In this document: piece by piece, positions 1 to 64,000 of the stretch
Layout of the letters: each line of letters begins with the position of its first letter
Numbering within the stretch: the first letter of the stretch is position 1
Assembly: GCA_011525295.1 (NCBI GenBank)
Contig: WTGV01000025.1
Coordinates: forward strand, 1-64,000
DNA length: 64,000 nt
DNA from: Pseudomonadales bacterium
GTDB lineage: Bacteria; Pseudomonadota; Gammaproteobacteria; Pseudomonadales; Azotimanducaceae
Reading direction: 5' to 3'
Translations under genes and position numbers: made by a program
Notes under the pieces: model-generated
Seen by the model: only the letters and a program-made list of their open reading frames with translations
Database searches by the model: none
Told to the model about the DNA's origin: nothing

Positions 1-555
1 ACCGATTAACACAAACGGTAATGCATCGAAGACAAATTGTAGGGCTTGTTCAATGGGGTGAAATCTCCCAACATTGACCCAATATAGTCGTTTCGGGGAG
101 TGATGTACTTGATGGAAAGCCCACATCCACGGCACTTGATGAAACAAACGGTGTAACCAATATCGAAAGAAGTCACCGACGACGAGTAGCAGAATAGCCT
201 GCAACCAGATAGGCCAGTGATGCGGCCAAATGCCTGATATTTGCCACTTAATGGTTGATGCTAGTGTTGTAACGAGAAAGAATGCGATGAATAGGAGCAG
301 TTGTTCAAGCAGAACCTGTCCTAAAACCATATACGCGACATCGTTGACAAGATCGAAGCGAGTGGGATGCCAATATTGCCGGTATGGCATTAACCATTCA
401 TGCGCCGTTATACAAAGTAATCCCCAGATGATTGCGACGTAGGCAGCTACTGTGCCGGGCATGAAACCTTGTAGCCACGCGAACAAGAGAAATGCAATGC
501 ACATCACTAGCGGATACGCTAGTGTGCGAACACAAACTCTAAACGCGCGGGGCAT
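1..555 (-). CDS. Fatty acid hydroxylase / sterol desaturase family protein, partial (3' end beyond left edge)
   Basis: This reading frame has no stop before the window edge. From the ATG at 555 it gives 185 residues. Hydrophobic stretches lie near residues 13-30, 37-50, 78-98 and 117-128. The di-iron histidine clusters of the fatty acid hydroxylase superfamily are visible: HRLFH at 135-139 and HQVHH at 148-152, with a further His at 166. That family comprises integral membrane oxygenases using a His-ligated di-iron centre to hydroxylate or desaturate lipids; the substrate cannot be read from sequence. The gene lies 29 bases after sufE on the same strand and may be read through from the suf operon. 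A stop at 580-582 closes the frame upstream, so the ATG at 555 is the first good start. Family call is firm, specific role unknown. Confidence 0.8.
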   Translation of the reverse strand, partial: MPRAFRVCVRTLAYPLVMCIAFLLFAWLQGFMPGTVAAYVAIIWGLLCITAHEWLMPYRQYWHPTRFDLVNDVAYMVLGQVLLEQLLLFIAFFLVTTLASTIKWQISGIWPHHWPIWLQAILLLVVGDFFRYWLHRLFHQVPWMWAFHQVHHSPKRLYWVNVGRFHPIEQALQFVFDALPFVLIG

Positions 556-584
556 AAATCTGAACGGAATATACCGCCGTCAGC

Positions 585-1001
585 TCATGAGTGATATTGA
601 CTTGCTACGGATCGTATTTTCTGAATGAGTGCACGTAAGCCGTTCCCTCGAATCGGCGATAAGTGCTTTAGGAGATCAAGTTCGTCAAAAAAATCTGTAA
701 TACCGAAAGACAAGATGTCTCTTGGAGACTGGTCCGAGTAAACAGAGAGTAGGATTGCAATTAGACCACGAACAATATGAGCGTCACTGTCCATTCGTAG
801 CGACAGAATGTCCTCCACTGAATCATATTCCGTAAGTAGCCAGACGCTACTTTGACACCCTTCAACCAGGTATTCTGAACGTCGTTCAGCCTCCGGTACG
901 CCGGGTAGTGAATCGCCGAGTTCGAGAATGTAGCTGTATTTGTCCTCCCAATCAGAAAGGAATTGAATCGATTCTTGGATTTCTTCGAGGTCGTGGAGCA
1001 T
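585..1001 (-). CDS. sufE: SufE, sulfur acceptor for cysteine desulfurase
   Basis: The 138-residue protein has the SufE signature EGCQSSVWL, with the sulfur-accepting cysteine at residue 49. In the known pathway SufE takes persulfide sulfur from SufS and passes it to the SufBC2D scaffold in the cytoplasm. Length matches E. coli SufE. It is the last clear suf gene of the minus-strand operon and starts one base after the sufT stop, so it is almost certainly co-transcribed and probably translationally coupled. The ATG at 1001 gives the expected N-terminus. Confidence 0.95.
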   Translation of the reverse strand: MLHDLEEIQESIQFLSDWEDKYSYILELGDSLPGVPEAERRSEYLVEGCQSSVWLLTEYDSVEDILSLRMDSDAHIVRGLIAILLSVYSDQSPRDILSFGITDFFDELDLLKHLSPIRGNGLRALIQKIRSVASQYHS

Positions 1002-1002
1002 C

Positions 1003-1527
1003 TCAAAACAATCCTAATTCCAGTTGTGCTTCTTCGCTCATGAGGTCGCGGCTCCAAGGGGGATCGAAAACTAAGCTCACAGATACTTTGTCGACAAACG
1101 GAACTCGTTTCAAGCGATCTCCAACATCTTGTACTAGCACCGGTCCCATCCCGCATCCAGGTGCGGTCAACGTCATCGTAACATTCACCGTCGTACTCTC
1201 GATTCGCACATCGTAGATCAAACCAAGATCGACAATGCTGACAGGAATTTCCGGATCATGTACGGTGCGCAGAGTATCCCAAACCTGTTCTTCCGATACT
1301 TTGCCGTCTGTAGGAGGTTCGTAGTGTAAGATTTCCGGCTCAAAGCCTAGGGCATCTGCATTTTCGCTTTCAATGCGAGCCATGTTTCCTTTGTAGACGA
1401 TCGTGTACGTGCCACCCAAGGCTTGGGTCAATGTAACAAATACTCCAGCTGGGACGATGACTTTGTCCCCGGTCGGGACTATTCGGGCTTCAACTTCACG
1501 TTGAATCGGTAATAATCTACGTTCCAC
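1003..1527 (-). CDS. sufT: SufT / DUF59 (MIP18-type) Fe-S assembly factor
   Basis: I start this at the GTG at 1527 (174 residues), because SufT proteins begin with the segment ERRLLPIQREVEARIVPTGD. The open frame continues upstream to 1614 inside sufA and that part looks like non-coding overlap. The N-terminal part has the SufT-specific G-rich segment LGGTYTIVYKGNMARI. The C-terminal half is a DUF59 domain with the conserved DPEIPVSIVDLGLIYDV and TLTAPGCGMGP, including its conserved cysteine. Family members assist Fe-S protein maturation, sometimes conditionally. It overlaps the end of sufA by 11 bases; a GGGGAG about 13 bases upstream could be the ribosome site, slightly far away. Confidence 0.88.
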   Translation of the reverse strand: MERRLLPIQREVEARIVPTGDKVIVPAGVFVTLTQALGGTYTIVYKGNMARIESENADALGFEPEILHYEPPTDGKVSEEQVWDTLRTVHDPEIPVSIVDLGLIYDVRIESTTVNVTMTLTAPGCGMGPVLVQDVGDRLKRVPFVDKVSVSLVFDPPWSRDLMSEEAQLELGLF

Positions 1528-1879
1528 GGATTGAAAAGCTCTCCCCGCAGCCACACAGGGTGTCTGCGTTGGGATTTTTGAACTGTAATGCAGAGTTGAG
1601 CCCCTCGGTAACAAAGTCTATCTCGGTCCCTTGTAAGATAGGCCAATGCTCGGTAGCGACGATAACCATTACATCGTTGCTGAATTTAAAGACTTTTGTA
1701 TCTTGTTTTTCTGCCAACTCTGTTGCGTAATTCAGCTCGTACATGAAACCATTACAGCCGGTTTCGACGACATCAAGGACTACCGCACGAGCGTTTTCCT
1801 TTTCCAACTGACGTTGAATGTGTTCTAACGCACGGTCAGTAACGTTTAACTGTGTTGGGTCAAAAGATTCAACTTGCAT
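1517..1879 (-). CDS. sufA: A-type Fe-S carrier protein (SufA/IscA/ErpA family)
   Basis: This is a 120-residue HesB/YadR-type protein. The three cluster-binding cysteines of A-type carriers are present at residues 42 (ETGCNGF), 109 and 111 (CGCG). It receives Fe-S clusters from the SufBCD scaffold and delivers them to apoproteins. Its place between sufS and sufT in the operon favours the name sufA over iscA or erpA, although sequence alone does not separate these. It starts 6 bases after the sufS stop. ATG start at 1879. Confidence 0.9.
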   Translation of the reverse strand: MQVESFDPTQLNVTDRALEHIQRQLEKENARAVVLDVVETGCNGFMYELNYATELAEKQDTKVFKFSNDVMVIVATEHWPILQGTEIDFVTEGLNSALQFKNPNADTLCGCGESFSIRGT

Positions 1880-1885
1880 TGTTAA

Positions 1886-3100
1886 TTACTTTCTAAGTAT
1901 TCTTAAGGAGGTTTTCAAGGCTTCATAGAGCCGATCAACGTCTTTCTTTGAATTGTATAGACCAAATGACGCTCGTACTGTTCCTGGAATGCCTAATGCT
2001 TCCATCAATGGAATCGCACAATGATGTCCAGTTCGTACCGCTACTTGTTGTTCGTTTAGGAGGGTTCCTAGGTCGTGTGGGTGTGTTCCATCGACTAAAA
2101 ATGACAATGCTCCGCACTTGTCTGGGGCCGTACCAATGACGCGAAGTCCATCGAGTTCTAAGAGTGTATCTGTCGCGTAGCTAAGTAGTTGCCCTTCAAA
2201 TTGACTTAATCCGCGCGATTGTTGTTGAGCTAAGTATTCGATCGCGGCGGCTAAGCCAATCGCACCGGAAATATCAGGTGTGCCGGCTTCAAATTTGTGC
2301 GGTGGTTCTTGAAACGTAGTCTTCTCTAGACTCACATGTTTGATCATTTCTCCGCCACCTTGCCATGGTCCCATCTCTCGCAAAAATTCGGCTCGACCAT
2401 AGAGAATACCGAACCCCGTAGGTCCATACATCTTGTGGCTCGAAAACGCGTAAAAGTCGCAATCTAATTCTTGAACATCTAAATCAACGTGTGCCGCAGC
2501 TTGCGCTCCGTCAATGACGACTTTAGCGTCGTGTTCGTGGGCGAGCTTGGTGATTTCGCGAATCGGATTGATCGTACCTAACACATTAGATACGTGAGTT
2601 ATGGCAACTATCGCCACCTGGTTCGCCGTTAATAGTTCTCGGAAGTGGTCAAGGTTCAAAGTACCATTCGAATTTACTTTGACGGCAAGTATCTTGGCTC
2701 CCATACACTCACAAATGAGTTGCCAAGGGACAAAATTGGAATGGTGTTCCATTTCCGTGATCAAAACGGTAGTCTGATCGTTCAGAACCATTGGAGCATA
2801 GGTGTAAGCGACTAAATTTAAGCTTTCCGTCGTACCGCGCGTGAACAGAATCTGTTCGGGGGCTGGTGCGTTTAAGAATTTCGCTACGGTCTTGCGCGCA
2901 TCCTCGAACATTCCGGTCGCTTCATCGCTAATCTGGTGCACTCCCCGATGCACATTGGCATTGCTGTGCGAGTAGTAATCCACCAGTGCGTTGATCACAA
3001 CATCGGGTTTTTGCGTAGTTGCCGCGTTGTCAAGATATACGATCGGTTCTCGATTCACGAGCAATGGAAAGTCGTGCTTAGGCGGTACGAATGTTGTCAT
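1886..3100 (-). CDS. sufS: SufS cysteine desulfurase
   Basis: The 404-residue PLP enzyme converts cysteine to alanine and a protein-bound persulfide. The PLP lysine is K223 in SSHKMYGPTG, and the catalytic cysteine is C361 in RTGHHCAIPL, the class II (SufS/CsdA) arrangement with a short active-site loop. YLDNAATTQKP near residue 22 is the usual N-terminal signature. The ATG at 3100 overlaps the sufD stop by 4 bases, which indicates translational coupling. Partners are SufE as sulfur acceptor and the SufBCD scaffold encoded upstream. Confidence 0.97.
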   Translation of the reverse strand: MTTFVPPKHDFPLLVNREPIVYLDNAATTQKPDVVINALVDYYSHSNANVHRGVHQISDEATGMFEDARKTVAKFLNAPAPEQILFTRGTTESLNLVAYTYAPMVLNDQTTVLITEMEHHSNFVPWQLICECMGAKILAVKVNSNGTLNLDHFRELLTANQVAIVAITHVSNVLGTINPIREITKLAHEHDAKVVIDGAQAAAHVDLDVQELDCDFYAFSSHKMYGPTGFGILYGRAEFLREMGPWQGGGEMIKHVSLEKTTFQEPPHKFEAGTPDISGAIGLAAAIEYLAQQQSRGLSQFEGQLLSYATDTLLELDGLRVIGTAPDKCGALSFLVDGTHPHDLGTLLNEQQVAVRTGHHCAIPLMEALGIPGTVRASFGLYNSKKDVDRLYEALKTSLRILRK

Positions 3101-4200
3101 GGTCCATCTACCTTTCGGGGTTGTATTCCCAAAACGCTCGCACCCTCATCGTGTTCAACAATCTCCGCCAAAAATCCATCCAAGATCAGTTCACGTGATC
3201 GATCGTCAGGAATGCCGCGGGTTCTCAAATAAAAGATTTGTTGCTCGTCTAATTGGCCGGAGGTTGCACCGTGCGAACAGGCCACATCATCGGCATAAAT
3301 TTCCAATTCTGGTTTTGTGAAGATTGCCGCATTGTCACTAGTCGCAATGTTTTTGTTCTGCAGATGTGCGTCTGTTTTTGGTGCATTTCGAGCGATGTAA
3401 ATACGCCCGTTGAAGACCGCTCGCGCGGAGTCGCCGACTACACCGTGAAATTTTTGTTGACTCGTTGCACCCTTAGCTCGATGATTCACTGCTAGTTGAG
3501 TATCCAAATGGGAAGCGTCGGCGAGCTTCCATCCACCAGAAACGTCAACTTTAGCACCTTCTCCTTCGATGTTGATGACGATATCGTTGCGACGCAACTT
3601 GGCACCTACAGAGTATTGCATCATCTTATAACTTGAACTGTCCATCAAATTAACATTGAGTGAGTTGTATTCGATTTGAGTGGTAGCTAGTTGTATACGC
3701 CGATGAACGAGTTGACCACCAGGAAGGATCAAACACTCAATGACTCGGTTACCACCAGACGTGTGCTCTAAGATTTCAAGATTCGCCTGTTCCTGAACGA
3801 CAATCAGAATGCGCTCGCAAGAATCTGATGCGCGGATCCTAGCCACCGGAGTAACAGAATCACTACATTCACTTGAAACAATCGCATATCCTTGTTGAGC
3901 GCGAAGCAGATTAAGACTAGCCAACACATTGTTTGAATTGTTCGCGATTTGGTTGACATATTTACGGGCCAAGGATGAAATCTTCGGGGTCCCAAAGTCG
4001 CCAATTATTACGCCACTACCACTCTGAGCAGGCAATTCGTTTGTCTCATCGAAAGGATTGTCCAGACGTTCAAGTACCTGTTTCACACTCGTGTACTTCC
4101 AAGGATCCTTTCGTGGTTGCGGCAACCGTGTATTTTCGATGGTTTGCTCGATTTGTTTCGCGTCGAGCCACGGTGCGATTTTGACCGGTTGAGAAGTCAT
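3097..4200 (-). CDS. sufD: SufD, Fe-S scaffold subunit
   Basis: The 367-residue protein is a SufD-type member of the SufBD family. The beta-helix core is recognisable, as is the C-terminal region with ATSDNAAIFTKPELEIYADD and CSHGATSGQLDEQQIFYLRTRG, both typical of SufB/SufD. SufD partners with SufB and two SufC ATPases, and in E. coli is needed for iron entry. Its N-terminal half is divergent, as is usual. It lies between sufC (18-base gap) and sufS (4-base overlap). Confidence 0.94.
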   Translation of the reverse strand: MTSQPVKIAPWLDAKQIEQTIENTRLPQPRKDPWKYTSVKQVLERLDNPFDETNELPAQSGSGVIIGDFGTPKISSLARKYVNQIANNSNNVLASLNLLRAQQGYAIVSSECSDSVTPVARIRASDSCERILIVVQEQANLEILEHTSGGNRVIECLILPGGQLVHRRIQLATTQIEYNSLNVNLMDSSSYKMMQYSVGAKLRRNDIVINIEGEGAKVDVSGGWKLADASHLDTQLAVNHRAKGATSQQKFHGVVGDSARAVFNGRIYIARNAPKTDAHLQNKNIATSDNAAIFTKPELEIYADDVACSHGATSGQLDEQQIFYLRTRGIPDDRSRELILDGFLAEIVEHDEGASVLGIQPRKVDGP

Positions 4201-4218
4201 GTGAAAAACAGCTTCGGC

Positions 4219-4977
4219 TTAAGGGCCGGAGTCCTGCTCCAACCAAGCGTACCCCATACGTTCGAGGTCGAGAGCTAATGTGGCATCGCCGGACTTCACT
4301 ATGGTGCCATTCAACAATACGTGGACATAATCGGGAACTACGTGATTCAGCAATCGTTGGTAGTGTGTAACCAGTACTACTGCATTGTTGGAATTGCGAA
4401 ATTCGTTGATCCCTTTTGCGACGACTTGTAGAGCATCTATGTCGAGACCGGAGTCTGTTTCATCGAGTAATGCGACCGTGGGTTCTAAACAGAGCATTTG
4501 TAAGATTTCGTTGCGTTTCTTTTCACCACCCGAGAATGACTCATTGACGCCTCGCTTCAGAAATTCGGGATTGAAATCCAGTTTGCTGACCAGTGCGCGC
4601 ATGTCTTTGATAAATTCGACCGAAGAGAGGGCTGTTTCACCTCGTTGTTTACGATGGCTATCGACCGCAGTTTTCAGAAATTCCATGTTGGTTACGCCAG
4701 GGATTTCAACTGGATATTGAAACGCTAAGAACAGACCAGCGTACGATCGTTCCTCCGGTTCTAACTCAAGCAGACTTGTACCGTTAAGTCGCAAATCTCC
4801 GGTTTCGACGATATATCCTTCCTGGCCAGCGATGGTGTTGGTTAACGTGCTCTTACCCGAGCCGTTTGGACCCATAATCGCGTGGATTTCGCCGGGATTT
4901 ACCTCTAGATTTACTCCGTTGAGAATTTCACGGTCGGCTACTTTTACATGTAAATCCGAGACTTCGAGTAGGCTCAA
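4219..4977 (-). CDS. sufC: SufC, Fe-S assembly ATPase
   Basis: The 252-residue ABC-type ATPase has Walker [10 protein letters not shown] near residue 37, the signature [15 protein letters not shown] near 150 and Walker [13 protein letters not shown] near 170. The DETDSGLD form is characteristic of SufC. It drives conformational change in the soluble SufBC2D scaffold and is not a transporter. The start is TTG at 4977, which overlaps the sufB stop as TTGA, so translation is probably coupled to sufB. Confidence 0.97.
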
Positions 4978-6446
4978 CCCACTGCACCCTCTAAACTCAC
5001 TTCTAGGAGTTTCGATGCTTCGACGGCGAATTCCATAGGTAGTTCGCGAAAGACGTCTCGACAGAATCCATTGACAATCATAGAAACTGCCTTTTCCGGT
5101 TCGATACCACGTTGTCTACACATAAATAATTGATCGTCGCTCACTCGAGTAGTGGTAGCTTCATGCTCAACAATAGCGTCCTGACGTCGCGATTCAATAT
5201 AAGGAAACGTATGCGCAGCACATTCAGATCCAATCAGTAGTGAATCGCATTGAGTGTAATTGCGCGCGTTTCTTGCACCCGGATTCATACGAACGAGTCC
5301 TCGATACGCGTTAGAACTGTGTCCGGCACTAATGCCCTTCGAAATAATCGTACTCTTTGTGTTTCGGCCGATGTGTGTCATCTTTGTACCGGTATCGGCT
5401 TGTTGTCGATTGTTAGTGAGTGCGACAGAGTAAAACTCACCAATGGAGTCATCGCCGCGCAGAATGACGCTCGGATACTTCCAGGTAATAGCTGAGCCTG
5501 TCTCTACTTGTGTCCAGCTAATGTGAGAACGCGCCCCTCGACACGAGCCGCGTTTGGTCACAAAGTTGTATATTCCACCAACTCCGTTCTCGTCGCCCGG
5601 GTACCAATTCTGAACTGTGGAATACTTGATCTGAGCGTCATCGAGGGCAATGAGCTCAACTACCGCGGCGTGAAGTTGATTTTCGTCGCGCATTGGTGCG
5701 GTGCAGCCTTCGAGGTAACTTACATACGAACCTTCGTCGGCGATGATCAAAGTTCGCTCGAATTGTCCCGTGTTTTCAGCATTGATGCGGAAGTAAGTAG
5801 ACAATTCCATTGGGCATCGAACCCCTTTGGGGACGTATACGAACGACCCGTCGCTAAATACCGCAGAGTTCAGCGCAGCATAAAAATTGTCTGTTTTGGG
5901 TACTACTGAACCCAGATACTTCTTAACCAGATCAGGATGCGACTGCACAGCTTCGGAAAAAGAACAAAAAACCACGCCGTGCTCTTTTAGCGTTTCCTTA
6001 AACGTCGTCGTGATCGACACACTGTCGAAAACTGCATCGACGGCGACACGTGGTTGCGAGGGTTCTTCCTCCACACCAGCTAGTATCTTTTGTTCATGGA
6101 GTGGTATGCCTAGTTTCTCGTAAGTGCGTAGAAGTTCAGGATCAACTTCGTCAAGGCTTTTTGGTTTGTCGCCTTTCGGTGCCGCAAAGTAAGAAATCGC
6201 TTGGTAGTCTATGGGCGGGAATTTCACATGCGCCCAAGTAGGCTCTTCCGTCTTCTCCCATCTGCGAAGAGCATCTAAACGCCATTCGGTGAGCCATTCT
6301 GGTTCGGCTTTCTTACGTGAGATTTCGCGCACTACCTCTTCGGACAGTCCAGGAGGTAGCGTTTCGGTCTCAATATCAGTTACAAACCCTGCGGTGTACT
6401 CGTTCCGAATGAGTTCTTCGGGGGTAGGAGCTATTCTGTCTGGCAT
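4974..6446 (-). CDS. sufB: SufB, Fe-S scaffold subunit
   Basis: At 490 residues this is a full-length SufB. It shows the conserved segments [57 protein letters not shown] and [20 protein letters not shown]. SufB carries the nascent cluster on the SufBC2D complex. It is the first gene of the operon; the 165 bases upstream must carry the promoter. No SufR/IscR-type regulator gene is adjacent, so regulation by iron or oxidative stress is expected but not visible here. Confidence 0.97.
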
Positions 6447-6611
6447 ATAGTTTCTAGCATTATTGATGTATATTTTATTGTTGAAAACAGAGCGAAAATA
6501 GAGTGAATGTGGCAGGAAGCCACTAATTAGCGACTTCCGCCCATGGGGCTATTTATTCAGTTCAGTTGGTAGTATTGAAGCTGAAGAACTACGCTAGTGT
6601 AGATGGATAGA

Positions 6612-7016
6612 CTACCAAACCGCCAAAATTACTCCAGCGAGTACACAGTGAAGGACACGGTATACCGCCTGTATCGATAGAAGCGCCCAAGAGAAGCGGC
6701 AAAACGCACCATCTGAAATACTTGAGCACGCAATAAACGCGACACCGACAATGAGCCCCAACAGAGCTCCTTGCTCCCATGTACTAAGCCCAAGAACAGC
6801 AACTAACCAAGCTATTGCGAAGCACGTGATAAAAGAAGTGACGAGCGCAATGACAAACGGGATGGCAGAAGGAGTTAAGTCGTACTCGGACTTGCCGAGT
6901 GCACGCAACCACTTCTTACCAAACAAGGGTCCGTACCACAATCCACCAAGTACAAAAGAAGACAAAGTTGCGACAAGAATTGCCCACCAATTAAGCGCGA
7001 GGATGTCAAACGTCAT
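6612..7016 (-). CDS. DUF1761 family membrane protein
   Basis: The 134-residue protein is hydrophobic with four likely membrane segments, near residues 8-27, 50-75, 82-100 and 112-132. The N-terminus, NWWAILVATLSSFVLGGLWY followed by GPLFGKKW, is the DUF1761 signature. No biochemical function is established for the family, which sits in the inner membrane. It lies 165 bases upstream of sufB on the same strand but outside the packed suf operon, and reads as a separate unit. Confidence 0.75.
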   Translation of the reverse strand: MTFDILALNWWAILVATLSSFVLGGLWYGPLFGKKWLRALGKSEYDLTPSAIPFVIALVTSFITCFAIAWLVAVLGLSTWEQGALLGLIVGVAFIACSSISDGAFCRFSWALLSIQAVYRVLHCVLAGVILAVW

Positions 7017-7254
7017 GGCTTGTTAGCTCCTTCGACCGAATTTTTTAGCATTATAGATTAAACTAAAATAAAAAGTGTAGATTTCGGAAACCGAATAGAT
7101 CGGGTGATGTTCTCTGTGAACTACATGAAGATATCGTTTACACTAACAAAATGACCATCAAAATCTTGTCAAATCGAAACCGAATGGGTTAGTGAGTACG
7201 GTTGTGCAAGCTTAGTTGTGAATTACCGATTTAACAAGTAGCGTACTAATTGGG

Positions 7255-8010
7255 GTGAAATTGGAAAAGAAGTCTTCCAGAGCAAACCAACCTTGGGTGC
7301 AATGGCTCATTGGAGTTCCTGTTTCGCTTGTAGTATTAGTATTGTTCATACTATTCGTCCAACCTTGGGGAGAACCGCGGGACGCGATTCTGTCTACGGC
7401 ACCAAAAGACGGTGATTTCTATGACCCAAGCACGGAGCAATCCCAATCAGCAACAACAGACACTGCACTTCCAGAAGACTCTTCAGTACCCGATGGAATA
7501 CAACCTCGCCCTGGTAGCTCAGAGATAGTCGATGTGAACTTAGCTTCGTGGAAACCCGTAGACGAAAGTTCTGTTCCCGAAGATCAACTTCCGAGTCATT
7601 CCGCAGACGTGGAAGGGCGGGTATTAGTGGAACTCAGTTCGTCACTTTGGTCCAAAGTTGTAGGTGACAGCGTGCAGTTTTCGATCCCTCAGCAGGAAGT
7701 AGTTTTACTCGGTAAGCTCACGAAAGTAGATGCAAACATCGCGCATACTCGCATTTTGGAAGGCACCTTGGAAGACGGATCGCAAGAATACACATTTGTT
7801 TTGACTTTAGGCGATACGAACACCTACGCACACATCAATACTGCGAAAGGCAGTGTCGAATTGGTTGGTACGCGAACGCATGGTTGGTTGATGGAGAGCG
7901 CGAACATAGCGCCAGACGTTGACTTTTCTTTGCCTGATCACTTTTTTATCGACCCTGACCCCCGAGATCGAATATTAGAACCTGAACCACAAATTAAAAA
8001 CGACGAGTAA
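7255..8010 (+). CDS. Unknown single-pass membrane protein with periplasmic beta-rich domain
   Basis: I do not recognise this 251-residue protein. A basic N-terminus is followed by one membrane segment at about residues 14-38. A Ser/Asp/Glu/Pro-rich linker covers about 45-115, then a beta-strand-rich region about 120-230 and an acidic tail. Spacing of the late part (a GTLEDGS turn, then a VELVG strand) is loosely like propeptide domains of secreted metalloproteases, but no peptidase follows. The start is GTG at 7255; a TTG at 7261 is possible. It lies 8 bases before a glycosyltransferase pair on the same strand and may be co-transcribed with it. Confidence 0.6.
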   Translation: MKLEKKSSRANQPWVQWLIGVPVSLVVLVLFILFVQPWGEPRDAILSTAPKDGDFYDPSTEQSQSATTDTALPEDSSVPDGIQPRPGSSEIVDVNLASWKPVDESSVPEDQLPSHSADVEGRVLVELSSSLWSKVVGDSVQFSIPQQEVVLLGKLTKVDANIAHTRILEGTLEDGSQEYTFVLTLGDTNTYAHINTAKGSVELVGTRTHGWLMESANIAPDVDFSLPDHFFIDPDPRDRILEPEPQIKNDE

Positions 8011-8018
8011 GAACTACA

Positions 8019-8717
8019 TTGCTATCTGAACGAGCGCAAGCTGGTTTGAGCAAGATTGCTGTCGTTATTCCCGTTCTCAACGATCGCGATCACCTCAGTC
8101 GGTTACTGACAACACTAGTGCAATTCCCAGAATTAGAGCTAGTTGTTGTCGATGGTGGGAGCAAAGACAATCCACAAGAAATATCAAATAGTGCCACTTT
8201 CATTCAAGCGACTACATCCAGCCGAGGAATGCAAGTGGATTTGGGCATCCAACACTCGACGCGCGAGTGGATTTGGGTGCTCCACGCGGACAGTCTTGTC
8301 CGTGAGGAAAATGTTGAGAGTATAGGAACTGCTATCAGTCGCGTACGCTGGGGTCGTTTCGACGTGAGTTTAGATGGTTCGCGATGGGAATTTCGCATGA
8401 TCGAAACCCTCATGAATATGCGCTCTCGGCTTACAAGTATTTGCACCGGTGATCAAGGAATGTTTTTCCAACGAGACATTCTTAAGGAGATTGGAGGTTT
8501 TCCAGACCAACCACTGATGGAGGATGTTGAGGTGAGTAAGCGTCTGCGTAAGCTCGCCAAGCCTTTTTGTAGTACGAGTCGCTTGGGTTCGTCGACGCGA
8601 AAGTGGGAGGCTGATGGTGTATTTCGAACGGTGTTCCGTATGTGGAGATTTCGGATCCGATACTACTTCGGCGCTTCGCCCGATGCTCTTTATTCAGAGT
8701 ACTATCAACATAGGTGA
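8019..8717 (+). CDS. Family 2 glycosyltransferase (TIGR04283-like)
   Basis: The 232-residue protein is a small GT-A fold glycosyltransferase. IAVVIPVLND starts the fold at about residue 13, VVVDGGSKD is the nucleotide-binding turn near 43, and HADS at 89-92 occupies the metal-binding DxD position. GDQGMFFQRDIL and PLMEDVEVSKRLRK match the TIGR04283 subfamily. That family is named for arsenosugar biosynthesis, but most members are untested, and nothing else here indicates arsenic chemistry. The apparent start is TTG at 8019, with another in-frame TTG at 8046. It ends overlapping the next gene by 4 bases. Confidence 0.8.
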   Translation: MLSERAQAGLSKIAVVIPVLNDRDHLSRLLTTLVQFPELELVVVDGGSKDNPQEISNSATFIQATTSSRGMQVDLGIQHSTREWIWVLHADSLVREENVESIGTAISRVRWGRFDVSLDGSRWEFRMIETLMNMRSRLTSICTGDQGMFFQRDILKEIGGFPDQPLMEDVEVSKRLRKLAKPFCSTSRLGSSTRKWEADGVFRTVFRMWRFRIRYYFGASPDALYSEYYQHR

Positions 8718-9319
8718 AACACCCCAAAACAGTACAAGTTGCCTTACTTGCTCGCTCGCCTGTACGTGGCCACGTAAAACAACGTTTAGCAACAGATATA
8801 GGGGCTTCGAAAGCACTCGATTGTTATCGCATGCTACTGCTGAACGCATTGAAAGTTACACGTCCGTTTGCTACGACCATTTGGTACGAGGGAAGTACCG
8901 ATGTTTGGGATGAGATAGCACCAGATCACCGATTGAAAGAGCAGCCGCTAGGTGACCTAGGACATAAGATGTTCACTGCATTGGTTGAAGGGGCAAAATT
9001 GGTGATTGGTGCAGATGTTCCTCTCATGAGCATGGACTACATATACAAGGCTTTTAACCACTTAACTACACAGCAGGATGTAGTAGTGGGTCCGACTGAA
9101 GATGGTGGCTATTGTTTGATCGGAATGAACGAACCGCGCGAGTACTTGTTTGAGAACATTGCTTGGGGAAGCGATCGTGTATTGGAACAAACCCTGACAC
9201 GAGCCGCCGATCTTAGTTTGCAAGTGTTCCTTCTTCCCACGCTCTGGGACGTTGATACTAGTGCGGATTACCACCGTTGGAAGCAGGAAGTACCATCAGA
9301 TAACGTATTCCGGGTCTAA
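8714..9319 (+). CDS. TIGR04282 / DUF2064 nucleotidyltransferase-like glycosyltransferase partner
   Basis: This 201-residue protein has the DUF2064 (CofC/MobA-like) fold. Visible markers are LARSPVRGHVKQRLA at the N-terminus, VIGADVPLMS in the middle, VVGPTEDGGYCLIGM and the late TLWDVDT. TIGR04282 and TIGR04283 genes commonly sit side by side, as here, and are predicted to act together in transferring a sugar or sugar-like group. The start is GTG at 8714, overlapping the previous stop as GTGA, so translation is probably coupled. Substrate unknown. Confidence 0.8.
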   Translation: MKHPKTVQVALLARSPVRGHVKQRLATDIGASKALDCYRMLLLNALKVTRPFATTIWYEGSTDVWDEIAPDHRLKEQPLGDLGHKMFTALVEGAKLVIGADVPLMSMDYIYKAFNHLTTQQDVVVGPTEDGGYCLIGMNEPREYLFENIAWGSDRVLEQTLTRAADLSLQVFLLPTLWDVDTSADYHRWKQEVPSDNVFRV

Positions 9320-9335
9320 ATATCTGAATTGGAAT

Positions 9336-9412
9336 TGGCGCCCCGAGAAGGACTCGAACCTTCGACCTGCCGCTTAGGAGGCGGCCGCGCTATCCAACTG
9401 TGCCACCGGGGC
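9336..9412 (-). tRNA. tRNA-Arg (anticodon CCT)
   Basis: The minus strand folds into a full cloverleaf ending in encoded CCA (9338-9336). Acceptor arms GCCCCGG and TCGGGGC pair with one G-T at the base. The anticodon stem-loop has loop CTCCTAA with CCT complementary to 9376-9378, reading AGG codons, and the T-loop is GGTTCGAGTCC. Length is 77 with CCA. The gene stands beside a truncated accessory gene; tRNA-Arg genes are frequent integration sites, but I found no second copy of its 3' end in the window. Confidence 0.95.
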
Positions 9413-9702
9413 GGTGTGACACAGCAATTATGCACCGTGTTTTTTTGTCTGTACGAGTAGGCTAAACTTCGTTGAACTTAAAGTGAGCGATAAATTTTCG
9501 GCGCGTTTAAACTTGTGATCAAGATGCGCACATCGCATGAGTATCAAATCATCCAACGAGCCTAATTAGATACATGAAGTAAGCAACGATTCCGTAGACT
9601 TGACAACAGCTTGTTACAAACGCGACTACTACATGATTTTGTAGCTTCCCGACCAACGAAAGAAACTGATTAGGTGAGCCTACATCACTTGTCGTTTCAC
9701 TG
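9413..9702. other. Gap between tRNA-Arg and a gene remnant; only a doubtful small frame
   Basis: There is no convincing gene here. A 67-codon minus-strand frame (9549-9752) ends with a hydrophobic stretch that could be a membrane segment, but it overlaps the remnant gene in another frame, has no recognisable family and no clear ribosome site. The segment most likely represents scar sequence left after deletion of the rest of the neighbouring gene. Confidence 0.4.
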
Positions 9703-10104
9703 TCAATCAAAGGGGCATCTGTGTTGTCTTCCGGTGCCTGGAGTTTGTACAAACTCTAATATCTCTGCTAAGACTCTATCCGCGCACTGCTGACGATATT
9801 GGTCTCGTTCTTCTTCTGTCGAAAGTCGCCTAAGTACGGAAATGTCCTTTTTAAACAATTTAGGGGAGGTAACTAGATTGATGGCAATTTCGCCAGATTT
9901 CACGAACCTCGGCAACGCTACAGCCCAAGTAGTCAATGCAGAACTTGAAAAATACCCAGCGGATCTTCGATACAAAACCGCTTCCATCAGACAAGGTTCG
10001 AAAAAGTCCTTGGCCAACTCATGGTGGCCACTACGGTAGTGCGAATTTAGACCGTCTCGTAATTTCAACAAACCGTCAGACAAAATTTCCCCAATATTGG
10101 TCAA
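9703..10104 (-). pseudogene. Truncated N-terminus of a PLD-domain DEAD/DEAH helicase-type (defence/restriction-associated) protein
   Basis: The 133-residue frame matches, from memory of the family, the beginning of large proteins with a phospholipase-D-like domain followed by a DEAD/DEAH helicase. The markers are LRDGLNSHYRSG, DFFEPCLMEAVLYRRSAGYF and SSSALTTWAVALPR. Such proteins are usually about 1,000 residues and occur in defence or restriction loci. Here the similarity stops near residue 120 (LAEILEFVQT), the frame ends 13 codons later, and no helicase motif follows before the tRNA-Arg gene. I therefore call it a decayed remnant. A short functional derivative cannot be excluded. Confidence 0.6.
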
Positions 10105-10300
10105 GTTGTCTACGCGTATGTGATCTTTTGTTGCCTGGTTGTGACAGTGATACCACAGAAGAGATTTGTGAGTGTATAGAAAACGATAGTAGGGGTTTGA
10201 GGAATTAGGTCTAAAATTTTAGTTAGTCTCAGAATTTCAAATGGCATGAAATCATAGTGAAGCGTTGAAAGAGACATCTACGATAGGAGAAAATTAATTC

Positions 10301-11521
10301 ATGCGAATTGCAGTTTTTGGTGGCGATGGTTTCGTAGGATGGCCGACATGCTTACATCTTTCGAATGCCGGTCATGAAATAACGATTGTCGACAATCTTA
10401 GTCGCCGCCGGATAGATACCGAGTTGGGAGTCCAATCATTGACGCCAATGGACTCTATCCAAGAACGTTTGCGAATCTGGAAAAACGTTTCTGGGCGAAC
10501 CATGCGCTTTGAATTACTCGACATCGCGGAAGAGTACACCCGTGTCAAACTCTGGCTCGATCAATATCGACCGGATGCTCTCATTCATTTAGCACAACAA
10601 CGAGCCGCTCCGTATTCCATGAAGAACGATAGGTCGAAGACCTATACGGTGAATAACAATGTGGCTGCCACGCACAACCTGCTGAGTGCATTGGTTGAAC
10701 TAGAGCTTGATACGCACTTCGTCCATTTAGGAACAATGGGTGTTTATGGTTATAGCGATGTCGGCGCAACCATTCCAGAAGGATATCTTGAAGTCAAAAT
10801 TCCCGCTGACGATGGGACGGACTTTCAACGACAAATTCTCTACCCCACCAATCCAAACAGCGTCTATCACTTAACTAAGTGTCTGGACCAATTGATGTTT
10901 GCGTTCTATGCGAGCAATGATTTGGTACGCATCACGGACCTACATCAAGGAGTAGTATGGGGAACGCATACCGATCAGACGAGACGACACGAACAACTCG
11001 TAAACCGGTTTGATTACGACGGCGACTACGGCACCGTGCTTAATCGATTCCTGATTCAAGCTGCTGTGAAACACCCGTTGACCGTGCATGGCACGGGCGG
11101 TCAGACCAGAGCGTTCATTCACATCCAGGATTCGGTTCGATGCATTGAACTTGCTGTGAATAACCCACCCGCAAGCGGTGATCGTCCGAAAATATTTAAT
11201 CAGATGACGGAGACATTCAGAATACGTGATCTTGCAAAGTTAGTTTCCGATATGAGTGGTGTGGAGATTGTCTATCTACCAAATCCGCGAAAAGAAGCAG
11301 ATGAAAACGATCTCAAAGTGAGTAACAAACAATTGTTGGACCTTGGACTCGAACCGGTGACTCTACGTGTCGGAATGCTTGAGGAATTGGTTCACGTTGC
11401 AGAGAAATATGCACACCGTATCGATCAATCGAAGATCCCGGCGCAGTCAGCATGGACTCACGAGATTCAATCAAAAATTTCGTCCGTCGTAGACTTCGCG
11501 ACGGCGAAAAGAAAGCGGTAG
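10301..11521 (+). CDS. sqdB: UDP-sulfoquinovose synthase SqdB
   Basis: The 406-residue SDR-type enzyme converts UDP-glucose and sulfite to UDP-sulfoquinovose, the head-group donor for the sulfolipid SQDG. The family-specific segments are all present: GGDGFVGWP at 8-16, VDNLSRRRIDTELG, AQQRAAPYSM, HLGTMGVYGY, the catalytic Y189-x3-K193 (YHLTK), TDLHQGVVWGT and NRFDYDGDYGTVLNRFL. These distinguish SqdB from ordinary sugar epimerases. A TAGGAGA lies about 10 bases before the ATG. It is the first gene of an operon with two genes matching sqdD and sqdC. The C-terminal ~40 residues are poorly conserved. Confidence 0.93.
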   Translation: MRIAVFGGDGFVGWPTCLHLSNAGHEITIVDNLSRRRIDTELGVQSLTPMDSIQERLRIWKNVSGRTMRFELLDIAEEYTRVKLWLDQYRPDALIHLAQQRAAPYSMKNDRSKTYTVNNNVAATHNLLSALVELELDTHFVHLGTMGVYGYSDVGATIPEGYLEVKIPADDGTDFQRQILYPTNPNSVYHLTKCLDQLMFAFYASNDLVRITDLHQGVVWGTHTDQTRRHEQLVNRFDYDGDYGTVLNRFLIQAAVKHPLTVHGTGGQTRAFIHIQDSVRCIELAVNNPPASGDRPKIFNQMTETFRIRDLAKLVSDMSGVEIVYLPNPRKEADENDLKVSNKQLLDLGLEPVTLRVGMLEELVHVAEKYAHRIDQSKIPAQSAWTHEIQSKISSVVDFATAKRKR

Positions 11522-11522
11522 T

Positions 11523-12326
11523 TTGGCAAATACTGCGTTTGTGACTCTGGTCACAAACGATGACTATGCACTCGGTGCGCTTGCATTAGTGCGTTCGTTG
11601 AAGTTGTCCAATCCAGACCGACACATCGTTGTCATGGCAACGCGATCTGAGCTACCATTAGATCAACTTGAACGTGAAGGATGTGATATTCGAATCGTTC
11701 CACGTCCTGAGTTTTCCGACGACTTCGTTTCAAGACATTCGAGAGAAAGACAACACTCTGTCGCGCCTTTTACCAAAGGAACAAAGCCGAAATTTCATGA
11801 TCCATTGGACAATTTCTGCAAGTTGCGCGTGTGGGAGTTTGAAGAATATCAGCGCGTGGTATTTCTGGACGCGGACACTATTGTGGTCAGAAACATTGAC
11901 AGACTATTCGGCTATCCGGAGTTCTCTGCCGCACCGAACCTTTATGAAACACTTCACGATATGCATCGATTAAATTCGGGAGTATTCGTCGCAGAGCCGT
12001 CGAAGGCGACTTATGACCACATGCTCGAGAAGTTAGTTGTACCTAAAACTTTTTGGAAACGGACCGACCAAACGTTTTTGGAATCATACTTTCCAGACTG
12101 GCACGGTTTACCGTATGTCTACAACGTCCTACAGTACATCTACTTCAATTTACCTCAGTTGTGGGAATGGGCATCCATCAGAGTAGTGCACTATCAATAC
12201 GAAAAGCCTTGGGAGCTCGATCACGAGCGAAGCGAGCAACTCAAGCCACTCATTGATTTGTGGTACTCGGTCTTGGAGGATCGAAAGATACTGGAAGACG
12301 TACCACGCTATACGCCACCACTGTGA
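11523..12326 (+). CDS. sqdD: Glycogenin-like family 8 glycosyltransferase, SqdD-like
   Basis: The 267-residue protein begins like GT8/glycogenin enzymes (AFVTLVTNDDYALGALALVR) and has the metal-binding D116-A-D118 in VFLDADTIVV, followed by NSGVFV. Rhodobacter sphaeroides sqdD encodes a glycogenin-like protein and lies between sqdB and sqdC; the arrangement here is the same. The inferred role is transfer of sulfoquinovose from UDP to a lipid acceptor. The start is TTG at 11523, one base after the sqdB stop. The gene name rests on fold plus position, not on a sequence alignment. Confidence 0.75.
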   Translation: MANTAFVTLVTNDDYALGALALVRSLKLSNPDRHIVVMATRSELPLDQLEREGCDIRIVPRPEFSDDFVSRHSRERQHSVAPFTKGTKPKFHDPLDNFCKLRVWEFEEYQRVVFLDADTIVVRNIDRLFGYPEFSAAPNLYETLHDMHRLNSGVFVAEPSKATYDHMLEKLVVPKTFWKRTDQTFLESYFPDWHGLPYVYNVLQYIYFNLPQLWEWASIRVVHYQYEKPWELDHERSEQLKPLIDLWYSVLEDRKILEDVPRYTPPL

Positions 12327-13249
12327 GAATTGCGATTACCGGGACTACGGGTTACCTTGGTCGTTTCGTAGTCGAGATCCTTCTGGATGCTGGATACACC
12401 GTAGTTGCACAGGTACGACGGACGCTAAACACGTCAGATCCTTTAACAAAGTACGATGGAAAGCTAGAACTCATCAATGGCAACATGGAGGATGTTGCCT
12501 CGCTTGAAAATCTAGTCCATCGATGCGATGCCGTAGTTCATATGGCGTTCATGTCAGCGACTGGTAGTTATCGCGGCGGCGAAGGAGATGACCCAGCATG
12601 GTTTTGGGATCAGAATTTTGGTGGTACGTTACGACTACTGCGTGCATGTCAAGCTGCAAATATAGCCAAATTCATTTTTCTCTCGTCGCGAGCCGTTTTC
12701 GATGGTTGTCGAATTAGCGATAGGCCGGTCGATGACACCGATGAACCCGTCCCGGCCAACCACTACGGTCTACTCAAGTGGTCTAGTGAATTACTTGCGA
12801 ATCTCTACGACGAAATGACTTTCTGCTCCCTCCGCCCCACGGGAATCTACGGTCTTTCATGGCCACGAGATCGCACGAAATGGTGGAACTTAGTAACAGA
12901 TCCTCTACTACCGGACAGAGATCTGTCATCTTTATCCAGTAAAGTCTACACTGAGGTACACGGTGCAGACGTCGCTGCGGCAGCTCTCTTACTGCTACAA
13001 CAGCGACACAACGATGTCCACCGAAGAAGCTTTAATTGTTCGGACATCTTGGTCAGTGAACGGTATCTAGTACAACGATGTCTTCGTCTATTGAACAGTA
13101 CATCCGACAAGTCAAGCATTGACCAACTACAACCCCCAATCAACAACATGGGGACAGCTGGACTCACAAAACTCGGTTGGCGAGGAGGGGGTGTTAAAAA
13201 ACTCCGTCAAACCCTACATGAGATTCAGCAGGTTTCAGAGCAACTCTAG
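12323..13249 (+). CDS. sqdC: NAD(P)-dependent epimerase/reductase, SqdC-like
   Basis: From the GTG at 12323 this is a 308-residue extended SDR. The nucleotide-binding TGTTGYLG lies at residues 6-13, LSSRAVFDG follows, and the catalytic Y148-x3-K152 (YGLLK) is present. The open frame runs further upstream to 12260 inside the previous gene, but GTG at 12323 overlaps the sqdD stop by 4 bases and places the Rossmann motif correctly. In R. sphaeroides, loss of sqdC causes accumulation of a sulfoquinovosyl-dihydroxyacetone product, suggesting a reductive or quality role in sulfolipid synthesis. The 3' end overlaps the convergent HAD gene by 15 bases. Name is by operon position. Confidence 0.7.
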   Translation: MRIAITGTTGYLGRFVVEILLDAGYTVVAQVRRTLNTSDPLTKYDGKLELINGNMEDVASLENLVHRCDAVVHMAFMSATGSYRGGEGDDPAWFWDQNFGGTLRLLRACQAANIAKFIFLSSRAVFDGCRISDRPVDDTDEPVPANHYGLLKWSSELLANLYDEMTFCSLRPTGIYGLSWPRDRTKWWNLVTDPLLPDRDLSSLSSKVYTEVHGADVAAAALLLLQQRHNDVHRRSFNCSDILVSERYLVQRCLRLLNSTSDKSSIDQLQPPINNMGTAGLTKLGWRGGGVKKLRQTLHEIQQVSEQL

Positions 13250-13948
13250 CAAAGCACTCAGAGTCTTGATCTGCTGTACTGCAAGTTCGGTAGTCGGCAG
13301 TGCATCGTGCTGGTTAAGCCACACTGGGTGCATTCCAACATTATTCGCTCCTTCTACATCGTTCACAAAAGAGTCACCGACAAACACGATTTGATGCGGT
13401 GGAATACCGACAGCATGGCTAGCCTGCATGAATATCGAAGTGTCGGGTTTGCACGATCGTGCGGTTTCTGAACTGAGGATAAAGTCGACGTAACTATCGA
13501 GTTTCCATGTTTCGATTAAGGGGTCTAGCCAGTCGTCATCAATATTCGACACAATCGCAAGCGTCAACTCTCGCTCTCGAAGTACTTCCAGAACTTCAAA
13601 ACAATCTGTCTGCGGTTTTAAATATTCGATTACTGCATCTCGTTGCGAGTAGGAAAAATTTTTAATTGCTTCATCTACATCTTTGAGTCCAAAGTGTGCC
13701 AGCAATCGACGCATTGCTTCGTTGACAAAGTCTTTGTGCAAATAGAATGAACGCTTTGCAAAATCTAGTGTGACTTCTTCCCTTAGCTGTCGGTATTGTG
13801 TGATTAGCTCTTCACTGCCCATTGGGACTTGTACCGATCCTGCGAACTTGGCGATATTTCCTGAAGTAACCCAGTTGTCTAAAGGTTGGAATAAAGTTTC
13901 CCCAAGGTCAAAGAATACAGCGCGAATGGTATTTGAAGTCAGAGTCAT
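13235..13948 (-). CDS. HAD-superfamily hydrolase
   Basis: The 237-residue protein has the HAD core: motif I FFDLGETL with nucleophile D14, motif II S134-N135 (AIVSNIDDD), motif III K167 (SCKPDT) and motif IV GDSFVND at 191-197. A helical cap occupies about 20-110 (subclass I). The usual second Asp of motif I (DxD) is Gly here, which is seen in some dehalogenase-like and phosphatase-like members and affects leaving-group chemistry. The gene converges on sqdC with a 15-base coding overlap, so it is not in that operon. Substrate unknown. Confidence 0.8.
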   Translation of the reverse strand: MTLTSNTIRAVFFDLGETLFQPLDNWVTSGNIAKFAGSVQVPMGSEELITQYRQLREEVTLDFAKRSFYLHKDFVNEAMRRLLAHFGLKDVDEAIKNFSYSQRDAVIEYLKPQTDCFEVLEVLRERELTLAIVSNIDDDWLDPLIETWKLDSYVDFILSSETARSCKPDTSIFMQASHAVGIPPHQIVFVGDSFVNDVEGANNVGMHPVWLNQHDALPTTELAVQQIKTLSALLELL

Positions 13949-14093
13949 ATTCTGCTGGATTGGTTGATGGAAGAAAAATTTAAGAATGTTTTTATCATAA
14001 CGCGCTTACGATCAATTAGCATCAATGTTTCAAATAGGCAGAAAAAGGTAAGAACAGTCCGATCAAAACGGTCGTGGGTTAAGGAGTGTATCG

Positions 14094-14843
14094 ATGAGTA
14101 AAGTAGCAATCATCACGGGTGCAGGCACGGGTGTGGGTAAACACACGACCCTGGCACTGTTAAAAAGAGAGTATTATGTTGTAGCCGTTGGTAGAAGAAA
14201 GAGTAAGCTCGACGAGTTAGAAGAAATTGCCGGGGCTGACGACCGGTTGTTTACTGTCCCGACGGATATAGGTAAAGAGAGTGAAGTGATACGCCTGTTT
14301 GATGTCACTGTCTCCCGTTTCGGTCGCTTGGATCTTCTGTTTAACAACGCTGGCGTCGGTGCTCCGGCTGTACCGATCGAAGAATTGACTCTCTCGCAAT
14401 GGGACCGAGTGGTTCAAACAAATCTTACAGGAGCCTTTTTGTGTACCCGTGCGGCTATGAAAATCATGAAGTTCCAGACGCCACCAGGTGGCCGGATTAT
14501 CAACAACGGATCCATCGCCGCACAGCATTCTCCCCGACCTTTGTCTGCACCTTACACTGCAACGAAACACGCCTTAACGGGATTGACGAAGTCAACCGCG
14601 CTTGATGGTCGAAACCACAACGTTGTGTGTTGTCAAATCGACATCGGCAATGCTGCAACCGAGATGACTTCCCTGATGGAAGAAGGTGTTTTGCAACCAG
14701 ACGGCACGCGAAAACCGGAACCCACTTTCGACGTAGAACACGTTGCCGAGGCAATCGTCTACATGGACAGTCTGCCGCTCGACGCGAATGTTCAATTCTT
14801 AACCATTCTTGCGTCCGAGATGCCGTTCATGGGAAGAGGGTAA
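14094..14843 (+). CDS. Short-chain dehydrogenase/reductase
   Basis: The 249-residue classical SDR has the cofactor motif TGAGTGVG at 8-15, NNAG at 84-87, catalytic S140, and Y154-x3-K158 (YTATK). An arginine pair after the second strand (GRRKSK) suggests NADP(H). The ribosome site AAGGAGT precedes the ATG by 8 bases. It converges with smpB, only 6 bases apart. Substrate cannot be inferred. Confidence 0.85.
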
Positions 14844-14849
14844 CCTCAA

Positions 14850-15314
14850 CTATCGGGAGCGTAACGTACGCTCTTGTTCCCGTTTGGTCTCCCGTTCGCG
14901 AAGTAGATTGCGTTTATCAACTTTCTTGCGACCGACTGCAAGACCAATCTCACACTTTACGAGGTGTGCGCGCCAGTAAATCGAAAGTGCAATACATGTG
15001 CGTCCTTTAGTTTGAGTAGCGGAATAGATTTGCCCTAGTTCGTGATTGTGTAAGAGCAACTTTCGAGCGCGTTCAGCGTCTGGTTCGACATGGGTTGATG
15101 CACTGGCAAGTGGGTCGATTCTTAGCCCCTTTAGAAATGCTTCGCCATTTTCCATGATGACGTAGGAATCGGTGAGATTAGCTTTACCCGCTCTGAGACT
15201 CTTCACTTCCCAACCTTCCAGCGCGATCCCCGCCTCAAAGAAACGGTCAAACGCGTAGTCGAATCGCGCTTTTCGGTTGCGCGCGATGATCCGTTGTTTG
15301 TTTGGTTTGGGCAT
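14850..15314 (-). CDS. smpB: SmpB, tmRNA-binding protein
   Basis: From the ATG at 15314 the protein is 154 residues and begins MPKPNKQRIIARNRKARFDY, as SmpB proteins do; a TTG four codons upstream is an unlikely start. Conserved segments include GIALEGWEVKSLRAGKANL, LLLHNHELGQI, GLAVGRKKVDKR and the basic tail. SmpB binds tmRNA and places it in the A site of stalled ribosomes. I looked for the tmRNA gene (ssrA) nearby and did not find it. In many gammaproteobacteria smpB is divergent from ratA-ratB; here three genes lie between them. Confidence 0.95.
   Translation of the reverse strand: MPKPNKQRIIARNRKARFDYAFDRFFEAGIALEGWEVKSLRAGKANLTDSYVIMENGEAFLKGLRIDPLASASTHVEPDAERARKLLLHNHELGQIYSATQTKGRTCIALSIYWRAHLVKCEIGLAVGRKKVDKRNLLRERETKREQERTLRSR
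14857..14873 (+). terminator. Hairpin at the SDR/smpB convergence
   Basis: GAGCGTA at 14857-14863 and TACGCTC at 14867-14873 form a perfect 7-bp stem with a 3-base loop, starting 14 bases after the SDR stop and followed by TTGTT on the plus strand. It sits inside the last codons of smpB. It could end plus-strand transcription, but the T-run is weak. Confidence 0.35.
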
Positions 15315-15899
15315 ACAAGAAGACAATGGTATTGCTTAGGCCAACAATGAATAGGACATGATCACATTTGTACTTAGAAATCGTGGTACTGTGTAACAAT
15401 ACATGATAGACGAAAGAGTAAAAATAACAATGAGGCGGTGTGAAGAGATTTTTTTGAAGTAAGCTCTGTGCTTCGTAGTCTAGTGCGAAAACTTCTTACT
15501 GGTAGTAAGGTTTCTTGAGCCTGTTCGCGTCGAGTGTCTTTGATGTAAACATGTCCTTACCTAAGTACTTAATCGGTTTTCAATTTCTAAACGCCTACGG
15601 GGAAAACAAACATCACCCGCGAGATTCCTCTGTGCTGCAAGAGTGTTGTTCTAACTGCTTGGTCATGTTAGTATTTCCTGCTACACGTATATGTCCTAAA
15701 TTAGCGATCCCTACCATCAGTGGATGACTAGTCCGTCAAGACGTAAATCTAGATCTAAACTGAAATCAACAACGACTGAAAGAATGAATTTAAGAGCAAT
15801 ATCCGGAGTGCGCGGCTACAGTGATCGCACTATCATTGTTAATTTCAATTTACACTTCATAGATGCAAATTCTGTTGGAGCATCAGGAGGAAATGACCA
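15315..15899. other. 585-base intergenic region between smpB and ada
   Basis: I see no supported gene. A 70-codon plus-strand frame (15515-15727) has no recognisable family, poor composition and no ribosome site. A weak hairpin (CTTAC 15495-15499 with GTAAG 15505-15509) is followed by GTTTCTT. The region must contain the divergent promoters of smpB and ada; near its end AGGAGG at 15885-15890 is the ribosome site of ada. Confidence 0.5.
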
Positions 15900-17012
15900 A
15901 TGACCAATTCACTAAGTGTGAGTTTGTCGAAGACGAGGAAATTTCATAGCGATGACGAACGCTGGGCAGCGATTGTGGATCGAGATCACTCCGCAGTCGG
16001 CGAGTTTGTCTATTGTGTGACGACGACCGGTGTTTATTGTCAGCCCGGGTGCGCGGCTCGACGACCTCGACGCGAGAATGTGCGCTTTTACACTTCGTGC
16101 GAGGATGCAGAGAATGCTGGATTCCGGCCATGTAAGCGCTGCCGTCCGAAGCACGCTCCACTAGCCGCACGCCACGTTCGGTCAGTGGTTATTGCATGCC
16201 GTCTTATCGAGACATCGGAGAAACTACTGGACCTCGACACTCTCGCGCAGGCAGCGGGTATGAGCAAGTATTACTTCCACCGAGTTTTTAAAGCAGTCAC
16301 CGGCTTTACACCGCGTACTTACTCTGCTGCTCACCGTGCGAATCGAATTAGAGAGGAATTACGGTCGTCGCGCTCGGTCACCGATGCTATCTACGACTCT
16401 GGCTTTAATTCAACAGGGTCTTTCTACACACAGTCTTCAGAGATACTGGGGATGGCTCCTGTGACTTTCCGAAACGGCGGTGTCGGTGAAACGATTCGAT
16501 TTGCTGTTGGTGAGTGTTCACTTGGGTCAATTCTCGTGGCCGCGACCGTCAATGGAGTCTGCACAATCCAGCTAGGTGACGAACCTGCCGCCTTGGTGCG
16601 GGAATTGGACGACCAGTTTTCGAGGGCGGAACTCGTTGGGGGGGACAAGGAGTTTGAGTCTCTCGTTGCAGTGGTTGTCGGTCTCATCGAAGACCCTGTA
16701 CAAGGTATCGATTTACCACTCGATATCCGTGGGACGACGTTTCAGCGGCGCATCTGGGAAGTTCTTCAAGAGATTCCAGTAGGTACGACCTCCAGCTACA
16801 GCATGATCGCCGAACGTGTAGGTTCGCCAAAGGCCGCGCGCGCGGTCGCACTTGCGTGCGCTTCCAACCCGCTAGCGGTCGCTATTCCTTGCCATCGTGT
16901 GATTAGGAACAACGGTTCACTCGGCGGTTATCGTTGGGGAGTGGAACGCAAGAAAGCTTTGCTCTCCAGAGAGACTCTTCCTGATTTTGGTTCGCGCAGC
17001 GGTTTGGTTTAA
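15900..17012 (+). CDS. ada: Bifunctional Ada: methyltransferase and AraC-type activator of the adaptive response
   Basis: The 370-residue protein has all three Ada parts. The N-terminal zinc domain has C47, C51 (TGVYCQPGC), C78 and C81 (FRPCKRC), where one cysteine accepts methyl groups from DNA phosphotriesters. An AraC-type helix-turn-helix region covers about 90-185. The C-terminal O6-methylguanine methyltransferase has the active-site C331 in PCHRV followed by NGSLGGYRWG. Known Ada repairs alkylated DNA and, once methylated, activates alkylation-response genes. I prefer the ATG at 15900, 9 bases from AGGAGG; the ATG at 15893 is out of frame and too close. Confidence 0.95.
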   Translation: MTNSLSVSLSKTRKFHSDDERWAAIVDRDHSAVGEFVYCVTTTGVYCQPGCAARRPRRENVRFYTSCEDAENAGFRPCKRCRPKHAPLAARHVRSVVIACRLIETSEKLLDLDTLAQAAGMSKYYFHRVFKAVTGFTPRTYSAAHRANRIREELRSSRSVTDAIYDSGFNSTGSFYTQSSEILGMAPVTFRNGGVGETIRFAVGECSLGSILVAATVNGVCTIQLGDEPAALVRELDDQFSRAELVGGDKEFESLVAVVVGLIEDPVQGIDLPLDIRGTTFQRRIWEVLQEIPVGTTSSYSMIAERVGSPKAARAVALACASNPLAVAIPCHRVIRNNGSLGGYRWGVERKKALLSRETLPDFGSRSGLV

Positions 17013-17024
17013 TCGAATCGGTAA

Positions 17025-18428
17025 ATGAAAGAATTGGACCCCCTGTTTCCCAATTTTGCTGCCCTCAGGGCAGCCGAAATCGCTCTCACTGATAGGCTGT
17101 ATGCCGTGCGCAACGCGTCGGCTTCGCGGAAGGCAATCGCTACTGGATCGTGTGTTGCTTGGACTCAAGAGTTGAAAGACATACACTTCGACCGGCCAAG
17201 AGAGCTAGCAGATTTGATGAATTGGGTGATCGACGGTCTTGAGAGTGGAATCGTGCATATGACTCATCCTGGTCATCTTGGTCTGTTTAATCCCGCCCCG
17301 ACTTTCGCGGCCGAATGTGCAGATCGTATCGTGGCGGTTTTCAATCCACAGATTTGCGTATATTCACATGCTCCTGCGGCTGTCGAGATCGAACTACACG
17401 TCATTCGAGAAGTCGCGCGCCGTGCAGGGTTACCAAATGGGTCAAGCGGACACTTCACGAGCGGTGGAGCTGAAGCTAACTTCACAGCGGTGTTATGCGC
17501 GCTGCAGGAGAAATGCCCAAGCTACGGTGAGCACGGCTTAGCTGCGTTTACTGGACCGCCAGTAGTCTACGTGTCAAAGGAAAGCCACATGGCATGGTTG
17601 AAAATCGCTCATGCGACCGGGATAGGACGGAGTGCTGTTCGTCTGATCAATACCGACGGTCATGGACGAATGAATTCGAACAGTTTGCAGGAAGCCATTG
17701 CAGCCGATGTCCAGCAGAATTTTGTGCCAATCCTGATCGCTGCAACTGCTGGTACTACAAACGCGGGTATGATTGACCCGTTGAAACAGTGCAGCGAGAT
17801 AGCTAGACAATACGGCACATGGTTCCACGTTGATGCTGCTTGGGGTGGCGCACTGATTGCTAACGATAGTCACCGAGACTGCCTTAACGGCATTGAGCAG
17901 GCGGATTCGATCACTATTGACGCGCACAAATGGTTCGCTACCACGATGGGAGCGGGAATGTTCCTCACGACTAAACCCGAAATTCCTTCTCAAGCCTTCA
18001 GAGTAAACGCGAGCTATATGCCTTCAGTGGAGAAAGGTAAAGACTTTTATGCCAATTCCAACCAGTGGTCTCGCAGGTTCGTAGGCTTACGGTTGTTTCT
18101 TGCCCTCGGCGCGGCAGGATGGGATGGCTATGCAAGACATGTCGCACACTCCATTCGTTTGACAAATCGGCTTGCGCGACAATTACAGAGTCGAGGATGG
18201 TCGCTCGTGAATAGTTCGCCGATGGCCGTAGCTTGCCTGATACCCCCTCAAGGATGTGAAGCAGTTCAAAATTTCGTGCAGGCCGTTCTAGAAGATGGTC
18301 GCTTCTGGGTATCTGAAGTAACTTTTGAAGGCCGATCGGTCCTGCGTGCATGTGTAACGAACGCTAGGACCTCCGAGACAGATATTGACACGCTCGTCGA
18401 ATTCCTGAGTTTAGTTCAAATCAGATAA
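17025..18428 (+). CDS. PLP-dependent group II decarboxylase (aromatic-amino-acid decarboxylase-like)
   Basis: The 467-residue protein has the group II decarboxylase signatures: FTSGGAEANFTAVL, ATAGTTNAGMIDP, the cofactor Asp/Ala region HVDAAWGGA and the PLP lysine K302 in DAHKW. Members decarboxylate aromatic amino acids, glutamate or related compounds; the substrate cannot be assigned by eye. It starts 12 bases after ada and may share its transcript, although no functional link is obvious. A sodium-coupled amino-acid-type symporter follows after 471 bases, which could supply substrate; that is inference from position. Confidence 0.82.
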   Translation: MKELDPLFPNFAALRAAEIALTDRLYAVRNASASRKAIATGSCVAWTQELKDIHFDRPRELADLMNWVIDGLESGIVHMTHPGHLGLFNPAPTFAAECADRIVAVFNPQICVYSHAPAAVEIELHVIREVARRAGLPNGSSGHFTSGGAEANFTAVLCALQEKCPSYGEHGLAAFTGPPVVYVSKESHMAWLKIAHATGIGRSAVRLINTDGHGRMNSNSLQEAIAADVQQNFVPILIAATAGTTNAGMIDPLKQCSEIARQYGTWFHVDAAWGGALIANDSHRDCLNGIEQADSITIDAHKWFATTMGAGMFLTTKPEIPSQAFRVNASYMPSVEKGKDFYANSNQWSRRFVGLRLFLALGAAGWDGYARHVAHSIRLTNRLARQLQSRGWSLVNSSPMAVACLIPPQGCEAVQNFVQAVLEDGRFWVSEVTFEGRSVLRACVTNARTSETDIDTLVEFLSLVQIR

Positions 18429-18899
18429 GGATACTCACAAACAAAGCTTGAATTTTACCCTCTTCGTCCAATCGACTGAGAGGAGGAATTTGTCGAAAGT
18501 CACACCTATGGCGCATCAAACTTAAGAGTCGTTCATAGCCCGCTTCTCCCTAGCACATTCAGGCTTTTTAAAGACAAAGTGCCCGGAAGTAAGCATACGG
18601 TTGTTTCAGTTGTGCCAGCAGCATATTCCAAAATTGTTGTCGTCGGAAATTTTTAAAGAAAGTACTCTTCTCAAGTTTCGCAATCACCTCAAGTGGCAAT
18701 CTCGATTCAAATCGATTAAGTAATTCGCTAGAGTTTGGTGGCATCTTCTTTGACAGGTTTGCACAATTAAGAAGGTTCGAGTTCGAATGAAACAGATGTG
18801 TCAATTCTTGCGTTAAAGCAAAGATAGATTGTTTTGATTATTCTTATGAGCTTGTACACAAAGTGATTAGGGCGATATTTTGCCCGTGGAGAGTAGAAA
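18429..18899. other. 471-base gap before the symporter; one doubtful small frame
   Basis: A 78-codon minus-strand frame at 18568-18804 encodes a basic, Leu/Phe/Asn-rich sequence. Its layout (LPLEVIAKLEKSTFFK then RRQQFWNMLLAQLKQP) is vaguely like the start of IS4-type transposases. No catalytic part, terminal repeat or target duplication is visible, so I do not call a mobile element. The remainder should hold the promoter of the symporter gene. No terminator stands out. Confidence 0.35.
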
Positions 18900-20312
18900 T
18901 TGAGCGAGAATAACGTAACTACAAACGTAAATGATCGATCTCAGCATGGGATGTGGTCGAGCAAGATGCTCTTCGTGCTTGCTGCGGTTGGCTCGGCAGT
19001 GGGTCTTGGAAACATCTGGAAGTTCCCATACATGATGGCTGAGCAAGGTGGGGGTGCTTTCTTCCTTCTCTACCTAATCTGTATAGCATTGATTGGTTTT
19101 CCAGTCATGGCTGCGGAAATCATGGTAGGGCGCGAGGGTCGAATGAGTCCAGTCAACTCGATCCTCAGGCTCGCGCGGGAACACAACAGATCGAAGAATT
19201 GGGCAGTTATGGGGTGGGCTGGCGTCGTTGGTGGCGTGGTGATTCTATCCTTTTATGCGGTCATTGCAGGTTGGATTATGTTCTACGTCTGGCGGATGTT
19301 TAGCGGAGAGTTTAGTGGAATCGAAGCAGCTGTATCGGGTGAAAAACTTGGTTCCTTTTTAGAGAGTCCATGGAAAATTTTGATTTGGTTTTCAGTTTTC
19401 ATCGCAATAGTCGTCTTTTTTGTCGCGCGTGGAGTCAACAAGGGTCTTGAATTAGCCATTAGGATATGTATGCCACTTTTATTTGTACTCCTCATTGTGA
19501 TGCTCTGTTACGGTGTCGCTCAAGGTGGATTTATGGATTCTGTGCGGTACATGTTCGACTTTGATTTCTCGAAAATGACATGGGAAACTCCAGTCGCTGC
19601 AATGGGTCATGCTTTCTTCACCCTGTCGATTGGAATGGGAGCTATCATGGCCTATGGTGCTTATATGCCGCGCGAAGGATCCGTAAAGTCGGCAGTGGGA
19701 ATCATCATCGTCATCGATACTCTCGTAGCCATCGTTGCGGGACTCGCGATTTTCTCTATTGTGTTTGCGATGGACTTGAACACGAATGAGACTGTAGGCT
19801 TATTGTTCATTACTGCGCCAGCAGCTTTCGGGAATCTGCCTCTTGGCGCGATTTTCGGTGGTCTCTTCTTCTTGTTCGTTGGCTTCGCGGCGTTTACATC
19901 TGCTATTTCTCTGACAGAGCCAGCAATCGCGTACTTTGTCGAAAAGTTCAAAACAAGTCGAGTAAAAATTGCTATAGTGATCGGTGTAATCACATGGACG
20001 CTTGGATTGTTGTCTGTACTCTCATTTAATATACTGAAAGAATTCCCATTCAACAATGCAAATTGGAACTTTTTCGAGATTTTTGACAAAACGACGACGT
20101 ACTTTCTACTACCTGTAGTCGGTCTAATCATCGCTGTATTTGTTGGGTGGTTTTTACCTTGGGACCGTGTGCGAAAAGGATTAGAAATTCAATCCGAGTT
20201 GGCGTGGAATATTTGGATTGTTGCGATACGGTTTGTTGCGCCCTTTGCAATATTGGTTTTCTTTCTTTTCTCGTTTTATGAAAAGTTCATTGCTCCGTTT
20301 CTGGGTGGCTAG
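18900..20312 (+). CDS. Sodium-dependent transporter, NSS (SNF/LeuT) family
   Basis: The 470-residue protein shows the NSS hallmark of the first membrane helix, GSAVGLGNIWKFPYMMAEQG, followed by GGAFFLLYL, then about eleven further hydrophobic helices. Bacterial members cotransport Na+ with amino acids or related solutes across the inner membrane, often with 11-12 helices. The start is TTG at 18900 preceded by a weak GGAGAG. It is followed by ratA after 12 bases on the same strand, so ratA-ratB may be read through from here. Substrate unknown. Confidence 0.9.
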   Translation: MSENNVTTNVNDRSQHGMWSSKMLFVLAAVGSAVGLGNIWKFPYMMAEQGGGAFFLLYLICIALIGFPVMAAEIMVGREGRMSPVNSILRLAREHNRSKNWAVMGWAGVVGGVVILSFYAVIAGWIMFYVWRMFSGEFSGIEAAVSGEKLGSFLESPWKILIWFSVFIAIVVFFVARGVNKGLELAIRICMPLLFVLLIVMLCYGVAQGGFMDSVRYMFDFDFSKMTWETPVAAMGHAFFTLSIGMGAIMAYGAYMPREGSVKSAVGIIIVIDTLVAIVAGLAIFSIVFAMDLNTNETVGLLFITAPAAFGNLPLGAIFGGLFFLFVGFAAFTSAISLTEPAIAYFVEKFKTSRVKIAIVIGVITWTLGLLSVLSFNILKEFPFNNANWNFFEIFDKTTTYFLLPVVGLIIAVFVGWFLPWDRVRKGLEIQSELAWNIWIVAIRFVAPFAILVFFLFSFYEKFIAPFLGG

Positions 20313-20324
20313 TATTTCGATTCC

Positions 20325-20768
20325 ATGAAGATTCATCACATCGAACGTAGTGTATTGTTGCCTTATGCGGTCTCTGACATGTTCGAGTTGGTGTCTGATG
20401 TTGATTCATATCAAGAGTTCGTGCCATGGTGTCAAAAGTCTGAGGTCATTGAGAGTACTGACGAATACGTGGTCGGAACGCTACAGGTCCAATACGCAGG
20501 TTTGACCGAGCGAATCGTTACTAAAAATATTTTGGAGCCTTACGAGAAGATCGAGATGAACCTGTTACAAGGACCTTTCGCACAGTTCACAGGGGAATGG
20601 AGGTTCTTGGACTTAGGAATCGGAAGTAAGGCAACATTAGACCTTTCTTTTGACGTACATAAACACGTCCTGATTTCCTTAGCATCTCGTTTCATCGAGA
20701 AATCGGTTGAGAAAATTCTCCATTCGTTCGTGAGAAGAGCGCAATCTCAGCTCGTCGAATGCGAGTAA
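20325..20768 (+). CDS. ratA: RatA, START/SRPBCC-family protein (CoQ10-binding-like, toxin RatA family)
   Basis: The 147-residue SRPBCC fold protein matches RatA/PasT: HIERSVLLPYAVSDMFELVS at the N-terminus, FVPWCQKS near residue 30 and FIEKSVEKILHSFVRRA at the C-terminus. The family has been described both as a ribosome-association toxin and as a lipid/ubiquinone-binding START-type protein related to Coq10. It overlaps ratB by 10 bases. The ATG at 20325 gives the expected start. Confidence 0.88.
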   Translation: MKIHHIERSVLLPYAVSDMFELVSDVDSYQEFVPWCQKSEVIESTDEYVVGTLQVQYAGLTERIVTKNILEPYEKIEMNLLQGPFAQFTGEWRFLDLGIGSKATLDLSFDVHKHVLISLASRFIEKSVEKILHSFVRRAQSQLVECE

Positions 20769-21034
20769 ATGTCGTTCACGCGATCGTTGGTCAAGCGTGG
20801 GAAGTTGATCTAGATTGCCCGACAGGTACGCAGGTGAGAGAAGCTGTTGAGCTAGCCGTAGCACACGAGGAATTTGTGGGCGTTGATCTAAGCGGCGACG
20901 AGACGTATGCAGTTTGGAATCAGGAAGTACGTCGAGATCATGTACTTCAGGACGGGGATCGAGTAGAGATCTTGCGAGATCTTGTCGTCAGTCCTATGGA
21001 ACGGCGCAGGATGTACGCCAAATTGAACACGTAA
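20759..21034 (+). CDS. ratB: RatB/RnfH family ubiquitin-fold protein
   Basis: The 91-residue protein has the beta-grasp pattern and conserved segments of RnfH/RatB: VNVVHAIVGQAWEVDLDCP, the YAVWNQEVRRDHVLQDGDRV turn and EILRDLVVSPMERRR. Function of the family is unclear despite its old antitoxin label. It overlaps ratA by 10 bases, a near-universal pairing in gammaproteobacteria, so the two are translationally coupled. Confidence 0.88.
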   Translation: MRVNVVHAIVGQAWEVDLDCPTGTQVREAVELAVAHEEFVGVDLSGDETYAVWNQEVRRDHVLQDGDRVEILRDLVVSPMERRRMYAKLNT

Positions 21035-21055
21035 GAATAAGACTTCAGGATCTTA

Positions 21056-22030
21056 ATGGACATGTCCAATGAGCTTACTCTAAAAGTTGAACGGGTAATA
21101 AATGCACCGCGTTCGATAGTATGGCAGTGCTGGACAGATCTTGCATTGTTCAAGCAATGGTTCTGTCCAAAACCTTTGGAGGTTACAAAAGCTGAATTTG
21201 AGCTTTGCCCTGGAGGTCGAATGAACACAGTAATGGAAGGTCCCAATAACGCAAGAGTTGACTCGAAGGGAGTCTGGCTAGAAGTGATTCCTCACTCCCG
21301 GTTAGTGTTCACTGATGCGTTTACTGAAGGTTTCGTACCAATACCCGAACCATTCTTGACCTGGTGTGTCGAGTTAACGGACGAAAGCACCGCAAAAACG
21401 AAGCTGACATGGGGCGCGCGACACCGATCGAATGAAGACGTCAGACGACATCTTGAAATGGGATTTGAAGTAGGTTGGAACACCGCTGTCGACCAACTTG
21501 ACGATCTGGCTCAGAGAGTATTCGCTGAACAAAAATCAGCAGGAACGAACTCTAGTCAAGGAACACTAGACACTCAACCTGTACGAACTTGTCTCTGGTT
21601 CGACAAGCACGGCGAAGAAGCAGCAAATTTTTACGTGACGCTGTTACCGAACAGTTTTATCGAGCGAGTTTATCATCCTGATCCAGCGGGCAAGGTGTTG
21701 ATAGTGAACTTCACCTTGAGGGGCGTACCTTATCAAATTTTTGAGGGAGATCCCCACTTCCAACTATCCCCAGCTACCTCGATCTCAGTAATTACCGAAA
21801 GCCAAGAAGAAACAGATCGTTTATGGACGGTGCTTTCTCAGAACAGCGGTCAGGAGATGCCGTGTGGTTGGCTCACCGATCAATATGGTCTCACCTGGCA
21901 GATCATACCAAACGTTTTACTCTCGTTGCTCAGATCTGCAGATCCAGATAAACGTGAGCGGGCTCACGCGGCGATGATGCAAATGAAGAAGATCGATATT
22001 GGCCGTTTAATCGCAGCGACGACCGACTAA
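21056..22030 (+). CDS. AHSA1/SRPBCC domain fused to a PhnB-like VOC domain
   Basis: The 324-residue protein joins two usually separate domains. Residues about 9-160 are an AHSA1-type SRPBCC domain (VERVINAPRSIVWQCWTD, WFCPKPLEV, GWNTAVDQL). Residues about 177-310 are a PhnB-like VOC domain of the 3-demethylubiquinone methyltransferase-like family (LWFDKHGEEAANFYVTLLP, CGWLTDQYGLTWQIIP). Both domains bind small hydrophobic or metal-coordinated ligands in relatives; the joint function is unknown. It follows ratB by 21 bases and converges on bamE. No frameshift is needed, so the fusion is real in this sequence. Confidence 0.85.
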   Translation: MDMSNELTLKVERVINAPRSIVWQCWTDLALFKQWFCPKPLEVTKAEFELCPGGRMNTVMEGPNNARVDSKGVWLEVIPHSRLVFTDAFTEGFVPIPEPFLTWCVELTDESTAKTKLTWGARHRSNEDVRRHLEMGFEVGWNTAVDQLDDLAQRVFAEQKSAGTNSSQGTLDTQPVRTCLWFDKHGEEAANFYVTLLPNSFIERVYHPDPAGKVLIVNFTLRGVPYQIFEGDPHFQLSPATSISVITESQEETDRLWTVLSQNSGQEMPCGWLTDQYGLTWQIIPNVLLSLLRSADPDKRERAHAAMMQMKKIDIGRLIAATTD

Positions 22031-22059
22031 TTTAGGTTATTGTTCCCAAACCGTTCGTT

Positions 22060-22563
22060 TTAGTTTGAGGTTTCGACTTCGTCTTCAGTTTCTTCGTTGG
22101 AGTCAGTTGACTCAATCTGGTCTGCGTCGATTTCTTCTTCGGCTTCATCGGCGTTCTCAGATGGCTCTAATAAGGACTCTAATTCTTCAGCAGCATCGCC
22201 TTGAGGGCGATAGTCTCCACTAATTCCAACTAGTTCGTCTTCCTCAAACCTGAGCGTTAGCACTTTACGTTCGCGCTCTCCCCTTCGCGATTCTTTCGTG
22301 AAAACATAGTCCCACCGATTCACATTGAAAGAATTCTGATACACAGGTCTGCCTAGTACAAATTCGACTTGTGCTTTCGTCATTTGTGGTCGTAGTTGAT
22401 CAACCATTTTCTGCGTGATGATGTTGCCCTGTTCGATTTCTGGTTGATGCATTCCAGGTACTTTACATCCGTGCAACCAGAATATCGCGAACACTGAAGC
22501 CGCGGCGATCCAAAACAGCTTCACAGAATTTTTATTGGGCTTGTGATTTGACAAATTGATCAA
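22060..22563 (-). CDS. bamE: BamE outer-membrane assembly lipoprotein
   Basis: The protein has a lipoprotein signal ending in WLHGC followed by the BamE/SmpA/OmlA domain: GNIITQKMVDQLRPQMTKAQ, VEFVLGRPVYQNSF and RWDYVFTKE. BamE is a subunit of the BAM complex that inserts outer-membrane proteins. The start is uncertain: TTG at 22563 (167 residues) or GTG at 22524 (154 residues). The second gives a compact 20-residue lipoprotein signal; neither has a clear ribosome site. The last ~50 residues are strongly acidic and low-complexity, longer than in E. coli BamE (113 residues). Upstream neighbour is recN, as in other gammaproteobacteria. Confidence 0.88.
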   Translation of the reverse strand: MINLSNHKPNKNSVKLFWIAAASVFAIFWLHGCKVPGMHQPEIEQGNIITQKMVDQLRPQMTKAQVEFVLGRPVYQNSFNVNRWDYVFTKESRRGERERKVLTLRFEEDELVGISGDYRPQGDAAEELESLLEPSENADEAEEEIDADQIESTDSNEETEDEVETSN

Positions 22564-22590
22564 TTGAGTTTTTCGGTATGTTACTTCTTA

Positions 22591-24240
22591 CTATGACAAC
22601 GCGTCTTGTAAAAGCGCGCGGGCATAAGTACGACTACGATCATCGACTGTGCGTCCTCCTACCATGCGGGCGATTTCTGCTACGCGTTGTTCTCCTGTGA
22701 GTGATTCTACATTGATACCTTGGGTATTGCATTTGGTTACAAAGAGATGAGCGTCTCCTAATGCTGCAACCTGAGGTGCGTGAGTCACGCAGATCACTTG
22801 GTTATTTTGTGCAAGTGAGCGTAGCATTCTACCAATCACATCTGCTGTTGTGCCGCCAACGCCGATGTCTGCTTCGTCCAGTATCAATGTCGGTAACTTT
22901 GATTTGCGTGCGACCACGAGCAGGATCGCGAGTGCAATTCGCGACAGTTCACCGCCAGAGGCAACTCGACTCAAAGGCATAACATCGTACCCTTTATTGG
23001 TTGAGACGAGGTATTCCAATGCATCAACACCTCGACTGTTCTGAGCCCGCGCGAAACTGACGTCGAACGACACTTCGGGTAAGGCAATCGCCCCTAGCGT
23101 CTTGAGTACTTCTGCACAGAATGCTTCAGCTTGCTTTTGCCGCGATTGCGAGAGCTCTTCCGAATATTTGAAGAATTTTTTCTCCCGTTCTTCGAGTTCT
23201 TGCTGGAGACGAGTTAATTCTGATTCAGATTGTTTTAAACGCTCTAATCGAGCTTTAACGGTTGTTACATGTTCAAACAAGGCCGATGGGCTAACTTTGT
23301 GCTTGCGCGCGACATCGTGGATTAGGTTGATTCGTTGATCAAGAGCTTCCATCTGACTCTCGTCAACGTCGACCGAATCTCGATATCGACTCAATGAGTT
23401 ACTAATTTCTTCAAGTTGAATTTCAGTACTTGAAATGAGCTCTCGTGCTTCATTGAGGCTTTTTTCTTGGTCATCAACTCCTTGTATCTCACGCGAAATT
23501 CTTGTAACTAAAGGATGTACGGATTCGTTCAAAGTTTGTTCGGCTTCCGCTAGCACTGCAAGAATCTGACGAGCTTGGGAATGTCTTTTAAATTCTCGCA
23601 TGAGTTTGGGAAACTCATTCTCTTCCAAATCGAGACGCTCTAACTCCGCGTACTGGTACTCGAGCAATTCCTTTTGGCTTAGATCAAGACCTAGCTCTTC
23701 TGAACTAGTTCTCAGTGCCGTTTTGCTGTCTTGCCATGCTTGGTACAGTCGCTGTACCTCAGACAATTGTTTCTGCTTAATCGCAAAGTCGTCGAACCAC
23801 TCAAGTTGAGCTTCGCGATTTAATAGTTCATGTTGTTCAAATTGACCGTGCACGCCAATTAAAGACGCGCATAAGTCCCGAATGGAATCTAGAGTCGTCG
23901 GTGTGTTGTTCAGCCACGCTCGAGACCGGCCGCCCGGCGTGGCCGTACGTCTTATTATGCAAAGACTGGGTTCGAGTGAATCGGTAAGTCCTTGTTGTTC
24001 TAGTTTCTTGCGAGTAGCTGGCGATTGTGTCAGATCAAACTCCGCGATTACCTCACAATCTCTCGATCCGGCAGCGATTTGGTCTTGGCGCACTCTCGCT
24101 CCGAGCACAAGAGCAAGCGCATCAAGTAAGATAGATTTTCCGGCACCAGATTCTCCCGTGATTACAGTGAGACCTGGGCTAAAATCAATATCTAAAGACC
24201 GCACTAGCGTAAAGTTTCGGACCGTCAGTGTGGCTAGCAT
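22591..24240 (-). CDS. recN: RecN DNA repair ATPase
   Basis: At 549 residues this is a full-length RecN, an SMC-like protein for double-strand-break repair. Walker A GESGAGKS is at 29-36, and SLCIIRRTATPGGRSRAWLN and GVHGQFEQHELLN follow. Long coiled-coil arms span about 150-370, then the ABC signature SRVASGGELSRIALA and Walker B LILDEADIGVGG. The ATG at 24240 is divergent from hrcA, with 51 bases between. I see no clear LexA box there. Confidence 0.96.
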   Translation of the reverse strand: MLATLTVRNFTLVRSLDIDFSPGLTVITGESGAGKSILLDALALVLGARVRQDQIAAGSRDCEVIAEFDLTQSPATRKKLEQQGLTDSLEPSLCIIRRTATPGGRSRAWLNNTPTTLDSIRDLCASLIGVHGQFEQHELLNREAQLEWFDDFAIKQKQLSEVQRLYQAWQDSKTALRTSSEELGLDLSQKELLEYQYAELERLDLEENEFPKLMREFKRHSQARQILAVLAEAEQTLNESVHPLVTRISREIQGVDDQEKSLNEARELISSTEIQLEEISNSLSRYRDSVDVDESQMEALDQRINLIHDVARKHKVSPSALFEHVTTVKARLERLKQSESELTRLQQELEEREKKFFKYSEELSQSRQKQAEAFCAEVLKTLGAIALPEVSFDVSFARAQNSRGVDALEYLVSTNKGYDVMPLSRVASGGELSRIALAILLVVARKSKLPTLILDEADIGVGGTTADVIGRMLRSLAQNNQVICVTHAPQVAALGDAHLFVTKCNTQGINVESLTGEQRVAEIARMVGGRTVDDRSRTYARALLQDALS

Positions 24241-24291
24241 GTAGGAATATTCGGAACTACGGACGTTTAAGGGTCACAATATACACAGTGG

Positions 24292-25386
24292 GTGGATAAC
24301 CCAAACATTATGAGTACCCCTTCAAGAAAAGATACAAAGCGAGACAAAACTAGCCCACCAATTGACTCTCGCACCCAGAGCTTGTTCAAGATTTTGGTCG
24401 AAGACTACCTAACGCACGGTACTCCCATCGGATCCAAACACATTGCTGATCGATCTTACTTCCGGATCAGTTCAGCCACCGTGCGCAACATTATGGCGAG
24501 TCTTGAGGACAAGGGATTGGTAGCGTCCCCGCATCCTTCGGCTGGGAAAGTACCCACCGAACAAGGATTGAGGTTCTTTGTTGACAGTTTGATTTCGGTA
24601 GAACCGCTAGACCGGCAGATAGTTGCTAATTTGAGTGAATCTCTACGTGAGGATCTATCACCTAAGGAACTAGTGGAAAAAGCATCCAAAATACTCGCAG
24701 ATTTGACGTGTTTCGTCGGCTTAGTGACCACTCCGAGACCGGAACAGATCGAACTAAGGCAGATTCAGTTCCTACCATTGACTCAGCACAAAGTACTAGC
24801 CATTATTGTCGTGAACGAACGCGAAGTCCAGAATCGCGTCATTGAAACGGAACGAAACTATACAACTATCGAACTGAACGAGGTAGCCAACTACTTGAAT
24901 CAAGAGTTTTCTGGACATTCTTTACTTGCGATCCGTCAGCAACTATTGGATAGCATGAGAAAAGATCAACAGGAAATGAATCGTCTGATGCAGATTGCAC
25001 TTGATGTTGCTGCGAAGTCGTTTGCACAGGAAAGCGAACGCGATCACGACTATGTATTTCACGGAGAAAGAAATTTACTCGGACTGCTGTCTTCTTCGGA
25101 AGAAGTGCAGGTGTTGTTGGATGCGTTCAGAAGTAAGAGTTCCATGGTCGACCTGCTAGACCGTTGTATGGCTTCTGAAGGTGTGCGACTCTTCATCGGT
25201 TCGGAATCGGGTTATGAACCGTTGGGTGGGTACAGTCTCATCAGTGCGAAGTACGAAGTTGAAGGATCAATCGCGGGAGCCATGGGTGTGATTGGACCAA
25301 CTCGAATGCCCTATCAGAAGGTCATTCCGTTGGTCGATACCGCAGCTCGGTTACTCGGAAACGCGCTGGACCAATCACATTCTTGA
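24292..25386 (+). CDS. hrcA: HrcA heat-inducible transcription repressor
   Basis: The 364-residue protein has the winged-helix start LFKILVEDYLTHGTPIGSKH with SSATVRNIMASLEDKGLVASP and HPSAGKVPTEQGLRFFVDSL, the HrcA signature. The C-terminal GAF-like dimerisation region includes GVIGPTRMPYQKVIPLVD. HrcA represses heat-shock operons by binding the CIRCE inverted repeat and needs GroEL for activity. The start may be GTG at 24292 or ATG at 24310. I found no CIRCE element in this window, so its target (often groESL) probably lies elsewhere. Confidence 0.95.
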   Translation: MDNPNIMSTPSRKDTKRDKTSPPIDSRTQSLFKILVEDYLTHGTPIGSKHIADRSYFRISSATVRNIMASLEDKGLVASPHPSAGKVPTEQGLRFFVDSLISVEPLDRQIVANLSESLREDLSPKELVEKASKILADLTCFVGLVTTPRPEQIELRQIQFLPLTQHKVLAIIVVNEREVQNRVIETERNYTTIELNEVANYLNQEFSGHSLLAIRQQLLDSMRKDQQEMNRLMQIALDVAAKSFAQESERDHDYVFHGERNLLGLLSSSEEVQVLLDAFRSKSSMVDLLDRCMASEGVRLFIGSESGYEPLGGYSLISAKYEVEGSIAGAMGVIGPTRMPYQKVIPLVDTAARLLGNALDQSHS

Positions 25387-25448
25387 AAAACTAACTCTCG
25401 CCCATATATGGATGAACTGAGGGCACTCATTGCAAGGATTGAACATTC

Positions 25449-26090
25449 GTGGCACGAAAAACCAAGACACCACCTGACGCGGACGTCCCGGAAAACAAAG
25501 AAGAACCACTGCCTGAAGACACAACTGAAGAAGAGTCTGAGGAAGAAGTAAAGGTCGAGATTGTTGTCGAGAACGACGAGGAACAGGAACAAGAAAACTT
25601 TGAACAGCTTCAAGCACGCATTGACGAACTAGAACCAGCGCTGGAAGAAGCACGAGCATATGCGTTAAGAGCTCATGCTGAGACCGAAAATGTGCGTCGC
25701 CGCATGGACCGAGAGCTGGAAAAAGCGCATAAATACGCGTTGAGTGATTTCGCACAAGCGTTGTTATCGCCACTGGACACGTTTGATATTGCATTGCAAT
25801 CCGCCAGAGACTCAGGTGTGTCTGACCAAGTAATACAAGGGTTTGAACTCTCGGTGAAGTCCTTGGCAGATGCTTTAGAAAAATTTGGGATCGTCAGTTT
25901 CGACCCTCAGGGTGAGGTGTTCGACCCTGAAAAACACAAAGCAATGACGTATGTTCCACATCCAGATGCAGAACCGGGGAGTGTCATTGATGTGTTTCGT
26001 AAAGGTTATCTACTGCATGATCGGCTTATCCGAGGAGCAGAAGTCGTAGTCGCGAAAGAGCCAGATCCACCCACCGAAGAAGACACGTAG
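25449..26090 (+). CDS. grpE: GrpE nucleotide exchange factor
   Basis: The 213-residue protein has an acidic, disordered N-terminus (about 1-50), a coiled-coil helix and the GrpE C-terminal motif with FDPEKHKAMTYVP, PGSVIDVFRKGYLLHDRLIR and AEVVVAKEP. GrpE releases ADP from DnaK. The GTG at 25449 is preceded by AAGGA about 10 bases upstream. It lies between hrcA and dnaK in the standard order. Confidence 0.95.
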   Translation: MARKTKTPPDADVPENKEEPLPEDTTEEESEEEVKVEIVVENDEEQEQENFEQLQARIDELEPALEEARAYALRAHAETENVRRRMDRELEKAHKYALSDFAQALLSPLDTFDIALQSARDSGVSDQVIQGFELSVKSLADALEKFGIVSFDPQGEVFDPEKHKAMTYVPHPDAEPGSVIDVFRKGYLLHDRLIRGAEVVVAKEPDPPTEEDT

Positions 26091-26118
26091 ATCTCAAATT
26101 AGATCTTTACTTGCGTAT

Positions 26119-26150
26119 CTTGAAATTTCGTAAATTCGTCCCTAACTATT
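26119..26150 (+). promoter_or_regulatory. Candidate sigma-32 type heat-shock promoter for dnaK
   Basis: CTTGAAA at 26119-26125, a 14-base spacer and CCCTAACT from 26140 resemble the sigma-32 consensus (CTTGAAA, 11-16 bases, CCCCATNT). It lies about 70 bases before the dnaK ATG in the grpE-dnaK gap. Match judged by eye; no start-site data. Confidence 0.5.
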
Positions 26151-26219
26151 CAACTACAGATCATCGCACAATAGACTCACTTCTCTATCGGTGATCAAGA
26201 TTCAAAAAGGAAATAAATA

Positions 26220-28166
26220 ATGGCAAAAACAATAGGTATAGACTTAGGAACTACTAACTCGTGCGTTGCGGTGTTGGAAGGTACAGAGCCACGCGTGATC
26301 GAAAATTCTGAAGGTGATCGTACCACCCCGTCAGTAGTTGCGTACACCGATAAGGGCGAAGTTTTGGTTGGGCAAAGCGCGAAGCGACAAGCAGTAACCA
26401 ACCCAGAGAACACCGTTTTTGCGGTGAAACGACTGATCGGCCGTCGCTATGACGACGAAGTCGTTCAAAAGGACGAAGAGATGGTACCCTACAAAATCGT
26501 CGCCGCCTCCAACGGTGATGCGTGGGTTGAAGTACGCGGCGAGACCAAAGCTCCGCCACAAGTGTCGGCTGAAGTCTTAAAGAAAATGAAAAAGACAGCC
26601 GAAGATTATCTCGGTGAGAGTGTCGACGGGGCAGTAATAACCGTTCCCGCTTACTTCAATGATTCGCAACGGCAGGCAACCAAAGACTCTGGCAAGATTG
26701 CTGGCTTAGATGTCAAGCGGATTATTAACGAACCGACAGCGGCCGCGTTAGCCTATGGCATGGACAAAAAGCGCGGAGATTCCAAGATCGCAGTTTATGA
26801 TCTCGGTGGCGGTACGTTTGACATATCCATCATTGAAATCGCCGATGTCGACGGCTCACAGCAATTTGAAGTTCTTTCTACCAACGGCGATACGTTTCTC
26901 GGTGGTGAGGACTTTGATCTTCGAGTCATTGAATATTTAGCAACAGAATTCAAAGACGACCACGGTATTGATCTTCGCAACGATCCTTTGGCTTTACAAC
27001 GACTGAAAGAAGCAGCGGAAAAGGCTAAGATCGAGCTCTCTTCGAGTCAAGAAACTGACGTCAATCTACCCTTTATTACAGCGGACCAAACTGGACCCAA
27101 GCACTTGGTCGTGAAGGTCACTCGAGCCAAGCTTGAATCTCTTGTCGAAGAATTGGTGGAACGTACCATAGGTCCGTGTAAAACGGCCATTGATGACGCC
27201 GGCGTACGAGTCAGTGAAATTGATGAAGTGATTCTCGTAGGTGGGCAAACCCGAATGCCTTTAGTCCAAGAGCGCGTGAAGCAATTTTTTGATCGCGAAC
27301 CACGTAAAGACGTCAATCCAGACGAAGCCGTGGCAATTGGAGCTAGTATTCAGGGCGGCGTACTTTCGAGCGATATTAAAGACGTACTGCTTCTTGACGT
27401 TACTCCACTGTCCCTAGGGATTGAAACACTCGGTGGCGTAATGACTCCGTTGATCGAGAAGAACACCACTATTCCAACAAGGAAGAATCAAACGTTTTCA
27501 ACTGCAGAAAACAATCAACCAGCAGTAACGATTCACGTTCTTCAAGGTGAGCGTAAGCAAGCTGCGCAGAATAAGTCATTGGGACAATTTGATCTTACTG
27601 GAATTCCTCCAGCACCGCGCGGTGTCCCACAGATTGAAGTTAGTTTTGATATCGACGCGAACGGTATATTAAACGTCAAAGCAGTCGATAAAGCGACCAA
27701 CAAAGAGCAATCAATTGTGATTAAAGCCTCGAGCGGCTTGTCCGACGATGAGGTCAAACAGATGATCCGCGACGCGGAGTCGCACTCCGCGGAGGATGCA
27801 AAATTCGCTGAGCTGGTGACCCTCCGGAATCAAGCAGATTCCATAATTCATTCCGCACGTAAAATGCTTGAAGATAGCGGCGACAAGGTCAGCGAATCTG
27901 AAAAAACTGCGATAACGACCGCTATTGAAGCTCTGGAACAAGCCGTGCAAACGGACAACAAAGAGGAAATTGAAGCAAAATTGCAGGAGCTGAACGCTGC
28001 CACAGAACCCGTCGTACAGCGAATGTATCAAGAAGCGCAAGCGCAACCAAATCCGGAGCCAACTGACGCACCGAGCGACGAGCCACCTCCGGAAACTGAA
28101 AATCCCTCTGCAGGGGACGATGATGTCGTCGATGCAGAATTTGAAGAGGTTAAGAACGACAAGTAA
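26220..28166 (+). CDS. dnaK: DnaK (Hsp70) chaperone
   Basis: The 648-residue Hsp70 has the nucleotide-binding start [16 protein letters not shown], the phosphate loop [14 protein letters not shown], the linker [15 protein letters not shown] and the substrate-binding domain. The disordered acidic C-terminus ends [14 protein letters not shown], similar to the proteobacterial EEVKD tail. It folds and refolds proteins with DnaJ and GrpE. AAGGAAATAAATA precedes the ATG. A terminator-like hairpin separates it from dnaJ. Confidence 0.98.
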
Positions 28167-28184
28167 CGACCACGCACATAAAAG

Positions 28185-28227
28185 TCCGATACGGTTCTCT
28201 CTAGCTGCAGAAACCTATCGGATTTTT
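28185..28227 (+). terminator. Hairpin terminator or attenuator between dnaK and dnaJ
   Basis: TCCGATA-c-GGTT from 28185 pairs with AACC-TATCGGA ending at 28222, an 11-bp stem with one bulged C, followed by TTTTT at 28223-28227. It begins 18 bases after the dnaK stop and would lower dnaJ relative to dnaK transcripts. Confidence 0.75.
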
Positions 28228-28247
28228 CGCGTGCAGGGAACAGAGTA

Positions 28248-29402
28248 GTGAGTACAGTGGCGAAGCGGGATTACTATGAGGTATTGGGCATTGAAAGAAA
28301 TGCCGACATAAGCGAAGTTAAACGCGCTTACCGGCGTCTTGCTATGGAATACCATCCAGACCGCAACCCCGATGACCCAAACGCCGAAGAGAAATTTAAG
28401 GAAGCGTCAGAAGCGTTCGATGTGCTGTCAAACGATGACAAACGGCATAGATACGACCAGTTTGGGCATCAAGGGGTGGAAGGCATGGCTTCCGGATTCA
28501 ATCCTTTTGCAAACGGAACTGGACTACATGACATTCTGAACAACCTTGATAGCGTATTTGGAGATATGTTCCAAGACGTACGGCACTCCCGCCGTCGCGG
28601 TTTGGAAGAACGAGGATCGGATCTTCAATACTCACTCTCAATTACACTAGAGCAGGCCGTTAAGGGTGATAAGATCCAAGTTAAGATCCCAACCTACCGT
28701 ACCTGTGGTGATTGTCATGGCTCTGGCGCGGCACGCGGCAGTTCGAGAACCACTTGTTCCGATTGCAACGGTACGGGGATGCTTCAATCGAGACAAGATT
28801 TCTTTTTTGTACAACGTACTTGCGGTCGTTGTCGAGGGGCTGGCGAAGTGTTGGAGAACCCTTGCGAAAAGTGCCGTGGGCAAGGTCGTGTACACACAGA
28901 ACGAGAACTTTCGATTACTATCCCTCCAGGTGTCGACCAAGGAACGCGATTACGTCTGTCGGGAGAAGGCCAGAGCGGCCTCCGTGGTGGTCCGCCCGGT
29001 GACTTGTATGTTGAATTTAGTGTAAAGCCTCATAAAGTTTTTGAACGCCAAAACAACAATCTCCTGTGTGAAGTACCAATCACCTTTACGCAGGCTGCAT
29101 TGGGTTCCGAAGTCGAGATTCCCACCTTACAAGGACACGTAAAATTACGGATACCACCAGAAACTCAAACCGGTAAGTTGTTCCGTTTGCGTGGTCGCGG
29201 TGTCCCATCGCTTCGTGGTGGGGGAAGAGGAGATTTGCTCTGTCGAGTGGTGGTGGAGACTCCGGTTAAGTTATCTTCACGCCAACGCGAACTTCTAGAA
29301 GAATTGGAAACGACCGTAAAAAGTTCAAAACGACATACCCCAAGAGGGAGTTCTTTCTTTAAGTCGGTTAAAGAATTTATCGACCGAATCACCCCGAGTT
29401 AG
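28248..29402 (+). CDS. dnaJ: DnaJ (Hsp40) co-chaperone
   Basis: The 384-residue protein has the J domain with YHPDRNPDDP, a Gly/Phe-rich linker and four zinc-binding repeats (CGDCHGSG, CSDCNGTG, CGRCRGAG, CEKCRGQG), followed by the C-terminal substrate-binding domains. It stimulates DnaK ATPase. Start may be GTG at 28248 or GTG at 28257; the latter gives the common N-terminus MAKRDYYEVLG. It follows a hairpin terminator, implying partial read-through or its own promoter. Confidence 0.97.
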   Translation: MSTVAKRDYYEVLGIERNADISEVKRAYRRLAMEYHPDRNPDDPNAEEKFKEASEAFDVLSNDDKRHRYDQFGHQGVEGMASGFNPFANGTGLHDILNNLDSVFGDMFQDVRHSRRRGLEERGSDLQYSLSITLEQAVKGDKIQVKIPTYRTCGDCHGSGAARGSSRTTCSDCNGTGMLQSRQDFFFVQRTCGRCRGAGEVLENPCEKCRGQGRVHTERELSITIPPGVDQGTRLRLSGEGQSGLRGGPPGDLYVEFSVKPHKVFERQNNNLLCEVPITFTQAALGSEVEIPTLQGHVKLRIPPETQTGKLFRLRGRGVPSLRGGGRGDLLCRVVVETPVKLSSRQRELLEELETTVKSSKRHTPRGSSFFKSVKEFIDRITPS

Positions 29403-29415
29403 TGTTCTCGAATTC

Positions 29416-30225
29416 ATGACGGCCATTGCGATCAATGGCGCAACCGGCCGAATGGGGCGAACGACAGCGTTACTGCTTATCGAAGATCCTCGATTTCAGT
29501 TGAAGTGCGCACTTACGCACCAGCAGTCTAAGTATCTTGGTCAGGATATTGGCTTGTTATCTGGTTCATCGAAGCTAGGTGTTCCAGTGACTGCATTGTC
29601 GACCAATGCACTCCAAGATGCAAACGTCATCATTGACTTTAGTGTACCGAGTGGAACTGAGGCGTTGTTGGACTATTGCGTTGCAAAAAATCTTGGCCTC
29701 GTATCTGGAACTACAGGGTTTAACGAGCAGCAACTGAACAAGATCAAGCACGCTGCGAACGCTACTCCGATACTGATCGCTCCGAATATGAGCATCGGAG
29801 TGAATGTGACTTTCCGGCTGATTGAACAAGCTACTACAATGCTAGGTTCAGGTATCGACATCGAGGTTTATGAGTCCCATCATCGAAATAAACTCGATGC
29901 GCCTTCAGGGACTGCGAAACGTATGGGTGAGATCATTGCTTCGGTGCGCGCACAAAATTTTTCGGACGAAGTAACATCAGAACAAACAGAAACTGCTACC
30001 GAGGAGAAACCGATTGAAATTCACTCGGCGCGCGGTGGAGATGTTGTTGGCGAACATACCGTTACGTTCTTTGGGAAGGGAGAAAGGCTAGAGATAACGC
30101 ATCGCGCAGCAAGTCGAACCAACTTTGCAGCTGGTGCTTTACAGGCTGCATTGTTTGTTGCGCAAAAACTCGATCAAGGTGTGGTCGGAATGTATAGCAT
30201 GAGCGAAGTCTTGGGTCTCTCGTAG
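29416..30225 (+). CDS. dapB: 4-hydroxy-tetrahydrodipicolinate reductase
   Basis: The 269-residue enzyme has the NAD(P)-binding NGATGRMGR at the N-terminus, VSGTTGFNEQQL in the middle and the catalytic SHHRNKLDAPSGTA. It catalyses the reduction step in lysine and diaminopimelate synthesis. It starts 13 bases after dnaJ, the usual gammaproteobacterial neighbour, and is followed by carA. ATG start at 29416. Confidence 0.96.
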   Translation: MTAIAINGATGRMGRTTALLLIEDPRFQLKCALTHQQSKYLGQDIGLLSGSSKLGVPVTALSTNALQDANVIIDFSVPSGTEALLDYCVAKNLGLVSGTTGFNEQQLNKIKHAANATPILIAPNMSIGVNVTFRLIEQATTMLGSGIDIEVYESHHRNKLDAPSGTAKRMGEIIASVRAQNFSDEVTSEQTETATEEKPIEIHSARGGDVVGEHTVTFFGKGERLEITHRAASRTNFAAGALQAALFVAQKLDQGVVGMYSMSEVLGLS

Positions 30226-30274
30226 CTTGACGGTCTGCCATAGGTTGAATAATTCGTAGTGTCCGGTAAGTCGA

Positions 30275-31420
30275 GTGCCTAATCAAGTTCCCGCAATCTT
30301 AGTGTTAGAGGATGGCACGATTTTTCGCGGATACTCCGCTGGTGTGGCGGGAGTAGCAATAGGAGAGGTCGTCTTCAATACGGCGATGACCGGATATCAG
30401 GAAATTCTCACCGACCCATCCTACGCGAAGCAGATAGTAACTCTCACCTACCCACACATTGGTAACACCGGTGCTAATGATGACGATATGGAGTCCGGCT
30501 CTGTGTGGTCTGAAGGTCTTATTGTTCGAGATGTACCAAATTTGTTGAGTAACCGGCGCTCAGAGTATTCGCTTCGCGAGTTTTTGCTGAAAGAAAATGT
30601 TGTTGCGATTACTTCGATTGATACTCGTAAATTAACGCGCATACTCCGTACCAAAGGAGCGCTTGCTGGATGCGTCATTGCGGGAGATCAATGTGATGCG
30701 GCGAAAGCCCTTGACCATGCACGTTCGTTCCCTGGATTGAAAGCAATGGATCTAGCAAAAGAAGTAACGTGCAGTGCCCCCTATACCTGGCGTGAACGTT
30801 CCTGGGATCCAGTGCTGGGCTATGAACGCGGAAACCATGTGCAGTATCGTGTCGTTGCCTACGACTTTGGCGTCAAGCGCAACATTTTGCGTTTAATGGT
30901 GGATCGGCACATTGATGTAATCGTCGTTCCCGCAGATACCACAGTAAAAGAAGCATTGCGCTACGAACCAGATGGAATCTTTTTGTCGAACGGACCCGGT
31001 GATCCCGAGCCATGCTCCTATGCGATCGAAGCAATTCAAGGATTTTTTAAACTAGGCATTCCTGTATTTGGAATCTGTTTGGGATTACAGCTACTTGCTC
31101 TAGCTGCAGGTGCAAAAACCGTCAAGATGAATCACGGACACCATGGCGCGAACCACCCGGTTCAGGACATCCACTTGGATAGAGTAGTTATTACCAGTCA
31201 AAATCATGGTTTTTGCGTTGATTTGGAGGACTTACCGAACAACTTACAAATCACGCACCTTTCGTTGTTCGACAACTCGCTACAGGGACTTCGCCATACA
31301 GAAGTTCCAGCATTTGGTTTTCAAGGACATCCAGAAGCAAGTCCTGGTCCTCAAGACTGTCAGTATCTCTTCGATCAGTTTGTGGATTCGATGCATCGGT
31401 ATCAACAGAAAAGTGCCTAA
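30275..31420 (+). CDS. carA: Carbamoyl-phosphate synthase small subunit
   Basis: The 381-residue glutaminase subunit has the class I amidotransferase Cys268 in GICLGLQ, the [10 protein letters not shown] turn and [13 protein letters not shown] with the catalytic His and Glu. It supplies ammonia to CarB for arginine and pyrimidine synthesis. The GTG at 30275 gives the standard N-terminus ([17 protein letters not shown]). Its stop overlaps the start of carB by 8 bases. Confidence 0.97.
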
Positions 31421-34400
31421 ACGAAGCGATCTCAATTCTGTACTCGTATTAGGTGCCGGTCCCATTGTGATCGGTCAAGCTTGTGAATTCGATTACTCTG
31501 GTACACAGGCTTGTAAAGCTTTAATGTCTGAGGGGCTGCGCGTCGTTCTGGTGAACTCCAATCCTGCGACCATCATGACGGATCCAGCAACGGCTGCTGC
31601 GACATACGTAGAACCTGTGGAATGGCGAACCGTTGGGCAGATCATCGAAAAAGAGAAACCACATGCACTTCTCCCCACAATGGGGGGACAAACCGCATTG
31701 AACTGCGCACTTGATTTGGCGCGGGAAGGGATATTGGAGCAATTCAACGTCGAACTCATCGGTGCTAGCCGGGAATCTATCGACAAAGCTGAGGATCGAG
31801 AATTATTCGACCGGTGCATGAAAAACATCGGACTGGAGACTGCCCGTTCAGGGATTGCACACAACCTAGACGACGCTCGTAAAGTGCAGGAACAACTTGG
31901 TTTCCCATGCATCATTCGGCCTTCTTTCACCTTAGGTGGATCTGGCGGCGGCATTGCCTACGACATGGCCCAATTTGTTGATATTTGCACTCATGGCTTA
32001 GAGCTCTCGCCGACACATGAACTTCTGATCGACGAATCGTTGCTTGGTTGGAAAGAGTACGAAATGGAAGTTGTGCGAGACTGCAAAGACAACTGCATCA
32101 TTGTCTGTTCCATAGAAAACGTCGATCCCATGGGTATCCACACGGGCGACTCTATTACCGTGGCTCCCGCCCAAACCCTCACCGACAAAGAGTATCAACG
32201 GATGCGGAACGCGGCGATCTCTGTACTGAGGGAAATCGGTGTTGAGACAGGGGGCTCGAACGTGCAGTTTGCGTTGGATCCACATTCCGAACGAATGATC
32301 GTGATTGAAATGAATCCTCGAGTGTCGAGATCTTCAGCGCTGGCCTCCAAAGCTACCGGTTTTCCTATTGCCAAAGTTGCCGCAAAACTTGCGATTGGCT
32401 ATACCTTGGACGAACTGCAAAACGACATTACCGGGGTTACTCCGGCATCGTTTGAACCGTCAATTGACTACGTCGTAACCAAGATTCCGCGCTTTACATT
32501 TGAGAAATTTGATCAAGCCAAGAATCGCCTGACGACCCAAATGAAGTCGGTTGGAGAGGTTATGTCCATCGGGCGAACTTTCAAAGAATCTTTCCAAAAA
32601 GCACTACGTAGTCTCGAAATCGGCATCGCTGGCATGGAACCTATAGGGATTGAGTATGTCTTTCCGCAGGACTATCGTAGACTATTTGAAGAATTACAAC
32701 AGCCGAGTGCCAATCGCATCCTGTACGTAGCCGATGCGTTTCGCCAAAACTTTTCCTTAGACCAAGTACACAACGCGACCAATATTGATCCTTGGTTTCT
32801 TGCACAAATCGCTGAGTTGGTCGAAGTAGAACGGACAATTTCAGAGTCTTCCTTAGACGAATTGAGTGCTGAAGAAGTGTACTCCTGGAAGCGAGATGGC
32901 TTTTCAGACTTACGTATCGCAGACCTATTAGAAAGCACCCAGCGTAAAGTACGAGAGTGGCGGATAGAACACGGAATTAGACCGGTATTCAAGCGTGTGG
33001 ACACTTGTGCCGCGGAATTTCCAGCAACCACCGCTTATCTGTACTCAACATACGAAGAGGAATGCGAAGCGTTTCCCACTGATCGAAAGAAGATTGTGGT
33101 CCTCGGAGGTGGACCTAATCGCATTGGCCAAGGTATAGAGTTTGATTATTGTTGTGTCCATGCGGCTCTGGCGATGCGCGAAGACGGGTACGAAACCATC
33201 ATGGTAAACTGCAATCCCGAGACCGTATCGACTGACTATGACACTTCGGATCGACTGTATTTTGAACCGATAACACTAGAGGACGTGCTAGCGATCGTTG
33301 ACGTTGAACAACCGGATGGTGTTATAGTCCAATTTGGTGGTCAAACTCCATTGAAATTGGTGGATCGATTGACTGATATGGGCGTACCCACTATTGGGAC
33401 GAGTTCGGATGCTATTGACCGAGCAGAAGACAGAAAGCGATTTCAAGAGGTTATCGAACAAACTGGTTTGCGACAACCATCCAATCGAACTGCAACGACC
33501 GTCGACAACGGTATTCGCGCAGCCCGAGAAATAGGCTATCCGATTATTGTGCGACCTTCCTACGTTTTGGGTGGTCGGGCAATGGAAGTGGTGTTCAACG
33601 AAGAAGAATTAGAAGTGTACTTGGCTAGTGCTATTCCGGTGTCCAATGCCGCGCCGGTCCTACTTGATCGCTTTTTGGATCAAGCGGTCGAAGTCGATGT
33701 GGACGTTGTATCCGACGGCAGGGTTGTGCTGATCGGGGCGATCATGCAACACATTGAGCAAGCGGGAGTGCATTCAGGTGATTCTTCTTGTTCCCTTCCA
33801 CCGCATGATCTGAGTCCCACAATTCAAAGAGCAATCCGTCAACAAGTAAAGGACCTTGCGTACGAGTTGAACGTTGTTGGACTGATGAATGTTCAATTAG
33901 CCGTACAAAACGAGAATGTATTCGTATTGGAAGTGAACCCAAGAGCATCAAGAACGGTACCCTTTGTGTCTAAGTGTATTGGATATTCACTAGCGAAGGT
34001 TGCTGCACGGTGTATGGTCGGTAAGAGTCTGGCGAAGCAGGGATACACCGAAGAGGTTGTACCGGTCCACACTTTTGTAAAAGAGCCAGTGTTTCCATTC
34101 ATTAAATTTCCCGGTGTTGATCCGATTCTTGGTCCGGAGATGAAATCTACAGGTGAAGTGATGGGCATCGGTGATTCGTTTGCAGAAGCGTTTACGAAAG
34201 CTTCTCTCGCCGCGGGCGCAGTACCACCGACCAATGGACTAGCTCTAGTCAGTGTCAAGACATCGGATAGACCCTACGTCGCTGCGGTGGCAAAAAACTT
34301 GTGCGAATTAGGATTTTCACTGATCGCTACCCGCGGGACTGCGCGAGTTCTTAGAGAAAACGGGATCGAAGCAGAAGTCGTAAACAAAGTCACAGAAGGA

Positions 34401-34646
34401 CCGCCAGACGTTACCAATTTGTTGAACGAACGCGATGTCGCATTGATCGTGAACTCGACGGAAGGGAAACAATCCATCGCGGATTCGGCTGTGATTCGGC
34501 GGCTCGCGTTGCAGAAAAGTGTTCCGTATACCACGACTTTAGCAGGCGGAGCAGCCATTTGCAAATCGATCGCGTTTGGAAGACCGCATCATGTACGACG
34601 ATTACAAGAACTATATGACGGAGAACAGTTATGCCAGCCCCACTGA
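31413..34646 (+). CDS. carB: Carbamoyl-phosphate synthase large subunit
   Basis: I start carB at the GTG at 31413 (1,077 residues), because the family begins [20 protein letters not shown]. The frame stays open 207 bases further up inside carA. The two homologous ATP-grasp halves are both present, with [19 protein letters not shown] in the first and [19 protein letters not shown] in the second. A C-terminal allosteric MGS-like domain includes the ATRGTA turn. The last 16 bases overlap greA. Confidence 0.97.
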
Positions 34647-35101
34647 CAGTGGCAGGTGCTGAAAAGTTACGCGCGGAGCTCACGGCGTTAAAAAATGAGC
34701 GCGGAACGATGTCTCGGGCGATTGGCGAAGCTCGAAAGTTGGGTGATTTGAGCGAAAATGCAGATTATCATGCTGCCAAGGAGAAACAGGGTTTAATGGA
34801 GGCGCGGATCCGTTTCATCGAAGCGAAACTCGCGGCCGCACAAGTAATTGATGTTTCGAAGATCAAAAACACTGGAACCGTGATCTTTGGCGCGACGGTT
34901 ACACTTGAGGATCTTGAAACGGGTAGTCAGGTTCAGTATCGCATAGTTGGTGAAGACGAATCTGATGTGCGTGCCGGTCTTATATCCAATATCTCCCCCC
35001 TAGCGCGTGCTATGATGGGTAAGAAAATACAACAATCTTTCTTCGTTGGGGAGGGGGTGCGCGAGAAAGAATGGTTGATTCAAGCTGTCGAACACAAATA
35101 A
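34631..35101 (+). CDS. greA: Transcript cleavage factor GreA
   Basis: The 156-residue protein has the GreA coiled-coil with [20 protein letters not shown] and [14 protein letters not shown] in the C-terminal globular domain. It rescues backtracked RNA polymerase by stimulating transcript cleavage. The ATG at 34631 lies inside the end of carB (16-base overlap), so it is translationally coupled. In E. coli the order continues through yhbY and rlmE to ftsH; those two are absent here. Confidence 0.96.
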
Positions 35102-35374
35102 TGTGTCGCGGTGAAAGGACGCTGATAACGATAGCTACAGTAGCTTAGATTGGTACGAAAGCACAGTACAATTGATTAGTGCGTTCAGTACGTAACGGAT
35201 TCAAGCAATAAAGAATCTAATACTGAGGCAACGTACCGCAATGCTCGCTTGAAACTGTGCAAATTGGTACTACCTATACAATATATGGGGTATAACCTAG
35301 GTTACTAAAGCAATTTAAAAGGGTCATAAGACCTACTTATAACGACAATATTTAAGGCAAGAGGCCGGATTTTT
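35102..35374. other. Intergenic region greA-ftsH with palindrome and candidate promoter
   Basis: No gene. A perfect 12-base palindrome TAACCTAGGTTA lies at 35293-35304. Upstream CTTGAAA at 35248-35254 followed by CCTATA at 35273-35278 resembles either a heat-shock or an ordinary promoter with imperfect spacing, and TACAAT lies at 35277-35282. The ftsH ribosome site GAGG is at 35361-35364. Assignments are tentative. Confidence 0.35.
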
Positions 35375-37321
35375 TTGAGTTCCACCGCAAAAAACATCAT
35401 TCTTTGGGTCATCGTAGTGTTGGTACTTCTAGTACTATTCAACAGCTTCGTGAAGCGCCCTGGACCCGATGAAGTCAATTACACAGTGTTTAAGACACTC
35501 CTTCAAGAGGAAAAGATTGCGAAGGCGAAACTCCAAGCGTCTTCTGGCAGTTCGATAGCGGTGCTCGGAGAAAGAAAAGACGGTTCGACCTTTTTGGTGA
35601 ACTTACCCCCAGGGGCTGACCACGGTGAGATGTACGATGAGCTAGTAAGTCAAGGGGTTGAAGTCACGACTTTGAAAGACAACCGCAACGGTTTTTGGAT
35701 GCAGGTGTTTCTCACCATTCTCCCGATCTTGCTCATAGTCGGTCTGTTTATGCTCATGATGCGACAACTACAGGGAGTTGGAGGACGAAGCGGACCGTTA
35801 GCCTTCGGTAAGAGCAAAGCGAAGCTACTTTCTGATGAAAAAATCAAAACAACATTTGACGATGTCGCAGGCGTTGATGAAGCAAAAGAAGATGTTCAAG
35901 AGCTAGTCGAGTTTTTGAAAGATCCTTCTCGTTTTCAAGTGCTTGGCGGACGTATCCCACGTGGGACGCTTATGGTCGGAGCACCAGGAACCGGGAAGAC
36001 ACTTCTCGCTAAAGCCATAGCGGGTGAAGCTAAAGTTCCATTCTTTTCCATATCAGGATCTGACTTCGTGGAGATGTTTGTTGGAGTCGGCGCGTCTCGA
36101 GTACGCGATATGTTTGAGCAGGCGAAAAAGCAAGCACCTTGCATCGTGTTCATTGATGAAATCGATGCGGTCGGGCGACACCGCGGAGCAGGCTTAGGAA
36201 ATGGTCACGATGAGCGCGAACAAACTCTGAATCAACTCTTGGTAGAGATGGACGGGTTTGAAGCAAATGACGGCGTCCTTGTGATCGCGGCGACGAACAG
36301 ACCCGACGTATTAGACCCAGCATTAACACGACCAGGGCGTTTTGACCGACAGGTCGTCGTCCCGCTTCCAGACATTCGTGGTCGCGAGCAGATTTTGAAA
36401 GTGCACATGCGTCGAGTTCCACTAGCGGATGACGTAAATCCACTCACAATCGCTCGTGGGACTCCTGGTTTTTCGGGTGCGGATCTAGAAAACGTCGTAA
36501 ACGAAGCAGCTTTATTCGGCGCTCGCGCGTCTCGACGACTGGTCGGCATGGAAGAATTCGAAAAAGCGAAGGATAAGATCATGATGGGCTCTGAGCGTAA
36601 GTCCATGGTTATGTCCGATAAAGAAAAACTAGTCACTGCCTATCACGAAGCTGGACACGCGATTGTTGGATATTTAGTTCCCGAACACGATTTAGTCTAC
36701 AAGGTAACCGTGGTACCTCGAGGTCGAGCACTTGGGGTAACGATGTTTTTACCGGAAGAAGACAAATACAGTATGAGCAAGACAGCTGTCGAGTCTCAAA
36801 TCTGTTCACTGTACGGTGGTCGCATTGCTGAAGAGCTGATAAACGGTTCGGAAAAGGTAACGACGGGTGCTTCTAATGACATTGAGCGCATCACGCAGCT
36901 CGCTCGGAACATGGTCACCAAATGGGGGTTCTCGGAATCCTTAGGTGTCCTAACCTATGATGAAAATGACGGCGAGGTATTTCTCGGGATGTCGGCTGGA
37001 AATAAACCTTTGTCCGTATCGGAAGCGACAGCAGAAAAAATCGACGCCGAGGTGCAATCGATAGTAACTCGCTTGTACCAGCACGCGAAGGAAATTCTTG
37101 AAGCAAATATGGATAAGCTCCACGTTATGGCAGAAGCTCTAATGGAGTACGAAACGCTCAGTCCGGAACAAGTAGGTGACATCATGGCCGGAGGTAAACC
37201 CCGCGCGCCAGTAGAGCCATCGGATACGCCACCTCCGCCAAAAGAGCTTCAGGACACCACTGAAGACGGTAGCTCCAAGTCCAAACCTCCTCCATTTACC
37301 AAACCAGCTGAAGATACCTAA
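35375..37321 (+). CDS. ftsH: FtsH membrane-bound ATP-dependent zinc protease
   Basis: The 648-residue protein has two N-terminal membrane helices (about 7-25 and 108-130) flanking a periplasmic domain. The AAA module has Walker A GAPGTGKT at 202-209, Walker [11 protein letters not shown] and the second region of homology. The zinc site is HEAGH at 424-428. It degrades misassembled membrane proteins and, in E. coli, sigma-32 and LpxC. Start is TTG at 35375 with GAGG upstream. The Pro/Ser-rich tail is typical. Confidence 0.97.
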
Positions 37322-37344
37322 TTTTTTGTAGGTCAGCGACCCTG

Positions 37345-38691
37345 ATGGGCGACCTTCCTGTAGACTTCCAACTATTTGGTACCGACGGAATTCGCGGCCG
37401 TGTCGGAGAGCCCCCTATTACGCCTGACTTATGTTTAAAGTTGGGATGGGTAATTGGTCGCGAGGTTAAACGGCGGAACGGTCAGTACGTCTTGGTGGGG
37501 AAAGACACGAGGATTTCAGGGTATCTTCTTGAGTCACTATTTGAAGCCGGTCTCATTGCGGCTGGAGTGGATGTAGGATTACTCGGACCCTTTCCAACAC
37601 CAGCAGTAGCGATTCTTACGCGGAACTCAAACGCGGATCTTGGAGTTGTGATCAGTGCTTCTCACAATTCCTACGAAGACAATGGCTTCAAGTTCTTTGA
37701 TCAGAATGGTCGTAAACTCTCAAATTCTCATGAGATGCAGATTGCAGAATCGATGAATCTCCCTATCACTACAGTAGCCGCGGAAGAACTTGGTCGAGCT
37801 AAGAGACCAGCGAACACACGGGAACAATACATAGATTTTTGCAAATCAACCGTGAGTTCTGACTTGGATTTAACGAATATCAAGATCGTATTGGACTGTG
37901 CTAACGGAGCTTGTTATAGTCTCGCGCCAACAATTTTTCGAGAATTTGGAGCTGAAGTTTATTCAATTGGCACTCGCCCGAATGGTTTTAACATCAACGA
38001 TCAGTGTGGTTCTACTGCATTAAAAGCAATACAGGCAGAGGTACTAAAACGCAAGGCTGATATTGGATTCGCTTTCGACGGCGATGGCGATAGAGTCATT
38101 GCAATAGCTCCCGATGGAAAAGTACTTGATGGTGATCACATACTGTTTGGACTAGCAAGAGTTCAACAGCAGAATGGTACTTTGCGAGGAGGTGTGGTCG
38201 GTACGGATATGTCCAATTTAGGACTCGAAAGATCATTGCACGCTCTTGGAATCCCGTTTTCTCGGGCAGCTGTGGGCGACCGCCATGTTAGCATGAAACT
38301 CACCGAACATGGTTGGAATCTAGGCGGCGAGACTTCCGGGCACATACTGTGTCATCGAAGTACGACCACAGGGGATGGTATTGTTTCCGCGTTGCAGGTG
38401 GTCCAAGCCGCTTGGGAATGTCAGCAACCGTTTTCTGAACTAGTTTTGGAGATGGAACAGTTCCCGCAAGTACTTTTGAATGTCCCGGCTAATAATCCGG
38501 AAATAATCGTAGCGAATCCTAAAGTTGCGAAGCGCGTCAAAGAAGTTGATCGAGCTCACGATGAATGCTATCGTGTGTTGGTGCGACCATCGGGAACAGA
38601 ACCGGTAGTGCGAATTATGGTGGAAGGACCGGATGCCAATCTGGTCGCACGCGAGGCCGAGGCTTTAGCATCGTTTATTCAAAGTGTATGA
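37345..38691 (+). CDS. glmM: Phosphoglucosamine mutase
   Basis: The 448-residue enzyme interconverts glucosamine-6-phosphate and glucosamine-1-phosphate for cell-wall synthesis. The phosphoserine is S106 in ISASHNS, the metal site is FAFDGDGDRVIA, and GGETSGH and RPSGTEPVVRIM are also present. It follows ftsH by 23 bases; the folP gene often found between them is absent. Confidence 0.96.
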   Translation: MGDLPVDFQLFGTDGIRGRVGEPPITPDLCLKLGWVIGREVKRRNGQYVLVGKDTRISGYLLESLFEAGLIAAGVDVGLLGPFPTPAVAILTRNSNADLGVVISASHNSYEDNGFKFFDQNGRKLSNSHEMQIAESMNLPITTVAAEELGRAKRPANTREQYIDFCKSTVSSDLDLTNIKIVLDCANGACYSLAPTIFREFGAEVYSIGTRPNGFNINDQCGSTALKAIQAEVLKRKADIGFAFDGDGDRVIAIAPDGKVLDGDHILFGLARVQQQNGTLRGGVVGTDMSNLGLERSLHALGIPFSRAAVGDRHVSMKLTEHGWNLGGETSGHILCHRSTTTGDGIVSALQVVQAAWECQQPFSELVLEMEQFPQVLLNVPANNPEIIVANPKVAKRVKEVDRAHDECYRVLVRPSGTEPVVRIMVEGPDANLVAREAEALASFIQSV

Positions 38692-38903
38692 ACAGTCTAG
38701 TTGTGAACGACTCACACTCAGTAGTGAGTTCAGCGACAAGCGAAAACTGCCGGGATCGCATTGATAAACCCGAACTTTTCGCGGTGCGATATTCATCTGA
38801 TAGTCTTCAAAACAATGAGTGCCACCGTACCTCAAGTGCTACATACGACTCACTTAGCGTTGCCTATAATTTTTTGGCCCCCTAGGAACTCGCGACTGTT
38901 ATC

Positions 38904-39641
38904 TTGCGCACTCCCTTAGTCGTCGCCAATTGGAAAATGAACGGTTCGCAGAATTTGTGCGAGACCTTTTCCGAGCAACTTAGAGACGTGCCAGATATTG
39001 ACATTTGGGTCGCGCCTCCGTTTATATACGTACCTGCGTTAACTGAAGCGGAACGACTCCAAGGATTCACTCAGATAGGAGTACAAAACGTTCACGAGGA
39101 AGTCCAAGGTGCTTTCACTGGAGAGGTATCTGCGGCTATGGTCGCGGAAATGGGAGCAAAATTTGCAATAATCGGCCATTCGGAACGACGTAACATTTAT
39201 TTAGAAAATGATACAATTGTTGACCGGAAATTGAAATCCTGCGTGGATGCGAATTTAATTCCATTGTTTTGTGTAGGAGAGTCGATCGAAGAACGGCAGA
39301 ACGGTAGTGCGGAGGCTGTAGTGCAACGTCAACTTAGGTCCCTAAAAGGTCTACTTGAGACCCTACCGGCGGAAAGGTTAGTCGTCGCTTACGAGCCTAT
39401 TTGGGCTATTGGAACCGGAATTTCGGCCAGTCCAGGCGATGCCGATGAAATGCACGGTAAAATTCGTTCTTACTTAGGCGATGAGGGTGCTAAACTACGT
39501 ATCTTGTATGGAGGAAGTGTAAGTCCGAACAATGCTGAAAAACTAATTAAACAAACAAACATTGACGGTTTTTTAGTTGGTGGTGCCGCGCTCGATGTGA
39601 GTGCATTCAACGAAATTTGTCAGCTAGTGGGTGGAGATTAA
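38904..39641 (+). CDS. tpiA: Triosephosphate isomerase
   Basis: The 245-residue enzyme has NWKMNGS at the N-terminus, the catalytic His near 92 in IIGHSERR, the catalytic Glu at about 163 in YEPIWAIGTG and the phosphate-binding ILYGGSVSPNNA. The start is TTG at 38904, which gives the usual RTPLVVANWKMNG; a better ATG is not available. Upstream are 212 bases without a gene that probably hold a promoter. It is followed by secG. Confidence 0.96.
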   Translation: MRTPLVVANWKMNGSQNLCETFSEQLRDVPDIDIWVAPPFIYVPALTEAERLQGFTQIGVQNVHEEVQGAFTGEVSAAMVAEMGAKFAIIGHSERRNIYLENDTIVDRKLKSCVDANLIPLFCVGESIEERQNGSAEAVVQRQLRSLKGLLETLPAERLVVAYEPIWAIGTGISASPGDADEMHGKIRSYLGDEGAKLRILYGGSVSPNNAEKLIKQTNIDGFLVGGAALDVSAFNEICQLVGGD

Positions 39642-39643
39642 AT

Positions 39644-40150
39644 ATGGAGATAATTGAAATCGTACTGTTAATACTATTGGTGGTCGTGTGTCTTGCACTC
39701 GGCGCTTTGGTTTTGATACAGCAGGGACGTGGTTCTGACATCGGTGCCGCATTCGGTAGCGGGGCGGCAAACACCGTCTTCGGTTCTGGTGGAGCAACTC
39801 CATTTTTGGTGAAGTTTACCGCGATGCTAGCAATAGGATTCTTTGCAGTAACCTTTTCTTTAGCCTATACCGCGAAGAAAAAGTCAGAGGATACTTACTC
39901 ATTTGGAGACGTTCCGCAAGCCAATGAAGAGTCTTTGGATGATTTATTAATTCCATCCGACGAAGATTTACTTCCTACCGACGAATCTGACACGCCTTCC
40001 TCACCTGAAGGAGACCTATTGCCCACCGACGACGACTCGGATAATTCAGGCGATATCCTTGAACAGCTACTCGAAGAAGACTCTGATAATGACACGCCCA
40101 CGCCGTCTGAAGATGACGCCGAAGAAGGCGATAGGCTACCAGACCTATAA
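39644..40150 (+). CDS. secG: SecG protein-export membrane protein with long acidic tail
   Basis: I start at the ATG at 39644 (168 residues), 2 bases after the tpiA stop and with GGAG upstream; the frame also runs back into tpiA. SecG features are the two membrane helices (about 3-25 and 55-75) and the connecting LIQQGRGSDIGAAFGSG and NTVFGS. SecG assists SecYEG translocation. The C-terminal ~85 residues are rich in Asp, Glu, Ser and Pro, with a recurring DLLPTD. E. coli SecG is 110 residues, so this tail is unusual. Confidence 0.93.
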   Translation: MEIIEIVLLILLVVVCLALGALVLIQQGRGSDIGAAFGSGAANTVFGSGGATPFLVKFTAMLAIGFFAVTFSLAYTAKKKSEDTYSFGDVPQANEESLDDLLIPSDEDLLPTDESDTPSSPEGDLLPTDDDSDNSGDILEQLLEEDSDNDTPTPSEDDAEEGDRLPDL

Positions 40151-40225
40151 AGTCGTTGAGTCGAAATATATCAACACCAAATTTAGGCTAGTTTGAAAGT
40201 ACTCGCTTTTATGTAACAGTCCCCT

Positions 40226-40312
40226 GCCGAAGTGGTGAAATTGGTAGACACGCCACCTTGAGGGGGTGGTGAGCGCATGCTCGTGGAGGTTCGAGTCCTC
40301 TCTTCGGCACCA
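40226..40312 (+). tRNA. tRNA-Leu (anticodon GAG)
   Basis: A class II cloverleaf with acceptor arms GCCGAAG and CTTCGGC, discriminator A and encoded CCA ending at 40312. The anticodon stem CCACC/GGTGG encloses TTGAGGG with anticodon GAG at 40260-40262. A long variable arm follows, and the T-loop GGTTCGAGTCC is intact. It reads CUC and CUU. A tRNA-Leu(GAG) downstream of secG is conserved in gammaproteobacteria. Confidence 0.96.
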
Positions 40313-40400
40313 TACCTAGACCTTGTGGTGTTTGAAAACGGTCAGAGACATGGTTTAATACCAGTACTTATCGCGTTCTGTCCAGTACAGCACTCATTCT

Positions 40401-40406
40401 TATAAT
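40401..40406 (+). promoter_or_regulatory. -10 box (TATAAT) of tRNA-fMet
   Basis: A perfect TATAAT ends 14 bases before the mature tRNA 5' end. No convincing -35 hexamer is visible at the right spacing (nearest TTCTGT around 40375). Confidence 0.45.
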
Positions 40407-40420
40407 AAGCAGGTTTCTGA

Positions 40421-40496
40421 TGCGGGGTGGAGCAGTTGGTAGCTCGATGGGCTCATAACCCATAGGTCGGAGGTTCGAATCCTTCCCCCGCTACCA
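40421..40496 (+). tRNA. Initiator tRNA-fMet (anticodon CAT)
   Basis: The 76-base cloverleaf with encoded CCA has anticodon CAT in loop CTCATAA. Three consecutive G-C pairs (GGG/CCC) close the anticodon stem, and position 1 does not pair with 72 (T-T here). Both are initiator hallmarks; E. coli has C-A at 1-72. Its position upstream of rimP-nusA matches E. coli metY. Confidence 0.93.
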
Positions 40497-40730
40497 CGGT
40501 GGTCAACAGAAATATCGGTAGTGGAGATTCAATTTAACTACTAGATCATCTAGCGTTTGCGACTCGCATCGGACGATGGGAAGAGCGCGCACTTCAAAAA
40601 CGTTCAAACCTTGTAAGTAAATTAACTTACAGTCGCCTGTTCTACCCTTTAATGTGTTTTTTGCGGCACCTTATGGTGTCGCACGGTTTGAGGCCGAGTA
40701 GAGTATTGTTGTAAAAGACGTTTACACTCC

Positions 40731-41189
40731 ATGAGTACTAGAAATACCAACATTGAACAGATGTTATCTGCTACCGTAGAAGCAATGGGCTACGAGATTT
40801 GGGGTGTGGATTACACCATATACAAAAGCCGTGCGAACCTGTGTGTGTATATAGATTCGAAAAACGGTATCACGGTTGATGATTGTGCTGAAGTGAGTCA
40901 TCAAATTGAGGGCGTGTTGGACGTTGAGTCGCAATTTCCACAAAACATGACACTTCAGGTGTCTTCGCCAGGATTAGATCGAATATTGTTCAAACCTCGA
41001 CACTTTGAAAGCCGAGTAGGTGCCCTCATTGACGTACGTTTGTCTTGGCCGGTCGAAGGCCGAGTTCACGTGCGTGGTCGCTTAAACAGTTGCAACGCGC
41101 GATCGTTTCTCGTAACAATGGACGAGCAAGAGTTCGAGATTCGATTTGATCAAGTGCGCCGAGCGCGGGTGGTACCAGAATTTAGCTAG
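40731..41189 (+). CDS. rimP: Ribosome maturation factor RimP
   Basis: The 152-residue protein has the two RimP domains; recognisable are GYEIWGVDYTIYKSRANLCV, the VDDCAEVSHQIEGVLDVE segment and QVSSPGLDRILFKP. It assists 30S subunit maturation. It opens the operon running to pnp. A hairpin (TGCGGCACC 40662-40670 with GGTGTCGCA 40675-40683) lies in the leader about 50 bases before the ATG. Confidence 0.94.
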   Translation: MSTRNTNIEQMLSATVEAMGYEIWGVDYTIYKSRANLCVYIDSKNGITVDDCAEVSHQIEGVLDVESQFPQNMTLQVSSPGLDRILFKPRHFESRVGALIDVRLSWPVEGRVHVRGRLNSCNARSFLVTMDEQEFEIRFDQVRRARVVPEFS

Positions 41190-41202
41190 TGAATCAGTCA
41201 AA

Positions 41203-42777
41203 ATGAACTTCAAAGAAATCAGCAACGCGGTTGAGTCCGTGTCAAACGAAAAGGGAATCGCGAAAGAAATCGTTTTTGCCGCAATCGAGTCTGCTCTCGC
41301 TACTGCGACCAAGCGCCGTACACGTGAAGATGCGGATTTTCGCGTTTCCATTGATTGGAAGGAGTCTACTTGCGACACATTTCGTGTTTGGACGGTCGTC
41401 GATCCGGAACAAATGTGCGATGAGAGTGTGGATCGTCCCGGCCGCTGGGAGCAGCACGATGCTGACGATTGGACTACGCAGATGTTCAATCCCGATGCAC
41501 ATATCACTATAGCTCAAGCACAAGAAAAAGATCCGAAGTTAGGACTAGGCGATAAGTGGGAAGAGCCGTGGCAAACCGTCGATCACGGTCGCATCATGGC
41601 GCAAATCGTGCGTCAAGTGATCTTTCAAAAAGTTCGCGAGGCAGAACGGAATCGAGTTGCGGATGAGTTTTACGCGCAGGTAGGCAAACTCGTTCACGGT
41701 ACGGTTAAACGGATGGGTCGGGACTTCCTCATTGTGGAACTCGCTGGGAACGTTGAAGCCATCCTCTTTAAAGAACACATGATCCCGCGTCAACACTACC
41801 GTGTCGATGATCGCATTCGGGCATATCTGATGAAGATTGATCCCGAAAATAAAGGACCACAGTTAATTTTGTCTCGAACGTGCACGGAAATGTTAATTGA
41901 ACTTTTCAAACTAGAAGTACCCGAGATCGCCGAGGACGTGATTGAAATCAGAGCAGCGGCCAGAATTCCTGGACAAAGAGCAAAGATAGCTGTCACCACA
42001 AACGATGGTCGCATTGACGCTGTTGGGGCTTGCGTCGGTATGCGCGGTTCACGAGTGCAGGCGGTATCAACAGAACTAGGTCATGAACGCGTGGATGTGC
42101 TACTGTGGCATAACGATCCAGTTCAACTCGTTATCAGTGCATTAAGTCCCGCGACGATCGAACAAATTATTAAAGATGAAGACCTTCATTCCATGGATAT
42201 TCTCGTACAACCGGAACATCACGCTGCGGCGATTGGCACGAATGGCGAGAACGTTCGTTTGGCTACTGAACTGAGTGGTTGGAAATTGAACATTCGCAGT
42301 TATGACGAAGTCATCCAAGAACAAGAAGCACGGGAACAACAATTAGTCGAGTTGTACATGGAACGATTGCTTGTAGACGAGGATTTAGCTTCGGTATTAA
42401 TCGAGGAGAACTTCAATTCGCTCGAAGAAATAGCATATTGCGACATTAACGAAATGCTTGCGATCGAAGGCTTTTCTGAAGACATCGTATCAATATTGCG
42501 TTCTCGAGCCGAAGTCGCGCTGGAAGAGGACAAAGAAGCAGGTGTGTCTGACGGCTCACCGACGAATGCTCCCAGCCCTGAACTTCTAAATATGGAAGGG
42601 ATGACCGACACATTGGCTTGGCGACTCGCGGCGGAAGGTATTCATACGATTGAGGATCTAGCTGATTTAGCGATCCCGGATGTATTGGACTTGGAACTCG
42701 GAATCGACGAGGAACTGGCAGGACAACTGATTATGACTGCTCGAGAACCTATGTTTGCTGACTCAAAGAGTAAATAA
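41203..42777 (+). CDS. nusA: Transcription termination/antitermination factor NusA
   Basis: I start at the ATG at 41203 (524 residues), 13 bases after rimP. The N-terminal RNA-polymerase-binding domain, an S1 domain, two KH domains (AVTTNDGRIDAVGACVGMRG, AAAIGTNGENVRLA) and two C-terminal acidic repeats are present, so this is the long gammaproteobacterial form. Between about residues 60 and 100 it carries extra sequence, rich in Trp and Asp (RWEQHDADDWTTQMF), not present in E. coli NusA. Confidence 0.95.
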   Translation: MNFKEISNAVESVSNEKGIAKEIVFAAIESALATATKRRTREDADFRVSIDWKESTCDTFRVWTVVDPEQMCDESVDRPGRWEQHDADDWTTQMFNPDAHITIAQAQEKDPKLGLGDKWEEPWQTVDHGRIMAQIVRQVIFQKVREAERNRVADEFYAQVGKLVHGTVKRMGRDFLIVELAGNVEAILFKEHMIPRQHYRVDDRIRAYLMKIDPENKGPQLILSRTCTEMLIELFKLEVPEIAEDVIEIRAAARIPGQRAKIAVTTNDGRIDAVGACVGMRGSRVQAVSTELGHERVDVLLWHNDPVQLVISALSPATIEQIIKDEDLHSMDILVQPEHHAAAIGTNGENVRLATELSGWKLNIRSYDEVIQEQEAREQQLVELYMERLLVDEDLASVLIEENFNSLEEIAYCDINEMLAIEGFSEDIVSILRSRAEVALEEDKEAGVSDGSPTNAPSPELLNMEGMTDTLAWRLAAEGIHTIEDLADLAIPDVLDLELGIDEELAGQLIMTAREPMFADSKSK

Positions 42778-42801
42778 TCGAGACGAACGAAAGCAAATCT
42801 A

Positions 42802-45585
42802 ATGGAAACGCAGAGCATGAATACGGTCGCTGACGTCGCAGGACGATTGAACATCGATGTAGCACTGCTACTACAGAATATTCACGCCGCAGGTCTTCCA
42901 CAAACTCTTGAGTCCGAAGAATTTTCCAATGCGGATATGCAAATACTTCAGGTGTATTTGAAAGGTCTCAAGGAAGCCGATTCGAAAACGTCCGATAATG
43001 TAATATCTCGAAACCTTGGTCGGACGGCAATTGGGGATCGAAGCTCAGAGAGTTCTAGTTCGGCGTCTCCAGCCGCTGGATTAGGAGCACCTCTCACTCG
43101 TAGAACAGGTACCCTCAGCGTACAGCGAAAGTCTGCGCCAGAGGTGAAAGTTGCTACCGTAAAACGACGCAGGATTGTTAAACCCTCAGCGGTCAAGCAT
43201 CCTCAGGACCAAGAAGTTTCAGACGTTACAGCAGCTAAGAAGACCGAAGAGGAGACGAAGCAACCGAGTGCAGCTGTCGAACCCGAAAAGCGGCGAAAAG
43301 CGGCGAAAGCAAAGGTATCGGATCAAAAGACAGAATCTGCAACAGATGGTCGTACTACGGAAGAAGCTGTACCGTCACAACTAACTCTTGAAAAAGAAAA
43401 GATCCGAGCCGAGGAAGAAACTCGACGCAAAGCAGAGGGTGAAATTCGGCGGAAAAAGGCACAGCGAAAAGAAGAAACTCGCCTCAAGAAAGAAGAAGAG
43501 AGACAACGCGAAGAAAAACAGAAACAAGCTCGTCTCGCGGAGGAAGCTGCTCGCAAAGTTGAGCAGGATGAACAAGAACGAATTAAACGCGAAGCCGAAG
43601 AAGTCCGAGCTCGAGCTGAAGCCGAGGCAATTGCAACGGAGAAAAGCGGAGCTAAGCGATCTAGAGATGAGAAAGGAGCTAAGCAACGTGGTCGCACTCT
43701 TGAGGGGAAAGCGCTTGGTCGACGACGTTCCCAAGAGAAGAGCCAGGGTTCATTGGGATTACGGAGACGCAGAAAAGCAGCTCTTGAAGTAGAAAAGCAA
43801 GGCGGTGAATTTTCACGTCCAGTACAAAAAATCGTACGCGAAGTAGAAGTGTCCGATGCTATTACAGTCGGTGAGCTTGCTCGCCGGATGTCTGTGAAAG
43901 CCGGTGAGGTGATCAAAGCTCTGATGAGCATGGGCGAAATGGTGACGATCAACCAAACCATCGATCAGGATACAGCAGTACTAGTAATTGAAGAGATGGG
44001 ACACAAGGTGAAGCTTGTTGCGAGCGATCGCATGGAAGAAGAACTAGTGCTGTCCCAAAAAGCAGAGGGTGATCCCGAGCCGAGGCCACCTGTGGTCACT
44101 GTTATGGGGCATGTCGATCATGGCAAGACCTCCCTTTTAGACTATATTCGGAACGCACACGTAGTTAGTGAAGAACAAGGTGGCATTACACAACACATAG
44201 GCGCGTATCACGTAGAGACGAAACATGGTGCGATCACTTTCTTAGATACTCCCGGACACGCGGCTTTTTCCGCAATGCGAGCGCGGGGTGCAAACGCGAC
44301 CGATATCGTCATTCTTGTGTGTGCAGCAGACGATGGCGTGATGCCGCAAACCCAAGAGGCTGTTCAACATGCTCATGCCGCTAAAGTCCCAATGATCGTG
44401 GCGGTCAACAAGATTGACTTAGACGGCGCTGATCCCGATCGCGTACGAACTGAACTCAACAGCTTAGGAGTCACTCCAGAAGACTGGGGAGGAGACACCC
44501 AGTTTGTAAACGTATCGGCAACGACGGGAGAAGGCATTGACGACCTGCTGTCTGCAGTTGCTTTGCTTGCTGAAGTTGAAGAGTTTGCATCAGTGCGACA
44601 AGGGACCGCGCAGGGTGTAGTCATCGAGAGTAAGTTGGACCGAGGCCGAGGTCCGGTCGCGACTGTACTCGTTCAACAAGGTACGTTGGCACAGGGGGAC
44701 ATTGTTTTAGCTGGGGAGTATTTCGGGCGCGTGCGCTCATTATTCTCCGATCAAGGTTCGACCGTCGCAGAGGCTGGACCTTCTATTCCAGTTGAAGTGT
44801 TGGGGCTCAACGGTGCGCCGGTCGCCGGCGATTTGTTCAACGTCACTGTGGATGAACGACAGGCAAGACAGTTGGCAAGTGCACGCGCTGCTAAATATCA
44901 GAACAAGATCACGTCGATGCGCCAATCGTCTCGTCTGGAGAACATGTTTGCAAACTTAGGCAAAGGCGAAAAACGCATTTTGAAGTTAATCTTGAAGACG
45001 GATGTACGGGGTTCTCTTGAAGCTATTTCCGAGTCTTGCTTGAACATCGGTAATGAGGAAGTCGGGGTACAAGTTTTAGGTTCCGGTGTTGGTGGCATCA
45101 CCGAATCGGACGTCAATATGGCTCTCACCTACGACGCGATGGTCTTTGGTTTCAATGTCCGCTTAGATAAGTCAGCCAAAGTCGTCGCCGAGCAGAATTC
45201 ACTTGAAGTACGCTACTACAGCGTTATATACGAGCTACTTGACGACATCAAGAAGATCTTAGAAGACATGATGATCCCTGAAGTGCGCGAGGAAATCGTC
45301 GGAACCGCAGAAGTTCGAGATGTATTTCATTCTCCCCGATTCGGGCAAATTGCGGGTTGTCGGGTCGTTGAAGGCACCGTTTTCCGACACAAGAAAATTC
45401 GAGTTTTACGCGACAGTACGGTGATATATGAAGGAGAATTGGAGTCTCTTCGACGGTTCAAAGACGACGTGAGCGAAGTAAGAAACGGACTTGAATGCGG
45501 TATTGGCGTCCGAAACTATAACGATGTACGAGAAGGCGATCGCATCGAAGTGTTTGATTCCCGAGAAGTAGCAAGGGCGTTGTGA
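42802..45585 (+). CDS. infB: Translation initiation factor IF-2
   Basis: The 927-residue GTPase has the N-terminal IF2 subdomain ([17 protein letters not shown]) and a long highly charged Lys/Arg/Glu linker at about 100-320. G1 is GHVDHGKT at 436-443, with DTPGH and NKID following, then domains II-IV. It places initiator tRNA on the ribosome. ATG at 42802 or the in-frame ATG at 42817 could start it. The charged linker creates long spurious frames on the other strand. Confidence 0.97.
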
Positions 45586-46001
45586 TGCGACGAGTTCGAA
45601 TTGTCAATCGAGACCGTTCTTTCGGTAGAGAAGAGCGGGTTGCAGAACTGATCCGCAAGGAACTTACAACCCTGATTCGGCTAAAAATGCGAGATCCTCG
45701 CATCGAAGTGCAAAACGTCATCGTGAGTGATGTGCGGGTTACTGGTGATCTTTCTACTGCTAATGTCTATATTCGAGCACTTGACTTAGACAAGTCCATT
45801 GATAGGGAAGAGTTGGTTCAAGTATTGCAGCGAGCCGCAGGATTTTTGCGTTCTGAGTTGGCTAAGCGCCACTCGATGCGAACGACTCCTGCACTAACGT
45901 TTCATTATGACGACGTCGAGGATGAGGGATCACACATCGACGCTTTGATCGATCAAGCAATGGCGCGTGAGACGTCGAGCGTAGAAACGCACTGTGAGTA
46001 A
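45585..46001 (+). CDS. rbfA: Ribosome-binding factor A
   Basis: The 138-residue protein has the RbfA KH-like fold: REERVAELIRKELTTLI, MRDPRIEVQNVIVSDVRVT and LRSELAKRHSMRTTPALTFH. It is needed for late 30S assembly. The ATG at 45585 shares its first base with the infB stop (TGATG); a GTG one codon earlier is the alternative. Confidence 0.95.
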   Translation: MRRVRIVNRDRSFGREERVAELIRKELTTLIRLKMRDPRIEVQNVIVSDVRVTGDLSTANVYIRALDLDKSIDREELVQVLQRAAGFLRSELAKRHSMRTTPALTFHYDDVEDEGSHIDALIDQAMARETSSVETHCE

Positions 46002-46911
46002 ACGACGTTTCCGCGGTCGAGATGTCGACGGCGTACTAGTACTCGACAAACCACCGGGTTTGACTTCGAGTCGAGCGACGCAGCAAGCTAAGAAGCTCTT
46101 TGGTGCTAAAAAGGTTGGTCATACAGGCAGTTTGGACCCTCTCGCGACCGGTGTTTTGCCGTTGTGCTTCGGAGCCGCGACGAAATTTTCTCAGTTTTTG
46201 TTTCAGGCCGACAAGCGCTATGTAGTCGATGCGGTGCTGGGGATCGCTACAGATAGTGGAGATGCCGACGGAACCGTTATTGGCGAAAGCTCATATTCTC
46301 ACGTGACTGCTGAGAAAATCGAAACCGTCCTCGCAGACTACCAAGGGAACATTCAACAGATTCCATCCATGTTTTCAGCGGTGAAACAAAATGGGCAGCC
46401 TCTGTACAAGCTCGCCCACCAAGGAAAGGAGGTACCTCGAGAACCTCGTCCGGTGACTATTTATGAGAACACATTAGAGAGTTTTGAAGGGGATCGATTC
46501 AGATTAAACATTCACTGTAGCAAAGGTACATACATTCGCACATTGGTTGCGGATATTGGTGAACAGTTAGGTAGCGGTGCGCACGTTGTCGCGTTGCGCC
46601 GAACACAAGCCGGACCATACGACGATAGTGGCGCAATAACGATGGAACAACTACGCGAAGCTCGCGAGGAGCAACGTATCGACGAATTGCTCTTACCCAC
46701 TGCCAGTACGGTGGAGGGTTGGCCAACGATTTTTGTCCGTGGAGGCATGGCTTACAACGTAAGACATGGCCAGGCGGTACGCGTGAGCAACGCACCTACG
46801 GAAGGGTGGGTCAAAGTGTGCGAGATTGTTGACAACGCCCCCAACAAATTTTTAGGAGTCGGGGAGATATTAGAAGACGGTCGCGTCGCACCTCGACGGA
46901 TAATGAACTAG
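45994..46911 (+). CDS. truB: tRNA pseudouridine-55 synthase TruB
   Basis: The 305-residue enzyme has [13 protein letters not shown], the catalytic Asp in [37 protein letters not shown] and [18 protein letters not shown]. It makes pseudouridine 55 in the tRNA T-loop. GTG start at 45994 overlaps rbfA by 8 bases. A C-terminal PUA-like region is present. Confidence 0.96.
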
Positions 46912-46954
46912 CCACTTTTTGGAAGAAAACGACAACATTGATTTAGGAGAAAAT

Positions 46955-47224
46955 ATGGCGTTAACAACCGAGACTAAACAAGAAACACTGCAGGAATTCG
47001 CCCGCGGCGAAAACGATACGGGCTCGCCGGAGGTTCAAGTAGCGCTCTTGACTAAGAACATACAGAGCGTGCAGGAACACCTGGAAATTCATAAAGGCGA
47101 CAACCATTCCAGACGGGGTCTGCAAAACATGGTAGCACAGCGGCGTAAACTGCTGGATTATCTGCGATCAAAAGATCTCGACAGATACGCAAAACTCATT
47201 GCTAAGCTTGGCATTCGCCGTTAA
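46955..47224 (+). CDS. rpsO: 30S ribosomal protein S15
   Basis: From the ATG at 46955 the protein is 89 residues, the exact usual length of S15, with [35 protein letters not shown] and the basic end. TAGGAGA lies 6 bases upstream. The frame extends 12 codons further up but that part is not S15. In E. coli, S15 represses its own mRNA; I did not try to fold that site here. Confidence 0.97.
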
Positions 47225-47245
47225 TCACACTACAAGGAACACAAT

Positions 47246-49351
47246 TTGAAAACTTCAAAAGTCGAGTTTGAACTCGGCGATCACAACGTTACTCTTGAGA
47301 CTGGTCGGATTGCGCGTCAAGCGACCGCTGCTGTTATGGCACACATGGACGACAATTCGGTGCTCTGCACTGTGGTGGCTGCACCAGAACCACGTGAAGG
47401 AGTAAGTTTTTTTCCACTAACGGTAGATTACCAAGAACGCACGTACGCAGCAGGGAAAATTCCAGGAGGATTTTTTCGGCGTGAAGGTCGTCCAACAGAA
47501 AAAGAAACTCTCACTAGTAGACTCATTGATAGACCGATACGACCGCTATTTCATGATGGCTTCCAAAACGAAGTACATGTGATTGCTACGGTGATGTCGG
47601 TAGACCGAGATGTCGACCCTGATGTAGTTGCGATGATCGGTACGTCCGCTGCACTGACGCTATCCGGCGTGCCTTTTAGCGGTCCGATCGGCGCAAATCG
47701 CGTGGGATTTATTGACAATCTCTACGTGTTGAATCAACGAATATCAGCGCAAGCAGAATCAAAACTGAACATGATTGTCGCGGGGACAGAGAATGCGGTA
47801 CTCATGGTCGAGAGCGAAGCACATGAACTCACCGAGGATCAGATGCTGGGAGCTGTGTTGTTTGCTCACCAAGAGATGCAGATACAGATTCAAGCAATTA
47901 ATCAATTGGTCGATGCAGTAGGAAACGATAAGTGGGTCTACGCTCCCCCAGTGGAAAATAAAGAAGTCGTAGATGCAGTCACCAAGCAAATCGGGAACGG
48001 GTTGCACGAAGCTTATCAAATCACGACGAAGGCGGAACGACGAGATCAACTAAAGTCTTTAGAGCAAAGTGCGGTGGAAACTTTAACTGAAGAAGACGAG
48101 ACCATTGATCCTTCTGAAGTGAGTTCGATCATTCAGTCAATGGGAAAGAAACTGGTTCGGCAACGTGTTCTTGACGGGCAACCGAGGATTGACGGTCGGC
48201 GACACGATGAAGTTCGAGATCTTAACATAGATGTTGGATTATTGAAGAGAACTCATGGCTCGGCATTGTTCCAGAGAGGTGAGACTCAAGCGATTGTGAC
48301 GGTTACTCTGGGTACAACTCGAGATGCTGCATTGATCGAATCTCTTAGCGGAGAGTCAACTGACCAGTTCATGTTGCATTACAACTTTCCCCCTTATTGC
48401 GTAGGAGAAGTTGGCAGACTGATGGGACCTCGTCGTAGAGAAGTCGGTCATGGTCGCTTAGCACGTCGATCGCTGGAGTATCTTATACCAGACAACGACA
48501 AGTTTCCGTACACGATTAGAGTTGTATCTGAGATCACGGAGAGTAACGGATCAAGTTCGATGGCATCCGTTTGTGGTGCGTCCCTCGCTTTAATGGATGC
48601 CGGGGTGCAGATTCCATCTTCTGTGGCAGGTATTGCAATGGGTTTGATCAAGGAAGACGATAAGTTTGTTGTGTTAACCGACATACTTGGCGACGAGGAT
48701 CACTTAGGCGACATGGACTTTAAGGTTGCCGGTACCTCGAAAGGGGTAACAGCATTGCAAATGGATATCAAAATCGAGGGGATCACTGAGGAAATACTGA
48801 GTCAAGCTTTAGCCCAAGCGCACGAAGCAAGAAAACACATTCTGACTCAGATGGATGCAGTGATCGACAAACCAAGAGAAGCACTTTCGGAGTATGCGCC
48901 GGCTGTGTTCTCGATACGCATTGATCCTGAAATGATTCGCGTGGTAATTGGTAAAGGCGGAGCAACTATTCGAGGTCTACGAGACGAATTTAACGCTGAG
49001 TTCGATGTCGAAGACGACGGTGAAATCAGGATATACTCTGAGAATCGCACGAAAGAAGCGGCGATCCGACAGCGAATTCTCGATCTAACCGAAACCCCGG
49101 TAGTGGGCAAGATCTATTCGGGAGAAGTTGCTTCGATTATGAAGTTTGGTGCGTTCATAACCATACTCCCGAAACAGGACGGTTTACTACACATTTCTCG
49201 TATTAAGCGCGGTCGTGTCGAGAAGGTGAACGACGAACTTTCGGTCGGACAAATCGTTGAGGTGGTGATCACCGAGATTGATGACCGCGGACGAGTGCAG
49301 TTGTCGATGGTTGATGTCGAACGTTATCGGGACAAACCACCGAACGTTTAG
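47246..49351 (+). CDS. pnp: Polyribonucleotide nucleotidyltransferase (PNPase)
   Basis: At 701 residues it has both RNase PH domains, with [20 protein letters not shown] in the first and [20 protein letters not shown] in the second. A KH domain ([12 protein letters not shown]) and an S1 domain ([20 protein letters not shown]) follow. It degrades RNA from the 3' end and associates with the degradosome. Start is TTG at 47246 with AAGGA upstream. Its stop lies 4 bases from the convergent acs stop, with no terminator visible between. Confidence 0.97.
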
Positions 49352-49355
49352 GGTT

Positions 49356-51290
49356 TTAAGAGACTAGTCGATCTCGAACGAGGTTGTCAACCACGCTAGG
49401 GTCGGCTAGGGTGGTCGTATCACCTAAGTCTTCTGTGTCATTTGCGGCAATTTTTCGAAGAATTCGCCGCATGATTTTTCCGGATCTTGTTTTAGGAAGA
49501 CCTGGAGCCCACTGAATCGCATCCGGCCGGGCAATCGATCCAATTTCGGATCGCACCAATTGGCTCAGTTCTTCTTTCAGAGCAGGTGCTGGTTTCACGC
49601 CAGCCATCGGCGTGACGAAAGCGTAGATCGACTCGCCTTTGATCGAATGTGGCGCACCAACGACGGCAGCTTCCGCGATCTGATCGTGCAATACCAAAGC
49701 ACTTTCAATCTCTGCCGTACCGAGTCGATGGCCGGACACATTGATTACATCATCAACCCGTCCTGTAATCCAGTAATATCCATCGCGATCACGACGAGCT
49801 CCATCACCCGTAAAGTACTTACCAGGAAATCGACTGTAATAGGTGTCGACTACACGTTGATGATCACCGTAGACGGTTCGAATCTGGCCAGGCCAAGGCT
49901 GCAGCATTACAAGATTGCCGTAGGCTTCGTTTTCCTCAAGAATGTTTCCGGCGTCGTCTACGAGCGCGGGTCTGACACCGAAGAATGGCCGGGTAACGGA
50001 ACCAGGTTTGAGTGCTGTAGCCCCAGGGAGCGGAGAAATCATGATGCCACCTGTTTCTGTCTGCCACCATGTGTCAGCAATAGGACATCTCCGATCTCCT
50101 ACTATTCGATGATACCACTCCCATGCTTCAGGATTTATGGGTTCGCCAACTGTCCCCAATAGACGTAACGACTTGCGTGAAGTTTTGGTTACATATTCAT
50201 CCCCTAGTGCCATGAGTTGTCGGATTGCTGTTGGGGCAGTGTAAAAGATGTTGACTCTGTACTTATCCACAACTTGCCAGAATCGCGATGCGTCCGGAAA
50301 GGTAGGTACCCCTTCGAACATCAGGGTCGTAGCTCCGTTAGCAAGAGGACCATATACGATGTAGGAGTGGCCGGTAATCCAACCGACATCAGCGGTGCAC
50401 CAGTAAATGTCTTGCTCGTGATAGTCGAAAATGTATCTAAAGGTCAACGTTGCATGTAATAGATAACCCGCGGAACCGTGTTGAACACCTTTGGGTTTTC
50501 CCGTACTACCCGATGTATACAAGATGAACAGAGGATCTTCCGATTCGACTCGTTCGGGTTCGCAGTCTGCGTCTTGGCGGTCAACTAGTTCGTGATACCA
50601 TACGTCGCGAGGTGCATTCCATTCGACATTTCCACCAGTACGCTGTACGGTTATTACGGTGTGGACATTGGGACAGTCTTGTAAAGCAGCGTCAGCGTTA
50701 GCTTTCAACGGGATGGTTTTTCCACCTCGTATGCCCTCGTCAGCAGTAATCAAAGTCTGACAGTCAGAGTCCAAAATTCGGTCGCGGAGAGAATTTGATG
50801 AAAACCCGCCGAATACAACGCTATGGAGCGCACCAATTCGCGCACAGGCTAACATTGCATATGCCGCCTCCGGAATCATTGGTAGATAAATACAGATTCT
50901 ATCACCTTTTGATACACCGCGTTCTCGAAGGGCGTTGGAAAGTCGACAGACTTTGTGATACAGCTCTCGATAAGTTATGTGTTTGCTGTGTTGACTATCG
51001 TCGCCTTCCCAAATAATCGCGACCTGGTCGGCGCGCGTGTCGAGATGTCGGTCAATACAGTTGTAAGAAACATTGAGGATGCCGTCTCGAAACCAGTGAA
51101 ATCGTCCTTCGGTGAAAGATGCTTCGCAGACTTGGTTGAAGCTCTGGAACCAATCGATGTTTGCTTCTGCTTGTTCTGCCCAAAATTCCTCAGGCTGTTC
51201 GATCGAACGACGATAGAGGGAATCGTATTTATCTTTATTGATATGGACGGATTCGACCAAATCCTCTGGAACCGGGTATGTTTCTGACAC
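49356..51290 (-). CDS. acs: Acetyl-CoA synthetase
   Basis: The 644-residue AMP-forming ligase has [44 protein letters not shown] and the catalytic acetylatable lysine region [11 protein letters not shown]. It activates acetate to acetyl-CoA. GTG start at 51290. It is 36 bases downstream of pgi on the same strand and may be part of the panB-panC-pgi transcript. Confidence 0.96.
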
Positions 51291-51326
51291 TTATGAGCTC
51301 TCCAAAAACGTTATATTTCGACGGGT

Positions 51327-52868
51327 CTAGACTTTTTTTATTTTACTAAGCAAGTCAGCTGTCGTCGCGGGTACATTTTGTGCCTCGCCGTGGTGTAAAA
51401 AACCATAGACATCGTCCGCTAATCGTTTTCCTGCTTCGACACCCCATTGGTCAAATGAATTTACATTCCAAAGATGACCTAGACAAGCGACTTTGTGTTC
51501 ATAGAGCGAGATCAGAGCACCGAGATTAAAAGCATTGAGCTCATTTAAAACGAAAATTGTTGAGCCGTGCCTACCTTCAATATTCTTGAATCTTTGGTCG
51601 CTCGACACATGATTACCGGCAAACATCACTGTACTTTGTGCTACGGCGTTTGCTAGAATCCAGTCCTCGGTGCTCGAGCTGTCGTTCTGAGAGCTCACAG
51701 AGTGAGTGACAATGATATCGGCACTATACTTCCGAGTCCCCTGATGAAGCAGTTGATGGTATGCATGTTGTCCATCAGTCCCTACGCCACCCCAGACGAT
51801 CGGACTAGTATGTTGGTTTATTGGTTCACCATCTCTGGAAGTGCTTTTACCATTACTCTCCATTTCGAGTTGTTGTAGGTATGCAGGTAAAAGTTGAAGG
51901 CGTGGATCGTATGGTAGAATCAAGTGCGATTCGGTTTCAAGTACATTTGTGTTCCAAACAGCGAGTAAAGCCAATTTGATGGCAAGATTGTGTGCGACAT
52001 CTGCCGTTTCCAGTACGTGGTTATCCATCGCACGCGCGCCAGCAAGCAAGTCTTGGTACACGTCTTTGCCAAATGCGATAGCGATTGCGAGCCCCATAGC
52101 TGACCATAGTGAAAAACGACCACCGATTGAACTAGGAACTCGTAAAACAGTTTCGCTATTTGTTATATGCTCTGGATTGCTGGTCACGTGGATGAAGTGA
52201 TTCCTAAAGTCTGCGTCCGGTGAAACACGTTCGTTCATCCATTGCCGAATAAAGCGAGCGTTATCGAGAGTCTCAAACGTTCCGTATGACTTGGATGCGA
52301 TGATGAACAGCGTGGAATCGGGATCGAGCCCATCAAGAATTTCACTACGAGCTGCAGGATGTGTATTCGTTAAGAAGTGAAGACGTGGTCCTTGTCTGTG
52401 TACCAGTGCGCGGTAAACCAACTCTGGTCCGAGGTGTGATCCACCGATACCGACATTGACAACGTCAGTGAACGACTTTCCTGAATGCCCTCGCAAGGTA
52501 CCATTGCGAATCTTTTCTGCAATCTTGAACATTGATTGAAATGGCTGGTCAGATGCGTGCAACGATCGTTGCTCGACATGATTCGCTGCTCTCGATTCAG
52601 TCTTGTTAACTAAATCACCACGGCTCATGCTTAGCAGAAATTGATGAACCCTACTGTTTACTGCTAATTGATCGAGTGAATTCTGAATGGGTTGATCAAC
52701 GAGTTGGCGAGACCAGTCGATGAGTAAGTGTTCAACCTTTAGATGGGAATTGGTAAACCGCTTCGTATCGGCGAGTAATCGATTCAGATCTAAATCTGAA
52801 AATCGACGTGCGTGCGTTTCGAGATCTTGCCAGATATGATTGTTTTCGCTCGGATTGGTCACGCGCAT
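51327..52868 (-). CDS. pgi: Glucose-6-phosphate isomerase
   Basis: The 513-residue enzyme interconverts glucose-6-phosphate and fructose-6-phosphate. Motifs are VVNVGIGGSHLGPELVYRAL, FIIASKSYGTFETLDN, VGGRFSLWSAMGLAIA-type sequence (here IGGRFSLWSAMGL) and NSFDQWGVEAGKRLA. It is slightly shorter than E. coli Pgi (549). The ATG overlaps the end of panC by 10 bases. No other glycolytic gene is adjacent. Confidence 0.95.
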   Translation of the reverse strand: MRVTNPSENNHIWQDLETHARRFSDLDLNRLLADTKRFTNSHLKVEHLLIDWSRQLVDQPIQNSLDQLAVNSRVHQFLLSMSRGDLVNKTESRAANHVEQRSLHASDQPFQSMFKIAEKIRNGTLRGHSGKSFTDVVNVGIGGSHLGPELVYRALVHRQGPRLHFLTNTHPAARSEILDGLDPDSTLFIIASKSYGTFETLDNARFIRQWMNERVSPDADFRNHFIHVTSNPEHITNSETVLRVPSSIGGRFSLWSAMGLAIAIAFGKDVYQDLLAGARAMDNHVLETADVAHNLAIKLALLAVWNTNVLETESHLILPYDPRLQLLPAYLQQLEMESNGKSTSRDGEPINQHTSPIVWGGVGTDGQHAYHQLLHQGTRKYSADIIVTHSVSSQNDSSSTEDWILANAVAQSTVMFAGNHVSSDQRFKNIEGRHGSTIFVLNELNAFNLGALISLYEHKVACLGHLWNVNSFDQWGVEAGKRLADDVYGFLHHGEAQNVPATTADLLSKIKKV

Positions 52869-53707
52869 CCAATGGGTATGTTGTCTATCAGTCTTGCGCG
52901 ACCAAGGTAAGCAGCACCGAAGACTCGAAGATTGTTGCTGTTGTTGCTGGGATGATCGAGCGTGTTAGCATCTCTTACTGCAACGTAATCAGGTCGAAAA
53001 CCACGAGTACTCAGTGTGTTCATCGCCTTCGCTTCCTCGGAGGAATAATCTGTGTTCCCAGTTTGAACACTGTCGCGGACGGAACATAGCTGTTGATAGA
53101 GTTGTGGCGCTAACCGCCGTTCGTTCTCGCTGAGGTACTGATTACGACTGGACAACGCGAGTTTGTCATGTGCGCGAATTGTTGGTACTCCGATCGTAAC
53201 GATGGGGAAATTGAGGTCGAGAACTAGCTTTCGAATGATTGCTAATTGTTGCCAATCTTTTTCGCCGAAATAAGCTACATTGGGTTGTACTAAATTGAAC
53301 AGTTTTGTTACGACCGTAGTCACTCCATTGAAGTGGCCGGGACGACTTTCACCACATAGGGTATTTCCGAGTTTGGGAACAATCGTTTTAGTCTGAAAAG
53401 CTTGACCCTGTGGGTACATAATTTCTGTGGTGGGACAGAACAGAATCTCTACTTCAAGTGTCTCAAGGACGTTTCGATCAGCATCAAACGTTTGCGGGTA
53501 GCTGTCGAGATCTTCGTTCGTACCAAACTGCAGTGGATTAACAAAGATGGTGGTAACCACTACATCACAATCATTCTTAGCGCGGCGAACTAGTTCTAAG
53601 TGACCTTCGTGAAGATTACCCATGGTTGGAACCATACCGATCTTAGCGTTTGGTCCATATCTCTTTAGTGTCTCCCGAAGTTCGTGGGGAGACTCAACGA
53701 CTTTCAC
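52859..53707 (-). CDS. panC: Pantothenate synthetase
   Basis: The 282-residue ligase joins pantoate and beta-alanine. It has MVPTMGNLHEGHLELVRRA, TIFVNPLQFG, FGEKDWQQLAIIRKLV and LALSSRNQYL, all family markers for ATP and pantoate binding. Start is GTG at 53707, 6 bases after panB. The C-terminus ends short after the core. panD is not in the window. Confidence 0.97.
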   Translation of the reverse strand: MKVVESPHELRETLKRYGPNAKIGMVPTMGNLHEGHLELVRRAKNDCDVVVTTIFVNPLQFGTNEDLDSYPQTFDADRNVLETLEVEILFCPTTEIMYPQGQAFQTKTIVPKLGNTLCGESRPGHFNGVTTVVTKLFNLVQPNVAYFGEKDWQQLAIIRKLVLDLNFPIVTIGVPTIRAHDKLALSSRNQYLSENERRLAPQLYQQLCSVRDSVQTGNTDYSSEEAKAMNTLSTRGFRPDYVAVRDANTLDHPSNNSNNLRVFGAAYLGRARLIDNIPIGCA

Positions 53708-53713
53708 TTAGTC

Positions 53714-54535
53714 TCAACTAAAACTATGCTCGGCACTGGGAAACGAGCCAGAACGTACAGCTGCGGCATAAGCCTTAAACGCTCCACGAATTCCATCGGT
53801 ACTTTCAGGGAGAAAGTTTTTTACAAACTTTGGCGTGCGAATGGTCGTAGGAGTAATTCCTAACATATCATGCATAACCATTATTTGACCATCTGTATCG
53901 GGACCAGCTCCGATGCCAATAACCGGAATTTGCAGTTTCTCCGTGATAGCTTTTGCTAATGCAACTGGGACGCATTCCAATAGTAACACAGACGCACCGG
54001 AATCTTCTAGGAGTTGCGCTTCTTTGAGCATGGTCGAGGCTTGATCGGGGTTTCTACCCTGTACTCGAAACCCACCGAGTCTGTTGATCGATTGGGGGGT
54101 GAGACCCATGTGCGTACAAACGGGTATGCCACGTTCAGCGAGCAAACGAGTACTTTCGGCGAGCCATGCACCACCTTCCAGTTTGACGATGTGTGCTCCT
54201 GCTCGCATTAATGCTGCGGCACTCTCTAAGCTCTGATTGGCTGAAGCGTAACTCATGAACGGCAGGTCTGCCATGATAAGACTCCCTCGGTTACCACGTC
54301 GTACACACTGCATGTGATAAACCATCTCTTCTATAGTCACCGGTAGCGTACTATCGTGTCCCTGGAGGACCATTCCCAGAGAATCACCCACAAGCAGGAC
54401 TTCAATTCCGCTGGAACTAATCAGTTCAGCAAACAGCGCGTCGTAAGCGGTTAAACAAGCAAATTTTTGGCCTTTTTCTTTGCGTTTAGCGAGTGTTGTG
54501 ATGGACACGGGAGTGTGGGCAGATTTGTTACTCAT
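53714..54535 (-). CDS. panB: 3-methyl-2-oxobutanoate hydroxymethyltransferase
   Basis: The 273-residue enzyme carries out the first step of pantoate synthesis. It shows [46 protein letters not shown] and [23 protein letters not shown] start at 54535. It is followed by panC; folK, often between pcnB and panB in this class, is absent. Confidence 0.97.
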
Positions 54536-54565
54536 TGCAAAAATTCCGGGTGTTGTGTGGCTTGT

Positions 54566-55819
54566 TTACTGTGTGACGGCTACGATTTGTTTACTGACCT
54601 CACGCGGTCTTCGACGCCGTTTTGATCGACGTTTTCGCACAGGGGCTACTTCTTTGAGCATCTGCTCTTGTTCTGCCTCTGATACTTCTTGAATTTTAGT
54701 CCACCAACTCGCGATTTCTGGACTAGCTTCGCCAAGGCCGGCGCGCATACAAAGTAAGTCAAAACCCGCTCGAAAGCGCTTACGAGAAAGGACTTGTTTG
54801 CCGTTTCGTAGAGGGCGCTGCTCCAGTTTCGCTTGCAAACGCCAAGTCTCTATCACAAAGTCTCTTACATCAGCACGTAGCGCGATTCTTTGGGATGGAA
54901 CCTCTAAAACTCGCTTTGCCGCCAAAATTTCGGCTTCACGGTCGTTGCGAATGTTTAGATCACGATAGTCGTGCCAATAGAAAGCGGCGAGCAGAAATGC
55001 GAAGCGTACCGGTTTGCATTGCTTTACTCGGTGATCCGTGTTTTTTAAAGCAGCTTGGCTTAACGCCTCTCGGGTGTCAATTTCCGGAAAGATGTATGAC
55101 AAAAAGTTGTACTTTATGAAGTTGTTACAGAGCGCACGAGCATACCCATGCAGAAGCATTTTTTCTAGATCATAGCTCAAGCGGTGCGGCTCTAAATGTT
55201 CAAGCAAATCTCTTTGCGAGTGTAGCGATTGTGCAAGGTCTTCCGTGAGTTTCAAATCGAGCTTCGACACAAATCGTACGGCCCTAAGTATGCGGTGACA
55301 ATCCTCCGAGAATCTTGTCTCAGGATCACCGATGCACCTTAGCTGTCCATATTTCAAGTCTCGGAGACCACCGACGAAATCAAAGATTACATTCTTTTCG
55401 ACATCTAAGTACAGTGCATTGACCGTGAAATCGCGTAGTCGGTGATCTTGTTTCATCGTTCCAACTTGTTTCGGGCTACGTACTACTGAACGGGTGGGAA
55501 CGGCAGGATCTATGTGATCTTTATTCCACTTGCGATATGTGGATATTTCAACGACGCCAATTTCACTCTTAACATGCACAATGCGAAACCTTCGACCGAT
55601 GATTTGAGCTTGCTTAAATATTCGTCTAACTTGGAACGGCGTGGCACTCGTTACAACGTCAAAGTCTTTGGGTTTAATGTGAAGGAGGAGGTCGCGAACA
55701 CACCCGCCTACAAGTTTTGCGTCGTATCCATTGTCGCGCAGCTTTTGCACAATGCGTCTGACCGATTTCGGTATTTGGGCCGTATCGATAAGGTTCTTGT
55801 GTCGTTTAAGTTTTGCCAA
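54566..55819 (-). CDS. pcnB: Poly(A) polymerase I
   Basis: The 417-residue class II nucleotidyltransferase has LVGGCVRDLLLHIKPKDFDV with the catalytic Asp pair, then IIGRRFRIVHV, which together with the Arg/Lys-rich C-terminus (RKRRSKRRRRPR) indicates PcnB rather than CCA-adding enzyme. It adds 3' poly(A) tails that promote RNA decay, in partnership with PNPase. The start is TTG at 55819. E. coli pcnB uses the weak start AUU, so a weak start here fits deliberately low expression. Confidence 0.92.
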   Translation of the reverse strand: MAKLKRHKNLIDTAQIPKSVRRIVQKLRDNGYDAKLVGGCVRDLLLHIKPKDFDVVTSATPFQVRRIFKQAQIIGRRFRIVHVKSEIGVVEISTYRKWNKDHIDPAVPTRSVVRSPKQVGTMKQDHRLRDFTVNALYLDVEKNVIFDFVGGLRDLKYGQLRCIGDPETRFSEDCHRILRAVRFVSKLDLKLTEDLAQSLHSQRDLLEHLEPHRLSYDLEKMLLHGYARALCNNFIKYNFLSYIFPEIDTREALSQAALKNTDHRVKQCKPVRFAFLLAAFYWHDYRDLNIRNDREAEILAAKRVLEVPSQRIALRADVRDFVIETWRLQAKLEQRPLRNGKQVLSRKRFRAGFDLLCMRAGLGEASPEIASWWTKIQEVSEAEQEQMLKEVAPVRKRRSKRRRRPREVSKQIVAVTQ

Positions 55820-56012
55820 GGAGGAAACCTTCCCAGAAGTGGAAAGGTGTAATCTTCAGATTAATGTGAGAGCTGGGAAATCAAGAGTCCGAGCAGAATT
55901 GACTTCTGTCGCGAACTCTTGGACTTCCAACAGAGTAGGATGCACCGACAAGACTCCTTGGGATGCCATAGGACCTCATCGGTACACGCTATTCATTTAC
56001 TAAGATGTGAGG

Positions 56013-57875
56013 TTAGCCAGAGACTCCCTGTGTGTCTTCGATTTCTGGTTCTGGCTCTACGAGGGATTCATCCATACCATAACGATTAACAAGAAACTCC
56101 TTTAACGCGGCCGGGCGAACGTGCTTCTTATAGATACACCCTTCCGAATCGACAAGATAACCCATCGGGATCCCCATCACACCATAACTAGTTGCGACCG
56201 GACCTTCCCAGTCTTTAAGTTCGCCGAGATTAGTCCACGGTAATTTGTGGTCTTCAAGACCTTCAATCCAGTCTTCCTTCTTGCTATCGATGGAGACTCC
56301 CACGATTTCAAAGTCTTCATCCTCATAAGCTGCATAGAGTTTTTTGAGTTCAGGAAAATCAGCGATACAGGGTCCACACCAAGAAGCCCAAAAATCAATC
56401 AGCACCAAATCCTTTTCGCCGAGTAGGTCATAGAGTGTTAAGTCCTCATCCGTCGCGTTCGCTAGTGTAAATTCAGGTACACGTTGACCTGGAATAAGAG
56501 CTGCACCGTTAGCTCTGGCAATGGCCGCCCAATTTATAAAGTCTATCTGCGGTGTGATTCTATTGGCGACGAATTCCTTGTCGAATTTCTCTACAAGTGA
56601 TTGCCATCCTGCGAGTCTTTCTGCGTCGTCAGCATAAGGTCCTAGTGACATGGCGAGGTATTGAGCTAGTGAGTCATCGCTCTCTTCCACAATCGTTCTC
56701 AATGTCTTAGTGCGAATTTCTCTAGCTTGTTGTTGCAAGGCGAGGTACTTAGGTGTATCGCGTTGAATTGGTGAAATTGGTACTGGTTGTTGTGGATCAT
56801 CTGCGATTGCGTCTTCGCAACCTTCTGCGGGCTCTACTGAATCGACAAGTTGAGTTGCGTCAATATCAGATTCTGTAGTATCTTCAGCATCGTCTTCTAC
56901 ATCGGCCGCTTCTTCATTGGTGGTTTCACTTTCTTCCTGTTCACTCTGCTTCGTCGTATCACCTTCTGCCAAGTTCGGGGGTTCGGGAGGATTTCTTGAT
57001 AGTGCTAACTCAGAAGCCCAGGCATCAACTAGTTCGACGTACTCTTCACTTTGTTGCCAGCTCTCGATCAGCATGGCGTGATACCCTGAACCACTAGTAG
57101 CTGCTAATTCTTCAGTTTGACTTCCCAATTTGGAAATCTCAAACGTTCCTTCGGGTTCAAGAACCAAACTCAAGCTCCTATAGTAACTATCGCCCCTAAT
57201 GGTAACAGTAGCTACAGATGGTTCTTCGACGACGCCTTCTATAAGAAACGAGTTGTTTTGTACCAACACCGGCCCCCAGTCTTGCCATTGACTGTTACCA
57301 CTATCGTCAAAGATTTGTGTATACATCAATACGATCGTGTCGTCTGCAAGATTCTCTTCGAAGAAACCTAGATCTCCCGAAAATACGAATTTATTCTCTG
57401 AGTCCATAACTTGACTTGACGTACCAGCAAGCACGAATTGATCAGGACGGGGACTTGGATAGTCAATCAAAGCAACACTGACATCGTGTCCCGTTCCGAT
57501 CAAGGTAGTGATCTCCATTGGATCGGTATCCTCAGAAACCTGCAAAGAGATCTTTACTTCGGTGGGTTCCAGAATTTCGGGTTCGTATTCGAAGCTACCC
57601 GTAAAAGTTTCTTCGTACAAAGTAACGGTTTCTGACTTTCCGTCGGCGTCGACTGTTTCGTAGGAAATGGTCAGTATTGAGTCGGACAAGTCTACGGGTT
57701 CAGCAGCTTCTTCGCTTGAACCATCTTCGACAGTGCCTGTTACTTCAGACACATCGGGAATCATGGAAACGATTTCACCGGTAATCTTGTTAGATGTTGA
57801 TTCGTCGCTCTGATCGCAAGCAACAAATAGAGTCACTATGCACAGCAAACCGAAAGTTTTGAGTGCTGTTTTCAT
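56013..57875 (-). CDS. TlpA-type thioredoxin protein, copy 1 (predicted lipoprotein)
   Basis: The 620-residue protein begins with an export signal whose end, LFVAC, fits a lipobox with lipidated C20. Residues about 30-260 are beta-rich and resemble the DUF4369-type domain found before TlpA domains in Bacteroidetes (FLIEGVVEEPSVATVTIRG, LVLEPEGTFEI). An acidic Glu/Asp/Ser/Thr linker spans about 295-345. A helical segment follows at 370-450, then a thioredoxin domain with WCGPC (C500, C503) and cis-Pro in MGIPMGYL. Other cysteines are C353 (EGCEDA) and one in EGCIYKK. Predicted periplasmic, membrane-anchored disulfide reductase; the partner is unknown. It is the first of three tandem paralogues. 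Confidence 0.85.
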   Translation of the reverse strand: MKTALKTFGLLCIVTLFVACDQSDESTSNKITGEIVSMIPDVSEVTGTVEDGSSEEAAEPVDLSDSILTISYETVDADGKSETVTLYEETFTGSFEYEPEILEPTEVKISLQVSEDTDPMEITTLIGTGHDVSVALIDYPSPRPDQFVLAGTSSQVMDSENKFVFSGDLGFFEENLADDTIVLMYTQIFDDSGNSQWQDWGPVLVQNNSFLIEGVVEEPSVATVTIRGDSYYRSLSLVLEPEGTFEISKLGSQTEELAATSGSGYHAMLIESWQQSEEYVELVDAWASELALSRNPPEPPNLAEGDTTKQSEQEESETTNEEAADVEDDAEDTTESDIDATQLVDSVEPAEGCEDAIADDPQQPVPISPIQRDTPKYLALQQQAREIRTKTLRTIVEESDDSLAQYLAMSLGPYADDAERLAGWQSLVEKFDKEFVANRITPQIDFINWAAIARANGAALIPGQRVPEFTLANATDEDLTLYDLLGEKDLVLIDFWASWCGPCIADFPELKKLYAAYEDEDFEIVGVSIDSKKEDWIEGLEDHKLPWTNLGELKDWEGPVATSYGVMGIPMGYLVDSEGCIYKKHVRPAALKEFLVNRYGMDESLVEPEPEIEDTQGVSG

Positions 57876-58316
57876 TTGTTAATCTCCTGTGTTCTTAGAG
57901 TTGAGATGTTTCTGTCACGAAACTATGCTTCAATGAAGGGGATTTAGCAGGTGTTTTAATGATTCCAACCTGAAATTTGGTCTTGCAGCTTAGACGTGTC
58001 GCCCTGTACATCCTCGCGTTTACGGACATTTTGAGACAAATAATTGTAATCAGGCTGTTCTATGGTATTAGTTTAAACCCTAACCGGTGTGTTTCAGTCA
58101 GAGATTTACTTCTTTCAATACCTAGAACACAAACACGCTACGAGCATGTGGTTCTAACGAAGTAGTTGGCTCACTAGATGAATTCAGCCTCGCATTTCCT
58201 CAAGTATAAGCCAAGGAGTAAAGTGAGAGAGGATTGTGCTGTATGAGTAAGAATGAAACTCGCGCGAGCTATCGTCTCGCGCGAATCATTCAATCGTTTG
58301 GTCGCGAGTCGCGATG
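57876..58316. other. Non-coding gap between TlpA copies 1 and 2
   Basis: No convincing gene. It contains the copy 1 leader, unlike that of the other copies, and a GC-rich inverted repeat (CGCGCGAG 58261-58268 and CTCGCGCG 58276-58283) followed on the minus strand by AGTTTC. That hairpin may be a weak terminator for copy 2 transcripts. A 24-codon plus-strand frame at 58243-58317 spans the repeat and is probably chance. Confidence 0.5.
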
Positions 58317-58403
58317 AAGCAACTGCGTTATGGCATACCGATGACAGCCAGAATTCTCAATCAGTCATCGGTATGCGGGTCATAATTTATAAAAAAGTTG
58401 CTT
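58317..58403. repeat. 87-base nested inverted repeat abutting the stop of TlpA copy 2
   Basis: Three nested pairs of arms are visible: AAGCAACT (58317-58324) with AGTTGCTT (58396-58403); TTATG (58328-58332) with CATAA (58381-58385); and GCATACCGATGAC (58333-58345) with GTCATCGGTATGC (58364-58376). About 26 bp can pair. There is no T-run directly after the inner stem on either strand, so it is not a standard terminator. It could be a MITE-like element or an RNA-stabilising 3' structure. Confidence 0.7.
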
Positions 58404-60273
58404 AACTTGAGATTTCTGGTGTTTCTTCGGGTTCTTCTTCCGGTTCCACTAAAGACTCATCCAAGCCATAACGATCAACCAGAAAGTCTTTCAACTCGCT
58501 AGTGTGAATATTCTTTCGATAGATACACCCTTGGGAGTCAATCAAGAAAGTCGAAGGGATGAAGTTGATGCCATAGCTCTTTGAAACAGGGCTACCGTTA
58601 TTGGCATCCTTGAGTTCACCGAGCTGTACCCAAGGTAGTTGATGATCTTCAACACCACCGGACCAATCCTCGAAATTGTTGTCGACAGACACACCGACGA
58701 TTTCGAAGTTTTCGTCAGTATACGCTGCATGAAGTTTCTTCAACTCGGGGAAAGTCGCGATACAAGGACCGCACCAAGAAGCCCAGAAGTCAATCAGAAC
58801 CATGTCCTTCGTTTTGGCCAGGTCGTAAAGCGAGACATCGTCACCGTCAAGACTTGCTAGTGTAAATGCGGGAACTTTTTGACCCGGCACCAGTGCTTCG
58901 TTGTTTAAGGTGCGAGTATGTACGAGTTCAATTCTCTCCAACTCTGGTGAGATGTAAGCAGCCACAAAGTCTGCATCAAACTTCTCGGCAAGAGCTCCCC
59001 ACACTGCCAACGCTTCTTCCGCGTCTTCGTAAGGACTGAATATACCCATTTGCATAGCGAGTAACTGTGCGTTTGGATCTTTGTGATTCTTAGCGATGTC
59101 CTGTAACTTCTCAGTCTGGAAAGCTGCTGCTTCCATTCTCAACGTATACCACTGCGGATATTCATATGATGGCGTTTGAGCTACTGGTTCAGTTTCTTCT
59201 TCCTGTGCAACCGCATCCTCGCAGCCTTCCACCGGTTCGATAGCGTCGACAAGTTCAACACTGTCAACTTCCGCGTCTGCATCGCTGTCGTCTTCTTCGC
59301 TAGCCACTTCTTCCTCGGTATCAGATGTGGTTTCATCCTCCGCCTCGTCAGAACTATCTGCTGGTTCGTCTGGCGCGTTGCGGGCTCGCTCCTGCTCAGA
59401 AGTCCACGCTTCTACCATTGCAATGTACTCGTCGCTCTGTTGCCAGCTTTCGATTAATTGAGCATGGTATCCCTTACCACTCACAACTGATACTTCTTGT
59501 GTCTGGTTTCCTAACTTTGCAACTGTGAGTTCGCCCTGGGGTTCCAAAATGATTCGAGCGGTAGTGTTTAGAAAACTACTTTGATTACGTAGATACAGAG
59601 TAGCTGTTAAAGGTCGGTCGATGTCGCCTTCAATCACGAACGAACCATCCTCGACCAAAACAGGTCCCCATTGTTTTCCTTGTCGTTGGCCTTCAGAGTT
59701 GACAAACGTTGCCCACACGAATGCTGATGTAGTATGCAGGGAATCGTTTTCTATAAAACTGAGATCTCCAGTTACCGCAAACTTGTTCTCTGAATTAAGA
59801 ACTTGATTACTCGATCCAAAAACAAGAAATTCATCTCTTGGGCCAGGATGGTCGACATATACGAGGCGAACGTCCGAACCGGAGTCCATAACCGTGTTTA
59901 TCGTCATAGGATCGCTTTCTTCGGTAATCTTGAGCGAAATCGAAACTTCGGTAGGTTCGGAGAAAAGGAAGGGTTGATCGCCGATTTGAAGGAGATGTAT
60001 GAAGTGTTCTTCGTACGATCCCTCATAGAGCGTTTGGGTTTCAGCCTCTCCATCTGAGTTGGTTGTTTCGTAAGAAATAGTTAACACTGCTTTGGAAAAA
60101 TCTACAGGTTCAATTGACGGTGCTTCTGCAGCAGCAGCTTCGGTCTTGCTTTCTGGTTCAATTGAAATGAATTCGCTCGAAACAATGCTAAAAGCATCCG
60201 GGTGACCTGCATTGCTCACGGCAACTAGTGCGAAGGCACAAAACAGGCTAAGGATTTTTTGAAAATTATTCAT
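58402..60273 (-). CDS. TlpA-type thioredoxin protein, copy 2 (predicted secreted)
   Basis: The 623-residue paralogue of copies 1 and 3 has an ordinary signal peptide (MNNFQKILSLFCAFALVAVS, likely cut near NAG) without a lipobox, so it should be soluble in the periplasm. The order is the same: beta-rich DUF4369-like domain, acidic linker (about 300-345), helical segment and thioredoxin domain with WCGPC at C501/C504 and cis-Pro in NFIPSTFL. The conserved extra cysteines are in EGCEDA and QGCIYRK. GAGG lies 10 bases before the ATG. Its leader is shared with copy 3. Function inferred as thiol-disulfide exchange; partners unknown. Confidence 0.85.
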   Translation of the reverse strand: MNNFQKILSLFCAFALVAVSNAGHPDAFSIVSSEFISIEPESKTEAAAAEAPSIEPVDFSKAVLTISYETTNSDGEAETQTLYEGSYEEHFIHLLQIGDQPFLFSEPTEVSISLKITEESDPMTINTVMDSGSDVRLVYVDHPGPRDEFLVFGSSNQVLNSENKFAVTGDLSFIENDSLHTTSAFVWATFVNSEGQRQGKQWGPVLVEDGSFVIEGDIDRPLTATLYLRNQSSFLNTTARIILEPQGELTVAKLGNQTQEVSVVSGKGYHAQLIESWQQSDEYIAMVEAWTSEQERARNAPDEPADSSDEAEDETTSDTEEEVASEEDDSDADAEVDSVELVDAIEPVEGCEDAVAQEEETEPVAQTPSYEYPQWYTLRMEAAAFQTEKLQDIAKNHKDPNAQLLAMQMGIFSPYEDAEEALAVWGALAEKFDADFVAAYISPELERIELVHTRTLNNEALVPGQKVPAFTLASLDGDDVSLYDLAKTKDMVLIDFWASWCGPCIATFPELKKLHAAYTDENFEIVGVSVDNNFEDWSGGVEDHQLPWVQLGELKDANNGSPVSKSYGINFIPSTFLIDSQGCIYRKNIHTSELKDFLVDRYGLDESLVEPEEEPEETPEISS

Positions 60274-60316
60274 GGATCAATTTCCTCGCGAAAATGTTTA
60301 GTGATCTGGGTAGCTC
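60271..60316 (-). promoter_or_regulatory. Conserved leader of TlpA copy 2
   Basis: Plus-strand blocks CATGGATCAATTTCCTC (60271-60287) and TAGTGATCTGGGTAGCTC (60299-60316) recur identically before copy 3. The first block contains the ribosome site and ATG; the second, at the 5' side, may be part of a promoter, operator or 5' untranslated region. Confidence 0.5.
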
Positions 60317-60917
60317 AACGGTTCAAGAGCTCGGACGAAGGAAGAGTCGCTATAGCATGTCACCTGTTTCGAGTGACTGTGGTGTACGCTGTCTACCTCC
60401 GTAGCGTAACACCATTTTAATTGATTACGTTATCTGTAGATTCTAATATGAAGTGCCCTCAAGGTACCTATAGCACTCTAGGTAGTTAATACTGTTTAAG
60501 GTAGCACTGCTCCGGAGGGTCAACATTCAATCAAGGCTATCGTCTGAGTCGTAGGTAGTGTTGATTTGGGTACTCTCTATTCATCTGAAGAGTAGGAATA
60601 ACCCTTGGCCACGCGCAAAACCGACGTTCGATGGCCAACGCCGACCGAGTCGTCAGACCGTGCGGGTCTGGTAGGAATTCGTTCAGATGCTCCGACAACG
60701 TCTGCGCAAACTATCTCCCAAACCCTATCATGAGCCTAAGACTCAAATTGATGTTCAAGCAAGCTTAAGTTGCTCCTGACTCGACGAACTGTTGCATCGC
60801 GATCGGCACCAAGGTGGAGACCTCTACACATGTCAGCTATGCCGCGGACGAAAAAATCGCAAACGTCTTTCCCCTTGTACCAGTAGCAGCAAGTCGCTAG
60901 TAGATGTTTGAGGAAGC
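60274..60917. other. Leader and intergenic sequence upstream of TlpA copy 2
   Basis: The first ~160 bases are homologous to the copy 3 leader. Further on, CAGACC (60654-60659) and GGTCTG (60665-60670) form a short hairpin. A minus-strand frame (60736-60951, 71 codons) runs into the copy 3 terminator; read through its TAG it stays open about 50 more codons. I do not recognise the product and consider it a relic or chance. Confidence 0.4.
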
Positions 60918-60970
60918 AAAAAGAGTGCGTAGCGCGCGAGTGTTCAACCACCCACGCGCGCTACGCACTC
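60918..60970 (-). terminator. Second terminator after TlpA copy 3: 16-bp perfect stem
   Basis: GAGTGCGTAGCGCGCG (60923-60938) and CGCGCGCTACGCACTC (60955-60970) are perfect inverted arms with a 16-base loop. On the minus strand the stem is followed by TTTTT (60922-60918). The stem is unusually long and GC-rich. Confidence 0.85.
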
Positions 60971-60982
60971 ACTTAAATCAAT

Positions 60983-61005
60983 AAAAACGTACCGCAGAGC
61001 GGTAC
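60983..61005 (-). terminator. First terminator after TlpA copy 3
   Basis: GTACCGC (60989-60995) and GCGGTAC (60999-61005) form a perfect 7-bp stem with a 3-base loop, beginning about 10 bases after the copy 3 stop and followed on the minus strand by G and TTTTT (60987-60983). Confidence 0.85.
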
Positions 61006-61015
61006 ATTCAATATA

Positions 61016-62863
61016 TTAGCTGGATACCTCTTGTGTATCGTCGGTCTCTACTTCCGGCTCTTCTAACGACTCATCCATGCCATAACGGTCGACGAGGAAT
61101 TCTTTCAGAGCTGCAGGTCGGATGTTCTTTTTGTAAATACAACCCTGCGAATCGACAAGAAACCCCTTGGGAATAGCGTTCACGCCATACATCGTAGACA
61201 CTGGACCTTCCCAGCCCTTCACTTCGCCGAGGTTGATCCAAGGTAGTTCATGTTCGTCAACACCACCTAGCCAATCTTCGTCAGTGCTGTCGATAGACAC
61301 GCCAACGATTTCGAAGTCTTCGTCTGTGTAAGCAGCGTGGAGTTTCTTGAGTTCGGGGAAGTCAGCGATGCAGGGTCCGCACCAAGATGCCCAAAAATCG
61401 ATTAAGACGATGTCGTTATCAGCTAACAGACTGTAGAGCGATCGGTCTTCACCGTCGTAATCTGCCAATGTAAACTCTGGTACTTTTTGACCAGGTATCA
61501 ATACTGCATCGTTATTCAGGACCGTGACATATTGGTTGAGTCGTTCAATTTTCGGATTTAGATTGGACTCAACGAATTGCTCGTCGAATTCATCAACAAG
61601 CGATTGCAGGGCATCGAGTTCCGACTTGGGATCGTAATAACCATACGGGCTAAATTCGAGAGCTAAATAGCGCGCCATCGGATCGTCATCGCCTTCAGCA
61701 ACTTCTTTTAACTTGTCGTTTTTGAATGCGACCGCTTTTTGTTGTAATTGGTAGTACTGTGGAGGTGTGTAGGACGAATCAGGGATATCACTATCTTGCG
61801 CTACTGCATCTTCACAACCCTCTGCGGGTGTGAGAGTCTCGACAACATCTTCCGACTCGGAAGAGTCTTCGGAGTCAGTATCGCTCTCTGCTACATCGGA
61901 GTCTTCTTCGTCTGCTACTTCGGGTTCCGGTTCCCCAGCCTCCCAGCGTTCAACGAATTGGTCGTATTCGGTTGCATAAGCTTCGATCATAGAGATGTAT
62001 TTGCTGTCTTGTTGCCAACTCTCAACAAGCTTGCGGTGGTATCCGCTTCCACTGGTTACACTGAGCTCTTGAATTTGGTTTCCTAACTGTGATACGACAA
62101 GATTTGTTTGCGGTTCGAGAATAATTGAAGCATTAGCGTAATAATTGGCACTGTCGTTTATCCACATTCGTGCCATCATAGGACCGTCAACATCTCCTTG
62201 AATCATGAACGAGTCGTTCTTTAATAGCACTGGTCCCCAAGATTTAAATTGGCGTTGGCCTTCGTCATCGAAGTACATAACGTCCACAAACACGGTTGCC
62301 ACGCTCGAAATATCGGGTCCGAGAAAACTCAAGTCTCCCGACAAGGTAAACTGATTCTCCGGATTCATCACTTGATTTGTAGCGCCTACCAGTACAAACT
62401 GGTCCCGCGGACCTGGTCGGTCTATATACGCAAAGCGAACGTCAGAATCTGTTCCGATCACGGCGTTTATTGTCATAGGTTCGCTATCTTCGGTGAGATG
62501 CAGTGAAATTTTGACATCGGTAGGTTCTGACACTTGAACCACATTCGCAAAGTTTTCTTGGTAAGGACCGTCGTACAGCATGACTGTTTCCGATTCGCCC
62601 TCAGCGTTGGTTGTTTCATATGAAACGGTCAGAGTTGCTTCCGACAGGTCAACCGGTTCGAGTGCTGGATCCTCTGTAGGAGTAACTTCAATTTCAGCCT
62701 CGGCGTCGTCTTCAGACTGAGCGGTTTCTCCTTCTTTAGCTTCCGGTTCTATCGTAATAAGTTCTCCGGTAATTTTGTAAGGCATAGATGTGCTTGCATG
62801 GCTACATACGGCCACGAATGCGAAAATGCATGATAGACCGAGAACTTTCAAAAAATTGTTCAT
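61016..62863 (-). CDS. TlpA-type thioredoxin protein, copy 3 (predicted secreted)
   Basis: The 615-residue third paralogue starts MNNFLKVLGLSCIFAFVAVC, close to copy 2. Its signal could be cut near SHAS; a lipobox around C20 would be poor because Val precedes it. Domains follow the same order, with an acidic linker at about 300-345 and the thioredoxin active site WCGPC at C495/C498, cis-Pro in NAIPKGFL. Extra cysteines in EGCEDA and QGCIYKK are conserved. Its thioredoxin part is closer to copy 1 (IADFPELKKL, IRPAALKEFLV) while its leader and signal match copy 2. Two terminators follow. Inferred role as for the other copies. Confidence 0.85.
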   Translation of the reverse strand: MNNFLKVLGLSCIFAFVAVCSHASTSMPYKITGELITIEPEAKEGETAQSEDDAEAEIEVTPTEDPALEPVDLSEATLTVSYETTNAEGESETVMLYDGPYQENFANVVQVSEPTDVKISLHLTEDSEPMTINAVIGTDSDVRFAYIDRPGPRDQFVLVGATNQVMNPENQFTLSGDLSFLGPDISSVATVFVDVMYFDDEGQRQFKSWGPVLLKNDSFMIQGDVDGPMMARMWINDSANYYANASIILEPQTNLVVSQLGNQIQELSVTSGSGYHRKLVESWQQDSKYISMIEAYATEYDQFVERWEAGEPEPEVADEEDSDVAESDTDSEDSSESEDVVETLTPAEGCEDAVAQDSDIPDSSYTPPQYYQLQQKAVAFKNDKLKEVAEGDDDPMARYLALEFSPYGYYDPKSELDALQSLVDEFDEQFVESNLNPKIERLNQYVTVLNNDAVLIPGQKVPEFTLADYDGEDRSLYSLLADNDIVLIDFWASWCGPCIADFPELKKLHAAYTDEDFEIVGVSIDSTDEDWLGGVDEHELPWINLGEVKGWEGPVSTMYGVNAIPKGFLVDSQGCIYKKNIRPAALKEFLVDRYGMDESLEEPEVETDDTQEVSS

Positions 62864-62903
62864 GGATCAATTTCCTCTTAAGAATTAGTGATCTGGGTAG
62901 CTC
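62861..62903 (-). promoter_or_regulatory. Conserved leader of TlpA copy 3
   Basis: The same two blocks as before copy 2 occur at 62861-62877 and 62886-62903, with 8 instead of 11 bases between. A further matching AT-rich block (TTTTATTGATTGCGTTA, 63002-63018) corresponds to 60415-60432 in copy 2. Confidence 0.5.
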
Positions 62904-63248
62904 GCTTGTTCAGGCGAGGATGGAGATAGGACGAATCGAGCATTTCGATCTTTTATGGAAAGACTTGCCAGTCCCGTTCCAACCTCCAACAGGGAAAGTT
63001 ATTTTATTGATTGCGTTAAAGTCTTGAACTCGTTTCTGGAGCTCAATAACCTATCTACCGCAGTCAATACGCAATTGTTGAATTTGCGATCGTGCTTCAT
63101 AGCACCATCACAACTAAAAAGCTTTTTTAATTGCGTGTGGTGAACTACAGTTGGTCAGTAGAGAACATGCGACAAACTAGAAATTTCTCGGTGTTCAACC
63201 AAAAACTAGTAAAGATTGAAGCTCAGTCTGTCAATCGTTTGTGCAGTG
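62904..63248. other. Intergenic region between TlpA copy 3 and dksA
   Basis: No gene is supported. It holds the distal leader or promoter of copy 3 and the 3' end of the dksA transcript. I see no strong terminator. Confidence 0.5.
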
Positions 63249-64000
63249 CTATTGACCTAGCTGACGTTCGCGTAATTCATCGCGTTCTTTACAGTCGATA
63301 CACTTCGTGACTATTGGTCTTGCCTCCAATCGACGAATTGGAATCTCGCAACCGCATGCTTCGCAGTATCCGTAGGACCCAGTTTTCAGACAGTCGATGG
63401 CGCGATTGATTTTTCTAACTAGTTGGCTCTCCCGATCCCTAGTCCGAAGTTGATTGTGAAAAACCCCTTCGTTGGTTCCCTGATCTAAGGGATCTGGAAG
63501 ATTGCTTGCGTCATTCTCCTGTAATTGACTAGCTCTATCGGCTTCTTCTGATAGCAACTTTTCTTTCGCCCGCGTAAGTATGTCCATAAAGTGGTCTTGT
63601 TGTGCACCGGACATGAACAAGTCGCTATTAGTTAATTGATAAGGCTTGTAGTAGATTCCTTGAAAACCAATGACATAATCATCTGTAGTCATATCCACAG
63701 GATGACGAACGACTGATGGTGCTACGGTTTTCGCTCGCGTCTTACGTGGTTTTCTCTTCACCCGAGGTGAGGTTTTCGTCTGTGCAGTTGCCTTCTCTAC
63801 ACGATCTTTCGGCTTGGTCTCACTCTTCTTCTGAGGTGTTCGCTTTCTTGTCTTGCTTGTGCTTTTCTTGGGTGTGGTGTCTGCTTGGGTACTTTCAGGC
63901 TTTGCGAGTGTAGGATCAGAAATTACCTTAGATGTTCGTGATTGTCTTTGGTTCTTGCGAACAGTAGATTTCTTAGTTGGCTGTGCTTCAGCTTGACGAG
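63249..64000 (-). CDS. dksA: DksA RNA-polymerase-binding regulator, partial, with long basic N-terminal extension
   Basis: The DksA core ends with the zinc finger CEACGCEIPIRRLEARP...CIDCKE and the helix RTRDRESQLVRKINRAIDCL. The coiled-coil tip reads DPLDQG, where E. coli has DPVDRA, so the two aspartates are kept but the following Ala is Gly. A GTG at 63761 could give 170 residues. However, the frame continues without a stop to the right edge: 80 more codons rich in Lys, Thr, Arg and Pro (TPKKSTSKTRKRTPQKK). I therefore treat the gene as extending beyond the window. DksA works with ppGpp to regulate rRNA and amino-acid promoters. Confidence 0.9.
   Translation of the reverse strand, partial: RQAEAQPTKKSTVRKNQRQSRTSKVISDPTLAKPESTQADTTPKKSTSKTRKRTPQKKSETKPKDRVEKATAQTKTSPRVKRKPRKTRAKTVAPSVVRHPVDMTTDDYVIGFQGIYYKPYQLTNSDLFMSGAQQDHFMDILTRAKEKLLSEEADRASQLQENDASNLPDPLDQGTNEGVFHNQLRTRDRESQLVRKINRAIDCLKTGSYGYCEACGCEIPIRRLEARPIVTKCIDCKERDELRERQLGQ

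What the first reader, a model, noticed from the sequence alone, without database searches (positions are those of the whole stretch)
56013..62863. Tandem array of three large TlpA-type thioredoxin paralogues
Three consecutive minus-strand genes encode 615-623-residue exported proteins of one architecture (DUF4369-like beta domain, acidic linker, helical segment, WCGPC thioredoxin domain). Each sits behind its own 385-740-base non-coding region rather than in a packed operon like the rest of the window. DUF4369-TlpA proteins are best known from Bacteroidetes; a triplicated, separately transcribed set in a gammaproteobacterium suggests a specialised periplasmic redox function with several substrates or conditions.
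Basis: partly seen in the sequence, partly recalled or inferred. Interest (0 to 1): 0.72.

Follow-up and report, generated by a model that had tools for sequence, protein, structure and literature searches.

The report
Massively expanded exported thioredoxin family
Three neighbouring genes for large exported thioredoxin-like proteins turn out to be a small part of a family of about thirty in this small bacterial genome, with a shared extra cysteine pair and amplified in part of one genus, which suggests a dedicated set of extracytoplasmic disulfide-handling proteins of unknown clients.

Summary
The three genes are real (50-52% identical, full length). They are a corner of something larger: the 2.53 Mb genome holds 31 full-length members plus short and broken ones. 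I collected 165 full-length members from 15 of 18 genomes of the genus (lower bounds outside this genome): ten genomes have 6-31, eight have 0-1.

Architecture: two homologous DUF4369-like beta domains, acidic linker, helical domain, TlpA/ResA-type thioredoxin domain (CxxC in 155 of 165). A second cysteine pair, linker C350 and thioredoxin-domain C575, is complete in 129 of 165, absent in 36, never half present. TlpA has cysteines at matching places (10 and 155 in 1JFU). A CxxC-less paralogue kept in six genomes retains the pair. The genome's only detected DsbD gene lies beside a short member.

Best reading (partly inferred): DsbD-fed exported thiol reductases whose variable beta modules dock different clients, pinned to the redox core by a TlpA-type structural disulfide. 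A second exported family of alpha-helical repeats is expanded in the same ten genomes (33-73 matches, against 0-6). Clients are unknown; nothing is tested at the bench.

The parts
56013..57875 (-). family member 1, 620 aa, lipobox-like signal (LFVAC, by eye), two beta domains, acidic linker, helical domain, TlpA-type Trx (WCGPC), tether Cys pair
58402..60273 (-). family member 2, 623 aa, same architecture and tether Cys pair
61016..62863 (-). family member 3, 615 aa, same architecture; AlphaFold pLDDT 87.8, pTM 0.83
62375..62788 (-). beta domain 1 of member 3 (about residues 26-163)
62054..62353 (-). beta domain 2 of member 3 (about residues 171-270), homologous to beta domain 1; DUF4369-like
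61844..61900 (-). acidic linker, core of its low-confidence stretch (residues 322-340 below pLDDT 50)
61814..61816 (-). Cys350 (GCED), linker partner of the tether pair
61502..61759 (-). helical domain (about residues 369-454); solved 4YOD matches helical plus Trx part
61370..61381 (-). active site CGPC (residues 495-498)
61139..61141 (-). Cys575 (GCI), thioredoxin-domain partner of the tether pair
60985..61009 (-). terminator-like hairpin (11 pairs) after member 3; a second hairpin with T run follows (read by eye, about 60915-60972)
58257..58287 (-). terminator-like hairpin (12 pairs) after member 2
60274..60316 (-). leader element CAGATCACTA...GAGGAAATTGATCC before member 2, shared with the leader of member 3
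62864..62903 (-). the same leader element before member 3
63249..63998 (-). dksA (upstream flank of the array; runs off the window)
54566..55819 (-). pcnB, poly(A) polymerase (downstream flank of the array)

Best explanation
The three genes belong to a clade-limited, strongly expanded family of exported TlpA-type thiol:disulfide reductases. Shown by sequence: conserved CxxC thioredoxin domain, export signals, two homologous DUF4369-like beta domains, an acidic linker, a second cysteine pair that is present or absent as a unit, purifying selection, gene conversion over a thioredoxin domain, and a DsbD gene beside a short member of the family. Inferred: DsbD passes electrons to the CxxC; the CxxC reduces disulfides (or sulfenylated cysteines) of proteins outside the cytoplasm; the variable beta modules on the flexible acidic linker choose the client; the C350-C575 pair is a structural disulfide of the TlpA type that fixes the end of the linker on the redox core; the paralogues serve different clients or conditions.
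Confidence: 0.58

Rival explanations
1. The proteins mainly bind something at the cell surface; the thioredoxin domain is a scaffold or an occasional partner and catalysis is secondary.
For: Ten of 165 core members score as lacking CxxC and all ten keep the tether pair; six of them, one in each of six genomes, are 48-92% identical to one another and about 30% to the rest. Most of the protein is non-catalytic beta and linker.
Against: 155 of 165 keep CxxC; the Trx domain is the most alike between paralogues.
Confidence: 0.13
2. The family is a reservoir for antigenic or phase-like variation, recombining to change surface parts.
For: Many tandem copies, broken copies and clear gene conversion.
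Against: The one conversion tract examined covers the constant Trx domain, not the variable part; N-terminal domains of orthologues are under purifying selection (beta domains 0 to 0.32 in pairs with enough synonymous changes); leaders and order at the dksA-pcnB locus are conserved between species.
Confidence: 0.07
3. Maturation of respiratory enzymes: the proteins reduce apocytochrome c or copper-site cysteines, as ResA/CcmG and rhizobial TlpA do (recalled functions).
For: The closest named NCBIfam models are ResA, TlpA and DsbE, and the accessory Cys pair is that of TlpA.
Against: Scores are far below those models' cut-offs; such maturation usually needs one or two proteins, not thirty (recalled). 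The neighbours of the array are dksA and pcnB, no cytochrome or copper gene.
Confidence: 0.08
4. Neutral or selfish amplification: copies multiply in recombination-prone regions and most do little.
For: Broken copies, uneven copy number between near relatives, a second unrelated family amplified in the same genomes.
Against: Purifying selection in near-duplicate and orthologous pairs; 31 intact copies in a 2.5 Mb genome; conserved synteny of this array in six genomes.
Confidence: 0.14

Closest known systems
TlpA of rhizobia (NF047696; PDB 1JFU, 4TXO, 4TXV)
   Same: Trx domain of the same type; accessory Cys pair at matching places (10 and 155 in 1JFU; both present in 10 of 10 ORFs of this model that I extracted from 12 loci); N-terminal anchor
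   Different: TlpA is about 220-237 aa, without beta domains, acidic linker or helical domain; member 3 scores 54.3 bits against a cut-off of 230; mostly one match per genome
Bacteroidota DUF4369-helical-TlpA proteins (4YOD, 4GRF, 3FKF, 3FW2 for parts)
   Same: beta2, helical and Trx parts align in this order; best structural matches
   Different: mostly about 360-400 aa, so without room for the extra beta domain and linker; no Cys at position 575 in the 26 rows compared
ResA (NF002854; 1ST9, 1SU9)
   Same: Trx fold, CxxC, exported thiol reductase
   Different: 60.7 bits for member 3 against a cut-off of 170; no N-terminal modules
Short gammaproteobacterial DUF4369-TlpA proteins, also in sister genera (L266-L269)
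   Same: group with the family in the tree; a DUF4369 match plus Trx
   Different: 399-472 aa, matching the family profile only from about position 153-197 on; no tether pair in the nine rows of this kind other than the one from G000 C1:3186

Membership tests
TlpA/ResA/DsbE-type thiol:disulfide oxidoreductases (broad fold family) | Trx-like fold with CxxC active site and cis-Pro position, exported | tested here: met
TlpA/ResA/DsbE-type thiol:disulfide oxidoreductases (broad fold family) | thiol reductase activity fed by DsbD/CcdA | not testable with these tools
   only the gene neighbourhood of DsbD was seen
TlpA sensu stricto (NF047696) | score above the curated cut-off of 230 bits | tested here: not met
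   54.3 bits for member 3; 0 matches in G000 at E 1e-30
TlpA sensu stricto (NF047696) | accessory Cys pair (N-terminal segment and GC-I hairpin) | tested here: met
   129 of 165 have both, 36 neither, all three window members have both; 1JFU Cys 10 and 155; that these form a disulfide in the crystal is recalled
ResA (NF002854) | score above cut-off of 170 bits | tested here: not met
   60.7 bits for member 3
DUF4369 (PF14289) | score above 25 bits | tested here: inconclusive
   window members 18.3-21.0; 4 of 12 matches in G000 pass the cut-off, two of them in full-length members
Bacteroidota-type DUF4369-TlpA architecture | DUF4369 domain, helical domain, Trx domain in this order | tested here: met
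   beta2, helical and Trx parts align to Bacteroidota proteins, with an added beta1 domain and acidic linker

The most novel reading that the evidence does not exclude
This clade has evolved a two-family exported system: some thirty thiol reductases with a constant redox core and a variable docking half, each devoted to one extracytoplasmic or host-derived protein, together with some sixty exported alpha-helical repeat proteins amplified in the same genomes as scaffolds, clients or regulators. It would be an extracytoplasmic disulfide-editing repertoire on a scale I know of in no other proteobacterium (recalled, not searched exhaustively).
Probability: 0.2. Interest if true: 0.8.

Novelty: new variant of a known kind. 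Interest (0 to 1): 0.6.

Why it matters
Extracytoplasmic thiol reductases are usually present in one to a few copies with set tasks (recalled). Thirty-odd intact copies in a 2.5 Mb genome, under purifying selection and differing mainly outside the redox core, would make client choice by TlpA-type proteins directly testable: same core, many docking halves. The all-or-none cysteine pair gives a simple structural prediction, and the conserved CxxC-less paralogue gives a natural control.

Tried and rejected
Rejected: (1) 'just a triplication'; I list 42 places. (2) Recent import from Bacteroidota: the family groups with gammaproteobacterial DUF4369-TlpA (96*; a quick tree, and the tool warned of long branches, among them the outsider C38). 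(3) Selenocysteine at in-frame TGA: not examined; single stops were taken as broken copies. (4) Family B as a thiol substrate: no Cys column reaches 30% in 25 full-length members. (5) RNA element in the leaders: no significant fold (z -0.24 and -1.49); Rfam gave only the three tRNAs in the window. (6) sigma-70 scan: 3 sites against 9.1 in shuffles, uninformative; terminator scan 10 against 7.2, so only the two longest stems are cited. (7) Decayed copy inside the window's own 742-base gap: tblastn gave only weak hits there (best E about 0.05), so relics are shown in relatives only. (8) A first count put the CxxC-less group in seven genomes; one search shows six (the G014 member is not of that group), and one of the ten members scored as CxxC-less (G003 C96:14228) has a run of cysteines near the site, so its motif may lie outside my alignment slice. 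(9) 'Full-length family members in other genera': the 38 other genomes with a match match only at profile positions 403-566 (E 1e-25, three candidates scored each), but short relatives that reach into the DUF4369 part do occur in sister genera.

Limits: counts in genomes other than G000 are lower bounds, because only matches listed were fetched. Seven of 172 full-length ORFs under 250 bits were dropped from the core set, one a clear outsider (C38), the others short forms. Family B matches are stretches, not genes, and in four genomes only 71 candidates were scored. The loci beside DsbD were read in 11 of 18 genomes.
Full report
OBSERVATION. The window holds three consecutive minus-strand ORFs of 620, 623 and 615 codons at 56013-57875, 58402-60273 and 61016-62863, between dksA (63249-63998) and pcnB (54566-55819), followed by panB and panC. 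The other two are 52% and 50% identical to 61016 over their length. Pfam gives a thioredoxin/AhpC-TSA domain at about 457-590 in each; DUF4369 lies under its cut-off in the three but over it in two full-length relatives within the same genome.

THE FAMILY IS FAR LARGER. A search of the window's own assembly (G000, 2,529,862 bases in 68 contigs) with one of the proteins gives 66 matched stretches, most of them in clusters. After reading stretches around them, I count 31 full-length members in G000, plus Trx-only, short and broken ones. Twelve full-length members lie on one 43 kb contig. In the genus, the profile finds matches in 15 of 18 genomes. From fetched stretches I kept 234 ORFs, 172 of them full length, 165 after dropping seven under 250 bits: G000 31, G007 23, G014 21, G003 18, G002 16, G011 13, G013 12, G006 11, G008 9, G010 6, and one each in G004, G009, G015, G016, G017. 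G001, G005 and G012 had no match at E 1e-15 (G001 and G012 are 77-78% complete). Numbers outside G000 are lower bounds. Among 398 Pseudomonadota genomes (G000 one of them), 38 others had a match at E 1e-25, all at profile positions 403-566, that is the Trx domain and little more (three candidates scored per genome). Shorter relatives with a DUF4369 match exist in sister genera (4 genomes outside the genus among 81 of the family).

THE LOCUS. dksA and pcnB flank three family genes in G000, G008, G011 and G013 and four in G002 and G007. G010 has one beside pcnB, with no dksA in the stretch held. In seven low-copy genomes (G001, G005, G009, G012, G015, G016, G017) a dksA-like gene and pcnB lie within about 0.2-1.1 kb of each other without any family gene. 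In G003, G004, G006 and G014 neither dksA nor a family gene lies in the 1.5 kb beside pcnB. So the array most simply grew at an older dksA-pcnB junction. At the place of the 742-base gap, G007, G011 and G013 carry fragments of a further copy. Long terminator-like hairpins follow 61016 and 58402, though the scan's total is not above shuffles. The leaders of 61016 and 58402 and of their orthologues share an element that holds the ribosome-binding-like GAGGA; 11 of 165 members have it in the 60 bases upstream, 56013 does not.

THE TETHER PAIR. Besides CxxC, most members have one Cys in the linker region (C350, usually CEH or CED) and one in the Trx domain hairpin (C575, GCI). Of 165 members 129 have both, 36 neither, none only one (of the 172 before the cut 130, 42 and 0). 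On trees built without the C575 column both traits change six times, in the same places by necessity; four of these lie on supported branches, where the sign test gives 0.125 and cannot do better. Members with tether and CxxC have exactly four cysteines from residue 66 on in 108 of 119; of ten members with the tether but scored as lacking CxxC nine have exactly two and one has four; one of the ten may be mis-scored. Two proteins of 225 and 224 residues without beta domains, linker and helical domain keep both tether cysteines (my count had missed one of them because it cut the first 35 residues). Ten of ten TlpA ORFs extracted from twelve NF047696 loci have both cysteines; in 1JFU they are residues 10 and 155 of the chain, and the model aligns 345..595 to 5..180 of 1JFU, which would place C350 on Cys10. 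That TlpA's pair is a structural disulfide is recalled. None of 26 Bacteroidota relatives and one of ten short gammaproteobacterial rows has C575. The pair is therefore most simply a structural disulfide that pins the end of the linker to the redox core; the distance was not measured because coordinates are not given.

EVOLUTION. CxxC is kept in 155 of 165. Six of the others, one each in G000, G002, G007, G008, G011 and G013, are 48-92% identical to one another and about 30% to the rest. In G000 paralogues (32 rows, one later dropped) the median identity is 45% for Trx and 23-28% for the other parts. In 12 orthologous or near-duplicate pairs dN/dS per domain is 0 to 0.37, except two values (0.82, 1.08) that rest on very few synonymous changes; two domains of the most distant pair are saturated. 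Trx has the lowest ratio in 7 of the 12 pairs, setting the saturated domains aside. DNA identity between 61016 and the copy at C64:11537 is 49-73% up to about codon 480 and 89-97% from there on: gene conversion over the Trx domain. In a quick IQ-TREE, family, members of low-copy genomes and short gammaproteobacterial DUF4369-TlpA form one group (96*) apart from Bacteroidota.

REDUCTANT AND NEIGHBOURS. The only DsbD_TM match of G000 lies at C1:176-814, in an ORF 137 bases from the short member C1:1504-2958; two more TlpA-like genes and a TonB-dependent receptor follow. Eleven such loci were read, in 11 of 18 genomes; the ten candidate DsbD proteins all match DsbD_TM and Thioredoxin_7, in G010 with one ORF between; G004 has none in the stretch held.

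A SECOND EXPANDED FAMILY. Proteins of about 600 residues with an N-terminal hydrophobic segment (by eye), helical-repeat-like W and A patterns, no convincing Pfam or NCBIfam match (best 0.01 and 0.0016, single members), a weak match to designed PPR solenoids, and no conserved Cys have 65 matches in G000. They number 33-73 matches in the ten genomes where the thioredoxin family is expanded and 0-6 in the other eight. Eight of 21 clusters lie within 10 kb of a thioredoxin-family gene against 11% of the genome (nominal p 0.0015, clusters taken as independent). By pcnB similarity the ten genomes may be one clade, so this may be one joint event, not ten.

MECHANISM AND VERDICT. I read the family as DsbD-fed, exported TlpA-type reductases with a constant core and variable docking half. 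Electron flow, clients and the docking role are inferred. It works like TlpA/ResA, but is not a member of either curated family (scores far below cut-off).

Noticed in passing
G000 C48:249826-271497, C28:83-12117, C47:15631-30762, C2:59410-70407 and others; L130:5271-7094, L134:6064-7887, L139:335-8211: A second, unnamed family of about 600-residue alpha-repeat-like proteins with 65 matches in this 2.5 Mb genome, expanded in the same ten genomes as the thioredoxin family.
   Followed up: partly
L140:7482-9317 (G000 C28:19482-21317) and relatives in G002, G007, G008, G011, G013: A paralogue kept in six genomes that has lost the CxxC motif but keeps the second cysteine pair; a natural inactive control.
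   Followed up: partly
L131:13613-17233 and L135:4094-7582: A pair of proteins of 1206 and 1162 residues, 28% identical, no convincing Pfam family (a sub-threshold Golvesin_C hit in one), each lying 100-200 bases from a thioredoxin-family gene.
   Followed up: no
L131:10368-12152: A leucine-rich-repeat protein between thioredoxin-family genes, with a 49% identical relative at G000 C32:24861-26066.
   Followed up: no
L136:2982-3659 and 3675-4349: Two tandem minimal members, signal plus GCEH plus Trx domain only, that look like rhizobial TlpA in layout.
   Followed up: yes
L134:4037-5482: A 481-residue protein with an N-terminal Thioredoxin_7 domain (WTTWCGPC), not a full member of the family, inside a family cluster.
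   Followed up: no
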